In this document: piece after piece, positions 1 through 64,000 of the stretch | Position numbering within the stretch: position 1 is the first letter of the stretch | How the letters are laid out: each line of letters starts with the position of its first letter | Assembly (NCBI RefSeq): GCF_003430825.1 | Contig: NZ_CP024047.1 | Location: 2,046,001-2,110,000 of the forward strand | Direction of reading: 5' to 3' | DNA length: 64,000 nucleotides | Source of the DNA: Natrarchaeobaculum sulfurireducens | GTDB taxonomy: Archaea; Halobacteriota; Halobacteria; Halobacteriales; Natrialbaceae | Translations under genes and position numbers: made by a program | The notes under the pieces: model-generated | Told to the model about the DNA's origin: nothing | What the model saw: the letters and a program-made list of their open reading frames with translations, nothing else | The model's database searches: none

Positions 1-455
1 TCGAAGATCGTCCCGTTGAGTTCGTCTGCGGTGTCGAAGTACCAGTACTCGACGCCGTCGAAGTTCCCGCTCTGGATCACGGGCATTCCGGCGTCCTCGA
101 AGGCGTCGATGACCGCGTGTGTGTCCTCGAACGCGAAACACGCCACGTGGTGGAGCCCCTCGCCGTGTTCGTCGAGGTGTTCGGTGTAGATACTCGGACC
201 CTCGAGCGGTTCGATCAACTCGAGCATCGTCTCGCCGACGTCCGCAAGCGCCAGCCGCATGGCGTACTCGTGGGACTCGCCGCGGAACGTGCGATCGGTC
301 AGCGCTGGCGGCTCGAACCGGTAGACGTCCCAGGGGCCGACGCCAAGGATGTTCGAGAAGCGATCCATCCCGTCCTCGAGGTCCTCGACGACGAACGCCA
401 CCTGCGTGATCTCGGGGATTTCGACGTCTAACTGTGGGATGTCTGGACTTGCCAT
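1..455 (-). CDS. VOC (glyoxalase/bleomycin-resistance fold) family protein, 3' end cut by window
   Basis: About 151 residues are visible, from the ATG at 455 to the window edge, and the C-terminus is missing. The N-terminus reads into a typical VOC half (ITQVAFVVEDLEDGMDRF), with metal-site style residues in the 'EGLHHVACFAF' stretch of the second half. This layout is shared by methylmalonyl-CoA epimerase-like and 4-hydroxyphenylpyruvate dioxygenase-like proteins. It is probably a metal-dependent cytosolic enzyme acting on a small acid or CoA ester. The substrate cannot be told from the visible part and no pathway neighbour is in view. Confidence 0.8.
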   Translation of the reverse strand, partial: MASPDIPQLDVEIPEITQVAFVVEDLEDGMDRFSNILGVGPWDVYRFEPPALTDRTFRGESHEYAMRLALADVGETMLELIEPLEGPSIYTEHLDEHGEGLHHVACFAFEDTHAVIDAFEDAGMPVIQSGNFDGVEYWYFDTADELNGTIF

Positions 456-601
456 ACTGCGACCCCCACCCTGAGTAGCTTAGTGTTTACCGTGGTCTGG
501 ATTTCCGATGCGTTCGCCGCTCGACGCGTCGGCTCGAGCGTCGATTCTCGACGAGGTGGTTTTATTGAAATGCATAGGTGGCGGTAATTTTCGGAGGGGC
601 T

Positions 602-628
602 GCTGCATACAGAGGTTGAGTGCAGCAC
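602..628. repeat. Degenerate intergenic repeat, copy 1
   Basis: This block shares the words 'ATACAGAGG' and 'GAGTGCAGCAC', in the same order and spacing class, with 1309-1341. Both lie in the AT-richer intergenic DNA of the 456-2600 patch. They look like decayed copies of one intergenic or mobile sequence; the source family is not recognised. Confidence 0.4.
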
Positions 629-700
629 AAGGCGATTGTTTGCTTCGCTCCTGAATTGGCGAATTATTCGATTGCTTCACGTGCAACGGAACATGAAGAA

Positions 701-707
701 TTATACA
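701..707 (+). promoter_or_regulatory. TATA box of the 730 lipoprotein gene
   Basis: TTATACA lies 23-29 bases before the ATG at 730, the normal archaeal TATA-to-start distance for a nearly leaderless transcript. This supports the ATG at 730 as the true start. Confidence 0.5.
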
Positions 708-729
708 CGATTGTCCTCTCTCCGTTCAT

Positions 730-1140
730 ATGAGGAGGCGGGAGTTCGTTGCAGTTTGCTGCTGTTCCGTTTGTGGAATCAGTGCCGGCTGTCTCAATGA
801 AGACGACTCCGAGCCTGTCCCCGAGATTGTTAGCTTAGAAGTCCGAAACGATCAACGCGAAGAAGCTCACGAGTTCATGGTTCAAATTGAGGACGAAGAT
901 GGTATCGTGTTCGAAGGGACATATCATCTTGAAGCAGCCGACCCGGGAGAATCCGCCGTTGCGCTCAAGGATCCCGTTGAGTCGGAAGCGTATACCGTTC
1001 GAGTCGAGGCAGATGGGCATTCAGCGACTGTGGATACGCAAGATCGTATCACAGATGATAAAAAGTGCATCCGTCTACAATTCTATCTGAGTGCTGAAAC
1101 CCTCCATAGCGAATATCAATTGTACGACCGCTGTGAGTGA
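730..1140 (+). CDS. Small twin-arginine lipoprotein, function unknown
   Basis: A 136-residue protein. It begins MRRREF, followed by a short hydrophobic stretch and a lipobox-like 'ISAGC' with Cys at residue 21, so it is probably exported (Tat type) and lipid-anchored. The mature part looks like a small beta-rich domain: 'EIVSLEVRNDQREEAHEFMVQIED' resembles the immunoglobulin-like repeats common in haloarchaeal surface lipoproteins. No catalytic motif is seen. Its AT-richer base composition sets it apart from the downstream core genes and suggests an accessory gene. The specific family is not recognised. Confidence 0.75.
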   Translation: MRRREFVAVCCCSVCGISAGCLNEDDSEPVPEIVSLEVRNDQREEAHEFMVQIEDEDGIVFEGTYHLEAADPGESAVALKDPVESEAYTVRVEADGHSATVDTQDRITDDKKCIRLQFYLSAETLHSEYQLYDRCE

Positions 1141-1232
1141 TACTGGAAAAGTAGACGGGTTCACGGGGCACTACTGTTCATTCGAATAGGTATTCGCTGT
1201 ACCAACTGAACACTACCTTTCACTGGTTAGCC

Positions 1233-1283
1233 CTCAGTCTGTGCCACATCCGCGCTGTGTATGCAGCAGCCGTTGAACAAACT
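1233..1283. repeat. Degenerate direct repeat, copy A (partner 1728-1779)
   Basis: CTCAGT, GTGCCACAT, a CGCNCTGTG block, a TNCAGCA block and a GTTNNAAC-like block occur in the same order here and at 1728-1779. By eye about three quarters of positions agree over some 50 bases. The two copies bracket the small membrane-protein gene at 1471-1686. Confidence 0.5.
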
Positions 1284-1308
1284 ACCGAGCCGCTATCAAA
1301 ATCGGCCT

Positions 1309-1341
1309 GCAAGATACAGAGGAGAAGTATGAGTGCAGCAC
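1309..1341. repeat. Degenerate intergenic repeat, copy 2 (partner 602-628)
   Basis: It carries 'ATACAGAGG' followed by 'GAGTGCAGCAC', as at 602-628, but with about six extra bases between the two words. It lies directly downstream of repeat copy A. Confidence 0.4.
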
Positions 1342-1441
1342 GACGTCTTTATCTGTTTCATACCGAAATCAATGAACTATCTGCTCGCTACATGTGTAAA
1401 CATATCGGCGTCCTAATTTCGGTAGCAGGGTAGCACAAAGG

Positions 1442-1449
1442 GTATAACA
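1442..1449 (+). promoter_or_regulatory. TATA box of the 1471 gene
   Basis: A GTATAAC core lies about 24 bases before the ATG at 1471. An upstream ATG at 1464 closes after four codons, so 1471 is the usable start. Confidence 0.45.
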
Positions 1450-1470
1450 AGTATTCTTTAAATATGGCGT

Positions 1471-1686
1471 ATGGCTAAATTCGATTTCGCTTATGTTGGT
1501 ATAGTAGGTGGTATACTTGGTTTGTTGGTTGGCTCAATATTCGGCTCAGTAGGTGCATTAGTCGGAACTCTTGTTGGGATCGTTAGTAGTGGTATATATT
1601 GGGAGAGAAAACAGAAGATATCACAGAAGATAACTGAGCTTGAACAGCGAGTTGATAAGTTAGAACAAAACAGAGACGATAGGTAA
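1471..1686 (+). CDS. 71-residue glycine-zipper membrane protein with C-terminal coiled coil
   Basis: Residues 8-45 form a Gly-rich hydrophobic segment (repeated GxxxG-like spacing, 'GGILGLLVGSIFGSVGALVG') that can make one or two transmembrane helices. Residues 46-71 are charged and heptad-like ('ITELEQRVDKLEQ'), a short coiled coil probably on the cytoplasmic side. It resembles small glycine-zipper or phage-holin-like proteins only in architecture. It is flanked by two copies of a degenerate repeat in AT-rich accessory DNA. No homologous family is recognised. Confidence 0.6.
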   Translation: MAKFDFAYVGIVGGILGLLVGSIFGSVGALVGTLVGIVSSGIYWERKQKISQKITELEQRVDKLEQNRDDR

Positions 1687-1727
1687 CTGGCCTGTATTGA
1701 CCGATCACTAACTTTTGCGGATCGGTA

Positions 1728-1779
1728 CTCAGTGCGTGCCACATTCGCACTGTGAGTTCAGCACGGATTGTTCGAACTG
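1728..1779. repeat. Degenerate direct repeat, copy B (partner 1233-1283)
   Basis: This is the second copy of the roughly 50-base repeat described at 1233-1283, lying just after the small membrane-protein gene. Confidence 0.5.
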
Positions 1780-1871
1780 CTTAGCTTCTGTCAGGAGTAG
1801 CGTGACCGACTCAGAGGATGAAGTCAGCAGTGGCTAGTGCTTGATGGCAAAAATAAAATCTGTTCTGCGCA

Positions 1872-2537
1872 TTAATTGTTCTCTCCAGAGCGGTCATAAC
1901 CATGCTCTCGCCTGTGGGCTCGAACGTCGACGTATGTCTTAGCACCCACAATAAGAGCGAGTAGCCCAACAGGCGATCCGGTAAAAGTTATCGCGGCCCC
2001 CGCAAAGAATACCGTTCCAAGGAGCCCGTATAATCGGGGAAACGGCTCAACCAACAGCGTGACTGGGCCTTTCTGTTCGTACTCACGACCTTCAAGGAAA
2101 TCGACTCGATAAGAAACGATGTGTGTCACAGAAAGTGCAACGGCAGCACCCAGTACAACGAGCGGTGAAGCAGTTTCGACGCCAGCTAAATCATCTGGAA
2201 GTGAAAGTACCGGGAAAGCAAGAAAACCCCAAAACACAGCGTAGGTGCCGAGAAAATCCCGAAAGACGCGCCCTCGTGGTTTGCCAACCAGTGACCGTAT
2301 TGTCCGAGACTCTCCTGATCCCATTGGACTGTACTCCCAGTTTGGGAGCTCTTCGGGGTTGTCTGTCCCTTCAGCACGCCGAATCTTCGCTGCGGTTGCC
2401 GCGCCGATGACGCCTACCTCAACCCAGTAGACAACCAACAGCGCGTGGAGATCAACGTTAAATGTGAAGAAGCTGACAATCGGAATAGCGTTTCCGGCGA
2501 TGATGACCCCGAAAGCAACCCGGTGGGGTACTCGCAT
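1872..2537 (-). CDS. DUF6498-like multi-pass membrane protein
   Basis: A 221-residue protein with about six hydrophobic segments: near residues 7-25, 29-48, 97-118, 125-147 and two in 165-205. The 'HALLVVYWVEVGVIG' segment in the second helix is the hallmark I associate with the haloarchaeal DUF6498 family. No enzymatic residue pattern is seen. Start: the ATG at 2537 lies shortly downstream of a strong TATA box on the same strand. It is the last gene of the AT-richer patch and its function is unknown. Confidence 0.65.
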   Translation of the reverse strand: MRVPHRVAFGVIIAGNAIPIVSFFTFNVDLHALLVVYWVEVGVIGAATAAKIRRAEGTDNPEELPNWEYSPMGSGESRTIRSLVGKPRGRVFRDFLGTYAVFWGFLAFPVLSLPDDLAGVETASPLVVLGAAVALSVTHIVSYRVDFLEGREYEQKGPVTLLVEPFPRLYGLLGTVFFAGAAITFTGSPVGLLALIVGAKTYVDVRAHRREHGYDRSGENN

Positions 2538-2555
2538 TAAACATCAGTTCCTCAT

Positions 2556-2568
2556 ATAGTATATAAAT
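2556..2568 (-). promoter_or_regulatory. TATA box of the DUF6498-like gene
   Basis: On the minus strand the sequence reads TTTATATACTATA, a near-ideal archaeal TATA box, about 20-31 bases before the ATG at 2537. It predicts a leaderless or very short-leader transcript. Confidence 0.55.
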
Positions 2569-2724
2569 GGTTGTGATGTGTCCGTAGCCTGTATCGACTG
2601 ATCTGAATAACTGATCTTTCGATGGAATGTCCCGTGCAAGACTCGCGCCCTCTATTCAGCACATCGCTCTTATCAGCAGCAAAGAATGCTACCAGCACCG
2701 ACGGGGTCTTTCCGGACCACGACG

Positions 2725-3732
2725 TCACTGTTCGACGTCCTCGAGCGCACCAGCACGAGCACCGGCCGCGAGCGTCGCCTCGACGTCGACGAGCCGCGGT
2801 CCCTCGGGGACCGGCGTGAGTTCGACCGTCGTATCGGTGACCTCGAGTTCGCGCTCGCCGTCGGCACCGACGACGCCGTCGGAAATCTCGAAGGTGAACG
2901 GCTCGTTCCACTCGAGGCGTTCGACGGCCTCGATGCCGAGAGTCGCCGTCACGCCCGGTGCGAGGACCGCCCGCACGGTTCTCGAGGCCGTCTCGGGGTC
3001 GGTCAGCCGGAGTCCGACGCCGCCAGGGTCGTCAGGGGCGACGCGTTCGACCGCACCGGCGACCGCAGCGAGCCCGATGTCCGCTGGGTGGGCTCGCGAG
3101 ACGACGCCGCCGACGAGATCGGCCGGCTCGAGCAGGGCCCGCGTTCCGATGAACGACCGCGCTGACACTTCGGAGGCCGCCAGCGCCGTCAGGCTGCGAT
3201 CGTCGTCGGGCGAGGTGGTCCGGACGTCGACCGTTCCGTGTCGCGTGGTGACGTCGGCGGCCGAAATGGCTCCGGTCGCGAGGAGTGCGGCCGCGACGCC
3301 CGCGACGGTGCCTTCGACACTCGTCGGCACGACGTTGTTCGTCCCCGTCGAGACGGCGATCACCGGCACGTCGCCGATCGCCGTGGCGACGTCGCGGGTC
3401 GTCCCGTCGCCCCCGAGAACGACGACCGCGCCGACGCCTTCATCACGGAAGTGGGCGGCGGCCCGGCGCGTGTCGGCCGGCGAGTTCTCGACCGGGAACT
3501 CGAGCGGGCGCGCGTCGACCACGGACGGCGACGCCTCGAGGACGTGGTCGGCGATGCCGCTTCGATCCGGCATGAGCCGTGCCGATGGCGGGTCGGCCAC
3601 CGCGGTCAGCCCGTCGAGGACGCACTCGGCGACGCGACGTTTCGCGTAGCTGTCGACGACGGTCGCGCCGCCGGTGAGCCGCCGGACGTCGCGGCCGGCG
3701 GCCGGGTTGACGATCAGTCCAACGCGGGACAC
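2725..3732 (-). CDS. AcoX-like ATP-NAD kinase-fold protein
   Basis: A 335-residue protein of the COG3199/AcoX type. It shows the NAD-kinase/diacylglycerol-kinase signature GGDGT at residues 107-111 and 'STGTNN' at 128-133, which bind ATP and the dinucleotide in NAD kinases. In bacteria AcoX is found in acetoin dehydrogenase operons. Here it lies 9 bases downstream of the E1 beta gene on the same strand, so the three genes probably form one transcript. Whether it phosphorylates NAD or has another acceptor is not known for this subfamily. Confidence 0.8.
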   Translation of the reverse strand: MSRVGLIVNPAAGRDVRRLTGGATVVDSYAKRRVAECVLDGLTAVADPPSARLMPDRSGIADHVLEASPSVVDARPLEFPVENSPADTRRAAAHFRDEGVGAVVVLGGDGTTRDVATAIGDVPVIAVSTGTNNVVPTSVEGTVAGVAAALLATGAISAADVTTRHGTVDVRTTSPDDDRSLTALAASEVSARSFIGTRALLEPADLVGGVVSRAHPADIGLAAVAGAVERVAPDDPGGVGLRLTDPETASRTVRAVLAPGVTATLGIEAVERLEWNEPFTFEISDGVVGADGERELEVTDTTVELTPVPEGPRLVDVEATLAAGARAGALEDVEQ

Positions 3733-3741
3733 GATCGGCCC

Positions 3742-4749
3742 CTACGTCACCCGCCCGATCGCGTTTCGGACGTCCTCGCCGGTGGGGAGAACTTCCTGCT
3801 CGAGCGGCGGGCTAAACGGCATGTGAGTGTCGGGCGTCCCGACTCGCTGGATCGGGGCGTCGAGGCTGAAGAAGGCCTCTTCCTGGACTCGAGCGATGAT
3901 TTCGGCGTGCGTGCCGTACGAAAGCGGACTCTCGTCGGCGACGATCAGCCGGCCGGTCTTGCGGACGCTTTCGACGATCGTCTCGGTGTCGAGTGGGTAC
4001 AGCGACCGGGGGTCGATCACCTCGACGTCGACGTCGTCGGCCATCCCCTCCGCGGTCTGGAGCGACTCGCCGACGAGGCGCTGGGTCGCGACGACGGTGA
4101 CGTCTTCGCCCTCGCGTTCGACCGCCGCCTCGCCGAGCGGGATAGTGAAGTCCTCGTCGGTCGGGACCTGTCCTTTCTGCTCGTAGATCATCTTGTTCTC
4201 GAAGACGAAGACGGGATCGTTCGAGCGGATCGCGGCCTTCGTCAGTCCCTTCGCCGCCGCGGGCGTTCCGGGGGCAACTGCGTGCAGTCCGGGGAAGTGG
4301 GCGATCCAGGAGTGAATCGTCCCCGAGTGCTGGCTCGCAGCGCCCATCCCACCGCCTTCGGTCGTCCGGACGGTGACCGGCATTTCCGCTTTCCCGCCGA
4401 ACATATAGCGCATCTTGGCCATCTGGTTCATGATCTGTTCCATCGCAACGCCGGCGAAATCGGAGAACATCAACTCGACGACCGGCCGCGTGCCCGTCGC
4501 CGCGGCTCCCGTCGCCGCGCCCATAAAGCCCGCCTCGCTGATCGGCGTATCCTTGATGCGCTCCGGGCCGAACTCCTCGTAGAGGTCGCCCGTCACCTCG
4601 AGGACGCCGCCGAAGACGCCAATGTCCTCGCCGATGAGGAAGACGTCCTCGTCGCGGCGGAGTTCCTCGCGCATCGCCTGTCGAATCGCTTCTCTGACGG
4701 TCAGTTCTTCGGTTTCTGTCTCGAGTTCTGTGTCTGCGAGTGCAGTCAT
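3742..4749 (-). CDS. 2-oxoacid (acetoin/pyruvate-type) dehydrogenase E1 subunit beta
   Basis: A 335-residue transketolase-like pyrimidine-binding subunit plus C-terminal domain, the normal length for E1 beta. Recognisable segments are 'EDIGVFGG', 'ISEAGFMGAATGAA', 'NQMAKMRYMFGG', and the C-terminal domain starting near 'VEVIDPRSLYPLD'. With E1 alpha it forms the thiamine-diphosphate decarboxylating heterotetramer that feeds an acyl group to a lipoyl E2. Its ATG overlaps the E1 alpha stop by four bases (ATGA), which indicates translational coupling. The AcoX-like neighbour favours an acetoin or branched 2-oxoacid substrate over pyruvate, but that is inference. Confidence 0.88.
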   Translation of the reverse strand: MTALADTELETETEELTVREAIRQAMREELRRDEDVFLIGEDIGVFGGVLEVTGDLYEEFGPERIKDTPISEAGFMGAATGAAATGTRPVVELMFSDFAGVAMEQIMNQMAKMRYMFGGKAEMPVTVRTTEGGGMGAASQHSGTIHSWIAHFPGLHAVAPGTPAAAKGLTKAAIRSNDPVFVFENKMIYEQKGQVPTDEDFTIPLGEAAVEREGEDVTVVATQRLVGESLQTAEGMADDVDVEVIDPRSLYPLDTETIVESVRKTGRLIVADESPLSYGTHAEIIARVQEEAFFSLDAPIQRVGTPDTHMPFSPPLEQEVLPTGEDVRNAIGRVT

Positions 4750-5843
4750 CGTCGGTCACCTCCTGGGTGGCCGCCGTCGGAGCGATGCGCCGACGAGGGT
4801 CGCGAATCGTGTGAGCGCTCACCACCGTCGGTCCGGGCGGCCGCCGCAAATCGGTCGATCTCCGGTGGCATCTCCGCGAACATGTCCTCGTAGGCCTGTT
4901 CTGGCGTCGGATCGTCGGCGTCGAGGGCGAACTCGACCGCCGCGTCGATCTCGGCGTCGACCTCCGCCTGCAGCTCTTCGAACTCGTCTTCGGTGAGTTC
5001 GCCGCGATCGATCAGTCGGTCTCTGAACGTCTCGATCGGATCTCGATCCATCCAGCGCTCGATCTCTGCGTCGTCGCGGTAAGGCTCTTCGTCGCCCTCG
5101 TAGTGGCCCCGGTAGCGGTACGTCTCGGCTTCGATAATCGAGGGGCCGTCTCCCGCTCGAGCGCGCTCGCGTGCTTTGGCGACCGCTTCCTCGACGGCAG
5201 TGATGTCCATGCCGTCGACGGTTACGCCCGGAATGTCGTAGGCCTGGGCGGTATCGCTGAGCGTGTCAACGTTGTGCTGGTCTTCGACCGGCGTCCCCTC
5301 GCCGTAGTGGTTGTTCTCGATAACGAAGATCGCCGGCAGGTCCCAGGTTGCCGCGATGTTGACAGCTTCGTGGACCTGTCCCTGGGCAACCGCGCCGTCG
5401 CCGAGGAAGCCGACGGCGACCTGGTCGCGGTCCTGGTAGTCGATCGACAGCGCCGCGCCCGTCGCCATCGGTGGACCAGCGCCGACGATACCGTTCGCCC
5501 CGAGCATCCCGGCGTCGACGTCCGCGATGTGCATCGAGCCGCCCTTGCCGTTACAGTAGCCGTCGGCCTTGCCGTAGAGTTCGGCCATCATGTACTTCGG
5601 ATCGAGCCCCTTCGCGATGCAGTGGCCGTGTCCACGGTGGGTGCTCGCGATGTAGTCATCCGGCTCGAGTGCCGCACAGGTGCCGACGCCGACCGCCTCC
5701 TCGCCGATATAGAGGTGGACGAACCCCGGAATCTCGCCATCTGCGAATCGATTCCCCGCCTCCTCGTCGAACGCGCGGATTGTGACCATCCGCCGTAATG
5801 CGTCACGCCGTCCCGTTTCGCCCTGTAAGTCATAGTCTGCCAT
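4746..5843 (-). CDS. 2-oxoacid (acetoin/pyruvate-type) dehydrogenase E1 subunit alpha
   Basis: A 365-residue ThDP-binding subunit. The ThDP/Mg motif begins GDG at residues 148-150 and ends NN at 177-178. 'THRGHGH' (69-74) and 'YRYRGHYEGD' are also typical of E1 alpha. The start is set at the ATG at 5843 (MADYDLQGE); an in-frame extension upstream adds a Cys-rich, non-conserved leader and is rejected. The C-terminal 25 residues are an unusual Ser/Gly/Asp/Arg-rich tail. This is the first gene of the E1-alpha, E1-beta, AcoX operon; no lipoyl E2 or E3 gene is present in the window. Confidence 0.88.
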   Translation of the reverse strand: MADYDLQGETGRRDALRRMVTIRAFDEEAGNRFADGEIPGFVHLYIGEEAVGVGTCAALEPDDYIASTHRGHGHCIAKGLDPKYMMAELYGKADGYCNGKGGSMHIADVDAGMLGANGIVGAGPPMATGAALSIDYQDRDQVAVGFLGDGAVAQGQVHEAVNIAATWDLPAIFVIENNHYGEGTPVEDQHNVDTLSDTAQAYDIPGVTVDGMDITAVEEAVAKARERARAGDGPSIIEAETYRYRGHYEGDEEPYRDDAEIERWMDRDPIETFRDRLIDRGELTEDEFEELQAEVDAEIDAAVEFALDADDPTPEQAYEDMFAEMPPEIDRFAAAARTDGGERSHDSRPSSAHRSDGGHPGGDRR

Positions 5844-6004
5844 GGCGCAACACGGGGTACAACGGCATCGGCAATATGTGCTACCATGCACCAACCAGTG
5901 ATACTACTCACTCGTAGAACCGATCAGCCACGATCGTACTGATCCATAATAGATCACGGATCGGGGGAGAGGCACCGATCGGCTTGCCCGGCCGTCGAGG
6001 TGAG

Positions 6005-6784
6005 TTACTCTTCGAGTGCAGGTGGAACGGTCGGCTCGAGGTCGTAACGCTCGACGAACTCGGCGAGGAATCCCGCGCGGTTTTCGACCTCGAACGGTCG
6101 ATGGGCGTCCGTCCCGAGGGTAAACGGGACGTCGTGTTCGCGCAGGATCTCGAAGAACTGGGTTTCGGGGTGGACGATCTCCTCGTCGGTCAGTGCCCGC
6201 CCGGCGTTGATCTCGGGAATCGTTCTGGAACGTGCGAACGCGTCGGCGACGCGGTGGTACTGCTCGTCGGTGGCTCGTCCGCGAAGCGGTGTCGTCCGCT
6301 CGAGCAGGTCGACGTGGGCGGCGATGTCGAACAGTTCCGACTCGACCAGCGAGACGAGTCGGTCGTAGTAGGTCTCGACGATCCGGTCGCGTTCGGCCGG
6401 CAGCCGGTCGACGAACTGGGATGCGACCTGGACGTTGGTTCCGTCGACCTGGTGGACGCTCCCGATAGCGTAGTCGAAGCCGGCCGACGCGAGAAACGAT
6501 CGAATCTCGCCCTCGTCGGCCGGGTGATAATCCATTTCGACGGCGTCATAGAGGTCGAGCGATGTGTCCGCTCGAAGTCGGTCGATAGCTTGACGGCGTC
6601 GTTCGTAGGTGAGATCGAGGTTGAAGCCGTAGGCCCGTCGCATCTCGGCCATGCGTTCTCGGGCACCGACGTTACAGTGGTCGGCGAAGCCGAGTCCCTC
6701 GAGACCGGCCGACTCCGCGGCTCGAACCATTCCCCTGAGAAAGCTCCCGTCCGAGTAGTTCGAGTGGACGTGGAAATCCTGCAT
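6005..6784 (-). CDS. PHP-domain phosphatase (histidinol-phosphatase-like)
   Basis: A 259-residue single PHP domain. Metal-ligand motifs are in order: 'DFHVHSNYSDG' at residues 3-13, 'ADHC' near 35, 'EMDYHP' near 102, 'IAAHVDLLER' near 155, and 'GTDAHRP' near 220. This is the trinuclear metal site used by HisK-type histidinol phosphatases and related phosphoesterases. The length suits HisK (about 250-270 residues). A role in histidine synthesis is possible but no his gene is nearby, so general phosphatase activity is the safer call. Confidence 0.8.
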   Translation of the reverse strand: MQDFHVHSNYSDGSFLRGMVRAAESAGLEGLGFADHCNVGARERMAEMRRAYGFNLDLTYERRRQAIDRLRADTSLDLYDAVEMDYHPADEGEIRSFLASAGFDYAIGSVHQVDGTNVQVASQFVDRLPAERDRIVETYYDRLVSLVESELFDIAAHVDLLERTTPLRGRATDEQYHRVADAFARSRTIPEINAGRALTDEEIVHPETQFFEILREHDVPFTLGTDAHRPFEVENRAGFLAEFVERYDLEPTVPPALEE

Positions 6785-6808
6785 ACAGGCCAGACTATCG
6801 TCGCCGAG

Positions 6809-7588
6809 TTAGTCGTTACGCCGGCCCTCGAGCAGGCTCGTGTAGAACGCGACGAAGTACGTGTACGCGTACGCCGTAACAATGGTTCCGACGATCAGCG
6901 TCACCGCAATCGAGAGCCACAGCGTCGACGTCGAGGTCACGACGGTTTCGCCAGTTTGGGTGAACTCGACCGAAGAGAGGTACAACGCCATTCCCGGCCC
7001 CTGTCCCAGCAGGGTGAGCGCCAGGAAAACGACAGAGAAGCCGATCACGCTCGCGAGATTCTGCGAGACGAGGCCGACGCTGCGCGAAAACGAGTCGATC
7101 GCCCGGTCGTCGCTGACGACGATCGCGGCGTCGTAGAACTGGACGAACATGAAGACGACGGCGAAACCCACGAGCAAGACCACGCTGACGAGCGCGACGA
7201 CGACGATCCCACCGCCGACGGCGAATCCGGCAGCACCGGCGATGATGAGTACGACCGTTCCGACGATCGAGAGGCCGATGAGGATCCCGACGAAGACGAC
7301 CGTCGCCCCGAGCATCGAGACGTAGTTGTCTTTCCCACCGCGGACGAACGTCCCGACCGAGGTCGACCCCTCGAGCGCCCCGTGGATCATCGCCACGAAG
7401 CCGCCGAGGAGAAACGGGGTGAGAAACAGCCACAGCGGAACGACGAGCAGCTGTGTGAGCGATCCGAGGTAGACGTCCAGCAGTACCGAGAGTTCACCCA
7501 GCAGGACGAAGAACAGTCCGCCGACCAGAATCACGGGATGCGCTCGGAGGGTAGCCAACGCAGTCGAGAGTGAGCCAATAGCGCTCAT
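6809..7588 (-). CDS. DUF7847-like multi-pass membrane protein
   Basis: A 259-residue protein with about six transmembrane segments. Long Gly/Val/Ile-rich helices occupy roughly residues 20-45, 55-75, 95-120, 125-150, 180-205 and 220-245. The family pattern (a bundle resembling the YIF1/glycerophosphoryl-diester-associated membrane domain) is common in haloarchaea and functionally uncharacterised. Start MSAIGSL at 7588; a further upstream Met would add an unsupported polar leader. It is 24 bases upstream of the PHP gene on the same strand, so the two may be co-transcribed. Confidence 0.65.
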   Translation of the reverse strand: MSAIGSLSTALATLRAHPVILVGGLFFVLLGELSVLLDVYLGSLTQLLVVPLWLFLTPFLLGGFVAMIHGALEGSTSVGTFVRGGKDNYVSMLGATVVFVGILIGLSIVGTVVLIIAGAAGFAVGGGIVVVALVSVVLLVGFAVVFMFVQFYDAAIVVSDDRAIDSFSRSVGLVSQNLASVIGFSVVFLALTLLGQGPGMALYLSSVEFTQTGETVVTSTSTLWLSIAVTLIVGTIVTAYAYTYFVAFYTSLLEGRRND

Positions 7589-7690
7589 ACTCGAGTCCTC
7601 TCCGGTGTGATACAAGAAGCGAACTGGGCGTTCTCAGGCCGAGAAAGTCCCGGTGGTGTCGGGCGGGACTGGCGTCGCAAGCGAACGCGC

Positions 7691-8845
7691 CTACTCGTTT
7701 TTCGGGTTACTCGGGTGGTAGTCCGTCTCGTACTCGCCGGGATTGCCGTCGACGCGGTCGGGGGTGATCCGCCCCGACAGCAACATGAAGTCGACGAGGG
7801 TAAGCGCGAGCATCGCCTCGACGACGGGGACACCCCTCGGTGGGAGGACGGGGTCGTGGCGGCCGATGACCTGTGCGTCGTCGACCACCTCACCGGTTTC
7901 CCAATCGACCGTCTGTTGTTCTTTCGGGATCGAGGTGGGCGCGTGGAGCGTCACCTCGCCGTAGATCGGCTCGCCGCTCGAGATGCCGCCCTGGATGCCG
8001 CCGTGATCGTTTTCGACCGGCGTCGGGGTCCCGTCGTCGTCGAACTCCCAGTCGTCGTTTCGATCTTTCCCCGAGTATTCTGCGGCTTCAGTTCCGAGGC
8101 CGAACTCGAAGGCCGTCGTCGCCGGGACGGCCATCATCGCCTGGCCGAGTCGGGCCGACAGCGAGTCGAACCGTGGCGCGCCGAGGCCGACGGGAACGCC
8201 GCGGACCTCGAAGTAGATGCTGCCACCGATCGAGTCGCCTTCCTCCTGATACTCCGCGATTCGATCCTGCATCTTCTCTGCTGACTCGGGGTGAGCACAC
8301 CGGACGGCGTTCTCCTCCGAGTGCTCGAGCATCTGCTCGAAGCTCACCTCTGGAGCCTCGATGTCGGCGATCTGGTTGACGTGGGCTTTGAGTTCGATGC
8401 CCTCGAGTGCGAGCAGTTTCTTCGCGATGGCGCCCGCGGCGACCCAGTTGACGGTCTCACGCGCGGACGAGCGGCCGCCGCCACCCCAGTTGCGGGTGCC
8501 GAACTTCGCCGAGTAGGTGAAATCGCCGTGGCTCGGTCGCGGTGCGGTGATGAAGGGCTCGTACTTGCCCGAGCGAGCGTCTTTGTTCTGGATGACCATC
8601 CCGATCGGCGTGCCAGTCGTGTAGCCGTCCTGGACGCCCGACTTGATCGAAACCGCGTCGGGTTCGCCGCGGCTGGTCGTGATCATCGACTGGCCCGGTT
8701 TCCGACGGTCTAGATCCTCCTGGATGTCCTCTGCGGAGAGCTCGAGGCCGGCTGGACAGCCCGAGACGGTACAGCCCATCGCTTCCCCGTGGCTCTCGCC
8801 GAACGTGGTCACCTGGAAGAGGCGACCGAAGCGGTTGCCGTTCAT
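7691..8845 (-). CDS. aroC: Chorismate synthase
   Basis: A 384-residue enzyme for the last shikimate-pathway step, EPSP to chorismate, which needs reduced FMN. It starts MNGNRFGRLF and continues to the signature GESHG at residues 16-20. Other AroC motifs are 'GRSSARETV' near 130 and 'GGIQGGISSGEPI' near 300. Length is normal. An in-frame upstream extension of 21 residues lacks family similarity, so the ATG at 8845 is chosen. aroA lies about 2.3 kb away on the same strand, but unrelated genes intervene, so they are clustered rather than in one operon. Confidence 0.95.
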   Translation of the reverse strand: MNGNRFGRLFQVTTFGESHGEAMGCTVSGCPAGLELSAEDIQEDLDRRKPGQSMITTSRGEPDAVSIKSGVQDGYTTGTPIGMVIQNKDARSGKYEPFITAPRPSHGDFTYSAKFGTRNWGGGGRSSARETVNWVAAGAIAKKLLALEGIELKAHVNQIADIEAPEVSFEQMLEHSEENAVRCAHPESAEKMQDRIAEYQEEGDSIGGSIYFEVRGVPVGLGAPRFDSLSARLGQAMMAVPATTAFEFGLGTEAAEYSGKDRNDDWEFDDDGTPTPVENDHGGIQGGISSGEPIYGEVTLHAPTSIPKEQQTVDWETGEVVDDAQVIGRHDPVLPPRGVPVVEAMLALTLVDFMLLSGRITPDRVDGNPGEYETDYHPSNPKNE

Positions 8846-8960
8846 TACCACCCCCTCGGCAACGTGGGCACTTAGTGGTTCAGATTGGACAGGACGCCAC
8901 GGACCCACCGGAGGCAGAACCCTACGGTCTCACTCAGCCACCTCGCTAACCTCGACCCGA

Positions 8961-10223
8961 TCAGCACACCGCCTCGAGGTCGACCGCGGCGAACGGGACC
9001 AGCATCTCGTCGGGGTGGAGCCCGCCGTGCATCCCAACCAACTCGAGTTTCGGTCGGTCGCTGCCGTACCAGACCGACAGCTCGCGGTGACAGACGACGA
9101 GATCGCCCAGCCGCCGACGGAACGTCTGGCTTTGCTCGCCGCGTCCGAAGAGGCCACACTCGAGAGCCTCCTCGCGGGTGATGACCTGGGCCTCGAGGGC
9201 GTCTTCGAGCGTCTCCCTGATATCGTCACGCGACTCCTCGGGCTCTCGAAGGTGGAGGTGGACGTTACGCGGGCTCCCGGCGTAGCGGACCGGCTCGCCG
9301 GTCCCGTGGCGCTCGAGCGCCGCCATCACGTCGTCGAATCGCTCGAGGTCGACGTTTCGATCGGGATCGGTGTCGACGTGGCCGTGGTCTGCCGTCAGGA
9401 GGACGAGGGTGTCCTCGCGTGCAGTGTCTCCCAGCCCCGACAGGGCTCGATCGAGGGCGTCGAACGTCTCGCGGACGGCTTCGCGGTACGGGTCGCTCGT
9501 CGTGCCGTAGGCGTGTGCAACGGTGTCGACCTGGGGCAGATAGGCGAACAGGTAGGCCGGATCGGCCGCGGCTGTAAACGCCTCCTCGACGGCCTCTTCG
9601 AGCCCCTCGAGGCCGTGACCCGGCCCGTCGACGGTGCCGTAGCTGTGACAGGTCGCCCCGTCGTAGGTTTCGGCGAACGGGACGACGTGGCGACAGTCGA
9701 CGCCAGCGGCCTCGAGCGCGGGATAGATCGGGTCGCCCACGAAGACGTCCTGAAGCTCGTAGTCGGTCGACTCGTCACCGGCGGTCACCGTCGTGGAGAA
9801 GGCCTCATAAGAGGCATCGTCGGCCGGATCGTACACCTCCCAGCCGAGAACGCCGTGGCTCGTGGGGAGCCGTCCCGTGTGAAAAGTCGTCAGCGCCGCC
9901 GCCGTCTCGGAGGGGTAAATCGAGGTCAACGGCGTTACCGTCCCCCGCTCTTCGATTCGCTCGAGCAGCGGGTGATCCTCGCGGTGGCGTTTCCAGAGTT
10001 CGAGCCCGAAGCCGTCGACGAGGACGACGAAAACCCGTTCGTAGCTGTTGTCGACGTCGGCGAGGACGTCTTCGGGTAGCGCTCGGGTGGTCCCGTCGAC
10101 GACGCCCAGCTCGCGCCGGACCGTTTCGGGCACGTTGGCGAAACAGTAGGAATCGTACGACGGCTCGAGGTAGCCGTCCTCGAGCAGGTCAACCCGCAGG
10201 CGGCTCTCGAGGTCGGTCCGCAT
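8961..10223 (-). CDS. Alkaline phosphatase superfamily (nucleotide pyrophosphatase/phosphodiesterase type) protein
   Basis: A 420-residue type I phosphodiesterase-like enzyme. Metal-site signposts are 'VLVDGFG' near residue 67, 'YPSETAAALT' near 103 with the presumed Thr nucleophile, 'PQVDTVAHAYG' near 235, 'LLTADHGHVD' near 282, and a late 'GMHGGLHPDEM' supplying the last His. No signal peptide is visible, so it is predicted to be cytosolic. The in-frame extension upstream of the ATG at 10223 is Ser/Arg-rich and not family-like. The natural substrate (phosphodiester, nucleotide or phosphonate) cannot be deduced from the neighbours. Confidence 0.85.
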   Translation of the reverse strand: MRTDLESRLRVDLLEDGYLEPSYDSYCFANVPETVRRELGVVDGTTRALPEDVLADVDNSYERVFVVLVDGFGLELWKRHREDHPLLERIEERGTVTPLTSIYPSETAAALTTFHTGRLPTSHGVLGWEVYDPADDASYEAFSTTVTAGDESTDYELQDVFVGDPIYPALEAAGVDCRHVVPFAETYDGATCHSYGTVDGPGHGLEGLEEAVEEAFTAAADPAYLFAYLPQVDTVAHAYGTTSDPYREAVRETFDALDRALSGLGDTAREDTLVLLTADHGHVDTDPDRNVDLERFDDVMAALERHGTGEPVRYAGSPRNVHLHLREPEESRDDIRETLEDALEAQVITREEALECGLFGRGEQSQTFRRRLGDLVVCHRELSVWYGSDRPKLELVGMHGGLHPDEMLVPFAAVDLEAVC

Positions 10224-10361
10224 GGCTGTAATCACGGGCTCGAGGGTCAAAGCGTCGTTGCTGGCCGATCGAACCGATCGAACGTGACTGTCGGCCGACC
10301 GGGTTGGGGATTGGTACCGAGTAGCAAGAATTATGCCGTTGCCCTGGGTGGATACATCCGT

Positions 10362-11093
10362 ATGCGCGCTCCCGACCGACCGACGTTCGACGACGAGACG
10401 AGCAAGGAAATCTACCAGTACGTCGAACGACACGGGACGGCAGCCCGACACCGGGTTCGCGACGCCGCGTCGGTTTCAGCCGAACGGTTTCAGGAGCATC
10501 TGGACGACCTGAAGACGAAAGGCTACCTCGAGGAAGACGGCGGGACGATCCGGGTGCCGCTGGATGCGGGGTCGATCGAAGAGTACACGACCGACGACCT
10601 CACCTACACCGTTCGGCCCGCCCGCCACACCGACTTCGAGGCGGTCGTGGACGCGATCCGGGACGTGACGGCGACCGAAACCTACGTCGTCGCCGAGACC
10701 GTCGCCGAGCAGTTGCTCTACGACGATACGATCTCGAGACACACTACCGTCGAGTCGCGGATGTTCTTCGTCGCGACGGTCGACGCCGAGGTCGTCGGCT
10801 GGACGCACCTCGATCTGCCACACGTCGAGAAGCTCCGAGATACCGCACAACTCACCGTCGGCGTCCGCCCCGACTACCGCGGCCAGGGAATCGGGACCCG
10901 GCTCCTGAGCCGTGGACTCGACTGGGCGGAAGCCAACGGCTACCGGAAGGTGTACAACAGCGTTCCCGCGACCAACGACGTCGCACTCGCCTTCCTCGGC
11001 GAACACGGCTGGAACACCGAGGGAATCAGAAAGAATCACTACACGATCGACGACGAACTCGTCGACGAGGTCATGATGGCCTACGAGTTCTGA
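10362..11093 (+). CDS. Winged-helix plus GNAT N-acetyltransferase fusion
   Basis: A 243-residue, two-part protein. Residues about 10-65 look like a winged-helix DNA-binding or regulatory domain ('EIYQYVERHGTAARHRVRDAA', then 'LDDLKTKGYLEEDGGTIRV'). Residues about 85-243 are a GNAT acetyltransferase with the acetyl-CoA motif 'RGQGIGTRLL' near 170 and the C-terminal 'ATNDVALAFLGEHGW'. The start is the ATG at 10362; a longer in-frame leader is not domain-like. The combination suggests an acetyltransferase whose activity or expression is tied to DNA or ligand binding. The substrate is unknown. Confidence 0.8.
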   Translation: MRAPDRPTFDDETSKEIYQYVERHGTAARHRVRDAASVSAERFQEHLDDLKTKGYLEEDGGTIRVPLDAGSIEEYTTDDLTYTVRPARHTDFEAVVDAIRDVTATETYVVAETVAEQLLYDDTISRHTTVESRMFFVATVDAEVVGWTHLDLPHVEKLRDTAQLTVGVRPDYRGQGIGTRLLSRGLDWAEANGYRKVYNSVPATNDVALAFLGEHGWNTEGIRKNHYTIDDELVDEVMMAYEF

Positions 11094-11129
11094 GCCGCAA
11101 GTGCGGCCGTTCGGCCCTCGATGCCCACG

Positions 11130-12428
11130 CTACTCCGCGGCTGTGAGATCTACACCCAACCCGGAGAGCGCGTCGAAAAAGCCGGGGAACGAGACGTCGA
11201 CGTGCTCGGTGCCTTCGATCGTCGTCTCGCCGTCAGCGACCAGGCCCGCGAGCGCGAGCGACATGATGATCCGGTGGTCGCCCCGGCCGGAGACCGTTGC
11301 CCCCTCGAGGCTCGAGTCGCTGCCGTGGATCGTCAGCGAATCGCGCTCTTCGGTCGTCTCGACGCCCATCTTGCCGAGTTCTTCGGCCATCGCGCTCACG
11401 CGGTCGGTTTCTTTGTAGCGGACGTGTTCGGCGTTCGTGATGTGGGTCTCGCCGTCGGCGACCGCACCCAGGGTCGCGATCGTCGGCAGCAGGTCGGGGG
11501 TGTCCTCGACGGAGACCTCGATCCCCGACAGCGAGGCGCTCGAGACGTCGATGACGCCGGCCTCGCGGTCCCAGTCGACGTCGGCTCCCATTCGATCGAC
11601 GATCTCGACGATGGCGGTGTCACCCTGCGCGCTGGGATTTGCACCCTCGATTCGAACGCCGGCCTCGCCAGCGATTGCCCCCGCAGCGAGGGGGTAGGAT
11701 ATCGACGAGAAGTCACCCGGAACGGCGTACTCACCGCCCGCTGGTCGATAGGACTGACCGCCGTCGACGGAGAAGCCGTCCGCTGTCTCCTGGGCGTCGA
11801 CGCCGAAGTCGGAGAGCACCTCGAGCGTGACGTCGACGTAGGGCGCGGATTTGAGTTCGGTCTCGAGGACGACGTCGATCCCCTCGTCGGTGACCGCACC
11901 GGCCATCAGCAGGGCCGTGATGTACTGCGAGGAGACGTCGCCGGGGATCGACACCTCGCCGCTAGCGATCGGGCCCGTGACGACGAGCGGTGCCTGACCG
12001 TTCCCGCGAGTGCTCGCCGCTTCGCCGCCCAGCGCCGCGATCGCATCGAGCAGGGGGCCCTGGGGCCGGGATCGGAGGGATTCGTCGCCGGTCAGCACCG
12101 AGATGCCGTCGGCGAGTGCCGCGGCGGCGGTGACGAGTCGCATCGTCGTCCCGCTGTTATCACAGTCGATGACGTCGGCCGGCACCTCGGGTCGGCCGTC
12201 GAAGCCCGTGACCTCGAGGGTGCCATCCTCGGCACGGTCGACTGCGCCACCGAACAGCGAGACGGCACGCGCGGTCGCCCGCGTGTCGGCACTCCAGAGG
12301 GCATCTCGGACGGTCGCGCCGTCTGCGTAGCCAGCCGCGAGGATCGCTCGATGGGTGTAACTCTTCGACGGCGGTGCCCGAACCGTCCCCTCGAGCGTCG
12401 AGGGGACGATCGTGACGTTCTCACTCAT
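11130..12428 (-). CDS. aroA: 3-phosphoshikimate 1-carboxyvinyltransferase (EPSP synthase)
   Basis: A 432-residue enzyme that joins phosphoenolpyruvate to shikimate-3-phosphate, the step before aroC. Family marks are '[12 protein letters not shown]' at residues 19-30, '[11 protein letters not shown]' near 84-94, '[13 protein letters not shown]' near 120, and '[15 protein letters not shown]' near 305 with the catalytic Asp. Length is normal. Start at 12428 ([10 protein letters not shown]); a 15-residue upstream extension is not conserved-looking. The next gene upstream is a lipoprotein on the same strand, 90 bases away. Confidence 0.95.
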
Positions 12429-12518
12429 GGTCGAAGTCTCGTGCGGGCCCCCTATACCGGTACCGATACGCACAACGCAGCGGCCTCGTCGACGTGCCCG
12501 ACGGGAGTACAGTCGCCA

Positions 12519-13712
12519 CTACGGACAGCCGACCGAGGCAGCGACCGCACGTAGCGGCGCATCCGAATCCGGACTCGAGACCTCGTAGTTGAGGGGCTCA
12601 CACGTCCAGAAGAAACTCCGAATCCGCCCATCGCGCCGGTAGACCGAGACGCCGTCGACCTCGTCTTCCTCGAGGACGTCGGGACTGAATCGCTTCTCGT
12701 TGCGGACGGCGACAAACAATTCTCGGTCGGGCTCGTTGGGGTCTGCGTACCAGAACGTCGTGCTCGTGCCGAGTGCAGCCCGCTTCTCGAGGACGACGAT
12801 TCGCTCGAGGGCGTACGGGTCGGGCACCGCTGGATCGGGGAGGTCGTAGGGAGCGACCGCGTCAGCGTCCGCACGCGAGTCGTAGATCCCTTCGGGCTCG
12901 GTCCCGGCCGCCTCGACTGGAACTCCCTCTGGCGGCTCGTACTCGAACGTCTCGTCGGGCAGTTTCTCACCGAGTGTGAGGTCCTCGTAGGTCACCGACA
13001 GCTCGTTGATGAGCGTCTCACCGTCGGAGACGGTCGCGCGCTCTTTGACCGGGTAGCGCGACTTCTCGTCGATCCAGAGACGGCGTTCGACGATCGGATC
13101 CTCGAGGCCGTCCTCACCAGTCGGTAGTTCGAGAGGGATCCGGTACACCGTCTCGCCGACGAGCAGGTCCAGAGAGCGCTCGAGTTCGTCGTCGATAGCG
13201 AGCTCGGCACTCACCACGTGAGTCTCTCGGTCGTCGACGTCTTCGACGCCCTCGTATGCCAGTTCGGAGTCCACATCGAGGAGAGTCTCGAGGTCGAGTC
13301 GGCGCTCCTCGACGAGAAACCGGTTCGGATGGTTGCGTTCGATAGCCGTCTCCGCGTCCGGGTCGTACTCCCAGGTAACCGTCGGCGTTCGGATCGAAAC
13401 GGAGCCTGCGGGGACGCTATCGTCCGTCGACTCGAGCACCTCGAGCCGGCGATCGGTCGGCTCACGCGCGGCGAGTTCGCCAACGCGTTCGATCGACGAG
13501 TCGGGCGTCTCGATGGTCATCGTTCGCCGAGCCGTGATCGTCTCGACTGCTTTGGTCGTCTCGAGGGCCTCAGCAATCAGGTCCGCACTCGATTGCGGCG
13601 TGTCGGACGCCGCGGACCCGTCGGTGTCGGCGCTGCCGGGGATCGACACGCAGCCCGCCACGGCCACGCTGGAGGCGGAGAGCCCGGTTGCGAGGAACCG
13701 TCGCCGATTCAT
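12519..13712 (-). CDS. Tat-exported LolA-like lipoprotein
   Basis: A 397-residue protein starting MNRRRFLATGLSAS with a twin-arginine signal and lipobox 'VAGC' (Cys about residue 20), followed by a Ser/Asp linker. Residues about 40-260 match the LolA-like fold used by haloarchaeal 'outer membrane lipoprotein-sorting' homologues ('AIRRTMTIETPDS'-type strands, then 'LWIDEKSRYPVKERATVSDG'). Residues about 290-397 resemble a DUF4367-type tail ('YRRDGRIRSFFWTCEPLNYEV'). It is probably a membrane-anchored surface protein binding a hydrophobic ligand; since archaea lack an outer membrane, the Lol role is not transferable. Confidence 0.75.
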   Translation of the reverse strand: MNRRRFLATGLSASSVAVAGCVSIPGSADTDGSAASDTPQSSADLIAEALETTKAVETITARRTMTIETPDSSIERVGELAAREPTDRRLEVLESTDDSVPAGSVSIRTPTVTWEYDPDAETAIERNHPNRFLVEERRLDLETLLDVDSELAYEGVEDVDDRETHVVSAELAIDDELERSLDLLVGETVYRIPLELPTGEDGLEDPIVERRLWIDEKSRYPVKERATVSDGETLINELSVTYEDLTLGEKLPDETFEYEPPEGVPVEAAGTEPEGIYDSRADADAVAPYDLPDPAVPDPYALERIVVLEKRAALGTSTTFWYADPNEPDRELFVAVRNEKRFSPDVLEEDEVDGVSVYRRDGRIRSFFWTCEPLNYEVSSPDSDAPLRAVAASVGCP

Positions 13713-13868
13713 GCGAACTGGATTGTCGCGTTCGAGTATAAGACTGTGTGTTCGACATCGGCGGAGAGCTGGTCGAAAGCCACCGGGGTCGGGCACCGAC
13801 CGACGACGACCCACGGGTCACGGGCACATCGGCGAACAGTTATGTCGTCGCCGCCGCGAACTGCCTGC

Positions 13869-15059
13869 ATGAACGTCGACGTCGACCTCTCGCCGCTTCG
13901 AGCGACCCTCGAAGACGCGGGCGTAGACGGCTATCTGATCGACGACGATGCATCGGATTCCGATCAACGGTATCTCTCCGGCTTCACGGCCCCTGATCCC
14001 TACCAGACGCTCGTGACGGCCGACGGCGTCCACCTGCTCGTCTCCGGCCTCGAGTACGGCCGGGCGCAGTCCGAGGCAGCCGCAGACTCCGTCTCCCGGC
14101 GGGCGGCCTACGACTACCAGGAACTCGTGGGCCAGCACGGTCCTTACGAAGGAAAACTCCGGACGATCGCCGCCTTTCTCGAGGATCACGGCGTCGACTC
14201 GATCGCGGTCCCGCGAACGTTTCCGACGGGGACCGCAGACGGCCTTCGCGAACACGGCCTCGAGGTGACCGTCGAGTCCAAGGGTGTCGTCGAGGAGATT
14301 CGAGCGAGCAAGACCCCGTGGGAACGCGACCAGATTCGACGGACCCAGAAAGCCAACGAAGCCGCGATGGCCCGCGCCGAGGAACTGATCGCGGCCGCGG
14401 AGGTCGCCGACGACGGCACGTTGCTTGCCGACGGCGAGGCGCTCACCAGCGAGCGCGTCAAAGAAGCGATCGAAGTCACCCTCCTCCGGCACGGCTGCGG
14501 GCTCGACGACACCATCGTCGCCTGCGGTGCCGACGGTGCGGACCCACACGATCGCGGGAGCGGCCCGCTTCGGGCCGAGGAACTGATCGTGATCGACATC
14601 TTCCCGCGCGATACGGAGACGGGCTACTTCGCGGATATGACCCGGACGTTCGCTCGAGGCGACCCCGGCGAGGAAGCCCGTCGGCGGTACGAGGTGACGA
14701 AAGAGGCCTACGAGGCCGCCCTCGAGGCCGTCGAACCCGGCGTCACTGGTGGTGCTGTCCACGACGTCGTCTGCGACGTGATCGAGGGGGCGGGCTACGA
14801 GACGCTCCGCAGCGACCCCACCACGGAAACCGGCTTCATCCACAGCACCGGCCATGGCGTCGGCCTCGACATCCACGAGCAGCCAAGCGTCTCGCCCGCG
14901 GGCGGCGAACTCGAAGCCGGCCACGTGTTGACGATCGAACCTGGCATCTACGATCCCGCCGTCGGCGGCGTCCGCATCGAGGATCTGGTGGTCGTCACCG
15001 AGGACGGCGTCGAGAACCTGACCGACTATTGCGTGGCGCTCGAGCCCCGGTCGTCCTGA
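13869..15059 (+). CDS. M24-family metallopeptidase (Xaa-Pro aminopeptidase/dipeptidase type)
   Basis: A 396-residue protein with an N-terminal creatinase-like domain (about 1-145) and a C-terminal pita-bread catalytic domain. Metal ligands are visible in order: 'IDIFPRDTETGYFADMTRTF' carrying two Asp near 241 and 252, His in 'STGHGVGLDIHE' near 327, Glu in 'TIEPGIY' near 358, and Glu in 'VRIEDLVVV' near 371. Predicted to be cytosolic and to clip N-terminal residues next to proline. The ATG at 13869 is chosen because the upstream open frame overlaps the divergent lipoprotein's coding region. Confidence 0.9.
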   Translation: MNVDVDLSPLRATLEDAGVDGYLIDDDASDSDQRYLSGFTAPDPYQTLVTADGVHLLVSGLEYGRAQSEAAADSVSRRAAYDYQELVGQHGPYEGKLRTIAAFLEDHGVDSIAVPRTFPTGTADGLREHGLEVTVESKGVVEEIRASKTPWERDQIRRTQKANEAAMARAEELIAAAEVADDGTLLADGEALTSERVKEAIEVTLLRHGCGLDDTIVACGADGADPHDRGSGPLRAEELIVIDIFPRDTETGYFADMTRTFARGDPGEEARRRYEVTKEAYEAALEAVEPGVTGGAVHDVVCDVIEGAGYETLRSDPTTETGFIHSTGHGVGLDIHEQPSVSPAGGELEAGHVLTIEPGIYDPAVGGVRIEDLVVVTEDGVENLTDYCVALEPRSS

Positions 15060-15125
15060 TCGGTCTATCCTGGCTACCGTCGACCGCGCGGATAGCGCTA
15101 TACTCACCGGCGACAGAGGAGAGGC

Positions 15126-15605
15126 ATGGACGACCGAGAGCGTGGAACGGATCCCACCCGTGAGATCGAACCGTCCGACGTAGCCGACATTCTTCTCGTC
15201 GATCAGAGTCCGGGTGACGTTCGATTGATCGAGGAGGGCTTCGCCGACGGCAGCATCGTAAATCAGGTGCACGCAGTCGCCGATGGAGAGAGCGCCCTCG
15301 AGTTCCTGCGCAAGGAGGGCGAATACGAAGACGCACCGTCACCGAAGCTGATCCTCCTCGATCTGCACCTGCCGAAACTCAGCGGGGAAGCTCTGCTCGC
15401 GGAACTCGAGGACGATCCGGACTTTCGACAGACGCCCGTCATCGTTCTCACGAGTTCCTCAGCCGAGGAGGACGTGGTCAGATCCTACGACATGAACGCG
15501 AACGCGTACATCCAGAAACCCGTCGAACCGATGGATTTCGTCACGATCGCTCGAGCGATCGAGGACTTCTGGCTTGCACTGGTCGAGTTGCCGTGTACCG
15601 AGTGA
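15126..15605 (+). CDS. Single-domain response regulator (Rcp1-like)
   Basis: A 159-residue stand-alone receiver domain. The phospho-acceptor is the Asp of 'LILLDLHLPK' near residue 81; the switch Thr/Ser is in 'VIVLTSSSAEED' near 108, and the conserved Lys in 'YIQKPVEP' near 130. The usual acidic pair 'VEDNPGD' is 'VDQSPGD' here, so one of the two Mg-binding acidic residues is replaced by Gln. Single-domain regulators of this kind relay signals to or from histidine kinases in haloarchaea. The gene ends directly against the convergent oxidoreductase gene (stop codons are adjacent). Confidence 0.88.
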   Translation: MDDRERGTDPTREIEPSDVADILLVDQSPGDVRLIEEGFADGSIVNQVHAVADGESALEFLRKEGEYEDAPSPKLILLDLHLPKLSGEALLAELEDDPDFRQTPVIVLTSSSAEEDVVRSYDMNANAYIQKPVEPMDFVTIARAIEDFWLALVELPCTE

Positions 15606-16688
15606 TCACTCGCCAGCGAGTGCGAGTCGTTCGCCGACGTCGAGCCCACACCGGAGTGCAGCGTGGACCCGCGCCTCGCCGGCGACCCAGTCACCGAGAC
15701 AGTACAGCCCCACCGACTCGGCGCTTCGAATCGGGCCGGTCGGTGCGCCGTCGTCCGTCAGCGCGTAACGCCAGCCCTGGTGGTCCGTCCAGTCGGGCTC
15801 GGTGAGCCGGTCGTCTTCGAGCAGTTCGGCGGTGTGCTGGGCCAGCTCCGCCAGGTTCTCTTCGGGTGGCTCGTCGTAGCGGTCGACGGACCACTCGTGG
15901 CTGGCCTGGACGACCAGCACCGTCTCACCGTCAGGGACGTGGCCGGGTTTACACTCCTCGCGGGCGATCCATCCCACTTCGTGGGCTTTGTCCGTGTTGA
16001 TCAACGCGTAGTACGGCCGCTCGAGCGCGAACGGATAGTGGAAGACGCCGGTCCAGATCGTCCGGTAGGGGACCGCGTCGACCGCCTCGAGCAGCGCGGC
16101 TCGAAGCGCCTCGTCGCCGTCCCAGTCGGCGCTCCGAAGCAAGTCGGCGGTCTGTGGAGCCGGTGGGTTCAACAGTAGCGCGTCGAACGGCCCCCAGCGT
16201 TCGCCATCGGCGTCCTCGAGGAACCAGACGCCGGCCGAGTCGTCGTCACCCCGGCCATCGGCGTCGTCGTGGCCCTCTCGGACGATCCGCTCGACGCGAG
16301 TCCGTCGGTGGATCTCCGCGTCCGTCCGCGCGAAGAGCCGTTTGGCGACCTGGGTCAGCCCCCGACGGTAGCTCCACTTGTGCTCGTCGCTCTCCCGCCC
16401 CTCGCTGACCTCACCGTCGGCGTCGAACGTCCAGATCGGTTCGGTGACGTCGACGAGACTGTCGGCCTCGAGCGTCTCAGTCAACAGTTCGGTCACTCGT
16501 TCGTCCGCCGATTTGACGTAGTTGGCCCCGTAGTCGTAGACGATCCCATCACGCCGACGGGTCGCCGCCCGGCCACAGAGGCCGCCCGACTTCTCGAGGA
16601 CGGTTATCGACGCGTCGGTCGTCTCCGAGAGGACGAACGTCGCCGCTGCGGCGGCGGCCCCCGCGCCGACGACGCCAATTCGTTTCAT
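15606..16688 (-). CDS. FAD-dependent amine oxidase-like (renalase-type) oxidoreductase
   Basis: A 360-residue flavoprotein. The N-terminus MKRIGVVGAGAAAAA is the dinucleotide-binding GxGxxA motif, followed by an acidic strand end ('ITVLEKSGGLCGRAATRR') and the conserved 'YDYGANYVK' that lines FAD in renalase-like enzymes. The C-terminus 'GLYCLGDWVAGEARVHAALRCGLDVG' is the usual FAD-closing segment. Predicted to be cytosolic; the substrate is unknown. The start at 16688 is fixed by the nucleotide-binding motif; the long open frame upstream is not homologous-looking. Confidence 0.85.
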   Translation of the reverse strand: MKRIGVVGAGAAAAAATFVLSETTDASITVLEKSGGLCGRAATRRRDGIVYDYGANYVKSADERVTELLTETLEADSLVDVTEPIWTFDADGEVSEGRESDEHKWSYRRGLTQVAKRLFARTDAEIHRRTRVERIVREGHDDADGRGDDDSAGVWFLEDADGERWGPFDALLLNPPAPQTADLLRSADWDGDEALRAALLEAVDAVPYRTIWTGVFHYPFALERPYYALINTDKAHEVGWIAREECKPGHVPDGETVLVVQASHEWSVDRYDEPPEENLAELAQHTAELLEDDRLTEPDWTDHQGWRYALTDDGAPTGPIRSAESVGLYCLGDWVAGEARVHAALRCGLDVGERLALAGE

Positions 16689-16934
16689 ACGCGTACTCGG
16701 GCCCGGGCGACCAAGTAGCTCGTGACGGGTACCGTCGCTTGCCGGCAGTGATGGTGTCCCTCGAGAGCACGGATCACGTTTGTCTGGACATGTCACACCG
16801 CCTTCTCGAGCCCAGATCGACCTGAACGTTCGTCGAGGCGGGCCAGGGATGCTCTCGCCAGTGGACACGACCGGATTTACGCGACGGTTCGAATTTCGCA
16901 AAGCCATTTCGAGATTCGTATTGTTTCGTGGCGC

Positions 16935-16940
16935 TTATTA
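16935..16940 (+). promoter_or_regulatory. Probable TATA box of carB
   Basis: TTATTA preceded by GC lies 31-36 bases before the carB ATG at 16971, the expected spacing for a short-leader haloarchaeal transcript. No strong Shine-Dalgarno sequence is seen before the ATG. Confidence 0.4.
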
Positions 16941-16970
16941 CGATGTACGAACTTCGGACGAACAAGACCA

Positions 16971-19900
16971 ATGAGTACGGACCAGAGTCAGGCGCAGACA
17001 GGGGATGGACGGACGATCCTCCTGATCGGCAGTGGACCGATTCAGATCGGCCAGGCGGCAGAGTTCGACTACTCCGGCGCACAGGCCTGTCGGGCACTGC
17101 AAGAAGAGGGGGCTGAAGTCGTGCTCGTCAACTCCAACCCGGCGACGATCATGACCGATCCGGAGATGGCCGACCGGGTCTACATCGAGCCGATCACGAC
17201 GGAAGCGATCGCCGAGATTATCCGTGAAGAACAACCCGACGGCGTTATCGCCGGGCTGGGCGGCCAGACCGGCCTGAACGTCACCGCCGAACTCGCCGAG
17301 GAGGGCGTCCTGGAAGAACACGACGTCGAGATCATGGGGACGCCGCTCGACACCATTTACGCGACCGAAGACCGCGATCTGTTCCGCCAGCGCATGCAGA
17401 AGATCGGCCAGCCGGTCCCCGCGTCGACGACGATTTCGCTCGACGAGGACGAGTCCGTCGCCGACCTAAGCGAAGCCGACCTCGAAGAGCGCGTTCAAGA
17501 CGCCGTCGACGAGGTCGGGGGCCTGCCGGTCATCGCCCGCACGACGTACACGCTCGGCGGCTCCGGGTCTGGCGTCGTCCACGAGTTCGATGAACTCCTC
17601 GCCCGCGTGCGGAAAGGCCTGCGCCTCTCGCGCAACAACGAGGTGCTGATCACCGAGTCGATCGCCGGCTGGGTCGAGTACGAGTACGAAGTGATGCGCG
17701 ACGCCGACGACTCCTGTATCATCATCTGTAACATGGAGAACATCGACCCGATGGGCATCCACACCGGGGAGTCGACGGTCGTCACACCCTCCCAGGTCGT
17801 CCCCGACAAGGGTCACCAGGAGATGCGCACCGCCGCACTCGACGTCATCCGCGAACTCGGCATCCAGGGCGGCTGTAACATCCAGTTCGCCTGGCACGAC
17901 GACGGCACGCCCGGCGGCGAGTACCGTGTCGTCGAGGTCAACCCCCGCGTTTCCCGCTCGTCGGCGCTCGCCTCGAAGGCGACGGGCTACCCGATCGCTC
18001 GCGTGACCGCGAAAGTCGCCCTCGGAAAGCGTCTCCACGAGATCACAAACGAGATCACCGGCGAGACGACCGCCGCCTTCGAGCCCGCCATCGACTACGT
18101 CGTGACCAAGGTCCCCCGCTGGCCCAAGGACAAGTTCGAGGACGTCGACTTCGAGCTGACGACGGCGATGAAATCGACGGGTGAGGCGATGGCCATCGGC
18201 CGCACGTTCGAGGAGTCACTGCTGAAAGCGCTTCGATCCTCCGAGTACGACCCCGCCGTCGACTGGGCGGACGTAAGCGACGCCGAACTCGAGGAACAGT
18301 ACCTCGAGCGTCCGTCGCCCGACCGCCCGTACGCGATGTTCGAGGCGTTCGAGCGTGGCTACACCGTCGACGAAGTCGTCGAGTTGACCGGCATCTTCGA
18401 GTGGTACACCGAACGCTACGCGAATATCGCGGCGTCCACCCGTGCGGCCCAAGCGGGCGACTTCACCGAGGCCGCCATCACCGGCCACACGAACGCCTCG
18501 ATCGCCGCGACCGCCGGTGGCGAGACCGACGTCGATACCGTCGAGCAGGCGGTTCCTGGCCGGACGTACAAGCAAGTCGACACCTGCGCTGGGGAGTTCG
18601 CCGCCCAGACACCGTATTATTACTCCGCTCGCAGGAACGAGTTCGAGAAAGGACCGCTCGTCGGTGACGCCGCCGCGGGCGAACTCGAGGTCGACCGTGA
18701 CGCAGAGAGCGTGATCGTCGTCGGCGGTGGCCCGATCCGTATCGGACAGGGCGTCGAGTTCGACTACTGTTCGGTTCACGCGGTCCAGGCGCTGCGCGAG
18801 ATGGGGATCGACGCGCACGTGATCAACAACAACCCCGAGACCGTCTCGACGGACTACGACACCTCCGACGGGCTGTTCTTCGAGCCGATCACGGCCGAAG
18901 AGGTCGCCGACGTGGTCGAGGCGATCGACGCCGACGGCGTGATGGTCCAGTTCGGCGGCCAGACCTCCGTCAACATCGCCGAACCGCTGAAAGACGAGAT
19001 CGACCGCCGCGGCCTCGAGTGTTCGGTCATGGGCACCGAGGTCGAAGCGATGGACCTAGCCGAGGATCGCGACCGATTCAACGCCCTCATGGACGAGCTG
19101 GGCATCGCCCAGCCAGAGGGTGGCACCGCCGTCTCGAAAGAAGAGGCCCTCGAGCTGGCCCACGACATCGGCTATCCGGTACTCGTCCGTCCCTCCTACG
19201 TCCTCGGCGGCCGCGCGATGGAAGTCGTCTACGACGATGCCGAACTCGAGCAGTACATCGAGGAGGCCGTCCGCGTCAGCCCCGACAAGCCGATTCTGGT
19301 CGACGACTTCCTCGAGGGGGCAGTCGAACTCGACGTCGACGCCGTCGCCGACGGCGAAGACGTCCTCATCGGCGGCATCATGGAACACGTCGAGAGTGCG
19401 GGCGTCCACTCCGGCGACTCCGCCTGTATGATCCCGCCGCGCTCGCTCGGCCGCGACGTCAACCGCCGCGTCCGCGAGGTCGCAGAGGAGATCGCCCACG
19501 CACTGGATACGGTGGGGCTGTTGAACGTCCAGCTCGCCGTCACCGGGATGGACGACCCCGAGGAAGACCCCGAAGTGTACGTCCTCGAGGCGAATCCACG
19601 TTCCTCGCGGACGGTACCGTTCATCTCGAAGGCGACGGGCGTCCCGATCGCCAAGATCGCCGCGAAAGTCATGACCGGTACCTCGCTCGCAGAACTCGAC
19701 ATCGAAGAGCAGGTACCCACCCAGACCTCGATCAAGGAAGTCGTTCTGCCCTTCGACCGCCTGCCGGGCTCGGACCCGCGTCTCGGCCCGGAGATGAAGT
19801 CGACCGGCGAAGTAATGGGCACCGCTGACACCTTCGGCAAAGCCTACGACAAAGCCCAGGACGCCGTCAACAAGCCGATCCCCGAAGACGGGACGGTCGT

Positions 19901-20225
19901 TATCGACCTCTCCGCCGACGAGTTCTCCGACCCCGACACCGAGGCCGGTGAGGAACTCGTCGCTGGCTTCACCGAGTACTACGACCTCTGTGAAGCCGTC
20001 GACCTCGCAGAGGCCGCCAAACGCGGTGAAGTCGATCTGATCGTCTCGCGAGATCGCAACCTGCTCGAGGTCGCCGTCGAAGAGGAGATCACGTACTTCT
20101 CGACGGAAGGGTCCGCGAAGGCCGCACTCGAGGCCCGCGAAGCGAAAGCCGAACCGATCGACGTCGAGGCCATCACCGACCGCCCACAGCGCAGCGAGTA
20201 CTGGGGCCAGCCGAAAGACGAGTGA
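16971..20225 (+). CDS. carB: Carbamoyl-phosphate synthase large subunit
   Basis: A 1084-residue, full-length protein. It has two homologous ATP-grasp halves, each starting with a glycine-rich pattern ('GSGPIQIGQAAEFDYSG' near 18 and 'GGGPIRIGQGVEFDYC' near 586), and ends in a methylglyoxal-synthase-like allosteric domain (about 950-1084). It makes carbamoyl phosphate for pyrimidines and arginine from ammonia supplied by CarA. No carA is next to it: upstream is a divergent flavoprotein gene. It therefore appears to be transcribed alone from its own TATA box. Sequence and length look intact. Confidence 0.96.
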   Translation: MSTDQSQAQTGDGRTILLIGSGPIQIGQAAEFDYSGAQACRALQEEGAEVVLVNSNPATIMTDPEMADRVYIEPITTEAIAEIIREEQPDGVIAGLGGQTGLNVTAELAEEGVLEEHDVEIMGTPLDTIYATEDRDLFRQRMQKIGQPVPASTTISLDEDESVADLSEADLEERVQDAVDEVGGLPVIARTTYTLGGSGSGVVHEFDELLARVRKGLRLSRNNEVLITESIAGWVEYEYEVMRDADDSCIIICNMENIDPMGIHTGESTVVTPSQVVPDKGHQEMRTAALDVIRELGIQGGCNIQFAWHDDGTPGGEYRVVEVNPRVSRSSALASKATGYPIARVTAKVALGKRLHEITNEITGETTAAFEPAIDYVVTKVPRWPKDKFEDVDFELTTAMKSTGEAMAIGRTFEESLLKALRSSEYDPAVDWADVSDAELEEQYLERPSPDRPYAMFEAFERGYTVDEVVELTGIFEWYTERYANIAASTRAAQAGDFTEAAITGHTNASIAATAGGETDVDTVEQAVPGRTYKQVDTCAGEFAAQTPYYYSARRNEFEKGPLVGDAAAGELEVDRDAESVIVVGGGPIRIGQGVEFDYCSVHAVQALREMGIDAHVINNNPETVSTDYDTSDGLFFEPITAEEVADVVEAIDADGVMVQFGGQTSVNIAEPLKDEIDRRGLECSVMGTEVEAMDLAEDRDRFNALMDELGIAQPEGGTAVSKEEALELAHDIGYPVLVRPSYVLGGRAMEVVYDDAELEQYIEEAVRVSPDKPILVDDFLEGAVELDVDAVADGEDVLIGGIMEHVESAGVHSGDSACMIPPRSLGRDVNRRVREVAEEIAHALDTVGLLNVQLAVTGMDDPEEDPEVYVLEANPRSSRTVPFISKATGVPIAKIAAKVMTGTSLAELDIEEQVPTQTSIKEVVLPFDRLPGSDPRLGPEMKSTGEVMGTADTFGKAYDKAQDAVNKPIPEDGTVVIDLSADEFSDPDTEAGEELVAGFTEYYDLCEAVDLAEAAKRGEVDLIVSRDRNLLEVAVEEEITYFSTEGSAKAALEAREAKAEPIDVEAITDRPQRSEYWGQPKDE

Positions 20226-20731
20226 CTACCACACGCGACTGAAGTCGTGGACCTTCTCCTCGAAGGTATCTGACGACTGATACACTCTGGTCGAACCTTT
20301 TCTACGCGCGACTGGAGCCGAATACTATTCTCCTTCTGTCGAGGGCAGTCACTGAAGAGGATTCATCGGACGGACACAGTGAACGCTCACAGTCACTTTA
20401 GCTGACAGTGTCAGAACCCGTGAAGGGGAACGGTAGGTTGCAGGGTGGTGTGTCACAACGTGGACCGAATGTCCCGTTCGGTCAGTTTAGTTCCCCCATC
20501 CGCGCACGGTATAGCCCAATCCCCAAGATCAGGCCATCTTTTCGTTTGAACGGTAGGATAAAAGCCGTTACGGCCAGCGTACCGACATCTAGAGCAGAAG
20601 TGGTCGATTACGACCTGTCAGCGCACTGGTCCTGTGGCGACACCGGATTCGATCGTCCCGGCCGGTATCTGTCACCCAGTATGAAAACACGCGGTCGTTT
20701 CAAGCGTGTGGCCGACGAATCCTACAGTGGT
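20226..20731. other. 506-bp carB-TraB gene gap with hairpins
   Basis: No coding frame is convincing. A small CGACT-GA-AGTCG hairpin at 20236-20247 follows the carB stop by about 10 bases and could end transcription. 20346-20412 is rich in inverted CACTG/CAGTG words and may be an intergenic repeat. 20425-20496 can fold into the structure annotated separately. An open frame continues upstream from the TraB gene through 20408 but has no domain-like content. Confidence 0.45.
20425..20496 (+). ncRNA. Candidate structured RNA or 5'-leader element
   Basis: GGGGAAC at 20425-20431 is complementary to GTTCCCC at 20490-20496. Inside, GACCGAA (20463-20469) pairs with TTCGGTC (20477-20483) over a 7-base loop, and GTTG (20437-20440) can pair with CAAC (20456-20459). 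Together they make a compact closed multibranch fold of 72 nt. It does not fit a tRNA (no TTCRA loop; six bases separate the last hairpin from the closing stem). No known RNA family is recognised and chance folding in GC-rich DNA remains possible. Confidence 0.25.
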
Positions 20732-21484
20732 ATGTCAGATACGGGCTCCATCACGTTCGTCCCCAGCGTCCACTTCTCCCCCGTCCACCGCCGCCGCGTC
20801 CGATCGACGATTCGGGAGGAAGACCCCGACGTCGTCGCCGTCGAACTCGACGAGTACCGGTACGATCGCCTCGAGCGCAACACTGATACCGACGCGCTGG
20901 ATTTCGCCCGCGAACTGCCGCCCCCGATCGCGGTGACCTACCAGCTGTTGCGAGCCGTCCAGCGAACCGTCGTTCGGCTGTACGGACTCGACCCGCAGAC
21001 GACCGACATGGAGGTCGCGATCGAGACGGCCGCCGAGCTCGATCGCGAGGTGGCGCTGATCGACGAACCGATCGCAGAGACCGTCGACGCGCTCGTCGAC
21101 AGCGTCGGGATCGACACGTTCCCGAAGATGTTGTTGCGGACCCAGCAGCTGGGGCCGCAGGCACAGGCGCAAGCGCTCGAGATGACGACGCTCCCGTTCA
21201 GGGACGTCCGCCACGGCGACGACGTCCAGCCCGCGATCGATCAGCTTCGGTTGCTGGTACCCGAGGTGAGCGAGGTGCTCATCGACCGGCGGGACCGCGC
21301 CATGGCTGAGCGACTCCACGCGCTTCGAGCGGACGGCAACGACGTCGTCGTCGTCATCGGTGCCGGCCACCACAACGGCATCCGCGGTCACCTAGAGCGC
21401 CTGGAGGACCGAGACGACAGCACAGCAGTCGCGATTCCACGACGCCGTCCCCGGCGGTCGGTCACCCGAATCCCCATCGAGTAG
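20732..21484 (+). CDS. TraB/GumN-family protein without membrane domain
   Basis: A 250-residue TraB-domain protein. It has the 'SVHFSPVHRRRV' start (TraB 'GTAHxS' position), 'DVVAVELDEYRYDRL' near residue 35, and the terminal 'VIGAGHHNGI' near 213, which are the putative metal-site positions of the family. Many haloarchaeal TraB proteins add a C-terminal multi-pass membrane part; this one stops after the soluble domain. Start at 20732 (MSDTGS), since the upstream in-frame leader of 108 codons looks non-coding. The biochemical role is unsettled; peptidase-like or pheromone-shutdown roles are known only from distant homologues. Confidence 0.75.
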   Translation: MSDTGSITFVPSVHFSPVHRRRVRSTIREEDPDVVAVELDEYRYDRLERNTDTDALDFARELPPPIAVTYQLLRAVQRTVVRLYGLDPQTTDMEVAIETAAELDREVALIDEPIAETVDALVDSVGIDTFPKMLLRTQQLGPQAQAQALEMTTLPFRDVRHGDDVQPAIDQLRLLVPEVSEVLIDRRDRAMAERLHALRADGNDVVVVIGAGHHNGIRGHLERLEDRDDSTAVAIPRRRPRRSVTRIPIE

Positions 21485-21587
21485 CCCCGGTTCGAAGAAA
21501 AGCCCGTAACTCGAGGCGACGGTGTGTGTTGAACCCGGTGAGCGACAACTCCGACACCCTAAAGCGCCAGGGCTGGCTGGATCGGAT

Positions 21588-24101
21588 ATGGAGTATCACG
21601 AGGCGGCGGACTTCCTCTTCGGTCTGCGGCGATTTCGCCCGAAGCCGGGGACGGAGTCGACGGCACGATTGCTCGCCTCCCTCGAGGACCCGCACGATAG
21701 CATCGACTGCGTCCAGATCGCCGGCTCGAACGGGAAGGGAAGTACCGCTCGCATGCTCGAGCGCACGCTTCGGGAGGCCGGCTACTCGGTGGGGCTGTAC
21801 ACCTCGCCCCATCTCGAGGACCTTCGCGAGCGAGTTCGCGTCGACGGCCGGAAGATCCCGCGCTCGGCAGTCGCCGAGTACGTCGACACCGTTCGTGATC
21901 ACGTCACGCAACGCGGTGCCGACGGCGACTCGCCGACGTTCTTCGAGACGATGACCGCCATGGCGCTGTGGTATTTCGGCCGCGAAGACGTCGACGTCGC
22001 CGTCCTCGAGGTCGGCATCGGCGGCCGATACGATGCGACGAGCGTCGTCGATCCGGTTGCGAGCGCGGTTACGAGCGTCACCCTAGAACACACGGGCATT
22101 ATCGGCGACACCGAAGCCGAGATCGCCCGCGACAAAGCTCACGTCGCTCCCGACGACGCCCCGCTGGTGACGGCCGTCTCGGGTGACCCGCTCGAGGCGA
22201 TTCGCGAGGTGGCTGGCGAGGTCGTCACGGTCGGCGACGGGACGGGCGACGGTCCGGCACCCGACGTGGCGGTCACCTACGGCGGGCTGGCGAATCACGC
22301 GGAGGCCGCCGTTTCGATCGACGCGGCGGAGTGGGGGGTCGACACCCACGTCCCGCTTCCGGGCGACCATCAGGCGACCAATGCAGGTATCGCGGCGGCC
22401 CTCGCCCGACAGGTCACAGCCGTCGACGAGGACGACCTCGCCCGCGGCCTCCGGGCGGCTCACTGGCCGGGCCGATTCGAGGTGATGGACACCGATCCGC
22501 TCGTCGTCCTCGACGGTGCCCACAATCCGGGGGCCTGCGAGACGCTCGCCGAAACGCTGTCGGCGTACGCCTACGACGACCTCCACGTCGTCTTCGGTGC
22601 GATGCACGACAAGGACCACCGGGAGATGGCCACCGCCCTCCCCGACCCGGAGACGGTCGTCGCGACCGAACCATCCCTCGAGCGCGCTGAAGCGCGCTCC
22701 GTCCTCGCGACGGTGTTCGAAGACGCGGGCGTCCCGACCGTCGAGTCCGTCGCATCCGTCCAGGACGCACTTTCTATCGCGCTCGAGTACGCTGGAGCCG
22801 ACGACTGTGTGGTCGTCACCGGTTCGCTGTTCGCCGTCGCCGAGGCCCGCTCGCGGTGGACGCGCGCCGACGTGCCTAAACGAATCAGCAACCTCGAGGA
22901 CGCCCGCGAGATACTGGCCGCGGCCAACGTCCCGGAACGCGGCGTCGGTCGATTCGACGGCGACGCCGTCCACCGCGTCGTGCGGACGAATCTGCGGGTG
23001 AGCCAGGCCGAGGATCTGAAAGACGAACTGCTCCGTCTCGGCGGCGAGTGTGCGATCGCCACCGACCGTAGCGGTGACGAACGGGTCGACGCAGTGCTCA
23101 TGGGGACCCACTCCCAGTTCGACCGGCTCACGAAGACGCTCGCGGACTGCGCTTATGGCCTCGAGACGGTCGCCACCGAACTCCGACAGACGCTCGACCT
23201 CGACGACGCGTCCGAGGACACAACCAGCGACGTTGGACACGCCGGAGACCACGGTGTCGGAGCGGACGACGAGGGGACCGCAAGCGAGTACCCGTGGCAC
23301 GCCCACACCGCCGTCATGGGTATCCTGAACGTCACGCCCGACTCGTTTCACGACGGGGGCGAGTACGACGCCGTCGAAGACGCCGTCGCCCGTGCCGAGG
23401 CGATGGTCGATGCCGGTGCTGACGTGATCGACGTCGGCGGCGAGTCGACGCGACCAGGGGCTGATCCGGTCCCGGTCCAGGCAGAGATCGACCGCGTCGT
23501 CCCCGTTATCGAACGGATTACCGACCTCGAGGCGGCGATCTCCGTCGACACACGCAAGGCCGCCGTTGCCGACGCCGCCCTCGAGGCCGGGGCCGATCTC
23601 GTCAACGACGTCTCCGGGCTCGAAGACCCCGAGATGCGATTCGTCGTCGCGGACCACGATGCGGGACTGGTCGTGATGCACAGCATCGACGCGCCCGTCG
23701 TCCCCGACCGCGAGGTCGACTACGACGACGTCGTCGAGGACGTTATCGACCAGCTCGCCGAGCGCGTCTTACTCGCCGAGAAAGCCGGCATCGACCGCGA
23801 GCGAATCGTCATCGATCCGGGGATCGGCTTCGGCAAATCTGCGGGCGAGAGCTTCGAACTCCTGGGTCGAATCGACGAGTTCGCGGCGCTCGACTGTCCC
23901 GTACTGGTCGGTCACTCACACAAGTCGATGTTCGCCCACGTCGGCCGCGATGCCGACGAGCGCCTCGAGGCGACCGTCGCGGCGAGTGCGATCGCCGCGG
24001 ACCGCGGTGCCGACGTGATTCGAGTCCACGACGTCGCCGAGAACGTCGCTGCCGTTCGGACGGCACTCGCCGCCCGCGACCCCGACCGCTTCGAGTGGTA
24101 G
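21588..24101 (+). CDS. folC-folP: Folylpolyglutamate/dihydrofolate synthase - dihydropteroate synthase fusion
   Basis: An 837-residue fusion. Residues about 1-430 are FolC: 'AGSNGKGSTARM' P-loop near 46, 'LYTSPHLEDLRERVRVDG' near 68, 'LDGAHNPGACETL' near 308. Residues about 455-560 form a linker domain ('LKDELLRLGGECAIATDRSG', 'VLMGTHSQFDRLTK') resembling the N-terminal extension of long bacterial DHPS. Residues about 575-837 are FolP: 'GILNVTPDSFHDGG', 'VDVGGESTRPGA', 'IDPGIGFGKS', 'GHSHKSMF' and a final 'RVHDVAENV'. It would carry out condensation of pterin with p-aminobenzoate and the glutamylation step. The fusion is a known haloarchaeal arrangement. Start at 21588. Confidence 0.93.
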   Translation: MEYHEAADFLFGLRRFRPKPGTESTARLLASLEDPHDSIDCVQIAGSNGKGSTARMLERTLREAGYSVGLYTSPHLEDLRERVRVDGRKIPRSAVAEYVDTVRDHVTQRGADGDSPTFFETMTAMALWYFGREDVDVAVLEVGIGGRYDATSVVDPVASAVTSVTLEHTGIIGDTEAEIARDKAHVAPDDAPLVTAVSGDPLEAIREVAGEVVTVGDGTGDGPAPDVAVTYGGLANHAEAAVSIDAAEWGVDTHVPLPGDHQATNAGIAAALARQVTAVDEDDLARGLRAAHWPGRFEVMDTDPLVVLDGAHNPGACETLAETLSAYAYDDLHVVFGAMHDKDHREMATALPDPETVVATEPSLERAEARSVLATVFEDAGVPTVESVASVQDALSIALEYAGADDCVVVTGSLFAVAEARSRWTRADVPKRISNLEDAREILAAANVPERGVGRFDGDAVHRVVRTNLRVSQAEDLKDELLRLGGECAIATDRSGDERVDAVLMGTHSQFDRLTKTLADCAYGLETVATELRQTLDLDDASEDTTSDVGHAGDHGVGADDEGTASEYPWHAHTAVMGILNVTPDSFHDGGEYDAVEDAVARAEAMVDAGADVIDVGGESTRPGADPVPVQAEIDRVVPVIERITDLEAAISVDTRKAAVADAALEAGADLVNDVSGLEDPEMRFVVADHDAGLVVMHSIDAPVVPDREVDYDDVVEDVIDQLAERVLLAEKAGIDRERIVIDPGIGFGKSAGESFELLGRIDEFAALDCPVLVGHSHKSMFAHVGRDADERLEATVAASAIAADRGADVIRVHDVAENVAAVRTALAARDPDRFEW

Positions 24102-24808
24102 TACCGTCTCGAGTCGATTGGGTGCCATCGAGGTTAGATCGAGTACCGCCGACGCTTTCGACGGTGTCATCGATCAGTTCGAGGCTGTTGTCGGCCCCGC
24201 GACGGACACTGGTCTCGACGAGGGGTTCGCAGTCTCCCTCAGTATAAAAGGGATCGCAGCCCTGTTGGACTGTCTTCGTCTTTCACATTGCCGGTCAGGC
24301 GTTCGATCCCGTCGTTTCACACGCCTCGCCGATGGCGAACGCAGCTCACCCAGGTGAGCGAGGACTGTTATCAGTAGGTGTGTGCGAGCGTACAGGAGTC
24401 GGTCGAAGTGGCGTCGACCGGTAGTCCTCGCAGGTTGTACGGTTCCGAACGTCGCTACTACTCGAGCGACTGTCGTTCCCGGGACCGTCGCCGATCGAAC
24501 GAGGGTCGGGTCCGCGCCTGACGATCAGACGCGCCGATTCGCCGCCGGTCGAGGCGTCGATCGCAGCCAAACGAGAGAGCACAGCACACGATTCCGAGCG
24601 AGTCGTGTGCACATTCTACACACTACCGGTCGAAATTGACCGTCGCGAGTAGCGGAAGTTCTTACCGTGACCGACGACGGACTCGCGGCCGATGACGGAT
24701 GGTCGGTCGATGCCCATCCCATCGGGTGACGGTCGCCCGCATTTCAGCTACCAGTCACACACTTCATCGGCTGACGGTCACCCGTTCGACGCGGTCGGCA
24801 ACCGTTAA
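24102..24808. other. 707-bp intergenic region, nothing recognised
   Basis: Short frames exist but none has domain-like content or a persuasive start. A TATA-like TATAAAAG sits near 24243-24250 without a gene at the right distance. The right end shows two similar words, GGTGACGGTCGCCCG and GCTGACGGTCACCCG (about 24724-24785), upstream of the small YeiH-linked ORF; they could be operator-like but this is a weak observation. Confidence 0.4.
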
Positions 24809-24976
24809 ATGGCCGAAGGGCAGAAATCCGAACGAATGTCGAGAGTACCGTGGGAGCCGTACGTCGCCCGGCTGTGGGATCGCTGGACGGCGCTCGAGCG
24901 CGACTGGCGAAGCGTCGCGGTCGGGGCGATGATCGTCGGATCGATCGCGCTACTGGATCTTCAGGTTCCGTGGTGA
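24809..24976 (+). CDS. 55-residue single-span membrane peptide upstream of the YeiH-type exporter
   Basis: This short ORF starts at ATG 24809 (or at the in-frame ATG at 24836, giving 46 residues) and ends at TGA 24974-24976. The predicted protein has an amphipathic Trp/Arg-rich front ('VPWEPYVARLWDRW', 'ERDWRSV') and one hydrophobic helix ('VAVGAMIVGSIALLDL') ending in VPW. The exporter ATG follows four bases after the stop, which suggests translational coupling and a joint role, for example as a small subunit or assembly factor. The functional link is inference; the coupling is seen. Confidence 0.5.
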   Translation: MAEGQKSERMSRVPWEPYVARLWDRWTALERDWRSVAVGAMIVGSIALLDLQVPW

Positions 24977-24980
24977 CGTG

Positions 24981-25973
24981 ATGAGTGCCCGTCGACTGCT
25001 TCCGGGGATCGCCGTTCTCTGTCTCGGGGCCCTGCTGGCCCGCGGAATCGCCGACCTTGCGGGCCCGAATCACCTCCTCGTCGCCATCGCGCTCGGGTTC
25101 GTCCTCGGCAACGTCGTGGGAGTTCCCGACCGACTCGCACCCGGAATCGCGACCCACAAGCTCTGGCTCGGCGCTGGCATCGTCCTCCTGGGGGCGTCGC
25201 TCTCGCTCGAGGCGGTACTCGAGGTCGGCGGGCCCGTTCTGGCGGTCGTCGTCGGCGTGACCGGGCTGACGCTGGTGCTCGTCGAAGTGCTCGCCCGAAA
25301 CGTCTTCGGGCTCGCGAACCGGCTCTCGTCGCTGCTCGCGGCCGGAGCCAGTATCTGTGGGGTCTCGGCGGTCGTCGCCGTCGCGGGAATCGTCAGGGCG
25401 AGGGAGGGACAGATCGCCTACGCAGCCGCGACGGTGTTGCTGTTCGACGCGATCACGATCGTCGTCTACCCGATCGTCGGCGAGTTGCTGGGGCTGTCGG
25501 GAATCGTCTTCGGGATCTGGGCCGGCGTCAGTATGTTTTCGACCGGCCCCGTCGTCGCGGTCGGGTTCGCCCACTCGGACGTCGCCGGGCAGTGGGCGAC
25601 GATGACAAAACTCACCCGAAACGCTCTCATCGGCGTCGTCGTCCTCGCGTACGCGAGTTACTACGCCCGATCTGGGTCGTCAAGTGCGAGCGACGGGCGG
25701 TCGCTCGGGCTCCTCTGGGCGGAGTTTCCGAAGTTCGTCCTCGGGTTTCTCGCGCTCGCCGTCCTCTCGTCGCTCGGCGCGTTCTCCCCCGACCAGCAGG
25801 CGTCGATCGAGAACGCCTACGGCTGGCTGTTCTTGCTCGCATTCGTCGGACTCGGCACGGAAATTCGGCTCGCCACGCTCCGTAATACCGGCTCGACGCC
25901 GGTGGTCGTCGTGCTGGTGGCGTTTCTCGTCGCGAGCGCTCTCTCGCTGGGCGTCCTCACGGTGCTTTTCTGA
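24981..25973 (+). CDS. YeiH-family putative sulfate/anion exporter
   Basis: A 330-residue multi-pass membrane protein of the UPF0324/Cons_hypoth698 family, with about ten hydrophobic helices. Family marks are 'LLVAIALGFVLGNVVGVP' near 30, 'LLAAGASICGVSAVVAVAGI' near 115-135, and 'GVWAGVSMFSTGPVVAVGFAHS'-like residues near 175-195. YeiH proteins are named for putative sulfate export, but substrate evidence is thin in the family. Start at ATG 24981; a GTG three bases earlier is also in frame. A small membrane-peptide ORF ends four bases upstream. Confidence 0.85.
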   Translation: MSARRLLPGIAVLCLGALLARGIADLAGPNHLLVAIALGFVLGNVVGVPDRLAPGIATHKLWLGAGIVLLGASLSLEAVLEVGGPVLAVVVGVTGLTLVLVEVLARNVFGLANRLSSLLAAGASICGVSAVVAVAGIVRAREGQIAYAAATVLLFDAITIVVYPIVGELLGLSGIVFGIWAGVSMFSTGPVVAVGFAHSDVAGQWATMTKLTRNALIGVVVLAYASYYARSGSSSASDGRSLGLLWAEFPKFVLGFLALAVLSSLGAFSPDQQASIENAYGWLFLLAFVGLGTEIRLATLRNTGSTPVVVVLVAFLVASALSLGVLTVLF

Positions 25974-26337
25974 GAGAGGTCTCGAGCCGCCAACCGACGT
26001 CCGACCCGCGCCACGCATAGCGGCAACAAGATCCGCAACAGTCTGAATCGGCCGTTAGTGGACGAGAGGGCTGATCTACACGCGTCTGTCACCAGGTCGA
26101 AGGAGTTGCTCGAGCGGTTTGGCCGCCCACTCACGCTGTGTTGTGCATCGACCGACGGTCGTTTTCGGGCGGCTCGAGGCGTCTTCGGCGTAGATCGAGT
26201 TAATCGTCCACGGGCAGGTATCGAGGGTGTCAGTCACACCCGCGGCTCGGAGAGTTTTGCACCTTTTCGGGTAAACACCGAAGAATTGCTTACAGAGCGC
26301 CTCTTACAAGGGAATAGCTGATAGGGAGGTGTAGTTC
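25974..26337. other. 364-bp region between the YeiH-type gene and pstS
   Basis: No supported gene. An 87-codon frame (26058-26321, GTG start) shows no domain-like pattern and poor composition for a haloarchaeal protein. The right part should hold the pst operon promoter; AT-rich words near 26262-26310 precede a very good ribosome binding site. No clear PHO-box-type direct repeat could be fixed by eye. Confidence 0.4.
26325..26331 (+). promoter_or_regulatory. Strong Shine-Dalgarno site of pstS
   Basis: GGAGGTG, fully complementary to the archaeal 16S 3' end, lies six bases before the pstS ATG at 26338. Most other genes in the window have weak or no such site, so pstS is probably on a leadered, efficiently translated mRNA. 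Confidence 0.65.
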
Positions 26338-27324
26338 ATGACGCAGAACTACTCTCGCCGTTCTGTATTGCAGCTCGCAGGTGCTGGGTCCGTGGCTTCG
26401 CTCGCCGGCTGTGCCGGATCGGGTTCCAATGGCAACAGCAGCAGCGCCGTTCGGATCTCCGGCGGTGTCGGGCCGCTGCCAATGGTCGAAGTCTGGGCGG
26501 ACATGTACGAAGACCAAACCGGCGTGACGTTCGACATCTCCGGTGGCGGCACCGGGGTCGGCGTCTCCGACCTGTTCAACGGACAGGTCGACGTGGCGAT
26601 GATGGGCCGTGACCCCGACGAGGAGGAACTCGAGGAGGGACTGATCGCCGTTCCGATGCTCATCGACACCGTCGTCGGGACGGTCAACGTCGACAACCCC
26701 GTCTACGACGAACTCCGCGAGAACGGGCTGACCCGCGAGGACCTCGAGGCGATCTTCACCCGGGAGATCACCAACTGGGGCGACGTCGCCGACGCCGACG
26801 TCGACGAGGAGATCACCGTCTACGGCCGCTCTGACTCGTCGGCTGCCTACCAGCAGTGGGGTGACTTCCTTGGCGGTGACGGTGACAAACACACCGAAAG
26901 CGAACTCGAGAACCTCGCCGACGCCAACCACAATGGCGACCAGTCGGTCGCAGAGGCCATCGGAAGAAACGAGAACGCCGTTTCGCTGAACAACATCAAC
27001 TACGTCTACGACCTCGGAAGCGGCGAACTCGAAAGCGACGTTCGCCCGATTCCGCTCGATATCGACGGCGACGGACTCTCCGAGGACGAAGACTTCTATG
27101 AGACCCGTGACGAATTCCTCGAGGCCGTCGAGGCGGGTATCTATCCGGCACCGCCAGCCCGCGAGATGTTCCTCGCCGCCGACGACGGGTTCGAAGACGA
27201 GGCCTACGACTTCGTCGAGTGGGTGCTCACCGACGGTCAGGAGTACGTCTCCGAGAACGGCTACGTCCCGCTCGAGGAGGACCGACTCGAGGAGGCGCTG
27301 GAGAAGCTGGCCGAGGGGCCGTGA
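26338..27324 (+). CDS. pstS: Phosphate ABC transporter substrate-binding lipoprotein
   Basis: A 328-residue PBP-like phosphate receptor. It starts with an RR signal ('YSRRSVLQLAGAGS') and lipobox 'LAGC' (Cys about residue 22), so it is exported and anchored to the outer face of the membrane. Phosphate-pocket style segments include 'SGGVGPLPMVEVWADMYE', 'SGGGTGVGVSDLFNG', 'MMGRDP', and 'GRSDSSAAYQQWGDFLG', which match the family's Ser/Thr/Arg/Asp ligands. First gene of pstSCAB; pstC starts nine bases after the stop. A strong Shine-Dalgarno site precedes it. Confidence 0.93.
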   Translation: MTQNYSRRSVLQLAGAGSVASLAGCAGSGSNGNSSSAVRISGGVGPLPMVEVWADMYEDQTGVTFDISGGGTGVGVSDLFNGQVDVAMMGRDPDEEELEEGLIAVPMLIDTVVGTVNVDNPVYDELRENGLTREDLEAIFTREITNWGDVADADVDEEITVYGRSDSSAAYQQWGDFLGGDGDKHTESELENLADANHNGDQSVAEAIGRNENAVSLNNINYVYDLGSGELESDVRPIPLDIDGDGLSEDEDFYETRDEFLEAVEAGIYPAPPAREMFLAADDGFEDEAYDFVEWVLTDGQEYVSENGYVPLEEDRLEEALEKLAEGP

Positions 27325-27332
27325 ACTGAACG

Positions 27333-28277
27333 ATGGCCAGTTCGACGGAACCGACTGAAACCAGCGGAGGCCACTCCGGCCGGCTCGCCAGCCGACTGCG
27401 CCGGGAGCGGGTGAGCAGTTACTGGTTCGCCGGTGCCGGCTACTTCGCCATCGCGCTGTTCGGGTTGATCGTTCTGACGCTGGTGTATCAGTCGCTGCCG
27501 TTACTCTCGGAGTTTTCGATCGTTCAGATGCTGACCTCTTCACAGTGGGACCCCGCCCAGCAGGAGTTCGGTTTCCTGCCCGCGATCGTGGGGACGATCT
27601 ACGTCACGATCCTTTCGATGGCGATGGGCACTCCCATCGCGATTCTCGCGGCGATCTACATCGCCGAGTTCGCCGAGGGGCGGACGAAAACGCTCGTCTC
27701 GTCGTTCATCGACGTGCTCGCGGCGATTCCCAGCGTCATCTTCGGGCTCGTCGCGCTGATCGTTGTCGTCCCGTTCGTCGGCGACTACCTCGCGCCTGCA
27801 GTCGGCTCGAGCGCAACCGGCCTGGGAATCTTCACCGTCAGCCTGGTGATGGCCATCGTCGTCACGCCGTTTATGATCTCGCTGTCGGTCGAGTCGCTCG
27901 AGTCGCTGCCCGATGAGCTTCGGGAGTCCTCACTCGGCGTCGGCGCGACCCAGTGGGAGACGATCCGATCGGTTCTGCTTCGGGCTGCCGGTCCCGGCAT
28001 CTTCTCGGCAGTTTTGCTCGGGTTTGGCCGCGTCTTCGGTGCGACGATCGTTCCCGCCATGCTGATCGGCGGCCAGACGCAGATTCCCGACTCGCTCTTT
28101 GCGACGGGCCAGACGTTGCCGACGCTGATCGTCAACGACTTCGGCGAACTGATGAGCCTGCCGCTGACCCAGTCGGCGCTGATCTTCGTCGGGCTCACGC
28201 TCGTCATCGTCGTCTGGCTGTTCAATTTCAGCGCGATGTACGTCCGCAAGCGTCTCAAACGGAGGTGGCAGTACTGA
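27333..28277 (+). CDS. pstC: Phosphate ABC transporter permease PstC
   Basis: A 314-residue permease with about six transmembrane helices and the EAA-type cytoplasmic loop ('ELRESSLGVGATQWETIRSVLL' region near residue 200) that contacts PstB. The N-terminal 30 residues are polar and Ser/Arg-rich. Together with PstA it forms the membrane channel for phosphate. Its stop (TGA 28275-28277) overlaps the pstA ATG in the arrangement TGATG, so the two proteins are translationally coupled and made in equal amounts. Confidence 0.93.
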   Translation: MASSTEPTETSGGHSGRLASRLRRERVSSYWFAGAGYFAIALFGLIVLTLVYQSLPLLSEFSIVQMLTSSQWDPAQQEFGFLPAIVGTIYVTILSMAMGTPIAILAAIYIAEFAEGRTKTLVSSFIDVLAAIPSVIFGLVALIVVVPFVGDYLAPAVGSSATGLGIFTVSLVMAIVVTPFMISLSVESLESLPDELRESSLGVGATQWETIRSVLLRAAGPGIFSAVLLGFGRVFGATIVPAMLIGGQTQIPDSLFATGQTLPTLIVNDFGELMSLPLTQSALIFVGLTLVIVVWLFNFSAMYVRKRLKRRWQY

Positions 28278-29137
28278 TGGACCGATACGCCAAACAGCGG
28301 CTGTTCGGCGCACTCACCCGCGGGGCGGCCGCACTGGTCGTCGCCGTGATGGCGCTGGTCGTCGCCGTGACGATCGCCCGTGGCGGGTTCGTCTTCATCA
28401 CCGATCCCGCTATCGCCGTCACACCGCCAGGTTCCCGATACATGCTCGAGGCCGACGGCGGGTTCTTACACGCCGTCCTCGGGAGTATCCTGATCGTCGG
28501 CCCCGCGACAGTCGTCTCCGCACTGCTCGCGGTCTCGACGGCGATCTACCTCCAGAGTGACTACTCGAGCGAACGGTTCGCCGAGTCGGTGAACATGTTC
28601 CTGAACGTGCTCTGGGCGACGCCACCGATCGTCTACGGCGTGTTCGTCCTCACGGTAGTCATCGCGGTCGGCGCTCGAACGAGCCTGTTCTTCGGGATCA
28701 TCGCCATCGCGATCTTCCAGTATCCGATCATGACGCGCTACACCGACGAGGCGTTACGATCGAGCCCCGAGTCGGTGAAAGCGACGACCTACGGCCTGGG
28801 TGCGACCCGGTTCGAGACCGCACGAATAACTGTCCGCGCCGCACTGCCGGGCGTCGTCGCCGGAATCATCATGGGCTTCGCCCGCGGGATCGGCGACGCC
28901 GCAACGGTGTTGTTCACCGCCGGCCGGAGCACGAACATGCCCGCTGGCCTCTTCGAACCAGCGACGACGCTGCCCGTGCTTATCTTCGACCAGGCGATGT
29001 CGTTCAACGCCGACGTCAGGTCTCACGCCTACGCGGCGTCGTTCGTCCTCATCGTCGCCGTGTTGGGCTTGATCGTCGTCTCGAGACTGCTCGCCGGACG
29101 CTACGCACGATACGCACCAGGAGGACGCCACTCATGA
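28277..29137 (+). CDS. pstA: Phosphate ABC transporter permease PstA
   Basis: A 286-residue permease, partner of PstC, starting MDRYAKQRLFG at the ATG that overlaps the pstC stop. About six transmembrane helices; the coupling loop is 'SSPESVKATTYGLGATRFETA' near residue 165. 'GFARGIGDAATVLFTAG' near 205 is the PstA signature. An in-frame extension upstream runs through pstC and is rejected. The gene overlaps pstB by four bases (ATGA). Confidence 0.93.
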   Translation: MDRYAKQRLFGALTRGAAALVVAVMALVVAVTIARGGFVFITDPAIAVTPPGSRYMLEADGGFLHAVLGSILIVGPATVVSALLAVSTAIYLQSDYSSERFAESVNMFLNVLWATPPIVYGVFVLTVVIAVGARTSLFFGIIAIAIFQYPIMTRYTDEALRSSPESVKATTYGLGATRFETARITVRAALPGVVAGIIMGFARGIGDAATVLFTAGRSTNMPAGLFEPATTLPVLIFDQAMSFNADVRSHAYAASFVLIVAVLGLIVVSRLLAGRYARYAPGGRHS

Positions 29138-29964
29138 CAGACGCTGCACTCACCACCGACACCCTCGCCGTAACGTACACCGGAAACCGCCGCGTCGAAG
29201 CGGTCAAAGGCGTCAGCCTCGAGTTTCCGCGAAACCAGCTGACCGCCATCATCGGCCCCTCGGGCTGTGGGAAGTCGACGCTGCTCAAATCGCTCAACCG
29301 ACTCCACGAGATTCAGCCGAACGTCGAGATCAGCGGCGACGTCACGCTGAACGGGCGGTCCGTCTACGACACCGACGACCCCATCCCGGAGATCAGAAAA
29401 CGCATCGGCTACGTTCCACAGGAGCCGACGCCGCTACCGCTATCGATCTACGAGAACGTCGCTTACGGGCTTCGAATCCACGGTGAGTTCGAGTCGGACG
29501 CCGACTTAGACGACCGCGTGGAACGCTATCTCCGGAAGGTCAACCTCTGGGAAGAAGTCGAAGACCGACTCGACGCACCGGGCGCGGAACTCTCGAGGGG
29601 GCAGATCCAGCGGCTCTGTCTCGCTCGCTCGCTGGCCGTCGAACCCGAGGTGTTGCTCTGTGACGAGGTGACGTCGGCGCTCGACCCCGTCTCCGCCGAA
29701 ACCGTCGAGGAGACGCTCGCCGACCTCAAATCGGAGTACACGATCGTCATGGTCACCCACAGTATGGACCAGGCCAGACGCCTCGCCGACGAGATCGTGT
29801 TTCTCTATCTCGGCGAGGTCGTCGAGACCAACGATGCGACGTCGTTCTTCGAGAATCCCCAGGCCGAACGCACGAAAGAGTTCGTCGCCGGCCACGGTGT
29901 CGCCGTCCCCGACGATTCAGACGACGAGCAAAGCGAAAAGCCGTCAGTCACACCCGAACAGTAG
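29134..29964 (+). CDS. pstB: Phosphate ABC transporter ATP-binding protein PstB
   Basis: A 276-residue ABC ATPase. Walker A is 'GPSGCGKSTLLK' near residues 44-55; the Q-loop lies in 'GYVPQEPTPLPLSIYENV'; the signature is 'ELSRGQIQRLCLARSLA' near 155 (LSRGQ in place of LSGGQ); Walker B is 'EVLLCDEVTSALDP' near 172, and the switch His is in 'MVTHSMDQ'. It drives import through PstCA. The gene overlaps the pstA end. In many haloarchaea a phoU gene follows; here a mobile-element end starts about seven bases after the stop, and no phoU is present in the window. Confidence 0.94.
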   Translation: MTDAALTTDTLAVTYTGNRRVEAVKGVSLEFPRNQLTAIIGPSGCGKSTLLKSLNRLHEIQPNVEISGDVTLNGRSVYDTDDPIPEIRKRIGYVPQEPTPLPLSIYENVAYGLRIHGEFESDADLDDRVERYLRKVNLWEEVEDRLDAPGAELSRGQIQRLCLARSLAVEPEVLLCDEVTSALDPVSAETVEETLADLKSEYTIVMVTHSMDQARRLADEIVFLYLGEVVETNDATSFFENPQAERTKEFVAGHGVAVPDDSDDEQSEKPSVTPEQ

Positions 29965-29970
29965 GCAGGT

Positions 29971-30195
29971 CATGACATCCTCCTCGGCGTAAACGCCGAG
30001 GGTTCCTCTCGCGTGGGGTCGGGCGGTCCGACCCTACCGGAGGCAAGATTCCCTTTCTCAGGTACTCCGGTTTGCACGCAAGCCGTCAGTCCCGTGAGGG
30101 AGTGGTGTGCTTGGAGATCCGCTTGGCCCGTGCGGGCGGTGCCATCCACCTGACTTGGACTTGCATCCGAGATAGCGTACGCGGGGTGTAGACTG
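29971..30195 (-). mobile_element. Orphan right end/remnant of an IS200/IS605-family element
   Basis: On the minus strand the segment ends with CCTCGGCG-TTTA-CGCCGAGG followed by AGGATGTCA, which I recognise as the typical right-end hairpin of haloarchaeal IS200/IS605 (IS1341-type) elements. A second hairpin (GGGTCGG/CCGACCC, 30016-30034) lies just inside. The inner 150 bases have no intact TnpA or TnpB reading frame, so this is a decayed or solo end, possibly a MITE. The inner boundary is uncertain and may reach the stop of the adjacent chemotaxis gene at 30203. Confidence 0.6.
29982..30001. terminator. Perfect 8-bp hairpin at the mobile-element end
   Basis: CCTCGGCG (29982-29989) and CGCCGAGG (29994-30001) form an 8-bp stem around TAAA. 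It lies 18 bases after the pstB stop, so besides marking the element end it may act as the transcription stop or 3' mRNA stabiliser of the pst operon. It is not followed by a clear T-run on either strand. Confidence 0.4.
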
Positions 30196-30202
30196 CGGAC
30201 GA

Positions 30203-32602
30203 TCAGTCGTCGTCTGCCGTCGTACCTGTTTGGCCGCCTGCGGCCGCCTCGGCGTCGGTTTGTGTCTCGAATCGCGCGAGTTGCGACTGGAGATCGGCCG
30301 CTCGGTCGGCGAGTGACGCCGAACTGGTCGCGATCTGCTGAATCGCGCTCGCTTGTTCTTCGGAGGCTGCAGAGACGTTTTGAGCTTCTTCTGCGGTTTG
30401 GTCGCTAACTGCCGCGACGTCGTCGACGGTCTCTGCGACCTCTTGGGCTGATGCCGCCTGATCGCTCGTCGCGTCGTCGATCGTCTGGATACCTGTATTC
30501 GTCTCGTCGATCCGCTCGACGATCTGCTCGAAGGATTCGACGGTGTTGTCGATGGTCTCACGACCGTCGACGACGCCGGATTGCATCTCCTCGAGGTCCG
30601 CTGCGACAGACTCGGTGGAGGACTCGACGGCGTCGATCAGACGTTCAACCTCGGTGGTCGCTTCCGCAGTCTCCTCTGCGAGCGACTTTACCTCGTTTGC
30701 GACGACGGCGAATCCGTCGCCGTCCTCGTTCGCCGCCGCGGCCTCGATCGAGGCGTTGATCGCGAGCAGGTTCGTTTCGTCCGCGATGTCGTCGATCAGC
30801 TCGACGACCTCACCGATTCGTTCGACTTCGTCCCGAAGCGCCGACATCTCCTCGACCGTCTCCGTCGCTTTCGACTCGATCGCATCCATCGTCCGGATGG
30901 CATCGTCGGCTTTCTCCGTCCCCTGCTGGCCCATTTGCTCGGCCTGGGCCGATTGTTCGGCAACGGTCTCGGACATCGACGTGATCTCTTCGATCGTCGC
31001 CGAAAGATCGCTCATCTCCGTCGCCGCCGTTGCAAGTCGGTCGTTCTGTCGATCGGTACCCGCCGAAATCTCCTCTGTACTCTCGGCGACTGCCGTACTC
31101 GACTCTTCGATCTCACGGGTCGCGACAGTCATCTCGGCACTCTTCGCCTCGACTTCGCCAGCTAGCGCCTGAACGTCGGTCACTACCGTCTCGATGTCTT
31201 CGATCATCCGATTTAACGCCTCGCCGATTTCAGCCATCGCCCGACTCTCACTCGCCGTGTCGAGTCGACGCGTCAGATCCCCGTCGGCGACGGCCTCGAT
31301 CGTCTCGCTGTACTCGGCCGCTTTCTCCTCGAGGTGGCGACTCAACGTTTCCGCCTCGGCTTTGGCCTGCTGGGCTTCGGCCTGGGCAGTTTCGGCTTCC
31401 TGCTTTGCCTCTCGAGCCCGCTCGCGTTCCTGTTCGGCCTCTTCGGCCCGGTGTTCGACTTCCGAGAGCTGCTCGCGCAGCGTGTCGCGAATCCGCTCGA
31501 ACAGCGCCGACAGCTGGCCGAACTCGTCGGTCCGCGACTGGCTGATCTCGACCTCGAGGTTGCCGCGTTCGATCGCCTCGGCGTACTCGGTGACGTTGCC
31601 GAGTGAGTTATTGATGTCTCTCGAAATCAGTCCGCCAACGACGACGAAGCCGACGACCGTGACCCCGAGCAACAGGAGGATGCTCTGTCGAACGTCGTCG
31701 ACGGTGCCGTACACCGTCGACTCAGGGGCAAGAACGGTCACACCCCAGTCGAGTTCTTGTGTGGGGACCGTCACGGCGACAACCGACTCTTCCTCGACCA
31801 GGTCGTGGTCGACGGTCGCTTCGTCCATCCGCGGTTGCTCGAGGTCGCCCTCGAGTTCCGGGATCGACTCGAGCAGTTGATACTCCTCGAGTAAGCTGTC
31901 CGTATCCGGTGAGGTAGTCAACTTGCCCGTCTCTACCGAGTAAATTTCCATGACACCGCCGTCGACGGGGGCCTCTAACAACTGTCCGCGCTCGGTGATA
32001 TCACTCGTAATCACGATCACGTGGCTCTCCTGGCCGTCGACGGGGCTGACGAACCCGATGAGGTTCTCGTCGCCGAGCGCATAGGGCTCGAACGCTCGCG
32101 CGTCGTCTGCGCCATCGAACTCATCAGGATCGATAGCCCACGTCTGGACCTCGGAATCTATCTCTTCGCCCTCGCGTGCAGTGTCCGTGCTGAGTTCGAT
32201 GACTCCCGCCTCGAGATCCACGTAGTGGACCGCGTTCGTCGTCTCGGATGCGTGCTCGAAATAGTTCTCGAACTCGGCCCGCATCGCGTCTTCGTCGCCC
32301 TCAACGACACTTCTCGAGGTCGACATCCGTGCGGCCTCGTCGTTTCGACCCGCGAGCAGGCCATCGATTTCGGATGCCTCGGCCTCCGCAGCGGACTGAA
32401 GCGTCTCCTCGGTTTCGTCTTCGACGCTCGTCTGTACGTCTCCCAGCGTGACGTACCCGACGCTCATCAACACGAGTGTGACGAGGAGAAATACAATACC
32501 AATCTTGAAGATGTACCGGCTTCGAACCCCGGCTGTGACTCTCGAAATAAATGATTGTTCTGTCGCGTCCGGTTTACTCCCCTTCATACCGAAAAGTGAC
32601 AT
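30203..32602 (-). CDS. Transmembrane methyl-accepting chemotaxis transducer (Htr type)
   Basis: A 799-residue signal transducer. A first transmembrane helix at about 33-54 is followed by an extracellular sensory region (about 55-305, dCache-like, very acidic), a second helix at about 305-328 ('[19 protein letters not shown]'), HAMP domains (about 330-480, with a long Glu/Ala/Gln coiled coil between two HAMP-like segments) and a methyl-accepting signalling domain. The hairpin tip is '[21 protein letters not shown]', close to the family consensus. It signals to CheA/CheW; the ligand is unknown. No che gene is nearby. Confidence 0.93.
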
Positions 32603-32988
32603 AGTTCTTTATTAATTCTGTTGGCCAAAGAAACGCATAATAAATAATATACTTATCAGGTCGACACGACTCGGCAGTTACGGGAACTCATCGATCCATC
32701 TGGAACAGCAGGCGTCGTCGACCGGTTGTGAACGTCGAACCGAGCCACTGTCGACATCTCGAGGCCCCGACACGGCCGGTTGGAGAATATACTGGCCGAT
32801 GATAGACTGATCGACGATACGGATCGACGTTGCTGGTCGATTTCGATACCGGCCGAGACGGTCTAGTACAACTCGGTACCGGTATCGCCGTCATGATGGA
32901 TTGATTACTAGTAGTGTGTCTGGGAATCTATCACAACTCTCTGGCTGACCGCGGAACTTACTTTCCCTCTCCTTCACAGCCAAGGGCC
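32603..32988. other. 386-bp divergent intergenic region
   Basis: This stretch separates the transducer gene from the trpB remnant. The left part holds the transducer promoter. The rest has no supported gene and no clear repeat; short frames on either strand lack domain content. Confidence 0.4.
32637..32652 (-). promoter_or_regulatory. AT-rich core promoter of the transducer gene
   Basis: On the minus strand this reads TATTATTTATTATG, 35-50 bases before the ATG at 32602. It is the most AT-rich block in the area and fits an archaeal TATA element with a short leader. Confidence 0.4.
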
Positions 32989-33255
32989 ATGTCAAACGGC
33001 GAGTTCGATGGGTACGGTGGCCGGTACGTTCCGGGAGCACTCGAGGAACCGCTCGCGGAACTCGCGGCCGCCTACGACGAGGTCGCAACGACCGAGACGT
33101 TCCAGACGGCGTTTCGGGAGTTACTCGAGTCGAGTCACGCCGTCGCCCGTGCCATCCAGTTCGCCGAAGCGGGCGACCACGACACGATTCTCGTCAACCT
33201 CTCGGGCCGCGGCGACAAGGATGTGCAGACCGCAGCCGAGAAGTCAGACCGCTAA
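32989..33255 (+). pseudogene. trpB: Internally deleted tryptophan synthase beta subunit remnant
   Basis: An 88-residue open frame. Residues 1-46 match the TrpB N-terminus ('[20 protein letters not shown]', then '[18 protein letters not shown]'). Residues about 47-88 match the TrpB C-terminus ('[20 protein letters not shown]', '[12 protein letters not shown]', 'AAEK'). About 300 central residues, including the PLP lysine and the active-site glycine-rich loop, are missing, so it cannot be a working enzyme. The two ends are joined in frame at a CTCGAGTC sequence, as expected from a deletion between short identical words. A functional trpB is presumably elsewhere in the genome. Confidence 0.8.
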
Positions 33256-33407
33256 GCGGGCCCGCAAGCAAACGGCGAAGCGGTAAGACGAGCATCGACA
33301 CGACGGGACCACGTGATTTTCCACCGTCGCGTCAGTCGATGAGAGCGATACGGTCGACTCCTCGATCGTATACCGAACGCCACGAATCCGCCTCGGGCAG
33401 ATCGCGC

Positions 33408-33818
33408 TTAACGCTGTTCGCGTACTCGAGCGGTCAACGCATCCCCCTCCTCGGGCTCGATGGAATTTCGTGGCAGGGACAGGGACACCTCGTCGTCCGT
33501 AAACCGCGGGACGAGGTGGACATGTGCGTGTTCGACCGTCCCGACGAGCGGCCCCGTCGTATGAAAGACACTGAAGCCGTCGGGCTCGAGCGTTGCGTCC
33601 AGCGCGCTGGCGACCCGCCGGACGGTCTCGAAGACGGCCGCCGACGTCGAGTCGTCGATGGTCAACACGCCCTCCTCGTGCTCGCGAGGAATGACGATAG
33701 TGTGGCCCGTTACAGCCGGGTTCCTGTCGAGAAACGCGAGCGTCCGCTCGTCCTCGAAGAGAACGTGAGCCGGTCGCTCGCCGGCCACGATCTGACAGAA
33801 ACGACAATCGTCGGTCAT
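33408..33818 (-). CDS. HIT-family hydrolase
   Basis: A 136-residue protein. It has a Zn-type 'CRFCQIVAGERPAHV' front (CxxC near residue 5), the central 'AVTGHTIVIPREH', and the catalytic histidine triad 'EHAHVHLVPR' near residue 99-108. HIT proteins hydrolyse or transfer nucleoside monophosphates (Hint/Fhit group) and are cytosolic. Length is normal. It lies convergent to the trpB remnant with a 150-base gap and is not obviously linked to its neighbours. Confidence 0.9.
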   Translation of the reverse strand: MTDDCRFCQIVAGERPAHVLFEDERTLAFLDRNPAVTGHTIVIPREHEEGVLTIDDSTSAAVFETVRRVASALDATLEPDGFSVFHTTGPLVGTVEHAHVHLVPRFTDDEVSLSLPRNSIEPEEGDALTARVREQR

Positions 33819-33917
33819 AGTTATTCGCTCGTGCGAACTGTCATATAGCTATCTCCGACTGACGGCACAACCCGAAGTCGACAGCGACACGACAGCGGCG
33901 CTCGTCAACGACTTCGG

Positions 33918-34979
33918 CTATACCAGGCTCGAGGAGTCCTGAAGTGTCCGATAGATCGTCAGATACCGATCCCGAACGGCACCCGCATCGTACGACGCGA
34001 ACCGATCGTCGGTGTCCCGTCGGGCGAGGCCGCCGGCCTCGAGGATGGCGTCGACGAGTTCTTCTTCGCTGGTCGTCCGAAAACCCCGGTCCCACCCCTC
34101 GACGAGTTCGTGGGCGCTGGAGTCGGCGTGGTACTCGACGATTCCCACACAGCCGGCGGCCAGCGCCCACAGCATCTCAGTCGGGAAGACACAGTGCTCG
34201 GCGGTCTGCGCAAAGACGTGGGCACCCCGATAGATCGCCAGGCGTTCCTCGAGCGAACAGGCCCCGGCGAACCTCACCCGGTCGTCGATCCGGAGTTCGC
34301 CAGCGAGTTGCTCGTACGCTTCTCGTTCCGGCCCGTCGCCGACGATAACCGCCCGCCAGTCACGGGTCCGGAGTTCGGCGAGCGCCAGAAACAGGCTCTC
34401 GAGGTTGGCGTCTGCGTCGAGTCGCCGGGCGTAGACCACGTCGACGGAGTCGCCAGGCGAGACGCCGTCGATGCGGTCGACGTCGATCGGGTTCGGGACG
34501 ACCTCTACAGTGGCCTCGTCGACGCCCAGTTCCCTGACCCACGTCTCGACGAGTTCGGACGGCACGACGATCCAGTCGGCCCAGCGTGCCGCTCGTCTGG
34601 TCCACCAGTCGTTCGTTATCCCACCGTCGCCGTACCACTCGAGGATCGTCGGTGCCCGAGCGAGCATGCCGCCCCAGCGAGCTGCCAGGGCCTGTTTCGG
34701 CGGCCGAACGCTCGCGTGGACGACATCTGGTCCGAGCTTCGCGAGGACGAACGGAACTCGAGCGAGAAACGAGGTGGGTGCCTCGAGGCCAGCGGACGCA
34801 CGATGGTACGAGATTCCGGTTCGTTTGATCGTCGAGCGCTCACCGTCCCAGAACTGGGCACAGCAGACGTGAACGTCGTGGCCCTGTTCGGAGAGCAACT
34901 CGAGGATCGTCTGGAGTCGCCGATTCGTCTCCGACTCACGGTGGTGTACCGTTTCGAACGAGACGAAGGCGACGCGCAT
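33918..34979 (-). CDS. GT4-type glycosyltransferase
   Basis: A 353-residue two-Rossmann (GT-B) protein. The N-terminal domain begins MRVAFVSFETVHHRES and the C-terminal donor domain holds 'VVYARRLDADANLESLFLAL', 'AVIVGDGPEREAYEQLAGEL', 'VRFAGA' and the nucleotide-sugar loop near 'CVFPTEMLWALAAGCVGIVEY'. It probably transfers a sugar from a nucleotide donor, for example in N-glycosylation or exopolysaccharide synthesis, but no companion sugar genes are nearby. The start at 34979 is used because an upstream in-frame Met adds a non-Rossmann leader. Confidence 0.87.
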   Translation of the reverse strand: MRVAFVSFETVHHRESETNRRLQTILELLSEQGHDVHVCCAQFWDGERSTIKRTGISYHRASAGLEAPTSFLARVPFVLAKLGPDVVHASVRPPKQALAARWGGMLARAPTILEWYGDGGITNDWWTRRAARWADWIVVPSELVETWVRELGVDEATVEVVPNPIDVDRIDGVSPGDSVDVVYARRLDADANLESLFLALAELRTRDWRAVIVGDGPEREAYEQLAGELRIDDRVRFAGACSLEERLAIYRGAHVFAQTAEHCVFPTEMLWALAAGCVGIVEYHADSSAHELVEGWDRGFRTTSEEELVDAILEAGGLARRDTDDRFASYDAGAVRDRYLTIYRTLQDSSSLV

Positions 34980-35084
34980 ATGCCGTCGCCACGCAGCGGC
35001 GGGATAAAAATTCACCTACATTTACGCAACAGCCGGCTTCGACCAGCAGCGTCGGCCGCCGGCGCTCGCGACGGCTATAGTAGC

Positions 35085-35157
35085 CACTGAAAGTCAGTGC
35101 ACACACGATCGCACGACGGGAACGCGGTTCGGAGCGAGGAACCGAGTGAGAACCGCG
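35085..35157. repeat. Nested inverted repeats between two convergent-free genes
   Basis: CACTGA-AAG-TCAGTG (35085-35099) is followed by CGCGGTTC (35123-35130), an inner GGTTC..GAACC pair and GAACCGCG (35150-35157). The block lies in the 287-bp gap upstream of the glycosyltransferase gene and downstream of the next minus-strand gene. It could be a termination or regulatory structure or a dispersed palindromic element; copy number cannot be judged from this window. Confidence 0.4.
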
Positions 35158-35266
35158 GACAGTGCAATCGGTGTGTAAACCGTTTCAGTTGTTACTATAC
35201 GACGGTTCTCGATCAAGCGAGCGATTCACGATGTGCCGGGCGGTCTCAGGACGTTCCGACTGGTCG

Positions 35267-35842
35267 TCACGTACCGTCCTCGAGTGGCTCATCCTCGGTC
35301 GTCGCGACGATCTGTGTCTCCGAATTGGCATCGGTGCCACACTCGAGGGTGACCTCACTCTGGTTCAACGCGGGATCGACGGCGTCCGCGCTTGCAGACA
35401 GCTCGTAGGAGTCGTCGGGAAGCCCGACGAGCGTGACGCTCTCGTTCGCCGGCACGCCGGTCGTCAGCGACTGGACCGAGGTGTCTTCCGTCCCCGCAGC
35501 CGTGCTCTCGACGGTCGACTCCGCGTGGAGCTGCGTCGAGACGTCGCTCTGAACCGAAAGCGGCGTCTGGTCGGTCGTCCAGTTCAGCGTGACCTCGACG
35601 GGTTCGGCGTACTGATTCTCGTATACCAACACGTTGGTTTCGTCGTCGCAATCGACCGTCACCGCGAGCCCGTCGTCCTGCTCAGCGTCCGAGCCTGCCG
35701 CCCCGCCGTCGCCGGCCCCGACGACCAGGGCACCCACCGCGAGCGCTCCGATCCCCACGAGTGCAACGGACACCAGGAGCCAGTGACTGGCCGTCGACGC
35801 ACCCATCTCCAGCCTCGAGCCAGTAGACCGTTCGTCTCTCAT
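35267..35842 (-). CDS. Single-span surface-exposed acidic protein, function unknown
   Basis: A 191-residue protein with an uncleaved N-terminal signal anchor at about residues 19-43 ('HWLLVSVALVGIGALAVGALVVG') and a Thr/Ser/Asp-rich extracellular domain of about 145 residues. The domain shows beta-strand patterning ('ETNVLVYENQYAEPVEVTLNW', 'GVPANESVTLVGLPDDSYEL') with two Cys (in 'VDCDDE' and 'LECGTD') that could form a disulfide. No known domain is recognised. Start at 35842 (MRDERST); upstream frame is Ser/Arg-rich and unlikely. Confidence 0.65.
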   Translation of the reverse strand: MRDERSTGSRLEMGASTASHWLLVSVALVGIGALAVGALVVGAGDGGAAGSDAEQDDGLAVTVDCDDETNVLVYENQYAEPVEVTLNWTTDQTPLSVQSDVSTQLHAESTVESTAAGTEDTSVQSLTTGVPANESVTLVGLPDDSYELSASADAVDPALNQSEVTLECGTDANSETQIVATTEDEPLEDGT

Positions 35843-36098
35843 CGGTATCGAAGCGCGAGACGGCCCGACCCCTTTGTTATGGAGAGCAGACACGGACAAC
35901 CGAGATGACCACCGTCGACGGGCCGCCCAAACCTCGAGTCGGACACCCGCGTTCTCCGCCGGCCTCGAGTGTCTCGATGAACGGGACGGACTCGAGGGCG
36001 AACTCCGCAAGACGGGGCCTAACTCGAGAAGAGTTACTGATCGACGCGTTGGCGAGACTTCGGAAACGAGCCGTTATAAGTCGAAAAGCGAACCGGCC

Positions 36099-36713
36099 TC
36101 AATCGTCATCGCCGATCGTGAGGAGATCCTGAATAAACGAGTTGAGCTGGTCGATAATTCCAGCGTCGTCCTCGCCGTCGTCCCCGTCCCCGTCGTCTTC
36201 CTCACCGCCGGCATCCTCCTGATCATCGTCCGCGGCCGCGTCCTCGAGCGCCGCTGAATCGTCGTCCCCGTTTTCGTCGCTCGTCTCGCCATCATCTGTC
36301 CCGTTCTCTTCGTCTTCGACCTCATCGTCGGCGTCGTCGTCATCTGCTTCATTGTCTGCGTCGTCGTCATCTGCTTCATCGTCTATGTCGTCGTCATCTG
36401 CTTCATCGTCTGTGTCGTCGTCATCGGCGTCGTCGTCTGCGGTGTCGTCATCGGCGTCGTCGTCTGCGGTGTCGTCATCGGCAGCTGTATCGTCGGCAGC
36501 GTCGCTCGAGTCCTCGATACCCGACGGAGCATCGTCTTCGCCGACGTCCTCGAGGGCGTCACCGTCATTGTCGGTGTCCTGACCGGTGACGAACTCCGGA
36601 GCGACGAACGCGACGGTCGTCCCGAACGCGACCAGCACGACGAGGATAGTTATGACTACCAGCCAGCCAGAGCCATACGCAGATCCGCCCCCGTCGTCGG
36701 GTTCGTCTCCCAT
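36099..36713 (-). CDS. Single-span protein with Asp-rich tandem-repeat domain
   Basis: A 204-residue protein. Residues about 16-38 form one transmembrane helix ('WLVVITILVVLVAFGTTVAF'). The outside part, about residues 50-185, is almost entirely Asp, Ala, Glu and Thr built from nine-residue units ('DEADDDDAD', 'DTADDDADD'), encoded by a 27-bp tandem repeat. A short, less acidic tail ('AGIIDQLNSFIQDLLTI') could form an amphipathic helix. Such a polyacidic stalk may bind cations or act as a surface spacer in high salt; function is unknown. Start at 36713. Confidence 0.6.
   Translation of the reverse strand: MGDEPDDGGGSAYGSGWLVVITILVVLVAFGTTVAFVAPEFVTGQDTDNDGDALEDVGEDDAPSGIEDSSDAADDTAADDDTADDDADDDTADDDADDDDTDDEADDDDIDDEADDDDADNEADDDDADDEVEDEENGTDDGETSDENGDDDSAALEDAAADDDQEDAGGEEDDGDGDDGEDDAGIIDQLNSFIQDLLTIGDDD
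36334..36471. repeat. 27-bp tandem repeats coding the Asp-rich stalk
   Basis: Three near-identical 27-bp units run at 36334-36360, 36361-36387 and 36388-36414, differing at one to three bases. They are followed by two copies of a related unit ending GTCTGCGGTG (36415-36444 with a 3-bp insertion, and 36445-36471). Unit lengths are multiples of three, so copy-number change keeps the frame of the overlapping gene. Confidence 0.8.
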
Positions 36714-36991
36714 TTTCTCAAGGTACGCGATCCGTGTGGCTTTGTTAACCACCACAATCCGACGCCAGTGGAGCGCTGCAACGCTCGAGGGCGTCGGAGA
36801 CAACCATCACGTGAGTTCAGCGGACGGCGGGCCGAGTTACCACGGCGTAAGCTCGGGCTACTCGAGTAGCGGTGGGCTACAGGTCTCCGACGAGTCACTA
36901 TACCGGTGACCGCCGTCGCTTCCAGAGGGTGTGCGGATGTATGACATACTACACCCAAACGCCTACTGGCTCGAGGCGCGAGGACAGAGAC

Positions 36992-38899
36992 ATGAGCTAC
37001 GATATCGAGCGCTACCTCAACGTTCGAAGCGCTTACGGCGCGTCGTTCGGTCCCGACGGTGAACGACTCTCGTTTCTGATGAACACCACGGGAACGGGAC
37101 AGGTCTGGACGCTCGAGGGCCCCCGCGAGTGGCCGGAGCAACGCACGTTCTACGACGAACGAGTAACGTTCGCCTCGTGGTCGCCCGAGCGGCCGGAGTT
37201 GATCTTCGGGATGGACGACGGTGGCAACGAGAAAGTCCAGCTGTTCAGACTCGATGCCGAGACGGGCGTCATCGAGAGCCTGACGGCGAGCCCCGAGGCC
37301 GAACAACGTCGTGGCTCGGGGAGCCACAACGAGCCTCGCGCTCGCATCGCTCACGCGAAACACCGATGGGGCGGCTGGAGCCACGACGGCGAGCGGTTCG
37401 CGTTCGCCTCCAATCGGCGTGATGAGTCGGTCTTCGACGTATACGTCCAGAACCGTGACGAGACCGGCGACGCGGCCGAACTCGTCTGCGAGGGCGACGG
37501 GTGGCTCTCGCTCGCGGGCTGGAGCCCCGACGATTCCCGGCTGCTGGTCTCGCAGGCATACTCGAACTTCGACCAGGACCTCTACGTACTCGACCTCGAG
37601 GCCGACGAGCCGACCCTCGAGCATCTGACGCCCCACGAAGGCAACGTCCGGTATCAGAGTGCCAGTTGGGCACCCGACGGCGAGGGGATCTACCTGGTGA
37701 CCGACGAGGGCGACGCCGACACGCTTTACCTCGCGTATCTCGACCTCGACACTCGAGCACTCGAGACCGTCGCCGACGGCGATGGGTGGAACGTCGACGG
37801 CATCGCGCTGGACGACGAGACGGGGCGGTTCGTCTACTCCCGAAACGTCGAGGGCTACACCGAGTTGACCGTTGGCGAGTTCGACGCCGACGATCCCACC
37901 GCGTTCGAGACGTTCCCCGAACCCGATCTGCCGGGCGGTATCGCCGGGGGTGTGAGCTTCGACCCCGACGCCGACCGATTCGCACTGTCGACGACGGGCG
38001 ACACCGTGAACACGAACGTCTTCGTGGTCGACCTCGAGAGCGGCGAGGCCGAGCGGTGGACCGACGCTCCGACGGCCGGTATCCCGCGGGAGACGTTCCA
38101 GGAGTCCGAACTCGTCCACGTCGAGAGTTTCGGCGTCGACGGAGAAACCCCGTCGGCTGGGCTGGAGGTCCCTGGCTTCCTCACGCTTCCTGACAACCCT
38201 GCAGGCGGGAGCGAGGACGGCGCGCCCGTTATCGTCGACATCCACGGCGGCCCCGAGAGCCAGCGCCGACCGTCGTTCTCGAGCGTGAAACAGTACTTCG
38301 TCGATCGCGGTTACGCCTACTTCGAGCCCAACGTCCGCGGTTCGGCGGGCTACGGGGCTGACTACGCCGCCCTCGACGACGTCGAGAAACGGATGGACTC
38401 GGTCGCCGACATCGAAGCCTGCGTCGAGTGGCTGCAGGACCATCCCGCAATCGACCCGAACCGGATCGCCGCCAAAGGCGGCTCCTACGGCGGCTTCATG
38501 GTACTCGCGGCGCTGACTGAGTACCCCGACCTGTGGGCTGCCGGGATCGACGTCGTCGGCATCGCTAACTTCGTCACGTTCCTCGAGAACACCGGCGATT
38601 GGCGCCGCGAGCTTCGGGAGGCCGAGTACGGCAGTCTCGAAGAAGATCGTGCCTTCCTCGAGTCGATCTCGCCGATCAACAACGTCGAGAACATCGAGGC
38701 TCCGCTGTTCGTCCTCCACGGGGAAAACGATCCCCGTGTGCCGGTCGGCGAGGCCGAACAGATCGCCGAAAAGGCCGACGCCCAGGGCGTTCCCGTTCGC
38801 ACGCTGATCTTCGAGGACGAGGGCCACGGCTTCTCGAAACTCGAGAATCGCATCGAGGCCTACTCGGCGATCGCTGACTTCCTCGACGACCACGTCTGA
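36992..38899 (+). CDS. S9-family prolyl oligopeptidase (acylaminoacyl-peptidase type)
   Basis: A 635-residue serine peptidase. Residues about 20-370 carry WD/beta-propeller-like repeats ('SFGPDGERLSFL', 'WSHDGERFAFASNR', 'WSPDDSRLLVS', 'WAPDGEGIYLV'). Residues about 380-635 are the alpha/beta hydrolase: nucleophile Ser in 'GGSYGGFMVL' near 498, Asp in 'HGENDPRVPVGEA' near 580, His in 'DEGHGFSKLEN' near 612. No signal peptide, so probably cytosolic peptide trimming. Start at 36992 (MSYDIERYL); earlier in-frame Mets give an unrelated leader. Confidence 0.92.
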   Translation: MSYDIERYLNVRSAYGASFGPDGERLSFLMNTTGTGQVWTLEGPREWPEQRTFYDERVTFASWSPERPELIFGMDDGGNEKVQLFRLDAETGVIESLTASPEAEQRRGSGSHNEPRARIAHAKHRWGGWSHDGERFAFASNRRDESVFDVYVQNRDETGDAAELVCEGDGWLSLAGWSPDDSRLLVSQAYSNFDQDLYVLDLEADEPTLEHLTPHEGNVRYQSASWAPDGEGIYLVTDEGDADTLYLAYLDLDTRALETVADGDGWNVDGIALDDETGRFVYSRNVEGYTELTVGEFDADDPTAFETFPEPDLPGGIAGGVSFDPDADRFALSTTGDTVNTNVFVVDLESGEAERWTDAPTAGIPRETFQESELVHVESFGVDGETPSAGLEVPGFLTLPDNPAGGSEDGAPVIVDIHGGPESQRRPSFSSVKQYFVDRGYAYFEPNVRGSAGYGADYAALDDVEKRMDSVADIEACVEWLQDHPAIDPNRIAAKGGSYGGFMVLAALTEYPDLWAAGIDVVGIANFVTFLENTGDWRRELREAEYGSLEEDRAFLESISPINNVENIEAPLFVLHGENDPRVPVGEAEQIAEKADAQGVPVRTLIFEDEGHGFSKLENRIEAYSAIADFLDDHV

Positions 38900-38910
38900 G
38901 CCTCGGGTTC

Positions 38911-39759
38911 CTACACGGGTCGACTGGCGTCTCCGTCTTCCTCGAACATCACGATGACCGTCGGCGCCTCACGGTCGACGTCGCAGTCGGAACCGCGTTC
39001 GACGGCGTAAGTCATTTCTCCGGTCTCGTTGGCGGGGACCGAAGCATGCAGTTCCAGTTCGTGTGTGCGCTCGTCATTGCGGTCGATTCGGTCCGGAACG
39101 TCGTAACTCCGGGGCTCGTACCGAACGGGGACCTGATCCGTCTCGACGTCGGTGCCCACCACACAGCCCGCTGCCGATGGCAGATCGACCGGGCGCGCAA
39201 ACGGCGAGGGGTTCGTCACAGTGAGCGTGCCGACGGTCGCCTCGGCGCGGACCCGGTCCTCATCGTCGTCCGTCTGTGGAACGTCGACCGTCGTTTCGTC
39301 GTCGAGTTCGACCGAATACTGGACGTCACCGGTGACGACGTCCGCGCCGACGAAGACGAAACTCACAGCAACTATCCCGACGACGACGTAGCCAGCGGCC
39401 CGGCGGCCGACGTCGAGTCGCTGCCGGCGAACACCGTACCCGAGGCCGACGAACAGCGCTGCCGAGGCCGAAAGCAAAAGGAAGACGCCGGTCTCGTCGA
39501 CCGTATAGCGAGTCGCTACGTACCCGAGAAACACGGCGTACGACAGCCCCGCAACTGCGTAGGCGACCACGTCGAGGACGTCGCGCTCGAGGGTAAGGCC
39601 AGCGACGAGAAAGGCGACGAACGCAGCGAACAGCAACGCAGCCGTCACCGTAATCGAGAGGCCGAACACTACGTCACGGGCGAAATACAGGAGCGCGCCG
39701 AGTGCGAAGAGGACGCCGAGGACGTACAACACCTTGCCGCCATCGAGTTCGAAATTCAT
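38911..39759 (-). CDS. Membrane protein with five N-terminal helices and an outer acidic domain
   Basis: A 282-residue protein. About five hydrophobic helices lie at roughly residues 9-30, 33-53, 62-83, 91-110 and 120-145. The C-terminal 135 residues form a soluble beta-rich domain with two Cys (in 'SAAGCVVG' and 'GSDCDVDREA'), probably outside the cell. No family is recognised. It ends eleven bases from the convergent peptidase stop; both appear intact. Confidence 0.65.
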   Translation of the reverse strand: MNFELDGGKVLYVLGVLFALGALLYFARDVVFGLSITVTAALLFAAFVAFLVAGLTLERDVLDVVAYAVAGLSYAVFLGYVATRYTVDETGVFLLLSASAALFVGLGYGVRRQRLDVGRRAAGYVVVGIVAVSFVFVGADVVTGDVQYSVELDDETTVDVPQTDDDEDRVRAEATVGTLTVTNPSPFARPVDLPSAAGCVVGTDVETDQVPVRYEPRSYDVPDRIDRNDERTHELELHASVPANETGEMTYAVERGSDCDVDREAPTVIVMFEEDGDASRPV

Positions 39760-39893
39760 TCGGGGACGGCGTACTCATTCCTCGCTGTCAGTATCAACGT
39801 TATGACTGATCGACGTGGACGGGCAGACTCTGGTCGACAGACTGCGGATCGATCGACGCCACACCTTTTTCGGCCGCCTGCGAACGACCAGTT

Positions 39894-40577
39894 ATGGTTA
39901 CGGGCGCGATTCTCGCCGGCGGCCGATCGACCCGCTTCGGCGACGAGGACAAAGCCGTTGCGTCACTCGCAGGAACGCCGATGATCCGCCGGGTCGCAGA
40001 TCGACTCGCTGGGACGGCACCGCCGGTCGAACCGGGCGCGGCGGCGGCCAGCGACGGCGAACCCGTCATCGACAACCTGGTCGTCAACTGCCGAGCCGAC
40101 CAGCGCGAACCGATCGCCGACGCGATGGCGGGGTATCCACTCGAGGTCGCCTACGTCGAGGACGAGACGCCGGACCAGGGACCGATGGCCGGCATCCGAA
40201 ACGCCTGTCGAGGCGCGCCCGACGAGTGGACCGTTATCGTCGCCTGCGACATGCCGTTTGTCGACCCGACTCTCGTCAGCTACCTCTGTGGGGTGGCTCG
40301 AGATCACGAGGCGGCAGTTCCCCGACTCGAGGACGAGTGGTATCAGACGACTCAGGCCGTCTACCGCTCGGCGCCGATGGCGGACGCCTGTGACCGGGCG
40401 CTCGCTCGCGGCGACAGAAAGATCCTCGAGCCGTTGTTCGACCTCGACTACGTCGTCGTCGACGACGATGCGATCCGTGACGTTACCACCGAGTTGACGT
40501 TCGATAACGTCAACACCAGTGCGGACCTGAAACGTGCCGAGCGCCGCTATCGCGCGGATGGCCCGGACAGCGAGTGA
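39894..40577 (+). CDS. mobA: Molybdenum cofactor guanylyltransferase
   Basis: A 227-residue nucleotidyltransferase. It opens with the GTP-binding signature 'ILAGGRSTRFGDEDKA' at residues 6-21 and has 'VIVACDMPFVDPTLVSYL' near 115 with the Mg-binding Asp. MobA attaches GMP to molybdopterin; in archaea related enzymes can make other nucleotide forms of Mo/W-pterin cofactors. It is the first gene of a same-strand Mo/W-related group; the AOR homologue begins 158 bases downstream and a yqeC-like gene lies convergent beyond it. A Pro/Glu-rich insertion near residues 45-60 is slightly unusual. Confidence 0.88.
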   Translation: MVTGAILAGGRSTRFGDEDKAVASLAGTPMIRRVADRLAGTAPPVEPGAAAASDGEPVIDNLVVNCRADQREPIADAMAGYPLEVAYVEDETPDQGPMAGIRNACRGAPDEWTVIVACDMPFVDPTLVSYLCGVARDHEAAVPRLEDEWYQTTQAVYRSAPMADACDRALARGDRKILEPLFDLDYVVVDDDAIRDVTTELTFDNVNTSADLKRAERRYRADGPDSE

Positions 40578-40735
40578 TCGAACGCCCGATTCCGATGGTC
40601 CACAACCAATATCCAGTTTGACACTTCGAGCTTCGTCGTCCACCGTGGACCGGCCGATCCCGATTTCACCGCCCAGACGCCGTCTCGAGGACCCACCGCG
40701 TGGCTTTTATCTCCCACTCCCGTCACCTAGCGACG

Positions 40736-42541
40736 ATGCCCGACAGGGACGTCCTGGTGCGAGTCGACCTCTCAGCAGGACGTGTAACCAGCGAGGCGAT
40801 CCCGGAGCGGTGGCTCGAGCAGTACGTGGGAGGGAAAGGCCTCGGCGCTCGATACCTCTACGACGAACTCGAGGCAGGAACGGACCCGCACGCGCCGGAG
40901 AACGTTCTCCTGTTCGCGCTCGGGCCGCTCACTGGCTACACACCCGGCGACCAGCGATACGCGGCGATCACGAAGTCGCCCCTGACGGGTGCGTTTCTCG
41001 ACTCCTACGGCGGTGGCACCTTCCCCGCGCGACTGGCTGGCTCGCTCGAAGGACACCTCGGCGTACTCGTAACGGGTGTAGCTGCCGAGCCCGTCGTCCT
41101 CGAAGTCGACGGCGGCGAGGCGCGACTCGAGTCTGCCGACGACCTGTGGGGGCTCAACGCCGAGGCGACCTGCGATCGGTTCCCGGACGCCGCCGTTGCC
41201 TGCGTCGGCCCCGCGGGCGAAAACGGCGTCCAGTTCGCGACCATCGCCTCCGACGGCGGCGACCATCACGCTGGCCGCGGCGGCGCAGGCACCGTGATGG
41301 GCGCGAAGAACCTGAAAGCCGTCGTGGCCCACGGATCGGCCCCCGACGGGCTCGAGGACCTGCACGAGCGCGACGAAACGGCGTTCGCCGAGAGTGACGC
41401 CGGTCGGTGGCTCGCAGCCAGCGACACCCTCGAGACGGTCGACTTCGCGAACGAGGTCGGCGTGTTGCCGACCCGAGGCTGGCAGGCTCGCTCTTTCGAC
41501 GGCGCCGACAACCTCGGCATCGAACGGGTTCGCAAAGCCGCCCACGGTCGAGAACGACCCGACGATCCCGTCCCAGGAGGGTTTCGCGTCGACAGTGACG
41601 AGGGCGAGAGCGTCCCTCGCGGCGCGGCGCCGATCGTCCTCGGGGCCGGCCTCGGCATCGACGACTTCGACGCCGTCGCCACGCTGGGGGCTATCTGCGA
41701 CCGACTCGCGATGGACGTCATCACCGCGGGCAACGCGGTCGCCTGGTCGATGCGAGCGAGCCAGGAAGGGCTGCTCGAGCGCGACCTCGAGTTCGGCGAC
41801 GAGGCGGCCGCCCGAACCCTGATCGACGAAATCGCCACCCGATCGACCCCCCTCGGCGAGGCGCTCGCTGACGGCGTCGATGCCGCGACAGCCCGGTTCG
41901 GCGGCGACGATCTGATCCCGACGGTCAAAGGAATGGAACTCTCCTCGTACGACCCGCGAAACGCGGAGACAATGGCGCTCGCGTACGCGACGAGCGACCG
42001 CGGCGGCTGTCACCGCCGTGCCCGCCCCGTCGAACTCGAGCCCGTCGCTGGTGGCACGTGGGACCCGGCGCGGAAGGTCGCAGCCGTCGTCGACGAGCAG
42101 AACCGACGGGCCGTCCTGTGGAGTCTGATCGCCGACGACTTTCTCGAGGACGTATTGCGGCCGACAGTCGCCGCGGAGTGGCTCTCGGCGGTCGGCTACG
42201 AGTGCGACGAGGACGAACTCGCACGGGTTGGCGAGCGGGTCTGGACCCTGGTCAAGCTGTTCAACCTTCGCGAGGGATTCTCGCGAGCCGACGACGAACT
42301 GCCCTCGACGCTGACCGAACCGCTCGAGGACGACGGGACAGCGGGCCTCGATCCGGAGGCGTTCGACGCGTTGCTCGATCGATACTACGCGATCCGCGGC
42401 TGGAACAATCGGGGTCAACCGACCGAGACCACCCTCCGTCGGCTGGATCTGTGTGACGTGTCGGACGCAGAGACACCGGTCCGGCGCTCCTCAGACGAGA
42501 CACCCGCCGGCCGCTCGACAGACGAGACGCCGGAGACCTGA
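40736..42541 (+). CDS. Aldehyde:ferredoxin oxidoreductase homologue lacking Fe-S cluster cysteines
   Basis: A 601-residue tungstopterin-type enzyme. The N-domain is well kept: 'YVGGKGLGARYLYDEL' near 31, 'FLDSYGGGTFPARLAG' near 86, 'GENGVQFATIASDGGDHHAG' near 161 and 'GGAGTVMGAKNLKAVV' near 182. The later 'MELSSYDPRNAETMAL' and 'SDRGGCH' segments also match. The CxxCxxxC segment expected after 'LPTRGWQ', and the fourth Cys near the C-terminal domain, are absent: no Cys occurs between about residues 160 and 310. The usual acidic residue before the 'LG.GLGIDD' stretch is also changed. The Ser/Thr-rich tail repeats 'SDETP'. It may bind Mo/W-pterin but cannot hold the normal [4Fe-4S] cluster. Confidence 0.85.
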   Translation: MPDRDVLVRVDLSAGRVTSEAIPERWLEQYVGGKGLGARYLYDELEAGTDPHAPENVLLFALGPLTGYTPGDQRYAAITKSPLTGAFLDSYGGGTFPARLAGSLEGHLGVLVTGVAAEPVVLEVDGGEARLESADDLWGLNAEATCDRFPDAAVACVGPAGENGVQFATIASDGGDHHAGRGGAGTVMGAKNLKAVVAHGSAPDGLEDLHERDETAFAESDAGRWLAASDTLETVDFANEVGVLPTRGWQARSFDGADNLGIERVRKAAHGRERPDDPVPGGFRVDSDEGESVPRGAAPIVLGAGLGIDDFDAVATLGAICDRLAMDVITAGNAVAWSMRASQEGLLERDLEFGDEAAARTLIDEIATRSTPLGEALADGVDAATARFGGDDLIPTVKGMELSSYDPRNAETMALAYATSDRGGCHRRARPVELEPVAGGTWDPARKVAAVVDEQNRRAVLWSLIADDFLEDVLRPTVAAEWLSAVGYECDEDELARVGERVWTLVKLFNLREGFSRADDELPSTLTEPLEDDGTAGLDPEAFDALLDRYYAIRGWNNRGQPTETTLRRLDLCDVSDAETPVRRSSDETPAGRSTDETPET

Positions 42542-42568
42542 ATCGGCCGTCGTACCTCGCCAGCGACT

Positions 42569-43297
42569 TCAGACGACGTCGACGACCGGCTGGTCCTCGA
42601 GAAAGCTCGTGAGAACGACGCGTGAGATGAGGCGCTGCTCGTGTAGCTGTGCCGCGATTTCGCGGGCCGTCCGCTCTGTGTCGGCGTCGTCGACCATGTT
42701 GATCAGCGGGACGACCGTCGCATCCGCCGGAACGTCGGCCCAGCCGCCTCGGTCGCTCGCGAGGACGGTCGCCACGTCAGCCGCCGAAATCCGGTCGCCG
42801 TGCTCGAGACCGGTCAGTTCGACGACGCGCTCGGGCCGGTGGACGTGCTCGTCGGTCAGCGGTTCGCCGACGATACGTGCGCTGGCGATCGGGACGACGA
42901 TGTCGGCGGAATCCGGAATCTGGGGTTCGTTTTCGCCGGGTGCTTTGAACCAGCGAGTTCGTGCGCCATCGGCTTTGACGAGCACCGAAACGTCGTCGTC
43001 GACGTCGGCTGCGAGGGCGTCCACCGTCTCCGTCTCGTATCCCCGATACCGGTCGGATCGTTCTCGAGCGCGGACGAGGCCGATCGGCCACTCTCGAGCT
43101 TCCTCGACGGGCGACAGCGGCGCTTTGGCGACGTGAACGGCCGCGACGTGATCGTCGAACGGTGGAATCCTGACGGTCGCGGTGACGATCGCCCGCTCGA
43201 GTCTCCCGGCGAGTGCGTAAAGCGTCGATTTCTTGCCGCCGGCACCGACGACGCAGGTTACGTTGCCGTCGGCATCGAGTGCCTCGACGAGGTCCAT
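42569..43297 (-). CDS. yqeC: YqeC-like putative selenium/molybdenum cofactor biosynthesis protein
   Basis: A 242-residue P-loop-like protein. It begins with a nucleotide-binding pattern 'CVVGAGGKKSTLYALAGRL' near residues 15-33 and contains 'VLVKADGARTRWFKAPGENEPQIPDSADIVVPI' in two adjacent blocks near 105-135, the hallmark I associate with the YqeC family (TIGR03172). In bacteria yqeC accompanies selenium-dependent molybdenum hydroxylases. Here it lies convergent with the AOR homologue (27-base gap) and near mobA, so a role in handling the Mo/W cofactor is inferred, not shown. Confidence 0.8.
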   Translation of the reverse strand: MDLVEALDADGNVTCVVGAGGKKSTLYALAGRLERAIVTATVRIPPFDDHVAAVHVAKAPLSPVEEAREWPIGLVRARERSDRYRGYETETVDALAADVDDDVSVLVKADGARTRWFKAPGENEPQIPDSADIVVPIASARIVGEPLTDEHVHRPERVVELTGLEHGDRISAADVATVLASDRGGWADVPADATVVPLINMVDDADTERTAREIAAQLHEQRLISRVVLTSFLEDQPVVDVV

Positions 43298-43414
43298 ACC
43301 GAGTAGAGGCGGCTCGAGCCCTTGAGTGTACTCGTCGCCGATCCTGGGACTCGAGAGTCGGCAAGTCAGACCGATTCGGTTGCGTTAACCAGCCCCGTGT
43401 CCGTAGGTGGATGC

Positions 43415-44440
43415 ATGCACTGGCGACGAGCCGTCGTCGGGCTCTCGATCGCCGTCGGTGTCGTCGCCTTGCTGGTCTACGGCGTCGGCTGGGACACCGT
43501 CGTCGATCACGTCCGAGCCGCCCATACCGGATTTCTCGCGGCCGCGTTCGTGGTTGGGCTCGGGATGCTCGTGCTCCGAGGGGCGCTCGTGTGGCGGCTC
43601 CTCGACCCCGTCGACGGATCTGCCCGCGGCGCTGGGTTCGCGACGGCCTACCTCGCGGGGTATTTCGCCCGCAGCGCGCTTCCCTGGGGCCGATCGACGG
43701 GGACGCCGATCACGGCCTATCTCCTGTCGACCCACTCCGACTCGGAGTTCGAGGACAACCTCGCGGTCGTCGCCGCCGCAGAGGGGTTCAACGCCATTGC
43801 GAGTCTCGTCGTCGCCGCCGCCGGAGTCGCACTCTACGCCGCACTCGGTGACACTGGCTCGATCGAGTCCGTCTCGACGAGCGTCGCGCTCGCTAGCGGT
43901 GGTGGACTTCTCGCCGCCGGACTCGTGCTCGTCGTCTTCAACAGCGGCATCGCGAGGACAGTCACCCTCGATCTGGTCACGCGACTCGAGCGCACGATCG
44001 GGGCGCTACCGAGGCTCTCGCGGCTCGATGGCGTCCTCACGCGACGGATAGACGGCTTCTTCGAGACGCTCGAGGCCATCCAGGCCTCCCGTCGCACGCT
44101 CGCCGCGGCGTTTGGTATTGCGGTGGTGAGCTGGGTGTTCAACGCCGCGCCCCTGTACGTCGTTCTGGTGGCGTTAGGCGTCGACGTTCCGTTCGCGCTG
44201 GTGCTCGTCTGTGCGCCACTGGCGTCGTTCGGTGGTGTCGTCCCGCTGCCTGGCGGCTCCGGCGGCATCGAGGTCGTCCTCGCGAGTCTGCTCGTCGCGA
44301 CTGTCGGCGTTCCGGTTGGCGTGGCTGCGGCGGCAGCCTTGCTCTACCGGGTGACGACCTACTGGACACACCTCGCGATCGGCGGCTGTGTTGCCGTCTC
44401 GCTCTCCGTATTCGGAACTGATCGGTTCGCCAGCGCGTGA
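43415..44440 (+). CDS. Flippase-like (lysylphosphatidylglycerol synthase TM-domain) membrane protein
   Basis: A 341-residue multi-pass protein with about eight hydrophobic segments. The family signature is seen in 'YLAGYFARSALPWGRSTGTPI' near residues 83-103 and 'PLASFGGVVPLPGGSGGIE' near 268-286, with the conserved Pro-Gly-Gly. Members of this UPF0104/TIGR00374 family flip or modify membrane lipids. An archaeal-lipid role is attractive because egsA is the next gene (convergent), but that is only context. Start at 43415. Confidence 0.8.
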   Translation: MHWRRAVVGLSIAVGVVALLVYGVGWDTVVDHVRAAHTGFLAAAFVVGLGMLVLRGALVWRLLDPVDGSARGAGFATAYLAGYFARSALPWGRSTGTPITAYLLSTHSDSEFEDNLAVVAAAEGFNAIASLVVAAAGVALYAALGDTGSIESVSTSVALASGGGLLAAGLVLVVFNSGIARTVTLDLVTRLERTIGALPRLSRLDGVLTRRIDGFFETLEAIQASRRTLAAAFGIAVVSWVFNAAPLYVVLVALGVDVPFALVLVCAPLASFGGVVPLPGGSGGIEVVLASLLVATVGVPVGVAAAAALLYRVTTYWTHLAIGGCVAVSLSVFGTDRFASA

Positions 44441-44478
44441 CAGACCGCTGTCCGCTTCGCGGCGACCAGCATGTCCGA

Positions 44479-45540
44479 TCACTCGATAACGCCAGTCTTC
44501 GTCGCGACCTCGCGAGCCGCGCGCTCGTCCATGCCGTCGCCGAGGATCGTATATCGGTCGCGGATCTCGTGGCAGGTCGTCAGTGCTTCGATGACGGTCT
44601 CGTCGTCGATTCCGAGTTCTCGAGCCGTCGTCGGCGCGTCGATGCTGTCGAGTGCGCTCCGGATCTCGCGCCAGAAGCCGCGCTCGCCGCCGTGGAGGTA
44701 GGCCGTCATAATCGAACCGACGCCGACCTGGTGGCCGTGGAGAGCAGCCCCGGGGGCGAGTCGGTCGAGCTGGTGTGAAAAGAGGTGTTCGGCGCCGCTT
44801 GCCGGACGCGACGAGCCGGCGATGCTCATTGCGACGCCGGAAGAGACCAGCGCCTTCGTGACGATCCAGGCGGACTCCTCCAGACCGGGACGGACGAGGT
44901 CGGCGTTGTCGACGAGTATCTCGGCGGTCATCTCTGCGAGTGCGGCGGCGTACTCGGAGTATTCGACGTTTTTGAGCCGCTTGGCGAGTCGCCAGTCCAT
45001 CACGGCCGTGTAGTTCGAGATGATGTCCGCACAGCCGGCAGTCGTCAGCTCCCACGGCGCTTCGGCGAGGACTGCTGTATCGGCAACGACGGCTAACGGG
45101 GGTTCAGCGGCGACGCTGTGGCGCGTATCCCCGTCCGGGACCGACCCACGGTTGCTGACGATCCCGTCGTGGCTCGCCGCTGTCGGCACCGAACAAAAGC
45201 CCATCTCGAGGTGGTCGCTGGCCATCTTCGCGATGTCGATGGCTTTCCCGCCGCCGACGCCCATCAGGTAGGAGACCTCCTCGGCCTCGGCTGCCTCGAT
45301 GACGGTCTGGACCGACTCGAACGTCGCTGCTTCGATCGAGACGATGGCGGGGTCGATCCCTGCGGCCTCGAAATCGGCGGCGATCGGCTCGCCAGCGACG
45401 GATCGGGGGGTTGGGCTCGTGACGATCAACGGCCGCCCCTGCAAGTGGAGGTCGTCGACGACCTCGACGACCGACTCGAGGACGCCGTGACCGACGACGA
45501 CGTTTCGCGGCAGGCGAATCCACGTCGACTTCTCGAACAT
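44479..45540 (-). CDS. egsA: sn-Glycerol-1-phosphate dehydrogenase
   Basis: A 353-residue NAD(P)-dependent enzyme that reduces dihydroxyacetone phosphate to sn-glycerol-1-phosphate, the backbone of archaeal ether lipids. The nucleotide site is 'GVGGGKAIDIAKMAS' near residues 94-108. Zn ligands are Asp in 'TTAGCADIISNYTA' near 171, His in 'GAEHLFSHQLD' near 250 and His in 'LHGHQVGVG' near 269. Length and motifs are typical. This gene alone identifies the host as an archaeon. Confidence 0.95.
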   Translation of the reverse strand: MFEKSTWIRLPRNVVVGHGVLESVVEVVDDLHLQGRPLIVTSPTPRSVAGEPIAADFEAAGIDPAIVSIEAATFESVQTVIEAAEAEEVSYLMGVGGGKAIDIAKMASDHLEMGFCSVPTAASHDGIVSNRGSVPDGDTRHSVAAEPPLAVVADTAVLAEAPWELTTAGCADIISNYTAVMDWRLAKRLKNVEYSEYAAALAEMTAEILVDNADLVRPGLEESAWIVTKALVSSGVAMSIAGSSRPASGAEHLFSHQLDRLAPGAALHGHQVGVGSIMTAYLHGGERGFWREIRSALDSIDAPTTARELGIDDETVIEALTTCHEIRDRYTILGDGMDERAAREVATKTGVIE

Positions 45541-45761
45541 ACCTCACCAGTCACACCCCCGGACCATACGTGTTTTCTCCACGAGATCGTCCCCGCCGAC
45601 ACGTGAAAACTCGCCAGTGATTGCCAACCCGCCAGCCGAGCACAGCAGTCTCCGGCCGCCAGCCCAGCCCATCGAATTCAACCAGTCTGATCGATCCGTC
45701 GGCTGAACAGTCACCACGACTCAGAAAGGGATTCTTTTTCCCCGTCGTCGAACGGCCATCC

Positions 45762-46760
45762 ATGACGGAGCACTTGCGGACGGAGCGGTCCCAGGAGCAC
45801 CCACTCGAGTGTGGCCACTGTTACTACCCGATCCCCGGCGAACCGAACGAGTCCGACGACGGGCAGTTCTGTTCGACGACCTGTCTCGAGGCAGCCGAAG
45901 ACGACTCGACGATGCCCGACCCCGGTGCGTACAAGCGCATCGTCACGGGGATCGAACCGATCGATTCGCTCGTCCACAACGGCGTCCCGGCGGATTCGTT
46001 CGTCTTGCTCTCGGGCGACGAAGGAACCAGACGCGACGAGCTGCTCAGCGAGCTCGTCTGGCGCGCGCTCGAGCGCGGCGAGCCGGCGGTCATCGTTTCC
46101 TACGCCAACCCGCCGACAGCGACGCTCGAGCGGCTGTTCGAGAACGGCTGGAACGTCCTGCCCGCGCTCGAGAACGACCGGCTGCGCATCCTCGACTGTT
46201 TCACCCACCGACTCGCCGACCGCGAGCAGTTCCTCGAGACCCGAACGAAGTGGGCGACGTTCGTCGGCGAGACGTGTGCCGACGCCGTCATCGAAGTCAC
46301 AGAGCCCGACGACGTCCGTTCAGTCGCTACCAACCTGCTCGGGGCGCTCGAAGACCTCGAGATGAGCGAGACGGGGCTCGTGACGATCGACTCGCTCGAC
46401 GAACTCGGGACACTGGTTCAGGACCAGCTCGTCCACAACTTCGTCAAGGACGTCCGAGCGACCGTCTGCAAGGCGCGGTACGTGCCGATCGTTGCGGGAG
46501 CGACGACCGCGGGCGCCGACGGCTATCCGGACGAGGAGTACGTCTTCGACGGGATCGTCGACCTCCGGTTGACCGAGGAGCTGACTCCGGGAGCCAGGGT
46601 GACACAGCTCGGCGTCAGGAAGCTGGTCGGAGCGCGGTACCTCCCACAGTGGGTAACCTACGAGTACGAGCCCGTCCACGGGCTGGTCGCCCTCGAACGG
46701 TCGCGCCCAGCCCAGCAATCGACGGCCGCCGACGACCGTAACGCGCCCCCGCCACAGTAA
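45762..46760 (+). CDS. HTR-like protein: zinc-finger plus degenerate KaiC/RecA-like domain
   Basis: A 332-residue protein. Residues 17-43 form a Cys4 zinc-finger-like unit (CxxC, then CxxxC 18 residues on). Residues about 55-300 have the KaiC/RecA-like core of haloarchaeal 'HTR-like' proteins ('IEPIDSLVHNGVPADSFVLLSG', 'LERGEPAVIVSYANPPTATLERL', 'LVTIDSLDELG'). The P-loop position reads 'GDEGTRRDEL' and lacks the GKT lysine, so ATP binding is doubtful. A Gln/Pro-rich tail follows. In the related genes it is thought to act in signalling; partners here are unknown. Start at 45762. Confidence 0.75.
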   Translation: MTEHLRTERSQEHPLECGHCYYPIPGEPNESDDGQFCSTTCLEAAEDDSTMPDPGAYKRIVTGIEPIDSLVHNGVPADSFVLLSGDEGTRRDELLSELVWRALERGEPAVIVSYANPPTATLERLFENGWNVLPALENDRLRILDCFTHRLADREQFLETRTKWATFVGETCADAVIEVTEPDDVRSVATNLLGALEDLEMSETGLVTIDSLDELGTLVQDQLVHNFVKDVRATVCKARYVPIVAGATTAGADGYPDEEYVFDGIVDLRLTEELTPGARVTQLGVRKLVGARYLPQWVTYEYEPVHGLVALERSRPAQQSTAADDRNAPPPQ

Positions 46761-46877
46761 ACCGGCGCTCGAGTCACCGACTCGCCGCCTCTGTGGTCGC
46801 CTAACCGCCTGTGAACCGTTCCGCTTCTCGAGTGCGAACCACATCGGTTTTTCTTCGAGTCGTCCTTCCATCTCGAC

Positions 46878-47300
46878 ATGGGCGGCACCTACGTTCTCGT
46901 GGTCAACGTGGCCGAGCAATCGACGATTGAGGTCGGTGCGCTGGGCGATCGAACGTTCGAGGTCGGTGCGTACGCCTACGTCGGCAGCGCGTTCGGCCCG
47001 GGCGGGTTCTCACGAGTCGAGCGCCATCGTGAACTCGCAACCGGACAGCGAACGACGCGTCACTGGCACGTCGACTACCTGCTCGGCCACCGGGCAACGA
47101 CGCTCGAGTCGGTCGTCACCTTCCCCGACGCCGACCGAGAGTGTGAACTCGCCACCTCGCTTCCGGGCGAGCCCGTCCCTGACTTTGGAGCCTCCGACTG
47201 CGGATGTTCGGCTCACCTGCTGGCTGCGCCAACGACCGAGACCGTCCTCGAGGCGGCGCTCGAGGCAGGCGGGGTCCGTCTCGAGAGCGACAGTTCGTAA
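46878..47300 (+). CDS. DUF123/GIY-YIG-fold nuclease-like protein
   Basis: A 140-residue protein. The GIY-YIG-related elements are 'GTYVLVVNV' at residues 3-11 and 'GAYAYVGSAFGPGGFSRVERH' near 30-50, with 'HWHVDYLLGH' near 62 as in DUF123 proteins. Cys residues in 'SDCGCSAHLL' near 105-115 may bind zinc. The fold suggests a small endonuclease, but the DUF123 group has no proven activity that I know of. It is followed 65 bases later by a peroxidase-like gene on the same strand. Confidence 0.8.
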   Translation: MGGTYVLVVNVAEQSTIEVGALGDRTFEVGAYAYVGSAFGPGGFSRVERHRELATGQRTTRHWHVDYLLGHRATTLESVVTFPDADRECELATSLPGEPVPDFGASDCGCSAHLLAAPTTETVLEAALEAGGVRLESDSS

Positions 47301-47365
47301 GCGCTCGAGGGCGAACGGCGGTCGACGACCGGCAAGTTATTAGCAACCATTGCGAAGCGGTAGCT

Positions 47366-47965
47366 ATGGGCAACTCAGAGACAGAGACCGATCCAGAACT
47401 CGACGACGACGCGATGGACGCCTTCCCCGTGCCGGCGTTCGAGGACCTGCCCGAGGATCTGAAAGCGCGCATCGCCGAGGAAACCGACCGGGCAGGGTTC
47501 ACCCCGAACGTCTTCTCGGCGTTCGCGTACAAGCCCTCCCACTTCCGGGCCTTCTTCGACTATCACGACGCGCTCGTCGAGGACACCGCTCTGGAGCGCG
47601 AAGAGATCGAGATGATCGTCGTTGCCGTCTCCGGCGTCAACCACTGTTACTACTGTAACGTCGCCCACGGCGCGCTCGTCCGGATCTACGCCGACGATCC
47701 GACACTGGCCGATCAGTTGATCGCGAACTACCGCACGGCAGATATCAGCGACGCCCACCGGACGATGCTCGATGTCGCAGTGAAACTCACCGAGCGACCG
47801 AACGCGATCGAACGCGCCGACTACGACCGTCTCCGCGAGGCGGGGTTCAGCCAGGAGGCGATCTGGGACATCGCCGCCGTCACTGCGTTCTACAACCTCA
47901 GCAACCGGATGGCTGCCTTCGCCGAGATGCGTCCGAACGACGAGTTCCACACGCTGGGCCGGTAG
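47366..47965 (+). CDS. AhpD/carboxymuconolactone-decarboxylase-family peroxidase-like protein
   Basis: A 199-residue all-helical protein of the peroxidase-related (AhpD-like) group. The redox centre is the CxxC with nearby His in 'GVNHCYYCNVAHGALV' near residues 90-105. 'FTPNVFSAFAYKPSHFRAFFDYHD' near 45 and 'ITAFYNLSNRMA'-like residues near 175 also match the family. It probably reduces peroxides or disulfides using a thiol or flavoprotein partner not in this window. The start at 47366 is preferred to a long in-frame leader that runs through the upstream gene's end. Confidence 0.85.
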   Translation: MGNSETETDPELDDDAMDAFPVPAFEDLPEDLKARIAEETDRAGFTPNVFSAFAYKPSHFRAFFDYHDALVEDTALEREEIEMIVVAVSGVNHCYYCNVAHGALVRIYADDPTLADQLIANYRTADISDAHRTMLDVAVKLTERPNAIERADYDRLREAGFSQEAIWDIAAVTAFYNLSNRMAAFAEMRPNDEFHTLGR

Positions 47966-48120
47966 CCCTTCACGCCGGTTCGAATCCATCGCCCGATCGG
48001 CGTCGCCACCGGCGGTTCGACGTCGCCACCGACTCGAGCGACTCACTATGAGTCGACCTACCACACCGACGTGACCCGAGTGAACGTTCATTTGTGCCGC
48101 CATCGAATCCGGTCTCGAGG

Positions 48121-48609
48121 ATGGTCGACAGCGTTCCGACACGTCTCGAGCGAGTCGCAGCGGTGGTCGCGATCGTCGCACTCGTCCTGCTGGTCCCAGC
48201 CGCTGCGCTCGGTTTCGGAATTACGGCCGTCGTCTTACTGTTCGTCGTCGTCACGTGTGGCACCATCGCGAGAGTTCGGGTTGGCCTCGACGAGTTGCTC
48301 ACCTTCGGCGTTCGGTCGATCCCTGAGGACGATCCGGCCGCCGAGCGATACCGCGAGCGTCGCGAGCGCAAGGACGAACGCGTTCGCGAAGCCGTTTCCT
48401 CCGACTACGACCCCCGCCTCGACCGTCTGCTAGTGATCGGACTGGTCGTGGTCGGCATCGGTGCCCTCGGAGCCGTCGCAGTGACCGGTGGCGAGAACGG
48501 AGCCATCGGGCCGCTGCTGGTAACTGCACTGGTCGCGCTCAACGCCGCACTGGTCGCCTACGGCGCAGCCCATCTGCACGACCGATCGGATTCGAGTACG
48601 GACGACTGA
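48121..48609 (+). CDS. Four-helix membrane protein, function unknown
   Basis: A 162-residue protein with transmembrane helices at about 10-30, 32-50, 101-121 and 125-147 and a charged Arg/Glu loop (about 55-98, 'AERYRERRERKDERVREAV') between helices two and three. No family is recognised. A Met at 48094 is also in frame, but the added nine residues are not convincing. The gene stands alone between the peroxidase-like gene and a HalOD1 gene. Confidence 0.6.
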   Translation: MVDSVPTRLERVAAVVAIVALVLLVPAAALGFGITAVVLLFVVVTCGTIARVRVGLDELLTFGVRSIPEDDPAAERYRERRERKDERVREAVSSDYDPRLDRLLVIGLVVVGIGALGAVAVTGGENGAIGPLLVTALVALNAALVAYGAAHLHDRSDSSTDD

Positions 48610-48766
48610 TACTGCCGAACAGCGCGTGCACGAGAAGTTGCTACACCGGTCTCGTGAGTGTACGTCAGCGATTGCTGGTCGACGGTATAACGCACGTGTG
48701 TCTGTGATTGCGATCATCACACTCCTGGCCGTAACCTTAAGGCGGGCTTAGAGGATTTTCGGAACC

Positions 48767-49105
48767 ATGGATACGGGAAAGCTCGAGCTACACCGTCGCT
48801 GCTCACCAGTTGCCGACACTATCTACGGGGACGAAGAGACACACTCGCCGGTGGTCATGATTGCTGAAGCCCTGGCGGAAGCCAGTGGGACCGAGATGAG
48901 AGCGCTCCCACCGCTCAACGACTACGTCGACTGCGACGCGCTCGAGCGGTTGTTCGACACTAGCGACAAGGCCGTCGATACGATGGTTCTGAGTTTCAAA
49001 ATCGAGCAGTGGAACGTGTTCGTCCGATCTGATGGGGCTATTCGCGTCTGTGATGCAACCGACCGCAACGGGTTCGAACCGATTTTCGAAGAGCAGCCGG
49101 AGTAA
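48767..49105 (+). CDS. Stand-alone HalOD1 output-domain protein
   Basis: A 112-residue protein matching the HalOD1 domain that haloarchaea often attach to receiver domains. Family-like segments are 'VVMIAEALAEASGTEMRALPPLNDYVD' (split in two blocks at about 29-55), 'DALERLF' near 57 and 'VLSFKIEQWNVFVRSDGAIRV' near 74-94. Alone, it is probably a small signalling or regulatory protein. It converges with gltB; 63 bases separate the stop codons. Confidence 0.75.
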   Translation: MDTGKLELHRRCSPVADTIYGDEETHSPVVMIAEALAEASGTEMRALPPLNDYVDCDALERLFDTSDKAVDTMVLSFKIEQWNVFVRSDGAIRVCDATDRNGFEPIFEEQPE

Positions 49106-49168
49106 CACTCGATTGCGGCGATATGGCGTCAGTTTCGACGTGTCGAAAACCGACGACAGTAGCCCCGC

Positions 49169-52100
49169 TCAGTCGTCGCTCGCGGCGAACCCGACGGAAT
49201 CGGCCTCGGCGTCGCCGCCGGGTGCCTCGGGCAGTTCGCTGCGGACGTCGTCGCTGCCCTGCTCGGTGATGGCCGCGTGGTAGGCCTCGGGCATCACCTT
49301 CACGAACGACTCGAGCGTTGCTTCCCAGTTCTCGAGCAGGTCGCGGCCGCGTTCGGAGCCGGTGTAGGCGACGTGGTTCTCGACGAGTCGTCGGAGCATT
49401 GCCTCGTCTTCGTCCTCTAGGTCGTCGTGGAGCGAGACCATCTCGGTGTTCGCGCGGTCTTCGAACGTCTCGTCGGGGTCGAAGACGTAGGCGACGCCGC
49501 CGGACATCCCCGCGGCGAAGTTCTTCCCGGTCTCGCCGAGGACGGCGACGACGCCGCCGGTCATGTACTCACAGCCGTGGTCGCCAACGCCCTCGACGAC
49601 GGCCTTCGCGCCGGAGTTGCGGACGGCGAAGCGTTCGCCCGTGACACCGTTGACGTACAGCTGGCCGCCCGTCGAACCGTACAGCGCGACGTTGCCGATG
49701 GCGACGTTCTCCGTCGGCTCGTAACCGGCCGATTCGGGCGTTCTAACGGTGATCTTACCACCCGAGAGTCCCTTCCCCACGTAGTCGTTGGCGCTGCCCT
49801 CGAGGTGGAGGGAGACGCCGCTTGCGAGGAACGCGCCGAAGCTCTGGCCGGCTGTCCCCTCGAGGTCGACCGTGATCGTATCTTCGGGGAGGCCGGTTTC
49901 GCCGTAGCGACTGGTGATCCGGTTCGAGAGCATCGCGCCGACCGTACGGTCGACGTTGGTCACGTCTGCGGCCAGCGCGACGGGCGTCTTCTCGTCGATC
50001 GCCTCGGGGGCGGCCTCGATCAGATCGCGGTCGAGTTGGTTCTCGAGGCCGTGGTCTTGGTCGCGGATCTTCCGGCGAACGTCACCTTCAGGAGTCGCGA
50101 GCACTGCCGAGAGGTCGAGGGTGCGGGCTTTCGGGTGCTCGACGTCCTGGCGCTGGGCGAGGACGTCGACCGCGCCGACCATCTCGTCGACCGTCGCGAA
50201 GCCGAGTTCGGCCATGATCTCGCGCAGCTCCTGGGCGATGAACGTCATGTAGTTGATGACGTTCTCGGGTTCGCCGGGGAAGCGCTTGCGCAGATCGCCA
50301 CGCTGGGTCGCGATGCCGACCGGACACGTGTTGTTGTGACACTGCCGGGCCATCACACAGCCCTCGGCGACCAGACTCGAGGTGCCGAAGATGTACTCCT
50401 CCGCGCCGAGGAGGGCGGCGACGGCGACGTCACGACCGGTCATCAGTCCGCCGTCGGTGGAGACGCGGATGCGGTCGCGCAGCCCCGTCGCACACAGCAT
50501 CTGGTTGGCTTCGGCCAGCCCGAGTTCCCACGGCAGGCCCGCGTGTTTGATCGACGTCCGTGGTGACGCGCCCGTCCCGCCTGAGTGACCGGAGATGTGG
50601 ACGACGTCGGCGTTCGCCTTCGCGACGCCGGCGGCGATGGTGCCGATGCCCGCTTCGGAAACGAGCTTGACGTTGATGTCGGCGTCTTCGTTTGCCGTTT
50701 TGAGGTCGAAGATCAGCTGTTTCAGGTCTTCGATCGAGTAGATATCGTGCAACGGCGGCGGCGAGATGAGCCCGACGCCTGGCGTCGACTTGCGGACGTG
50801 AGCGATCATCTCGTTGACCTTCTCGCCGGGGAGGTGACCGCCTTCGCCCGGCTTGCTGCCCTGAGCCATCTTGATCTGGAGTTCGTCGGCCGACGAAAGA
50901 TACGTCGAGGTAACGCCGAACCGGCCCGACGCGACCTGCTTGACGGTACACTCCCGTTCGGTCCCGAACCGTTCCGGCGGCTCGCCACCCTCGCCGGAGT
51001 TCGACTTCCCGCCGATACGGTTCATCGCGATCGAGTTGTTCTCGTGGGCCTCCGGCGACAGCGAGCCGAGCGACATCGCCGCAGTCGAGAACCGTCTGAC
51101 GATCTCTTCGATCGGTTCGACCTCCTCTATCGGGATCGACTCGCGGTCGGAGTCGAACTCGAGCAGTCCACGCAGCGTCTGGAGCGTCTCCTGCTGGTCG
51201 TTGACCAGTTCGGCGAACTCCTGGTAGCGCTCGTAATCGCCCGAGCGGACGGCCTGCTGGAGCGTGCCGACGGTTTCGGGGTTCCACTGGTGGTGGATCC
51301 CCTGCTTGCGGTGATTGAACTCGCCGGAGCGCTCGAGCGTCGACTCCTCGTCGGTCTCGAACGCGACGGCGTGACGTTCGCGGAGGTCGGACTCGAGTTC
51401 CGCGAGGCCGATCCCCTCGGTTCGGTTCTCGGTGCCCTCGAAGTAGTCGGCGACGAGCCCCGAGTCGAGGCCGACGGCCTCGAAAATCTGGGCGCCCTGG
51501 TAGCTCTCGACCGTCGAGATGCCCATCTTGGCCATGATTTTGAGGAGGCCGTCCTCGACCGCCCCGACGTAAGCGTCGATCGCCACTTCGGTGTCGGCCC
51601 CCTGTGGGCCGGCGGTCAGGTCCTCGATCGTCTGGTAGGCGAGATACGGGTTGACCGCGCCCGCGCCGTAGCCGACCAGCGTGGCAAAATGGTGGACGGT
51701 CCGGGGGTCGGCGGACTCGACGACGAGCCCGACGTGATTTCGGAGGCCGTTACGGACGAGGTGGTGGTGGACGGCACCGGTCGCGAGCAGACTTGGGATC
51801 GCAACGCGGTCGACACCGACACGCCGGTCCGAGAGGACGATGATTTCGTGTCCGTCTTCGTCGATCGCTTCGACGACGTCCTCGCGGACGCGTTCGATCG
51901 CGGCCTCGAGATCCGGCCCCGGCTCCTCGCTCGTCGGCTCGTAGGTGACGTCGACGGTTGCGGCAGTCATACCGTTGGCGTCGCTGTCCCGGATCGCCTC
52001 GAGTTCGGCGTCCGTGAGGATCGGCGAGTCGAGAACGAGCTGTCGGGCGTGTGCTGGCGACTCGTCGAGTAAGTTCCGCTGGAAGCCGAGTCGGGACTCG

Positions 52101-53776
52101 AGACTCGTCACGAGTTCCTCGCGGATGTAATCGAGCGGCGGGTTCGTCACCTGGGCGAACAGCTGTTTGAAGTACGAAAACAGCGGCCGGTTGTACTCGG
52201 TTAACACCGACAGCGGCGTGTCGTCGCCCATCGAGCCGACGGGGTCCTTGCCCTTCTGGGTCATCGGCTCGATCATGTTCTCGAGTTCGTCGTGCGTGTA
52301 TCCGAACGCAGCCTGATGGTTGCGAAGCGACGAAACCGGCTTCCGTGGCGTGCTGTCTGCTGTCGTCAGCACGTCGTCGAGATGAACCTGTTGGTCGTCG
52401 ATCCACTCCCCATAGCGGTCGTCGGTGAGGTCGTCGAACACTTCGTCGTCGGGGATGACGCGGCCTTCTTCCGGATCGGCGAGGAAGAGCTGACCTGGCT
52501 GAAGCCGCCCACGCTCTTCGATCTCTTCGGGATCTATGTCGAGCGCCCCGGCCTCGCTGGCCACGATCAGACGGTTGTCCGTCGTGACGTCGTACCGACA
52601 CGGGCGCAGCCCGTTGCGGTCAAGCACCGCGCCGACGCGCTCGCCGTCGGTCGCCGCGACGAGGGCGGGTCCGTCCCACGGCTCGACCAGCGAAGCGTGG
52701 AAGTCGTACCACTCTCTGCGACCTTCGTCCATCGATTCGTCGCCGCGCCAGGCCTCCGGGACGAGCATCCGTAGCGCGTGCGCCAGATCTCGGCCGTCCT
52801 GCATGAGCAACTCGAGGGCGTTGTCGACGCTTGCGGTGTCGGACTGGTCGGGGTCGTCGATGATCGGCTTGACTGCCTCGAGGTCCTCGAGTACGTCGCT
52901 CTCGATGTCGGTCTCTCGGGCGCGCATCCAGTTGACGTTACCCTGGATAGTGTTGAACTCGCCGTTGTGGACGATGTTCCGGTAGGGATGAGCGAGATGC
53001 CAGGCACCGAGCGTGTTCGTCGAGAACCGCTCGTGAACCATGACGAAATTCGACTGCAGTCGCTCGTCGGTGAGATCCGGGTAGTACGCGGGCACCTGCT
53101 CGCCTTTGAGCAACCCTTTATACACCAGCGTTTTCGAGTCGAGTGAGCAGACGTAGAATCGGTCGGCACCGTCGGCGGTGGCGTTTTCAACGGCGTCTCC
53201 GTGAGCGTCGCGAGCTGAGGCTCGCCGAGCACGTTGCTCGACGGCGTTTTCGAGCGCTCGGCGGGCGACGTAGAGTCGGCGGTCGAACGCGTCACCAGTG
53301 ACGTCGTCCTGCGGTGTGACAACGACTTGCCAGACGTCGGGTTCGGACTCGAGGGCCGTCTCTCCGAGGTCGTCGTTGCTCGTCGGGACGTCGCGCCACT
53401 CGAGGACGTCGAGGTCGTAGCTTTCGAATGTGTCCTCCGCGAGTGAGACGAGTTCTGCACGCACAGTGTCGTCCTGTGGGAAGAAAATAGAACCGACGGC
53501 GTAGGTCTCCGGCAGGTCGGTCTCGAGAACATCGGCGAAGAACTCGTGGGGGAGCTGGAGCATGATCCCGGCCCCATCTCCGGTGTTTTTCTCAGCCCCG
53601 GTCGTGCCGCGATGTTCCAGGTTTACCAGTAGTTCGAGTCCGTCGGCGACGACGTCGTGACCTCGACCGCCCTCGAGGTCCATGACGACGCCGACGCCAC
53701 AGTTCGACCGTTCGTCCTCGAGGTCAGCGAGACCCCGCGAACGGTCGGCCGATGGCGCTCTGTGTGGCTGTGACAT
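49169..53776 (-). CDS. gltB: Glutamate synthase large subunit
   Basis: A 1535-residue enzyme that makes two glutamates from glutamine and 2-oxoglutarate. The N-terminal glutaminase has its nucleophile Cys in 'ERSNCGVGVVMD' near residue 26, so about 25 residues are a propeptide. The central and FMN-binding synthase domains follow; the Fe-S Cys cluster is 'CVMARQCHNNTCPVGIATQ' near 1130. A C-terminal GXGXG domain completes it. No small subunit is adjacent, so it may use ferredoxin. The start is ATG 53776; a GTG at 53785, nine bases after AGGAG, would add three residues and is a real alternative. Confidence 0.95.
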   Translation of the reverse strand: MSQPHRAPSADRSRGLADLEDERSNCGVGVVMDLEGGRGHDVVADGLELLVNLEHRGTTGAEKNTGDGAGIMLQLPHEFFADVLETDLPETYAVGSIFFPQDDTVRAELVSLAEDTFESYDLDVLEWRDVPTSNDDLGETALESEPDVWQVVVTPQDDVTGDAFDRRLYVARRALENAVEQRARRASARDAHGDAVENATADGADRFYVCSLDSKTLVYKGLLKGEQVPAYYPDLTDERLQSNFVMVHERFSTNTLGAWHLAHPYRNIVHNGEFNTIQGNVNWMRARETDIESDVLEDLEAVKPIIDDPDQSDTASVDNALELLMQDGRDLAHALRMLVPEAWRGDESMDEGRREWYDFHASLVEPWDGPALVAATDGERVGAVLDRNGLRPCRYDVTTDNRLIVASEAGALDIDPEEIEERGRLQPGQLFLADPEEGRVIPDDEVFDDLTDDRYGEWIDDQQVHLDDVLTTADSTPRKPVSSLRNHQAAFGYTHDELENMIEPMTQKGKDPVGSMGDDTPLSVLTEYNRPLFSYFKQLFAQVTNPPLDYIREELVTSLESRLGFQRNLLDESPAHARQLVLDSPILTDAELEAIRDSDANGMTAATVDVTYEPTSEEPGPDLEAAIERVREDVVEAIDEDGHEIIVLSDRRVGVDRVAIPSLLATGAVHHHLVRNGLRNHVGLVVESADPRTVHHFATLVGYGAGAVNPYLAYQTIEDLTAGPQGADTEVAIDAYVGAVEDGLLKIMAKMGISTVESYQGAQIFEAVGLDSGLVADYFEGTENRTEGIGLAELESDLRERHAVAFETDEESTLERSGEFNHRKQGIHHQWNPETVGTLQQAVRSGDYERYQEFAELVNDQQETLQTLRGLLEFDSDRESIPIEEVEPIEEIVRRFSTAAMSLGSLSPEAHENNSIAMNRIGGKSNSGEGGEPPERFGTERECTVKQVASGRFGVTSTYLSSADELQIKMAQGSKPGEGGHLPGEKVNEMIAHVRKSTPGVGLISPPPLHDIYSIEDLKQLIFDLKTANEDADINVKLVSEAGIGTIAAGVAKANADVVHISGHSGGTGASPRTSIKHAGLPWELGLAEANQMLCATGLRDRIRVSTDGGLMTGRDVAVAALLGAEEYIFGTSSLVAEGCVMARQCHNNTCPVGIATQRGDLRKRFPGEPENVINYMTFIAQELREIMAELGFATVDEMVGAVDVLAQRQDVEHPKARTLDLSAVLATPEGDVRRKIRDQDHGLENQLDRDLIEAAPEAIDEKTPVALAADVTNVDRTVGAMLSNRITSRYGETGLPEDTITVDLEGTAGQSFGAFLASGVSLHLEGSANDYVGKGLSGGKITVRTPESAGYEPTENVAIGNVALYGSTGGQLYVNGVTGERFAVRNSGAKAVVEGVGDHGCEYMTGGVVAVLGETGKNFAAGMSGGVAYVFDPDETFEDRANTEMVSLHDDLEDEDEAMLRRLVENHVAYTGSERGRDLLENWEATLESFVKVMPEAYHAAITEQGSDDVRSELPEAPGGDAEADSVGFAASDD

Positions 53777-53780
53777 ATAC

Positions 53781-53799
53781 ACCACTTGTGGTATCTCCT
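53781..53799 (-). promoter_or_regulatory. Inverted repeat and ribosome binding site at the gltB start
   Basis: ACCAC-TT-GTGGT (53781-53792) forms a short inverted repeat and overlaps the alternative GTG starts of gltB; AGGAG on the minus strand (53795-53799) lies directly before it. The hairpin could hide the start region. The upstream AT-rich block (about 53815-53860) provides the TATA region. Confidence 0.4.
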
Positions 53800-54249
53800 A
53801 TATGAGGCTGGCCCATAATGACTAAGTGTATTATTAGCTCATATAGTTGTGTATAAGGTGTATGGGCATGTTTAGACACCAGTACGGGATCGGGTTCGGC
53901 ACCAGTATTCGAGTTCGAGCCGGGCGGCGCTCGTCGAAGTAGACTCCCAGCGGTATACCCGATTATGGCCCAGTCAACGAGCTTATGAACTGAGTGGGCG
54001 ACAATATGTGTGCCGATAGCATACACAGCATCCGGTCAGTGAACGAATCATGACCCGATGGAGTGGCTACTGGACAGTTTCGGTTGCACGGAAAGTGTCA
54101 GAGGCACGTAGTGCCCACCCCGGCAGAGTGAACACCACAGACATAGATGACGGATCCAGTGGTAAGCACTCTTGGGTTAAAGAATTAGGTTTGAGAGAGA
54201 TTCAATGGCAGGGGCGGCCGGGGCAGGGCGGGAAGACGAGTGGCGGACC

Positions 54250-54369
54250 GGCGACAGCGGTGAGTCGTCCGTCGGCGATAGCGACGGCTTGCCTATCGAC
54301 GGCAATGGTGGTTCGCCTGTCGACGGTACGAATGGCTCACCGGTCGACGGCAGCGACAGCTTACGACAC
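54250..54369. repeat. 24-bp x 5 degenerate tandem repeat
   Basis: Five consecutive 24-base units begin at 54250, 54274, 54298, 54322 and 54346, most starting GACGG or GGCGA and ending near GTC. In one plus frame they read as octapeptides such as DGNGGSPV and DGTNGSPV; on the minus strand as PSTGEPPL-like units. The unit length keeps the frame. The repeat lies between gltB and proS; no confident host gene is seen. Confidence 0.7.
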
Positions 54370-54478
54370 AGTGTCGACACGTCACAGCAAACAAAACCGT
54401 CGAACGGGCTCGAGAACCGTTTCGTCGGCCCAGCATCTCACATGGACTCGAGGGAGTCGCCTCGAGTGTCCGGACTCG

Positions 54479-55963
54479 TCAGTACGACTTCGCGAAGTAG
54501 GCGTACTGGTCGGCCGGCTCGCCACAGAACACACACTCGGTCCCCTCAGGCGGCCGTTCGGGTTCGCCAGCACTTCGGCCGCCCTTGTCGACTACCGGTT
54601 GCATGACGATCTCGGCGGAGACCTTCTCTTTGATATCGTCCTCTTCGGTCGAATCGCCACACCACGGCACCTTCACGTAGCCACCGTGTTTGCCGATCGT
54701 CCCCATGATCTCCTCGGGGGTGTCGGCCGTCCGGACGTTCTCTTCGAGGTTCTCCGCGGCGGTGTCGTACAGTTTGGTGAAGACCGTCTCGAGGTGTTCG
54801 TCGACGGCGTCGACGATCTCGTCACGGTCGGCGACGGACTGCTCGTTGTCCGGACGGTGGACGAGCGTGACCTCCCCGTCGTCGACCTCGTTCGGGCCGA
54901 TTTCGAGGCGGAGGGGAACGCCGTTCAACTCGTGTTCGTTGAACTTGAAGCCGGGGTTGCGCTCGTCGCGGTCGTCGAGTTCGACGCGGAAACCGGCCGC
55001 CTCGAGATCGTCGGCGATGGCTTCGGAGTACTCGAGGACGGCGTCCATGGTGTCTTCCTGCCAGATCGGGACGATAGCGATCTGCGTGGGTGCGATCGTT
55101 GGCGGGAGGACGAGACCCTGATCGTCGGAGTGAGTCATGATGAGCGCCCCCAGTGCGCGCCAGGACAGACCCCACGAGGTCGTGTAGGCGGTCTGTTCCT
55201 CTTCGTCTTCGTCGGCGAAGGTGATGTCGAACGCCTCCGCGAACGACTGGCCGAGATGGTGGCTCGTCCCACCCTGGACGGACTTGCCGTCGGGCATGAG
55301 CGCCTCGACGGTCGTCGTCGTATCAGCGCCGGGGAACTTATCGTGTTCGGGTTTCTTACCGCGCAAGACCGGTATCGCGAGCACCTCCTCGTAGACGCGG
55401 GCGTACTGGTCGAGGCGAGTCCAGACCTCCTCCCAGGCTTCTCCGTCCGTCGCGTGGGCGGTGTGGCCCTCTTGCCACATGAACTCCTTCGTTCGGAAGA
55501 ACGGCTTCGTCTCGGTCGCTTCCCACCGGACCACGGAACACCACTGATTGATCCGTAACGGCAGATCACGGTGGCTGCGGGTCCAGTCGGCCATAAACGG
55601 CGCGATGATCGACTCGCTGGTCGGTCGGACAGCGAGGCGCTCGTCGAGTTCGTTGTGGCCACCGTGGGTCACCCAGGCGACCTCGGGGTCGAACCCCTCG
55701 ACGATGTCTTTCTCGCGCTCTAAGAAACTCTCGGGGATGAACATCGGGAAGTAGACGTTGTCGACACCGGTCTGTTTGAACCAGCCGTCGAGGGCGTCCT
55801 GAATGCGCTCCCAGAGGGCGTACCCGCGGGGTTTGGTGACGATGAATCCGCCCATCGGCGCGTAGTCCGCAAGTCCCGCCTTCTGGACGACCTCGGCGTA
55901 CCACTCGCCGGGTTTGTGCGATTTCGACTCGGTGATCCCGAGTTCTTGACTCTCGTCGCTCAT
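54479..55963 (-). CDS. proS: Prolyl-tRNA synthetase, archaeal type
   Basis: A 494-residue class II aminoacyl-tRNA synthetase that charges tRNA-Pro in the cytosol. Motif 2/3 style segments are 'RPTSESIIAPFMADW' near 111, 'FRTKEFMWQEGHTAHAT' near 155, and 'HSDDQGLVLPPTIAP' near 278, followed by an anticodon-binding domain (about 285-400) and the C-terminal Zn-like domain with 'VKVPWCGDS' and 'TECVFCGEPADQYAYFAKSY'. This short form without the bacterial editing insert is typical of archaea and eukaryotes. It is presumably expressed from its own promoter upstream of 55963. Confidence 0.95.
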   Translation of the reverse strand: MSDESQELGITESKSHKPGEWYAEVVQKAGLADYAPMGGFIVTKPRGYALWERIQDALDGWFKQTGVDNVYFPMFIPESFLEREKDIVEGFDPEVAWVTHGGHNELDERLAVRPTSESIIAPFMADWTRSHRDLPLRINQWCSVVRWEATETKPFFRTKEFMWQEGHTAHATDGEAWEEVWTRLDQYARVYEEVLAIPVLRGKKPEHDKFPGADTTTTVEALMPDGKSVQGGTSHHLGQSFAEAFDITFADEDEEEQTAYTTSWGLSWRALGALIMTHSDDQGLVLPPTIAPTQIAIVPIWQEDTMDAVLEYSEAIADDLEAAGFRVELDDRDERNPGFKFNEHELNGVPLRLEIGPNEVDDGEVTLVHRPDNEQSVADRDEIVDAVDEHLETVFTKLYDTAAENLEENVRTADTPEEIMGTIGKHGGYVKVPWCGDSTEEDDIKEKVSAEIVMQPVVDKGGRSAGEPERPPEGTECVFCGEPADQYAYFAKSY

Positions 55964-56191
55964 TGCTTCGACACTCAGTCAGCGCACCCTTAAACCATAC
56001 GAAGGCCGCCGCTGCCCGTCGTCCATTCCATACAGCCGTGTCAGGGACGCTCACTGGAGCGTATCGGAACCGTCAACGAGAGCGTGAAGCGACGGCCCAC
56101 AGGGGCGTGGCGACCACGCGACCGAAACAACCCTGGACCGATTCCTTCCTGTTCTCACACACTTATGACGTTCGCTTACAACTGGTAGGAC

Positions 56192-57163
56192 ATGCGCGCC
56201 ATCGAGGTAACAGAATACGGAACCAGTGACGAACTCGAGCCCGTCGAGACCGACGTCCCCGAGCCGGGCCCCGGCGAAGTCCGGATCGACGTCGAGGCAG
56301 CAGGGATCAACTTCGCGGACATCATGCAACGCCGCGGCCTGTACCCCGGCGGACCCGACGCTCCGTACGTCCCGGGCATGGAGGCAGCTGGGACGATCGA
56401 TGCGACCGGCGAGGGCGTCGGCCTCGAGGAAGGCGACCGCGTCGTCGCGATGCTGAACACCGGCGGATACGCCGAGTATGCCACCGCCAACGCGCAGATG
56501 CTCTTTCCCATTCCCGAGGGGATGAGCTTCGAGGAAGCCGCCGGCTTCCCCGTCCAGTTCCTCACGGCTCACTCCTGTCTGTTCGAGTGGGGTGGCCTCG
56601 AGGAAGACGAGACGGTCCTCATCCAGGCCGCCGCGGGTGGCGTTGGAACCGCGGCCGTCCAGCTCGCGTCGAACGCCGGCGCGGAGGTCTTCGGCACCGC
56701 GAGTACCGAGGAGAAACTCGAGCTCGCGGCCGACCTGGGCTGTGACCACCCGATCAACTACACCGAGACGGACTTCCGTGAGGTCGTCGAGGCGGAGACT
56801 GACGCCGAGGGCGTCGACCTCGTTTTGGAGAGCGTCGGTGACGACGTCTTCGACCGCAGCCTCGACGCCATGAAACACTTCGGCCGGATGGTTACCTTCG
56901 GCGTCGCGAGCGGCGTCCCTGCCTCGGCCGAAAATCAGCGGCTGCTCTTCGAGAACAAGACCGTCACAGGGTTCCACCTCGGACAGGCCGCCTCCCACGA
57001 CCCGAGCAAGATCATGAAGGCTGTCCCCGAACTCACCCAGGGACTGACGAGCGGTGACCTCGAGGTCGTCCTCGGCGAGTCGTTCGCGCTCGAGGACGCA
57101 GCCGAGGCACACCAGTACATCGAGGATCGGAAGAGCTCGGGTAAGGTCGTCTTAACGCCCTAA
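56192..57163 (+). CDS. Quinone oxidoreductase (zinc-less MDR superfamily)
   Basis: A 323-residue medium-chain reductase. The GroES-like N-terminal domain opens with 'MRAIEVTEYGTSDELE' and lacks the catalytic Zn Cys/His set. The nucleotide-binding pattern 'AAAGGVGTAAVQLASNAGAEVFG' near 148-170 and 'RMVTFGVASG' near 230 match NADPH:quinone reductases. It probably does one- or two-electron reduction of quinones or enals in the cytosol. Start at ATG 56192 just after a short leader; the gap to divergent proS is 228 bases. Confidence 0.88.
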   Translation: MRAIEVTEYGTSDELEPVETDVPEPGPGEVRIDVEAAGINFADIMQRRGLYPGGPDAPYVPGMEAAGTIDATGEGVGLEEGDRVVAMLNTGGYAEYATANAQMLFPIPEGMSFEEAAGFPVQFLTAHSCLFEWGGLEEDETVLIQAAAGGVGTAAVQLASNAGAEVFGTASTEEKLELAADLGCDHPINYTETDFREVVEAETDAEGVDLVLESVGDDVFDRSLDAMKHFGRMVTFGVASGVPASAENQRLLFENKTVTGFHLGQAASHDPSKIMKAVPELTQGLTSGDLEVVLGESFALEDAAEAHQYIEDRKSSGKVVLTP

Positions 57164-57400
57164 GCCGAGAGTGAAGCGATACGTTCGATTGTGAACGGCT
57201 CGCGTCTCGGTGACCGCCTGATCGACGCCCGCCCATCGAACGCATGCTCGTACTCGAGGTGGAGTTCGATCGCTTCTGTCGTGCTATCTCTGGCAGCGGG
57301 CGAACGGGTCGACTTAGCCGAATATAAACGACCGGTCCCTTCCTGTGTCGCGAGAAAAACGTTCAGGTTGAATAGGTAATTCACGATCAGCTAGAGACGA

Positions 57401-60244
57401 ATGGCGTCGCTTCGTGTGCTGTACGTCGACGAGGAGTCCGCACTCGAGCCGGTTCGTCGGTACCTCGAGGAAGAAACCGAGGCCGCCGAGTTCGACGTGC
57501 AGACCGTGACACGTCCCGAGCACGCACTTCCGGCACTCGAGGAGGTTGACTGTCTTCTCTGTGGGGCTCCACTTCCCGACTCGAAACGAGGCGAGGGCGA
57601 CGCGCCGACGCTGGCTTTCCTCGAGCGAGTCAGAGAGCGGGATTCGTCGGTTCCCACCGTGGTGTTCGCTGGAGAAGAGGCGGGCGTAACCGTCACTGCG
57701 GCGTTCGAAGCGGGCGTAACTGACTACGTTCGAAAACCCGAGACGGAACCCCGACGTACAGCGGTCGGAAACGACCGCCAGCGGACGGATCAGGACGTCG
57801 GGGTCAATAGTGCGTCTTCGACGACCGGATCCGACAGTCGTCCCACTGCGGCGACGAACACAGTCGAAGCGCTCCCGGCGACCAGCCAGCAATACGAACT
57901 ACTCGCCCATCGACTCGTCGCCGGCGTCCAACCGCACGGAGAACGTGACTCCTCGCAGCCGACTGCCGAGGCAGCGATCGACCACGTTGCCGACGCCGTG
58001 TTCATCACCGACATCGACGGGACGATCGAGTACGCCAACGCCGCGTTCGAGCGGATCACCGGCTACGATGTCGATGACGCGGTCGGTAAGAACCCCCGGA
58101 TCCTCAAATCCGGCGAGCAGGACCAGACCTACTACGAACGACTCTGGGATGCGATCCTAGACGGGGAGGTGTGGGAAGAAGAGGTCGTCAACGAGCGACA
58201 GTCCGGCGAGCGGTACTACGCCCACCAGACGATCTCTCCGATCGTCAACGACGGTGCCGTCGAGAAGTTCGTCGCGGTCCAACGAGACGTGACCGACCGC
58301 CAACGGCTCGAAGCGGAGATCGAACGATCCGCCGAGACCCTCTCACAACTCCACGATTCGGCGTTCGGGCTGGACCAACCGATCGAGTCCAAACTCGAGC
58401 GCCTGCTCGAGACCGTCACCGAGTCGCTCGATCTTCCCATCGGATACGTCACACGGATCGACGACGGCACACAGGAGGTTATCGCGGCAGTGGGTGAACA
58501 CGAGACGATCGAGACGGGAGCGACTGATCCACTCGAGCGCACCTACTGTCGGCGAACTATCGACGCGGATGAGCCGGTCGTGGTAACTGACGCGGAGGCC
58601 GACCCCGAGTGGGGAGCTGATGCGGCGTTCGACAGGTTCGGCCTCAGCTGTTACATCGGCGCGAGGGTCCTCGTCGATGATGAGGTGTTCGGGACGGTCT
58701 GTTTCGCCGATTCGGAGCCAAGACAGCCCCACGTCGGTCGCGTACAGCAATCGACTGTCAAAGCGCTCGCCCAGTGGGTCGGCCGCGAACTCGAGCGGCG
58801 GCGCTACGAGCAGGATCTCGAACTTCAGTCGGCGGCGATGGAAGCGTCGATGGACGGGATCGCCATCCTCGATGGCGACGAATACGTCTACATGAACCAG
58901 GCCCACGCCGACGTCTTTGGCTACGACGTCGACGATCTCATTGGAACCACGTGGCATCAGTTATACGATACTGAAGAAATCGAGCGATTCGAGCACGAAG
59001 TGTTTCCACAACTCGTGGACGACGGCGAGTGGCGAGGTGAGACCGTCGCACAGAAGTGTGACGGCGGTTCCGTCCAGCAGGAGGTCACGCTCTCGCTGCT
59101 CGACGGCGACAAGCTCATCTGTACGACCCGAGACATCAGCGAGCGAAAAGCACGCGAACGCGAACTCGAGTTGGCACGGACCCAGCTCAGACAGGTCATC
59201 GACCTGGTTCCGGACCTGATCTTCGCGAAGAACCGCGACGGTGAGTACGTGCTGGCGAACGAAACCGTCGCGACGGTGTACGGACGACCGGTCGACGAGA
59301 TCGTCGGACGCACTGATGCCGAGGTGCTCCCGTCGGAAGCCGACGTGGCCTCGCTTTCGGCGGACGACGAGGCGGTGGGCGAGTCGATGGAGGCGACACA
59401 CGTTTCGGATGTGGAACTGACAGCAGCGGACGGGAGCACGCGCGTTCTCGAGACGACGAAGATTCCTTTCGAGGTCGCCGGAACCGGGGAGATTGCCGTG
59501 CTGTGGTATTCGCGTGACATAACGGAGGTTAAGACCCAACGTGACAGGCTCGATCTGCTCAATCAGGTCGTCCGTCACGACGTCCGTAACGACCTACAGG
59601 TGGTCCATGGTCGGGCCCAGTTGCTCGCGGATCGACTCGAGCGAGAGGGGCTATCCGATGTGGCAGTCCACGTCTCGGAAGTGCTCGAAGCCGCCGAAGA
59701 GGCGATCGAGTTGACCAAGACCGCACGCGATCTGACCGAGACGATGCTCGAGCGAACCGATGGTCCGGAGCAAATCCCGCTCGAGCCGCTGTTGTCGTCT
59801 GAAGCGGACTCCGTCAGTTCACGTTACGGGGACGCCCGGATCGATCTCGAGCGGCCAGTTCCCGACGTGACGGTGATCGCCGACGAGATGCTCGAGTCGG
59901 TCGTCGAGAACCTCCTCGTGAACGCAATCGTCCACAACGACTCGTCGAGACCACGGGTGGCGGTATCGGCAGCCGTCGACGACGACCGTGAGTGGGTCGA
60001 ACTCCGGATCGCCGACGACGGGCCGGGGATTCCCGACGACCGAAAGGAAGACGTCTTCGGGAAAGACGAGAAGGGGCTCGAGAGCCCCGGGACGGGACTC
60101 GGCCTGTATCTCGTCAGGACGCTGATCGACCAGTACGGCGGTGAGGTCTGGATCGAGGACAGAGACCGTCGAGTTCAGGGGGAGGATGCTGCGCCCGAAG
60201 GTAGCCTGGTCGTCGTTCGGTTGCGTATCGCGGCCGACGGCTAA
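57401..60244 (+). CDS. Multi-PAS/GAF histidine kinase with degenerate receiver-like N-terminus
   Basis: A 947-residue cytosolic sensor kinase. A receiver-like domain lies at about 4-115, but its phospho-site region reads 'DCLLCGAPLPD', so the acceptor Asp is replaced. Then come PAS (about 195-310), GAF (about 325-465), PAS (about 475-590) and PAS (about 600-715), a His-phosphorylation helix with 'VVRHDVRNDLQ' (His about 725), and an ATPase domain with N-box 'NAIVHND', 'DDGPGIP' and 'GTGLGLYLV'. No transmembrane helix. It probably integrates several internal signals; the partner regulator is unknown, though a single-domain regulator exists at 15126. Confidence 0.88.
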   Translation: MASLRVLYVDEESALEPVRRYLEEETEAAEFDVQTVTRPEHALPALEEVDCLLCGAPLPDSKRGEGDAPTLAFLERVRERDSSVPTVVFAGEEAGVTVTAAFEAGVTDYVRKPETEPRRTAVGNDRQRTDQDVGVNSASSTTGSDSRPTAATNTVEALPATSQQYELLAHRLVAGVQPHGERDSSQPTAEAAIDHVADAVFITDIDGTIEYANAAFERITGYDVDDAVGKNPRILKSGEQDQTYYERLWDAILDGEVWEEEVVNERQSGERYYAHQTISPIVNDGAVEKFVAVQRDVTDRQRLEAEIERSAETLSQLHDSAFGLDQPIESKLERLLETVTESLDLPIGYVTRIDDGTQEVIAAVGEHETIETGATDPLERTYCRRTIDADEPVVVTDAEADPEWGADAAFDRFGLSCYIGARVLVDDEVFGTVCFADSEPRQPHVGRVQQSTVKALAQWVGRELERRRYEQDLELQSAAMEASMDGIAILDGDEYVYMNQAHADVFGYDVDDLIGTTWHQLYDTEEIERFEHEVFPQLVDDGEWRGETVAQKCDGGSVQQEVTLSLLDGDKLICTTRDISERKARERELELARTQLRQVIDLVPDLIFAKNRDGEYVLANETVATVYGRPVDEIVGRTDAEVLPSEADVASLSADDEAVGESMEATHVSDVELTAADGSTRVLETTKIPFEVAGTGEIAVLWYSRDITEVKTQRDRLDLLNQVVRHDVRNDLQVVHGRAQLLADRLEREGLSDVAVHVSEVLEAAEEAIELTKTARDLTETMLERTDGPEQIPLEPLLSSEADSVSSRYGDARIDLERPVPDVTVIADEMLESVVENLLVNAIVHNDSSRPRVAVSAAVDDDREWVELRIADDGPGIPDDRKEDVFGKDEKGLESPGTGLGLYLVRTLIDQYGGEVWIEDRDRRVQGEDAAPEGSLVVVRLRIAADG

Positions 60245-60332
60245 CGTGGTGGGTCACAAACGGCCGACGGCATGGTTTGCACCCACGAATATCGAAGAGA
60301 CGGTGTGTCGGCTCGGTCGTCGAGACGGCGTT

Positions 60333-60860
60333 TCACCCGCGAGATCGCGTCGTCGAGCCGTCCGTGATCGGGACGTCCCACTCGAGATCGTGATCGACGA
60401 AGTCGGCTTCGTCTAGCGGGGGCCCACCTTCGAACGCGAACTCGCCGACGACCGTCCGTCCAGAAAGGACACCGGGGAGCCACAGTCGGTCGTCCTCCCA
60501 CATTTGATCGTAGGGGATCTCCTCGACTGAGAACCACTCCGGGCGTGCCTCGGGCGTCGTCACGGGCTCACCCTCGAAGCGGTCGGCCCGATAGACATGA
60601 CAGACCGTGTGGACGTCACCGTCGAGCCGGAACGTCAGTTCGGCTGCCTTCTCGAGTGCCGCCGGGTCGACCTCGAGGCCGACTTCCTCACGCGTCTCAC
60701 GAATTGCACACTCCCGTGGGGTCTCTTCGGCCTCGAGCTTGCCACCTGGGCCGTTGTACCAGCCTTCGCCGAGCCCGCGACGTTTCTCGATTAGCAGTAC
60801 CTCCTCTGGAGTCACGCCGTCGGTCCCCCGGAGCGGAAAACACAGCGTCGCCTCGGTCAT
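60333..60860 (-). CDS. MTH1-like NUDIX hydrolase (8-oxo-dGTPase type)
   Basis: A 175-residue NUDIX protein. The Nudix box, GX5EX7REUXEEXGU, is complete in the pattern 'GGKLEAEETPRECAIRETRE' followed by EVGL (residues 39-62). 'RRGLGEGWYNGPGGK' before it and 'MWEDDRLWLPGVLSG' after it resemble the MTH1/8-oxo-dGTP pyrophosphatase subgroup, so it may clean the nucleotide pool. Start at 60860 (MTEATLCFPL); a long frame upstream overlaps the helicase gene and is not part of it. Confidence 0.88.
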   Translation of the reverse strand: MTEATLCFPLRGTDGVTPEEVLLIEKRRGLGEGWYNGPGGKLEAEETPRECAIRETREEVGLEVDPAALEKAAELTFRLDGDVHTVCHVYRADRFEGEPVTTPEARPEWFSVEEIPYDQMWEDDRLWLPGVLSGRTVVGEFAFEGGPPLDEADFVDHDLEWDVPITDGSTTRSRG

Positions 60861-60930
60861 ATCTGCCCCTTGGTTCGACGACACATAAACCGTCGAGAAA
60901 TCGTATAGGACAGTGGATGTACCCGAGGCA

Positions 60931-63900
60931 TCAGTCGTCGCCGGTGCCCTCGAGCGCATCGATCTCGGAGAGCCCATACTCCGCAGGCGCACAGCCAAGC
61001 GAGCGGTGCGGACAGAACCGACAGTGGGCACCCGGCCTCGTCTCCTGATAGGACGGATCGTCGACGGCCTCGAGGGCGTCGCGGACGTCGTCCCATGCGG
61101 GTAACTCGGCTGGATCGAACAGTTCGACACCTGGGCCGTCGACGTCGCCCACGTAGACGTAGCCGGCGGCCACGATCGGTTCGTCGAACCGGTCGTTACA
61201 GGCTCGCACGTAGAGGGCGAGCTGAACGGCGTCTTCGGGGTCGATCCGCTCGGCGGTCGTCTTGTAATCGAGGACCACCAGTCCGTCGCCAGCTTCGCCT
61301 GCTGCCGCGTCGCTCGTGGGCAACCGACGAACCGAGTCGACGTAGCCGACGACGTCGCCCGCCAGCCCTGGTACGTCCGCGAGCGAAAACGGGAGTTCCG
61401 CAGCCAGCTGTGGCCACTCGGCGATGGGGGAGTCGACGGTCGGCGCGTGAGCCTCGAAATAGCGATCGACGCAGGCCAATAGTTCGTCACGAGACTCGAG
61501 GAGGCCCCGGGCCGTCAGCTGACGGACGGCCGCCTCGCGCCACTCCTCGCGGGTCCGGTACTCCCGGTAGAACGCCTCCTCGGCGACGTCGTGAAAAACC
61601 GTCCCGACGACTCGCGCGCTCGAGCGTCCGTCTGCCCGACGCCGACGTCCTGCCCCGGTCGGTTCCGGGTCGTCGATCGCTCGGACGACGTGCTCGAGGT
61701 AGTGTTTTCGCGGACAGGTCTCGTGGGTCTCGAGCGCCGAGTAGCTGTGATAGATCGCAGCCTCCAGGTCGGTTCGACTCGTGAGGGCTGTGAGTGGGAA
61801 CCGGACGGTGTCGGCAGACAGCGCCGAGAGCGACCGTCCGTTTGGGACGCGGATTGTCGGGACGTCACCGTCGACGTCGGCGACGCGTTCGCGGACGTCC
61901 GCCGCGTCGGCTGCCGGAAGCAACGTTTCCGTCCGGAGCAGCCGCCCCAGTCGGTGGACGGTCTCGATCGCCTCGCGCGTCTCGAGCGGTTCGATGGGGC
62001 GGTCGTCGTAGCCGGCGTAGTAAGTGATCGTTCCAGGGCTGGTCCCGGCCGAGCGGCCGATCTCGTCGGTCCGGTCGGCGACGCTTCGGGGGTAGGTTTC
62101 GCGGACGCGCTCGAAACTCGACCGCAGCGTCTCCCAGAGGTCCATCCGACGGCCGGTCACGGACCACTCGACTTCGGGAGCGAGACAGGCGTCGGCACTC
62201 GAGGCAGCGAGGTCGCCCTCCTCGCCGTCGTAGTCGTACGCCGAGCCGAAGACGAACAGGTGGTTTTCGGCGCGGGTGAGCGCGACGTGGAGGACGCGCC
62301 ACTCCTCGGCGACCGATTCGGCTTCGAGGTCGGCACACAGCGGCGACTGCACGTCCTCGGCGAGCGTCGCAGCGAGGAGTCGGTACCGGGCACGTTCGGC
62401 GTAGTCGCGGTCGACACACCACTCCTCATCCGAAAGATACGGGACGAGTACGGTGTCGAACTCGAGGCCTTTCGCCTGATGGACCGTCATCACGTCGACG
62501 CAGTCCTCAGAGCGCGTCCCCCGCGTTCGGTCGCTTCCGCTCCCGGCGAACAGCCGCTCAAGTGCGTCGACGAACTCGTCGGTCAGCCGCCTGATGATGT
62601 CGTCGCCTCCGTAAGCGTCGACGAACCGATCCAGCCGGTCGAGTTCCGCCCGCTCCTCGCCGGTGAGAAACCACTCGAGTCGCGTCAGCTCGCGAAACCG
62701 ACGCAGGAAGCCCGACAGCGGGTAGACGTCCCGTTGTTCGGACAGCATCTCGAGGTGGGTACGCGCCGTCTCGAGTCTGTTGGGGCGTTCGAGTGTCTCC
62801 GGATTCACGTCGAAGACGGCCTCGAACAGCGAGCCATCTCGACGCTGGAGCGTCCGGAGATCGGCCGCAGGAAGGCGGTACCGGTAGGTGAGTACCCGAC
62901 GGAGGTGGACGTCCGCGTCCGGATCGACGAGGGCGCGGAGGTACGACAGCAGGGTCTGGATCCCGGGTGCGACCGTGCCCCGTGGCGAGCCGGAGATCTC
63001 GTAGGGAATCTGGCGGTCACGAAGTGCCCCGGCGACGGCCTGGGCGTGACGGTTCGTCCGGACAATGACGGCGACGTCGGCCAGGTCACGTCTGGGAACG
63101 TTCGTCGCTTCGCCGTTGAGTAGCCGTGAGACGGTGGCGGCGACCTGATCGGCCGGATCACTCTCGAGGTCGTCGCTTTCGACCACGACGACGCGATCCG
63201 GCGGCCCGTCGGGGTCGTCGGGTTCGTCGACACACCAGTACTCGCCAGGTGTCCGCCCGTCTTCGCGGAGGGTCTTCGTCGACTGGCCGTCGTAGTAGCA
63301 GTGGTTCGTTAGGTCGAGAATTTCCTGGCGCGAGCGGAAATTGAGTTCGAGCGCGAGCGCTTCGTGGTCGTCGTAGACGTCCGCGAGCCGGTCTAGGCCC
63401 TCTCGATCGGTGCCTCGCCAGCCGTAGATGGCCTGGTCTTTGTCACCGATAGCGAGCAGTTCGGGACGGTCGGGGCCGTCGGTCAGCGCGGTGATGAGCG
63501 AGAACTGCGTCTCGTCGGTGTCCTGAAATTCGTCGCAGTACACCTGGTCCCATTCGGCGGTGAGTCCGTCGGCGATCCGCTCGGCTGTCGGCCGATCGAC
63601 CCCCGCTGGGTCGGGCTCACCGGCGACGAGGGCCGTCGCAGTCCGCACGAGTTCGTCGAAATCGAGCGCCCGTTCGGCCTCGAGGTGGGCGTGGTAGTCA
63701 GCGTAGACGTCGGCGTAGTGGCGGGCGAGCCGGAGGAACTCGACGTGGTGTTTGAGACGACCGAGCGGCGTCTGTTCGATGCGCGTCGTTGCCGTGCCAT
63801 GAATTTGGTTTCCGAACAGCGCCCTCGGCAGGTGTTTCGTCGTCGGGTCGTCGAGCGAGAGCGTCTCGATCGTCTTCGTCACGCACGTCTGGAGCGCGCG

Positions 63901-64000
63901 GAAGTAGCGGTCGATGTCGCGGACGACATCGTCGTCCCGGAACGGGGCCGGCGACTCGGCGATCTTTTCGCGGCAGTACTCGACGAGTTTGCCGTACTCG
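60931..64000 (-). CDS. UvrD/Rep-type helicase with C-terminal PD-(D/E)XK Fe-S nuclease, 5' part beyond window
   Basis: At least 1022 residues are visible and the frame stays open to the window edge, so the N-terminus with Walker A lies outside. Helicase motifs in order are 'YCDEFQDTDETQ' (II), 'GDKDQAIYGWRG' (III), 'LNFRSRQEIL' (IV), 'MTVHQAKGLEFDTVLV' (V) and 'LHVALTRAENHLFVFG' (VI). The tail is an AddB/RecB-like nuclease: 'ETCPRKHYLEHV', 'GTVFHDVAEEAF', 'GYVDSVR', 'VVLDYKTT' and closing Cys in 'HCRFCPHRSLGC', a likely [4Fe-4S] clasp. It probably processes double-strand breaks. A partner gene could lie to the right. Confidence 0.92.
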   Translation of the reverse strand, partial: EYGKLVEYCREKIAESPAPFRDDDVVRDIDRYFRALQTCVTKTIETLSLDDPTTKHLPRALFGNQIHGTATTRIEQTPLGRLKHHVEFLRLARHYADVYADYHAHLEAERALDFDELVRTATALVAGEPDPAGVDRPTAERIADGLTAEWDQVYCDEFQDTDETQFSLITALTDGPDRPELLAIGDKDQAIYGWRGTDREGLDRLADVYDDHEALALELNFRSRQEILDLTNHCYYDGQSTKTLREDGRTPGEYWCVDEPDDPDGPPDRVVVVESDDLESDPADQVAATVSRLLNGEATNVPRRDLADVAVIVRTNRHAQAVAGALRDRQIPYEISGSPRGTVAPGIQTLLSYLRALVDPDADVHLRRVLTYRYRLPAADLRTLQRRDGSLFEAVFDVNPETLERPNRLETARTHLEMLSEQRDVYPLSGFLRRFRELTRLEWFLTGEERAELDRLDRFVDAYGGDDIIRRLTDEFVDALERLFAGSGSDRTRGTRSEDCVDVMTVHQAKGLEFDTVLVPYLSDEEWCVDRDYAERARYRLLAATLAEDVQSPLCADLEAESVAEEWRVLHVALTRAENHLFVFGSAYDYDGEEGDLAASSADACLAPEVEWSVTGRRMDLWETLRSSFERVRETYPRSVADRTDEIGRSAGTSPGTITYYAGYDDRPIEPLETREAIETVHRLGRLLRTETLLPAADAADVRERVADVDGDVPTIRVPNGRSLSALSADTVRFPLTALTSRTDLEAAIYHSYSALETHETCPRKHYLEHVVRAIDDPEPTGAGRRRRADGRSSARVVGTVFHDVAEEAFYREYRTREEWREAAVRQLTARGLLESRDELLACVDRYFEAHAPTVDSPIAEWPQLAAELPFSLADVPGLAGDVVGYVDSVRRLPTSDAAAGEAGDGLVVLDYKTTAERIDPEDAVQLALYVRACNDRFDEPIVAAGYVYVGDVDGPGVELFDPAELPAWDDVRDALEAVDDPSYQETRPGAHCRFCPHRSLGCAPAEYGLSEIDALEGTGDD

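Follow-up and report, generated by a model that had tools for sequence, protein, structure and literature searches.

A cluster-less aldehyde oxidoreductase homologue of Halobacteria is linked to formate dehydrogenase and may carry its cofactor

The main genomic context of a cluster-less member of the aldehyde oxidoreductase (AOR) family in Halobacteria is formate dehydrogenase (FDH), a connection that the preliminary description of the gene had missed and that is seen both in gene neighbourhoods and in co-occurrence across genomes. We propose, with a probability of roughly 0.4, that the protein has retired from AOR catalysis and now assists FDH, most likely as a carrier of the Mo/W-bispterin cofactor acting with YqeC and MobA. 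In E. coli, holding the cofactor and sulfurating it for FDH is the task of FdhD. A 2023 review noted that halobacteria often have FDH genes without fdhD and that it is not known which proteins insert and sulfurate the cofactor in them (PMC10609526); the cluster-less AOR and YqeC are named, testable candidates for this gap, and the groups bearing the former include the genetically tractable genus Haloferax. Because it is usually encoded beside FDH and cofactor-handling genes, we regard the cluster-less AOR as a candidate part of the FDH-activating machinery of Halobacteria. If so, it would be the first AOR, within the literature searched, to have been turned from an enzyme into an accessory protein; our search found no literature on AOR together with YqeC.

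An AOR fold with a rebuilt cluster side

The gene lies in the window, the whole 64,000-nucleotide stretch of Natrarchaeobaculum sulfurireducens DNA that was analysed, as an intact open reading frame of 601 amino acids starting at ATG 40736 (40736..42541, + strand). As first described, it sits between mobA and yqeC: a MobA-like nucleotidyltransferase (39894..40577, + strand; Pfam NTP_transf_3, 113 bits) is encoded 158 bp upstream, and a convergent yqeC (42569..43297, − strand) lies 27 bp from the stop, its product scoring 164.5 bits against NCBIfam TIGR03172, above the cut-off of 73. The protein comprises the Pfam domains AFOR_N (209 bits) and AFOR_C (310 bits), and its nearest solved structures are tungsten aldehyde oxidoreductases. 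An AlphaFold2 model, taken from a 72-row alignment, has a mean pLDDT of 92.5, a pTM of 0.92 and a TM-score of 0.90 to 1AOR; a 21-row alignment gave pLDDT 28-45 in the remodelled segment described below. Both AFOR domains and the AOR fold place the protein in the AOR/WOR superfamily, with whose members (1AOR, 1B25, 9MQX; TM about 0.9) it also shares the N-domain pterin pocket and residues T243, Y427 and H448, but from which it differs in the absence of the [4Fe-4S] cysteines and Glu313, the replacement of D489 by Trp and its FDH-linked context. On annotated plasmids, PGAP names it only 'aldehyde ferredoxin oxidoreductase C-terminal domain-containing protein'.

We mapped the residues of 51 members in P. 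furiosus AOR numbering. Cluster cysteines C288 and C291 are mostly D, E or G, C295 is G, and C494 is Asp in all 51, while the catalytic E313 is Ala, Gly or Ser (Ala in 44). In the window, alignments and the residue map show the CxxCxxxC...GPEYE region replaced by a remodelled segment, RERPDDPVPGGF...VPRGAAP (residues 272-299; 41549..41632, + strand), and the motif D489...C494, which holds the second pterin ligand and the fourth cluster cysteine, replaced by W462...D467 (42119..42136, + strand), with W and D present in 51/51. Retained residues are R76, T243, D338 (48/51), D343, Y427 and H448, the last being His426 of the protein (42011..42013, + strand) and invariant in all 51 rows. The first-pterin residues are kept, and D489, by the ligand roles in 1AOR a second-pterin ligand of AOR, is Trp, so bis-pterin binding by the cluster-less protein is putative.

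The cluster cysteines are absent from every orthologue inspected, and all of these carry new conserved motifs: RERxDDxVPGGF, VPRGxTPIxLGAG, RG(A/G)CHRRARP and LWSL(I/V)xDDF. No shifted substitute was found among 21 members, whose only invariant cysteines, C321 and C425, lie outside the cluster segments; nor do the cluster-less AORs have a CxxC motif or a clade-specific cysteine able to carry sulfur. The four other AOR paralogs of the same genome retain CxxCxxxC. In a 2026 classification of the AOR family, the cluster counts among the standard parts of the large subunit, and T243, E313, Y427 and H448 are named as the catalytic residues of the aldehyde enzymes (PMC13328260). By the definition of Class I WorL given there, the protein lacks the [4Fe-4S] cluster on four cysteines, and it has three of the four catalytic residues, Glu313 being gone. 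Given the kept pocket residues and the model statistics above, the scaffold and N-domain pocket are intact, with the cluster side and the second-pterin ligand rebuilt around new invariant residues. These data bear out what had been read from the window alone, namely that the Fe-S cysteines are gone, that a nearby acidic residue is altered (here both D489 and E313) and that the pterin-binding N-domain motifs are kept.

A single loss within Halobacteria

We searched 292 genomes of the class and, after removing eight weak-hit genomes upon inspection, found an orthologue in 159, mostly at 51-78% identity. Bit scores separate the family from its relatives, with cluster-less members mostly at 850 bits or more, their sister group at about 620 and others at 420 or less. 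None was found outside Halobacteria among 197 genomes of the phylum, where the best homologues all retain the cysteines. In a tree of 73 rows, the 51 cluster-less sequences fall on one branch (SH-aLRT 100). The sister group, Cys-bearing AORs of Halobacteria such as that of a Natrialba magadii plasmid, is the nearest clade, at 41-49% identity; it shares the loss of D489 and an RGxCH(Q/R)RA motif with the cluster-less AORs but, unlike them, retains Glu313, CxxCxxxC, GPEYE and C494. All four cysteines being present in the sister group, the clade reflects one loss of the cluster and not damage to a single copy; the simplest order would have D489 lost first, with the cluster and Glu lost later, once.

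The clade is under purifying selection, with dN/dS of 0.07-0.27 in close pairs. Together with the full-length reading frame, this agrees with the initial view that the gene is not decayed, and the anticipated clade of Cys-less proteins, monophyletic and with the same neighbours, was recovered, YqeC and MobA lying near 45 and 27, respectively, of 97 distinct loci. An ordinary AOR that is damaged or misread, the case that would have undone that view, we consider next to impossible: nothing was found in its favour, and the Cys-less state common to 159 genomes, the dN/dS values and the invariant replacements W462 and D467 oppose it. Chance or decay as the cause of the cysteine loss is ruled out by the same genome count and dN/dS range.

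Linkage to formate dehydrogenase

Neighbourhoods were taken at the 97 distinct loci, extending 10 kb to either side as far as contig ends permitted, with neighbour profiles built from these same loci. An FDH catalytic (alpha) subunit is encoded within about 10 kb in 65 of them (33 TAT-exported, 16 of an NAD type fused to a NuoG-like part, 15 soluble and one locus with two types), and FDH, YqeC or MobA in 82. TorD-like genes occur near 35/97, HdrA/FlpD-like genes near 33/97 and a gene with a DUF7124 domain near 37/97. FDH, cofactor or TorD-type neighbours are absent at 14 of the 97 loci, some of them on short contigs. As a control, 20 loci of Cys-bearing paralogs and eight of the sister group yielded one FDH-like match, no YqeC and no MobA. 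The eight sister loci, free of FDH, YqeC and MobA, have transport and catabolic genes as neighbours; by eye, from first residues, aldo/keto reductase-like, ABC transporter and other catabolic-looking genes adjoin the sister AORs (L223-L230), consistent with real aldehyde oxidation. The order mobA-AOR-yqeC, singled out in the preliminary description, is present in the window, but across loci it is only one of several arrangements.

On annotated plasmids, fdhF adjoins the cluster-less AOR. FDHs with a Cys-His active-site motif should need a sulfurated cofactor, and as all 64 linked FDHs tested (64/64) have this motif, they should need one too.

The DUF7124 gene encodes a long protein and, at 36 of the 97 loci, lies directly downstream on the same strand (e.g. 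L071:11875-12663, L037:10767-11483). We rejected it as a specific partner marker because the domain occurs in 292/292 genomes; specificity may lie only in the additional copy that is linked.

Co-occurrence across genomes

The FDH alpha subunit (TIGR01591) was found in 235 genomes at E ≤ 1e-100, in 208 at E ≤ 1e-199 (the strict set) and in 211 over the curated cut-off; YqeC was found in 201 of 292. Every genome with the cluster-less AOR (159/159) carries YqeC and an FDH-like alpha subunit. The AOR, strict FDH and YqeC occur together in 152 genomes, strict FDH and YqeC without the AOR in 39 (of 191 with both), strict FDH alone in 17, the AOR and YqeC without strict FDH in 7, YqeC alone in 3 and none of them in 74; throughout this tally, absences may in a few genomes be assembly gaps. 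Within genera (CMH), the AOR is associated with FDH at p = 1e-6 and with YqeC at p = 2e-13. YqeC accompanies 191 of the 208 strict FDH genomes and adjoins FDH and MobA even where the AOR is absent, several FDH loci of AOR-less genomes holding both.

FdhD (PF02634) matched in 0 of 292 genomes, that of the window included, whereas E. coli, M. jannaschii and six other controls were positive. The cluster-less AOR shows no homology to PF02634. Like FdhD, a sulfurtransferase and cofactor carrier, it is linked to FDH genes and has a proposed role at FDH; however, the two families are unrelated, and FdhD uses a catalytic cysteine whereas the AOR has none of its own.

The 17 genomes with strict FDH alpha and neither YqeC nor the AOR (G014, G026, G031, G039, G073, G087, G157, G208, G221, G227 and others) have FDH reading frames of mostly about 757-875 aa where a length is listed, which may represent a distinct subtype that is matured differently or serves another function.

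Proposed function and alternatives

In our proposal, the protein would go back to a tungsten/molybdenum aldehyde oxidoreductase from which the [4Fe-4S] cluster and the catalytic Glu disappeared on one occasion within Halobacteria. The descendant would bind Mo/W-bispterin in the cytoplasm through the retained N-domain pocket, holding the cofactor or handing it to FDH during maturation, while MobA would add GMP and YqeC might provide a sulfur or energy step. The link to FDH is shown by the linkage and co-occurrence above, while this carrier role, cofactor binding and the division of labour with YqeC are what we infer. As the AOR is linked to exported and cytoplasmic FDHs alike, a cytoplasmic maturation factor fits better than a fixed subunit; with the company of MobA and YqeC and the kept pterin pocket, a cytoplasmic carrier fits best. 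TorD/NarJ-type chaperones are likewise accessory genes at bis-PGD enzyme loci but have an unrelated fold, and since TorD-like genes occur beside the AOR, it does not replace them. Nor does it seem to be obligatory, and it cannot be the whole answer, since FDH and YqeC occur in 39 genomes that lack it. Those genomes, together with FDH loci that have only YqeC and MobA beside them, also weaken a strict replacement of FdhD by the AOR alone.

YqeC is annotated as a selenium-cofactor protein and has so far been tied to selenium-dependent molybdenum hydroxylases; its distribution here suggests a selenium-independent role hidden by that annotation. With a P-loop-like motif (CVVGAGGKKST in the window) and one cysteine conserved in 39 of the 40 YqeC proteins of these loci, YqeC is a better candidate for the sulfur step than the AOR. 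Deletion of yqeC in C. difficile gave no clear phenotype, and complementation of a double mutant hinted at a role (PMC11448449). A haloarchaeal route standing in for FdhD, with the cluster-less AOR holding Mo/W-bispterin and YqeC supplying the sulfur step, can be put forward only tentatively.

Two functions were first suggested for the protein. With both the catalytic Glu and the electron exit gone, and with the AOR tracking FDH and cofactor genes, we now prefer the carrier or chaperone to a Mo/W enzyme that uses a different electron acceptor. A working cluster-free enzyme, feeding formate to the neighbouring FDH by a redox-neutral step such as aldehyde dismutation or by oxidation towards a soluble acceptor, would account for the retention of three of the four aldehyde-enzyme residues (T243, Y427, H448; PMC13328260) and for plasmid pairs of AOR and FDH near BCCT transporters, a Rieske-type dioxygenase, serine hydroxymethyltransferase and formate-THF ligase, where formaldehyde may arise. 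We nevertheless think it unlikely, given the loss of both Glu313 and the electron exit and the 33 loci with TAT-exported FDH, which indicate FDH itself and not one catabolic route.

The remodelled cluster loop and second-pterin ligand, and the DUF7124 gene directly downstream at 36 loci, would also suit a pseudoenzyme that keeps FDH stable or controls it through direct contact between the proteins, perhaps with the adjoining DUF7124 protein and with no handling of cofactor. That reading seems to us rather doubtful, as a pure scaffold would have no need of the conserved R76, D338, D343 and H448, and the partner FDHs come in three architectures. Finally, YqeC and MobA alone might replace FdhD, leaving the AOR to store or sense spare Mo/W cofactor; YqeC does track FDH more fully than the AOR and adjoins it, with MobA, in AOR-less genomes, but many AOR genes are linked to FDH itself, and no genome has the AOR without YqeC, which makes storage or sensing quite improbable.

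In the Haloterrigena turkmenica and Halobellus limi plasmids (L253, L254), pairs of cluster-less AOR and FDH lie amid BCCT transporters and one-carbon genes (serine hydroxymethyltransferase or formate-THF ligase), a setting that suggests that methylated osmolytes supply C1 units for oxidation. In the genome of the window itself, a cluster for a TAT-exported FDH (L232:5412-15671; C3:1448411-1458670) contains, besides FdhB, FdhC-like, TorD-like, HdrA-like and MobA genes, an AOR paralog that has its cysteines (CLGCPLEC); linkage to FDH thus extends to a second AOR lineage.
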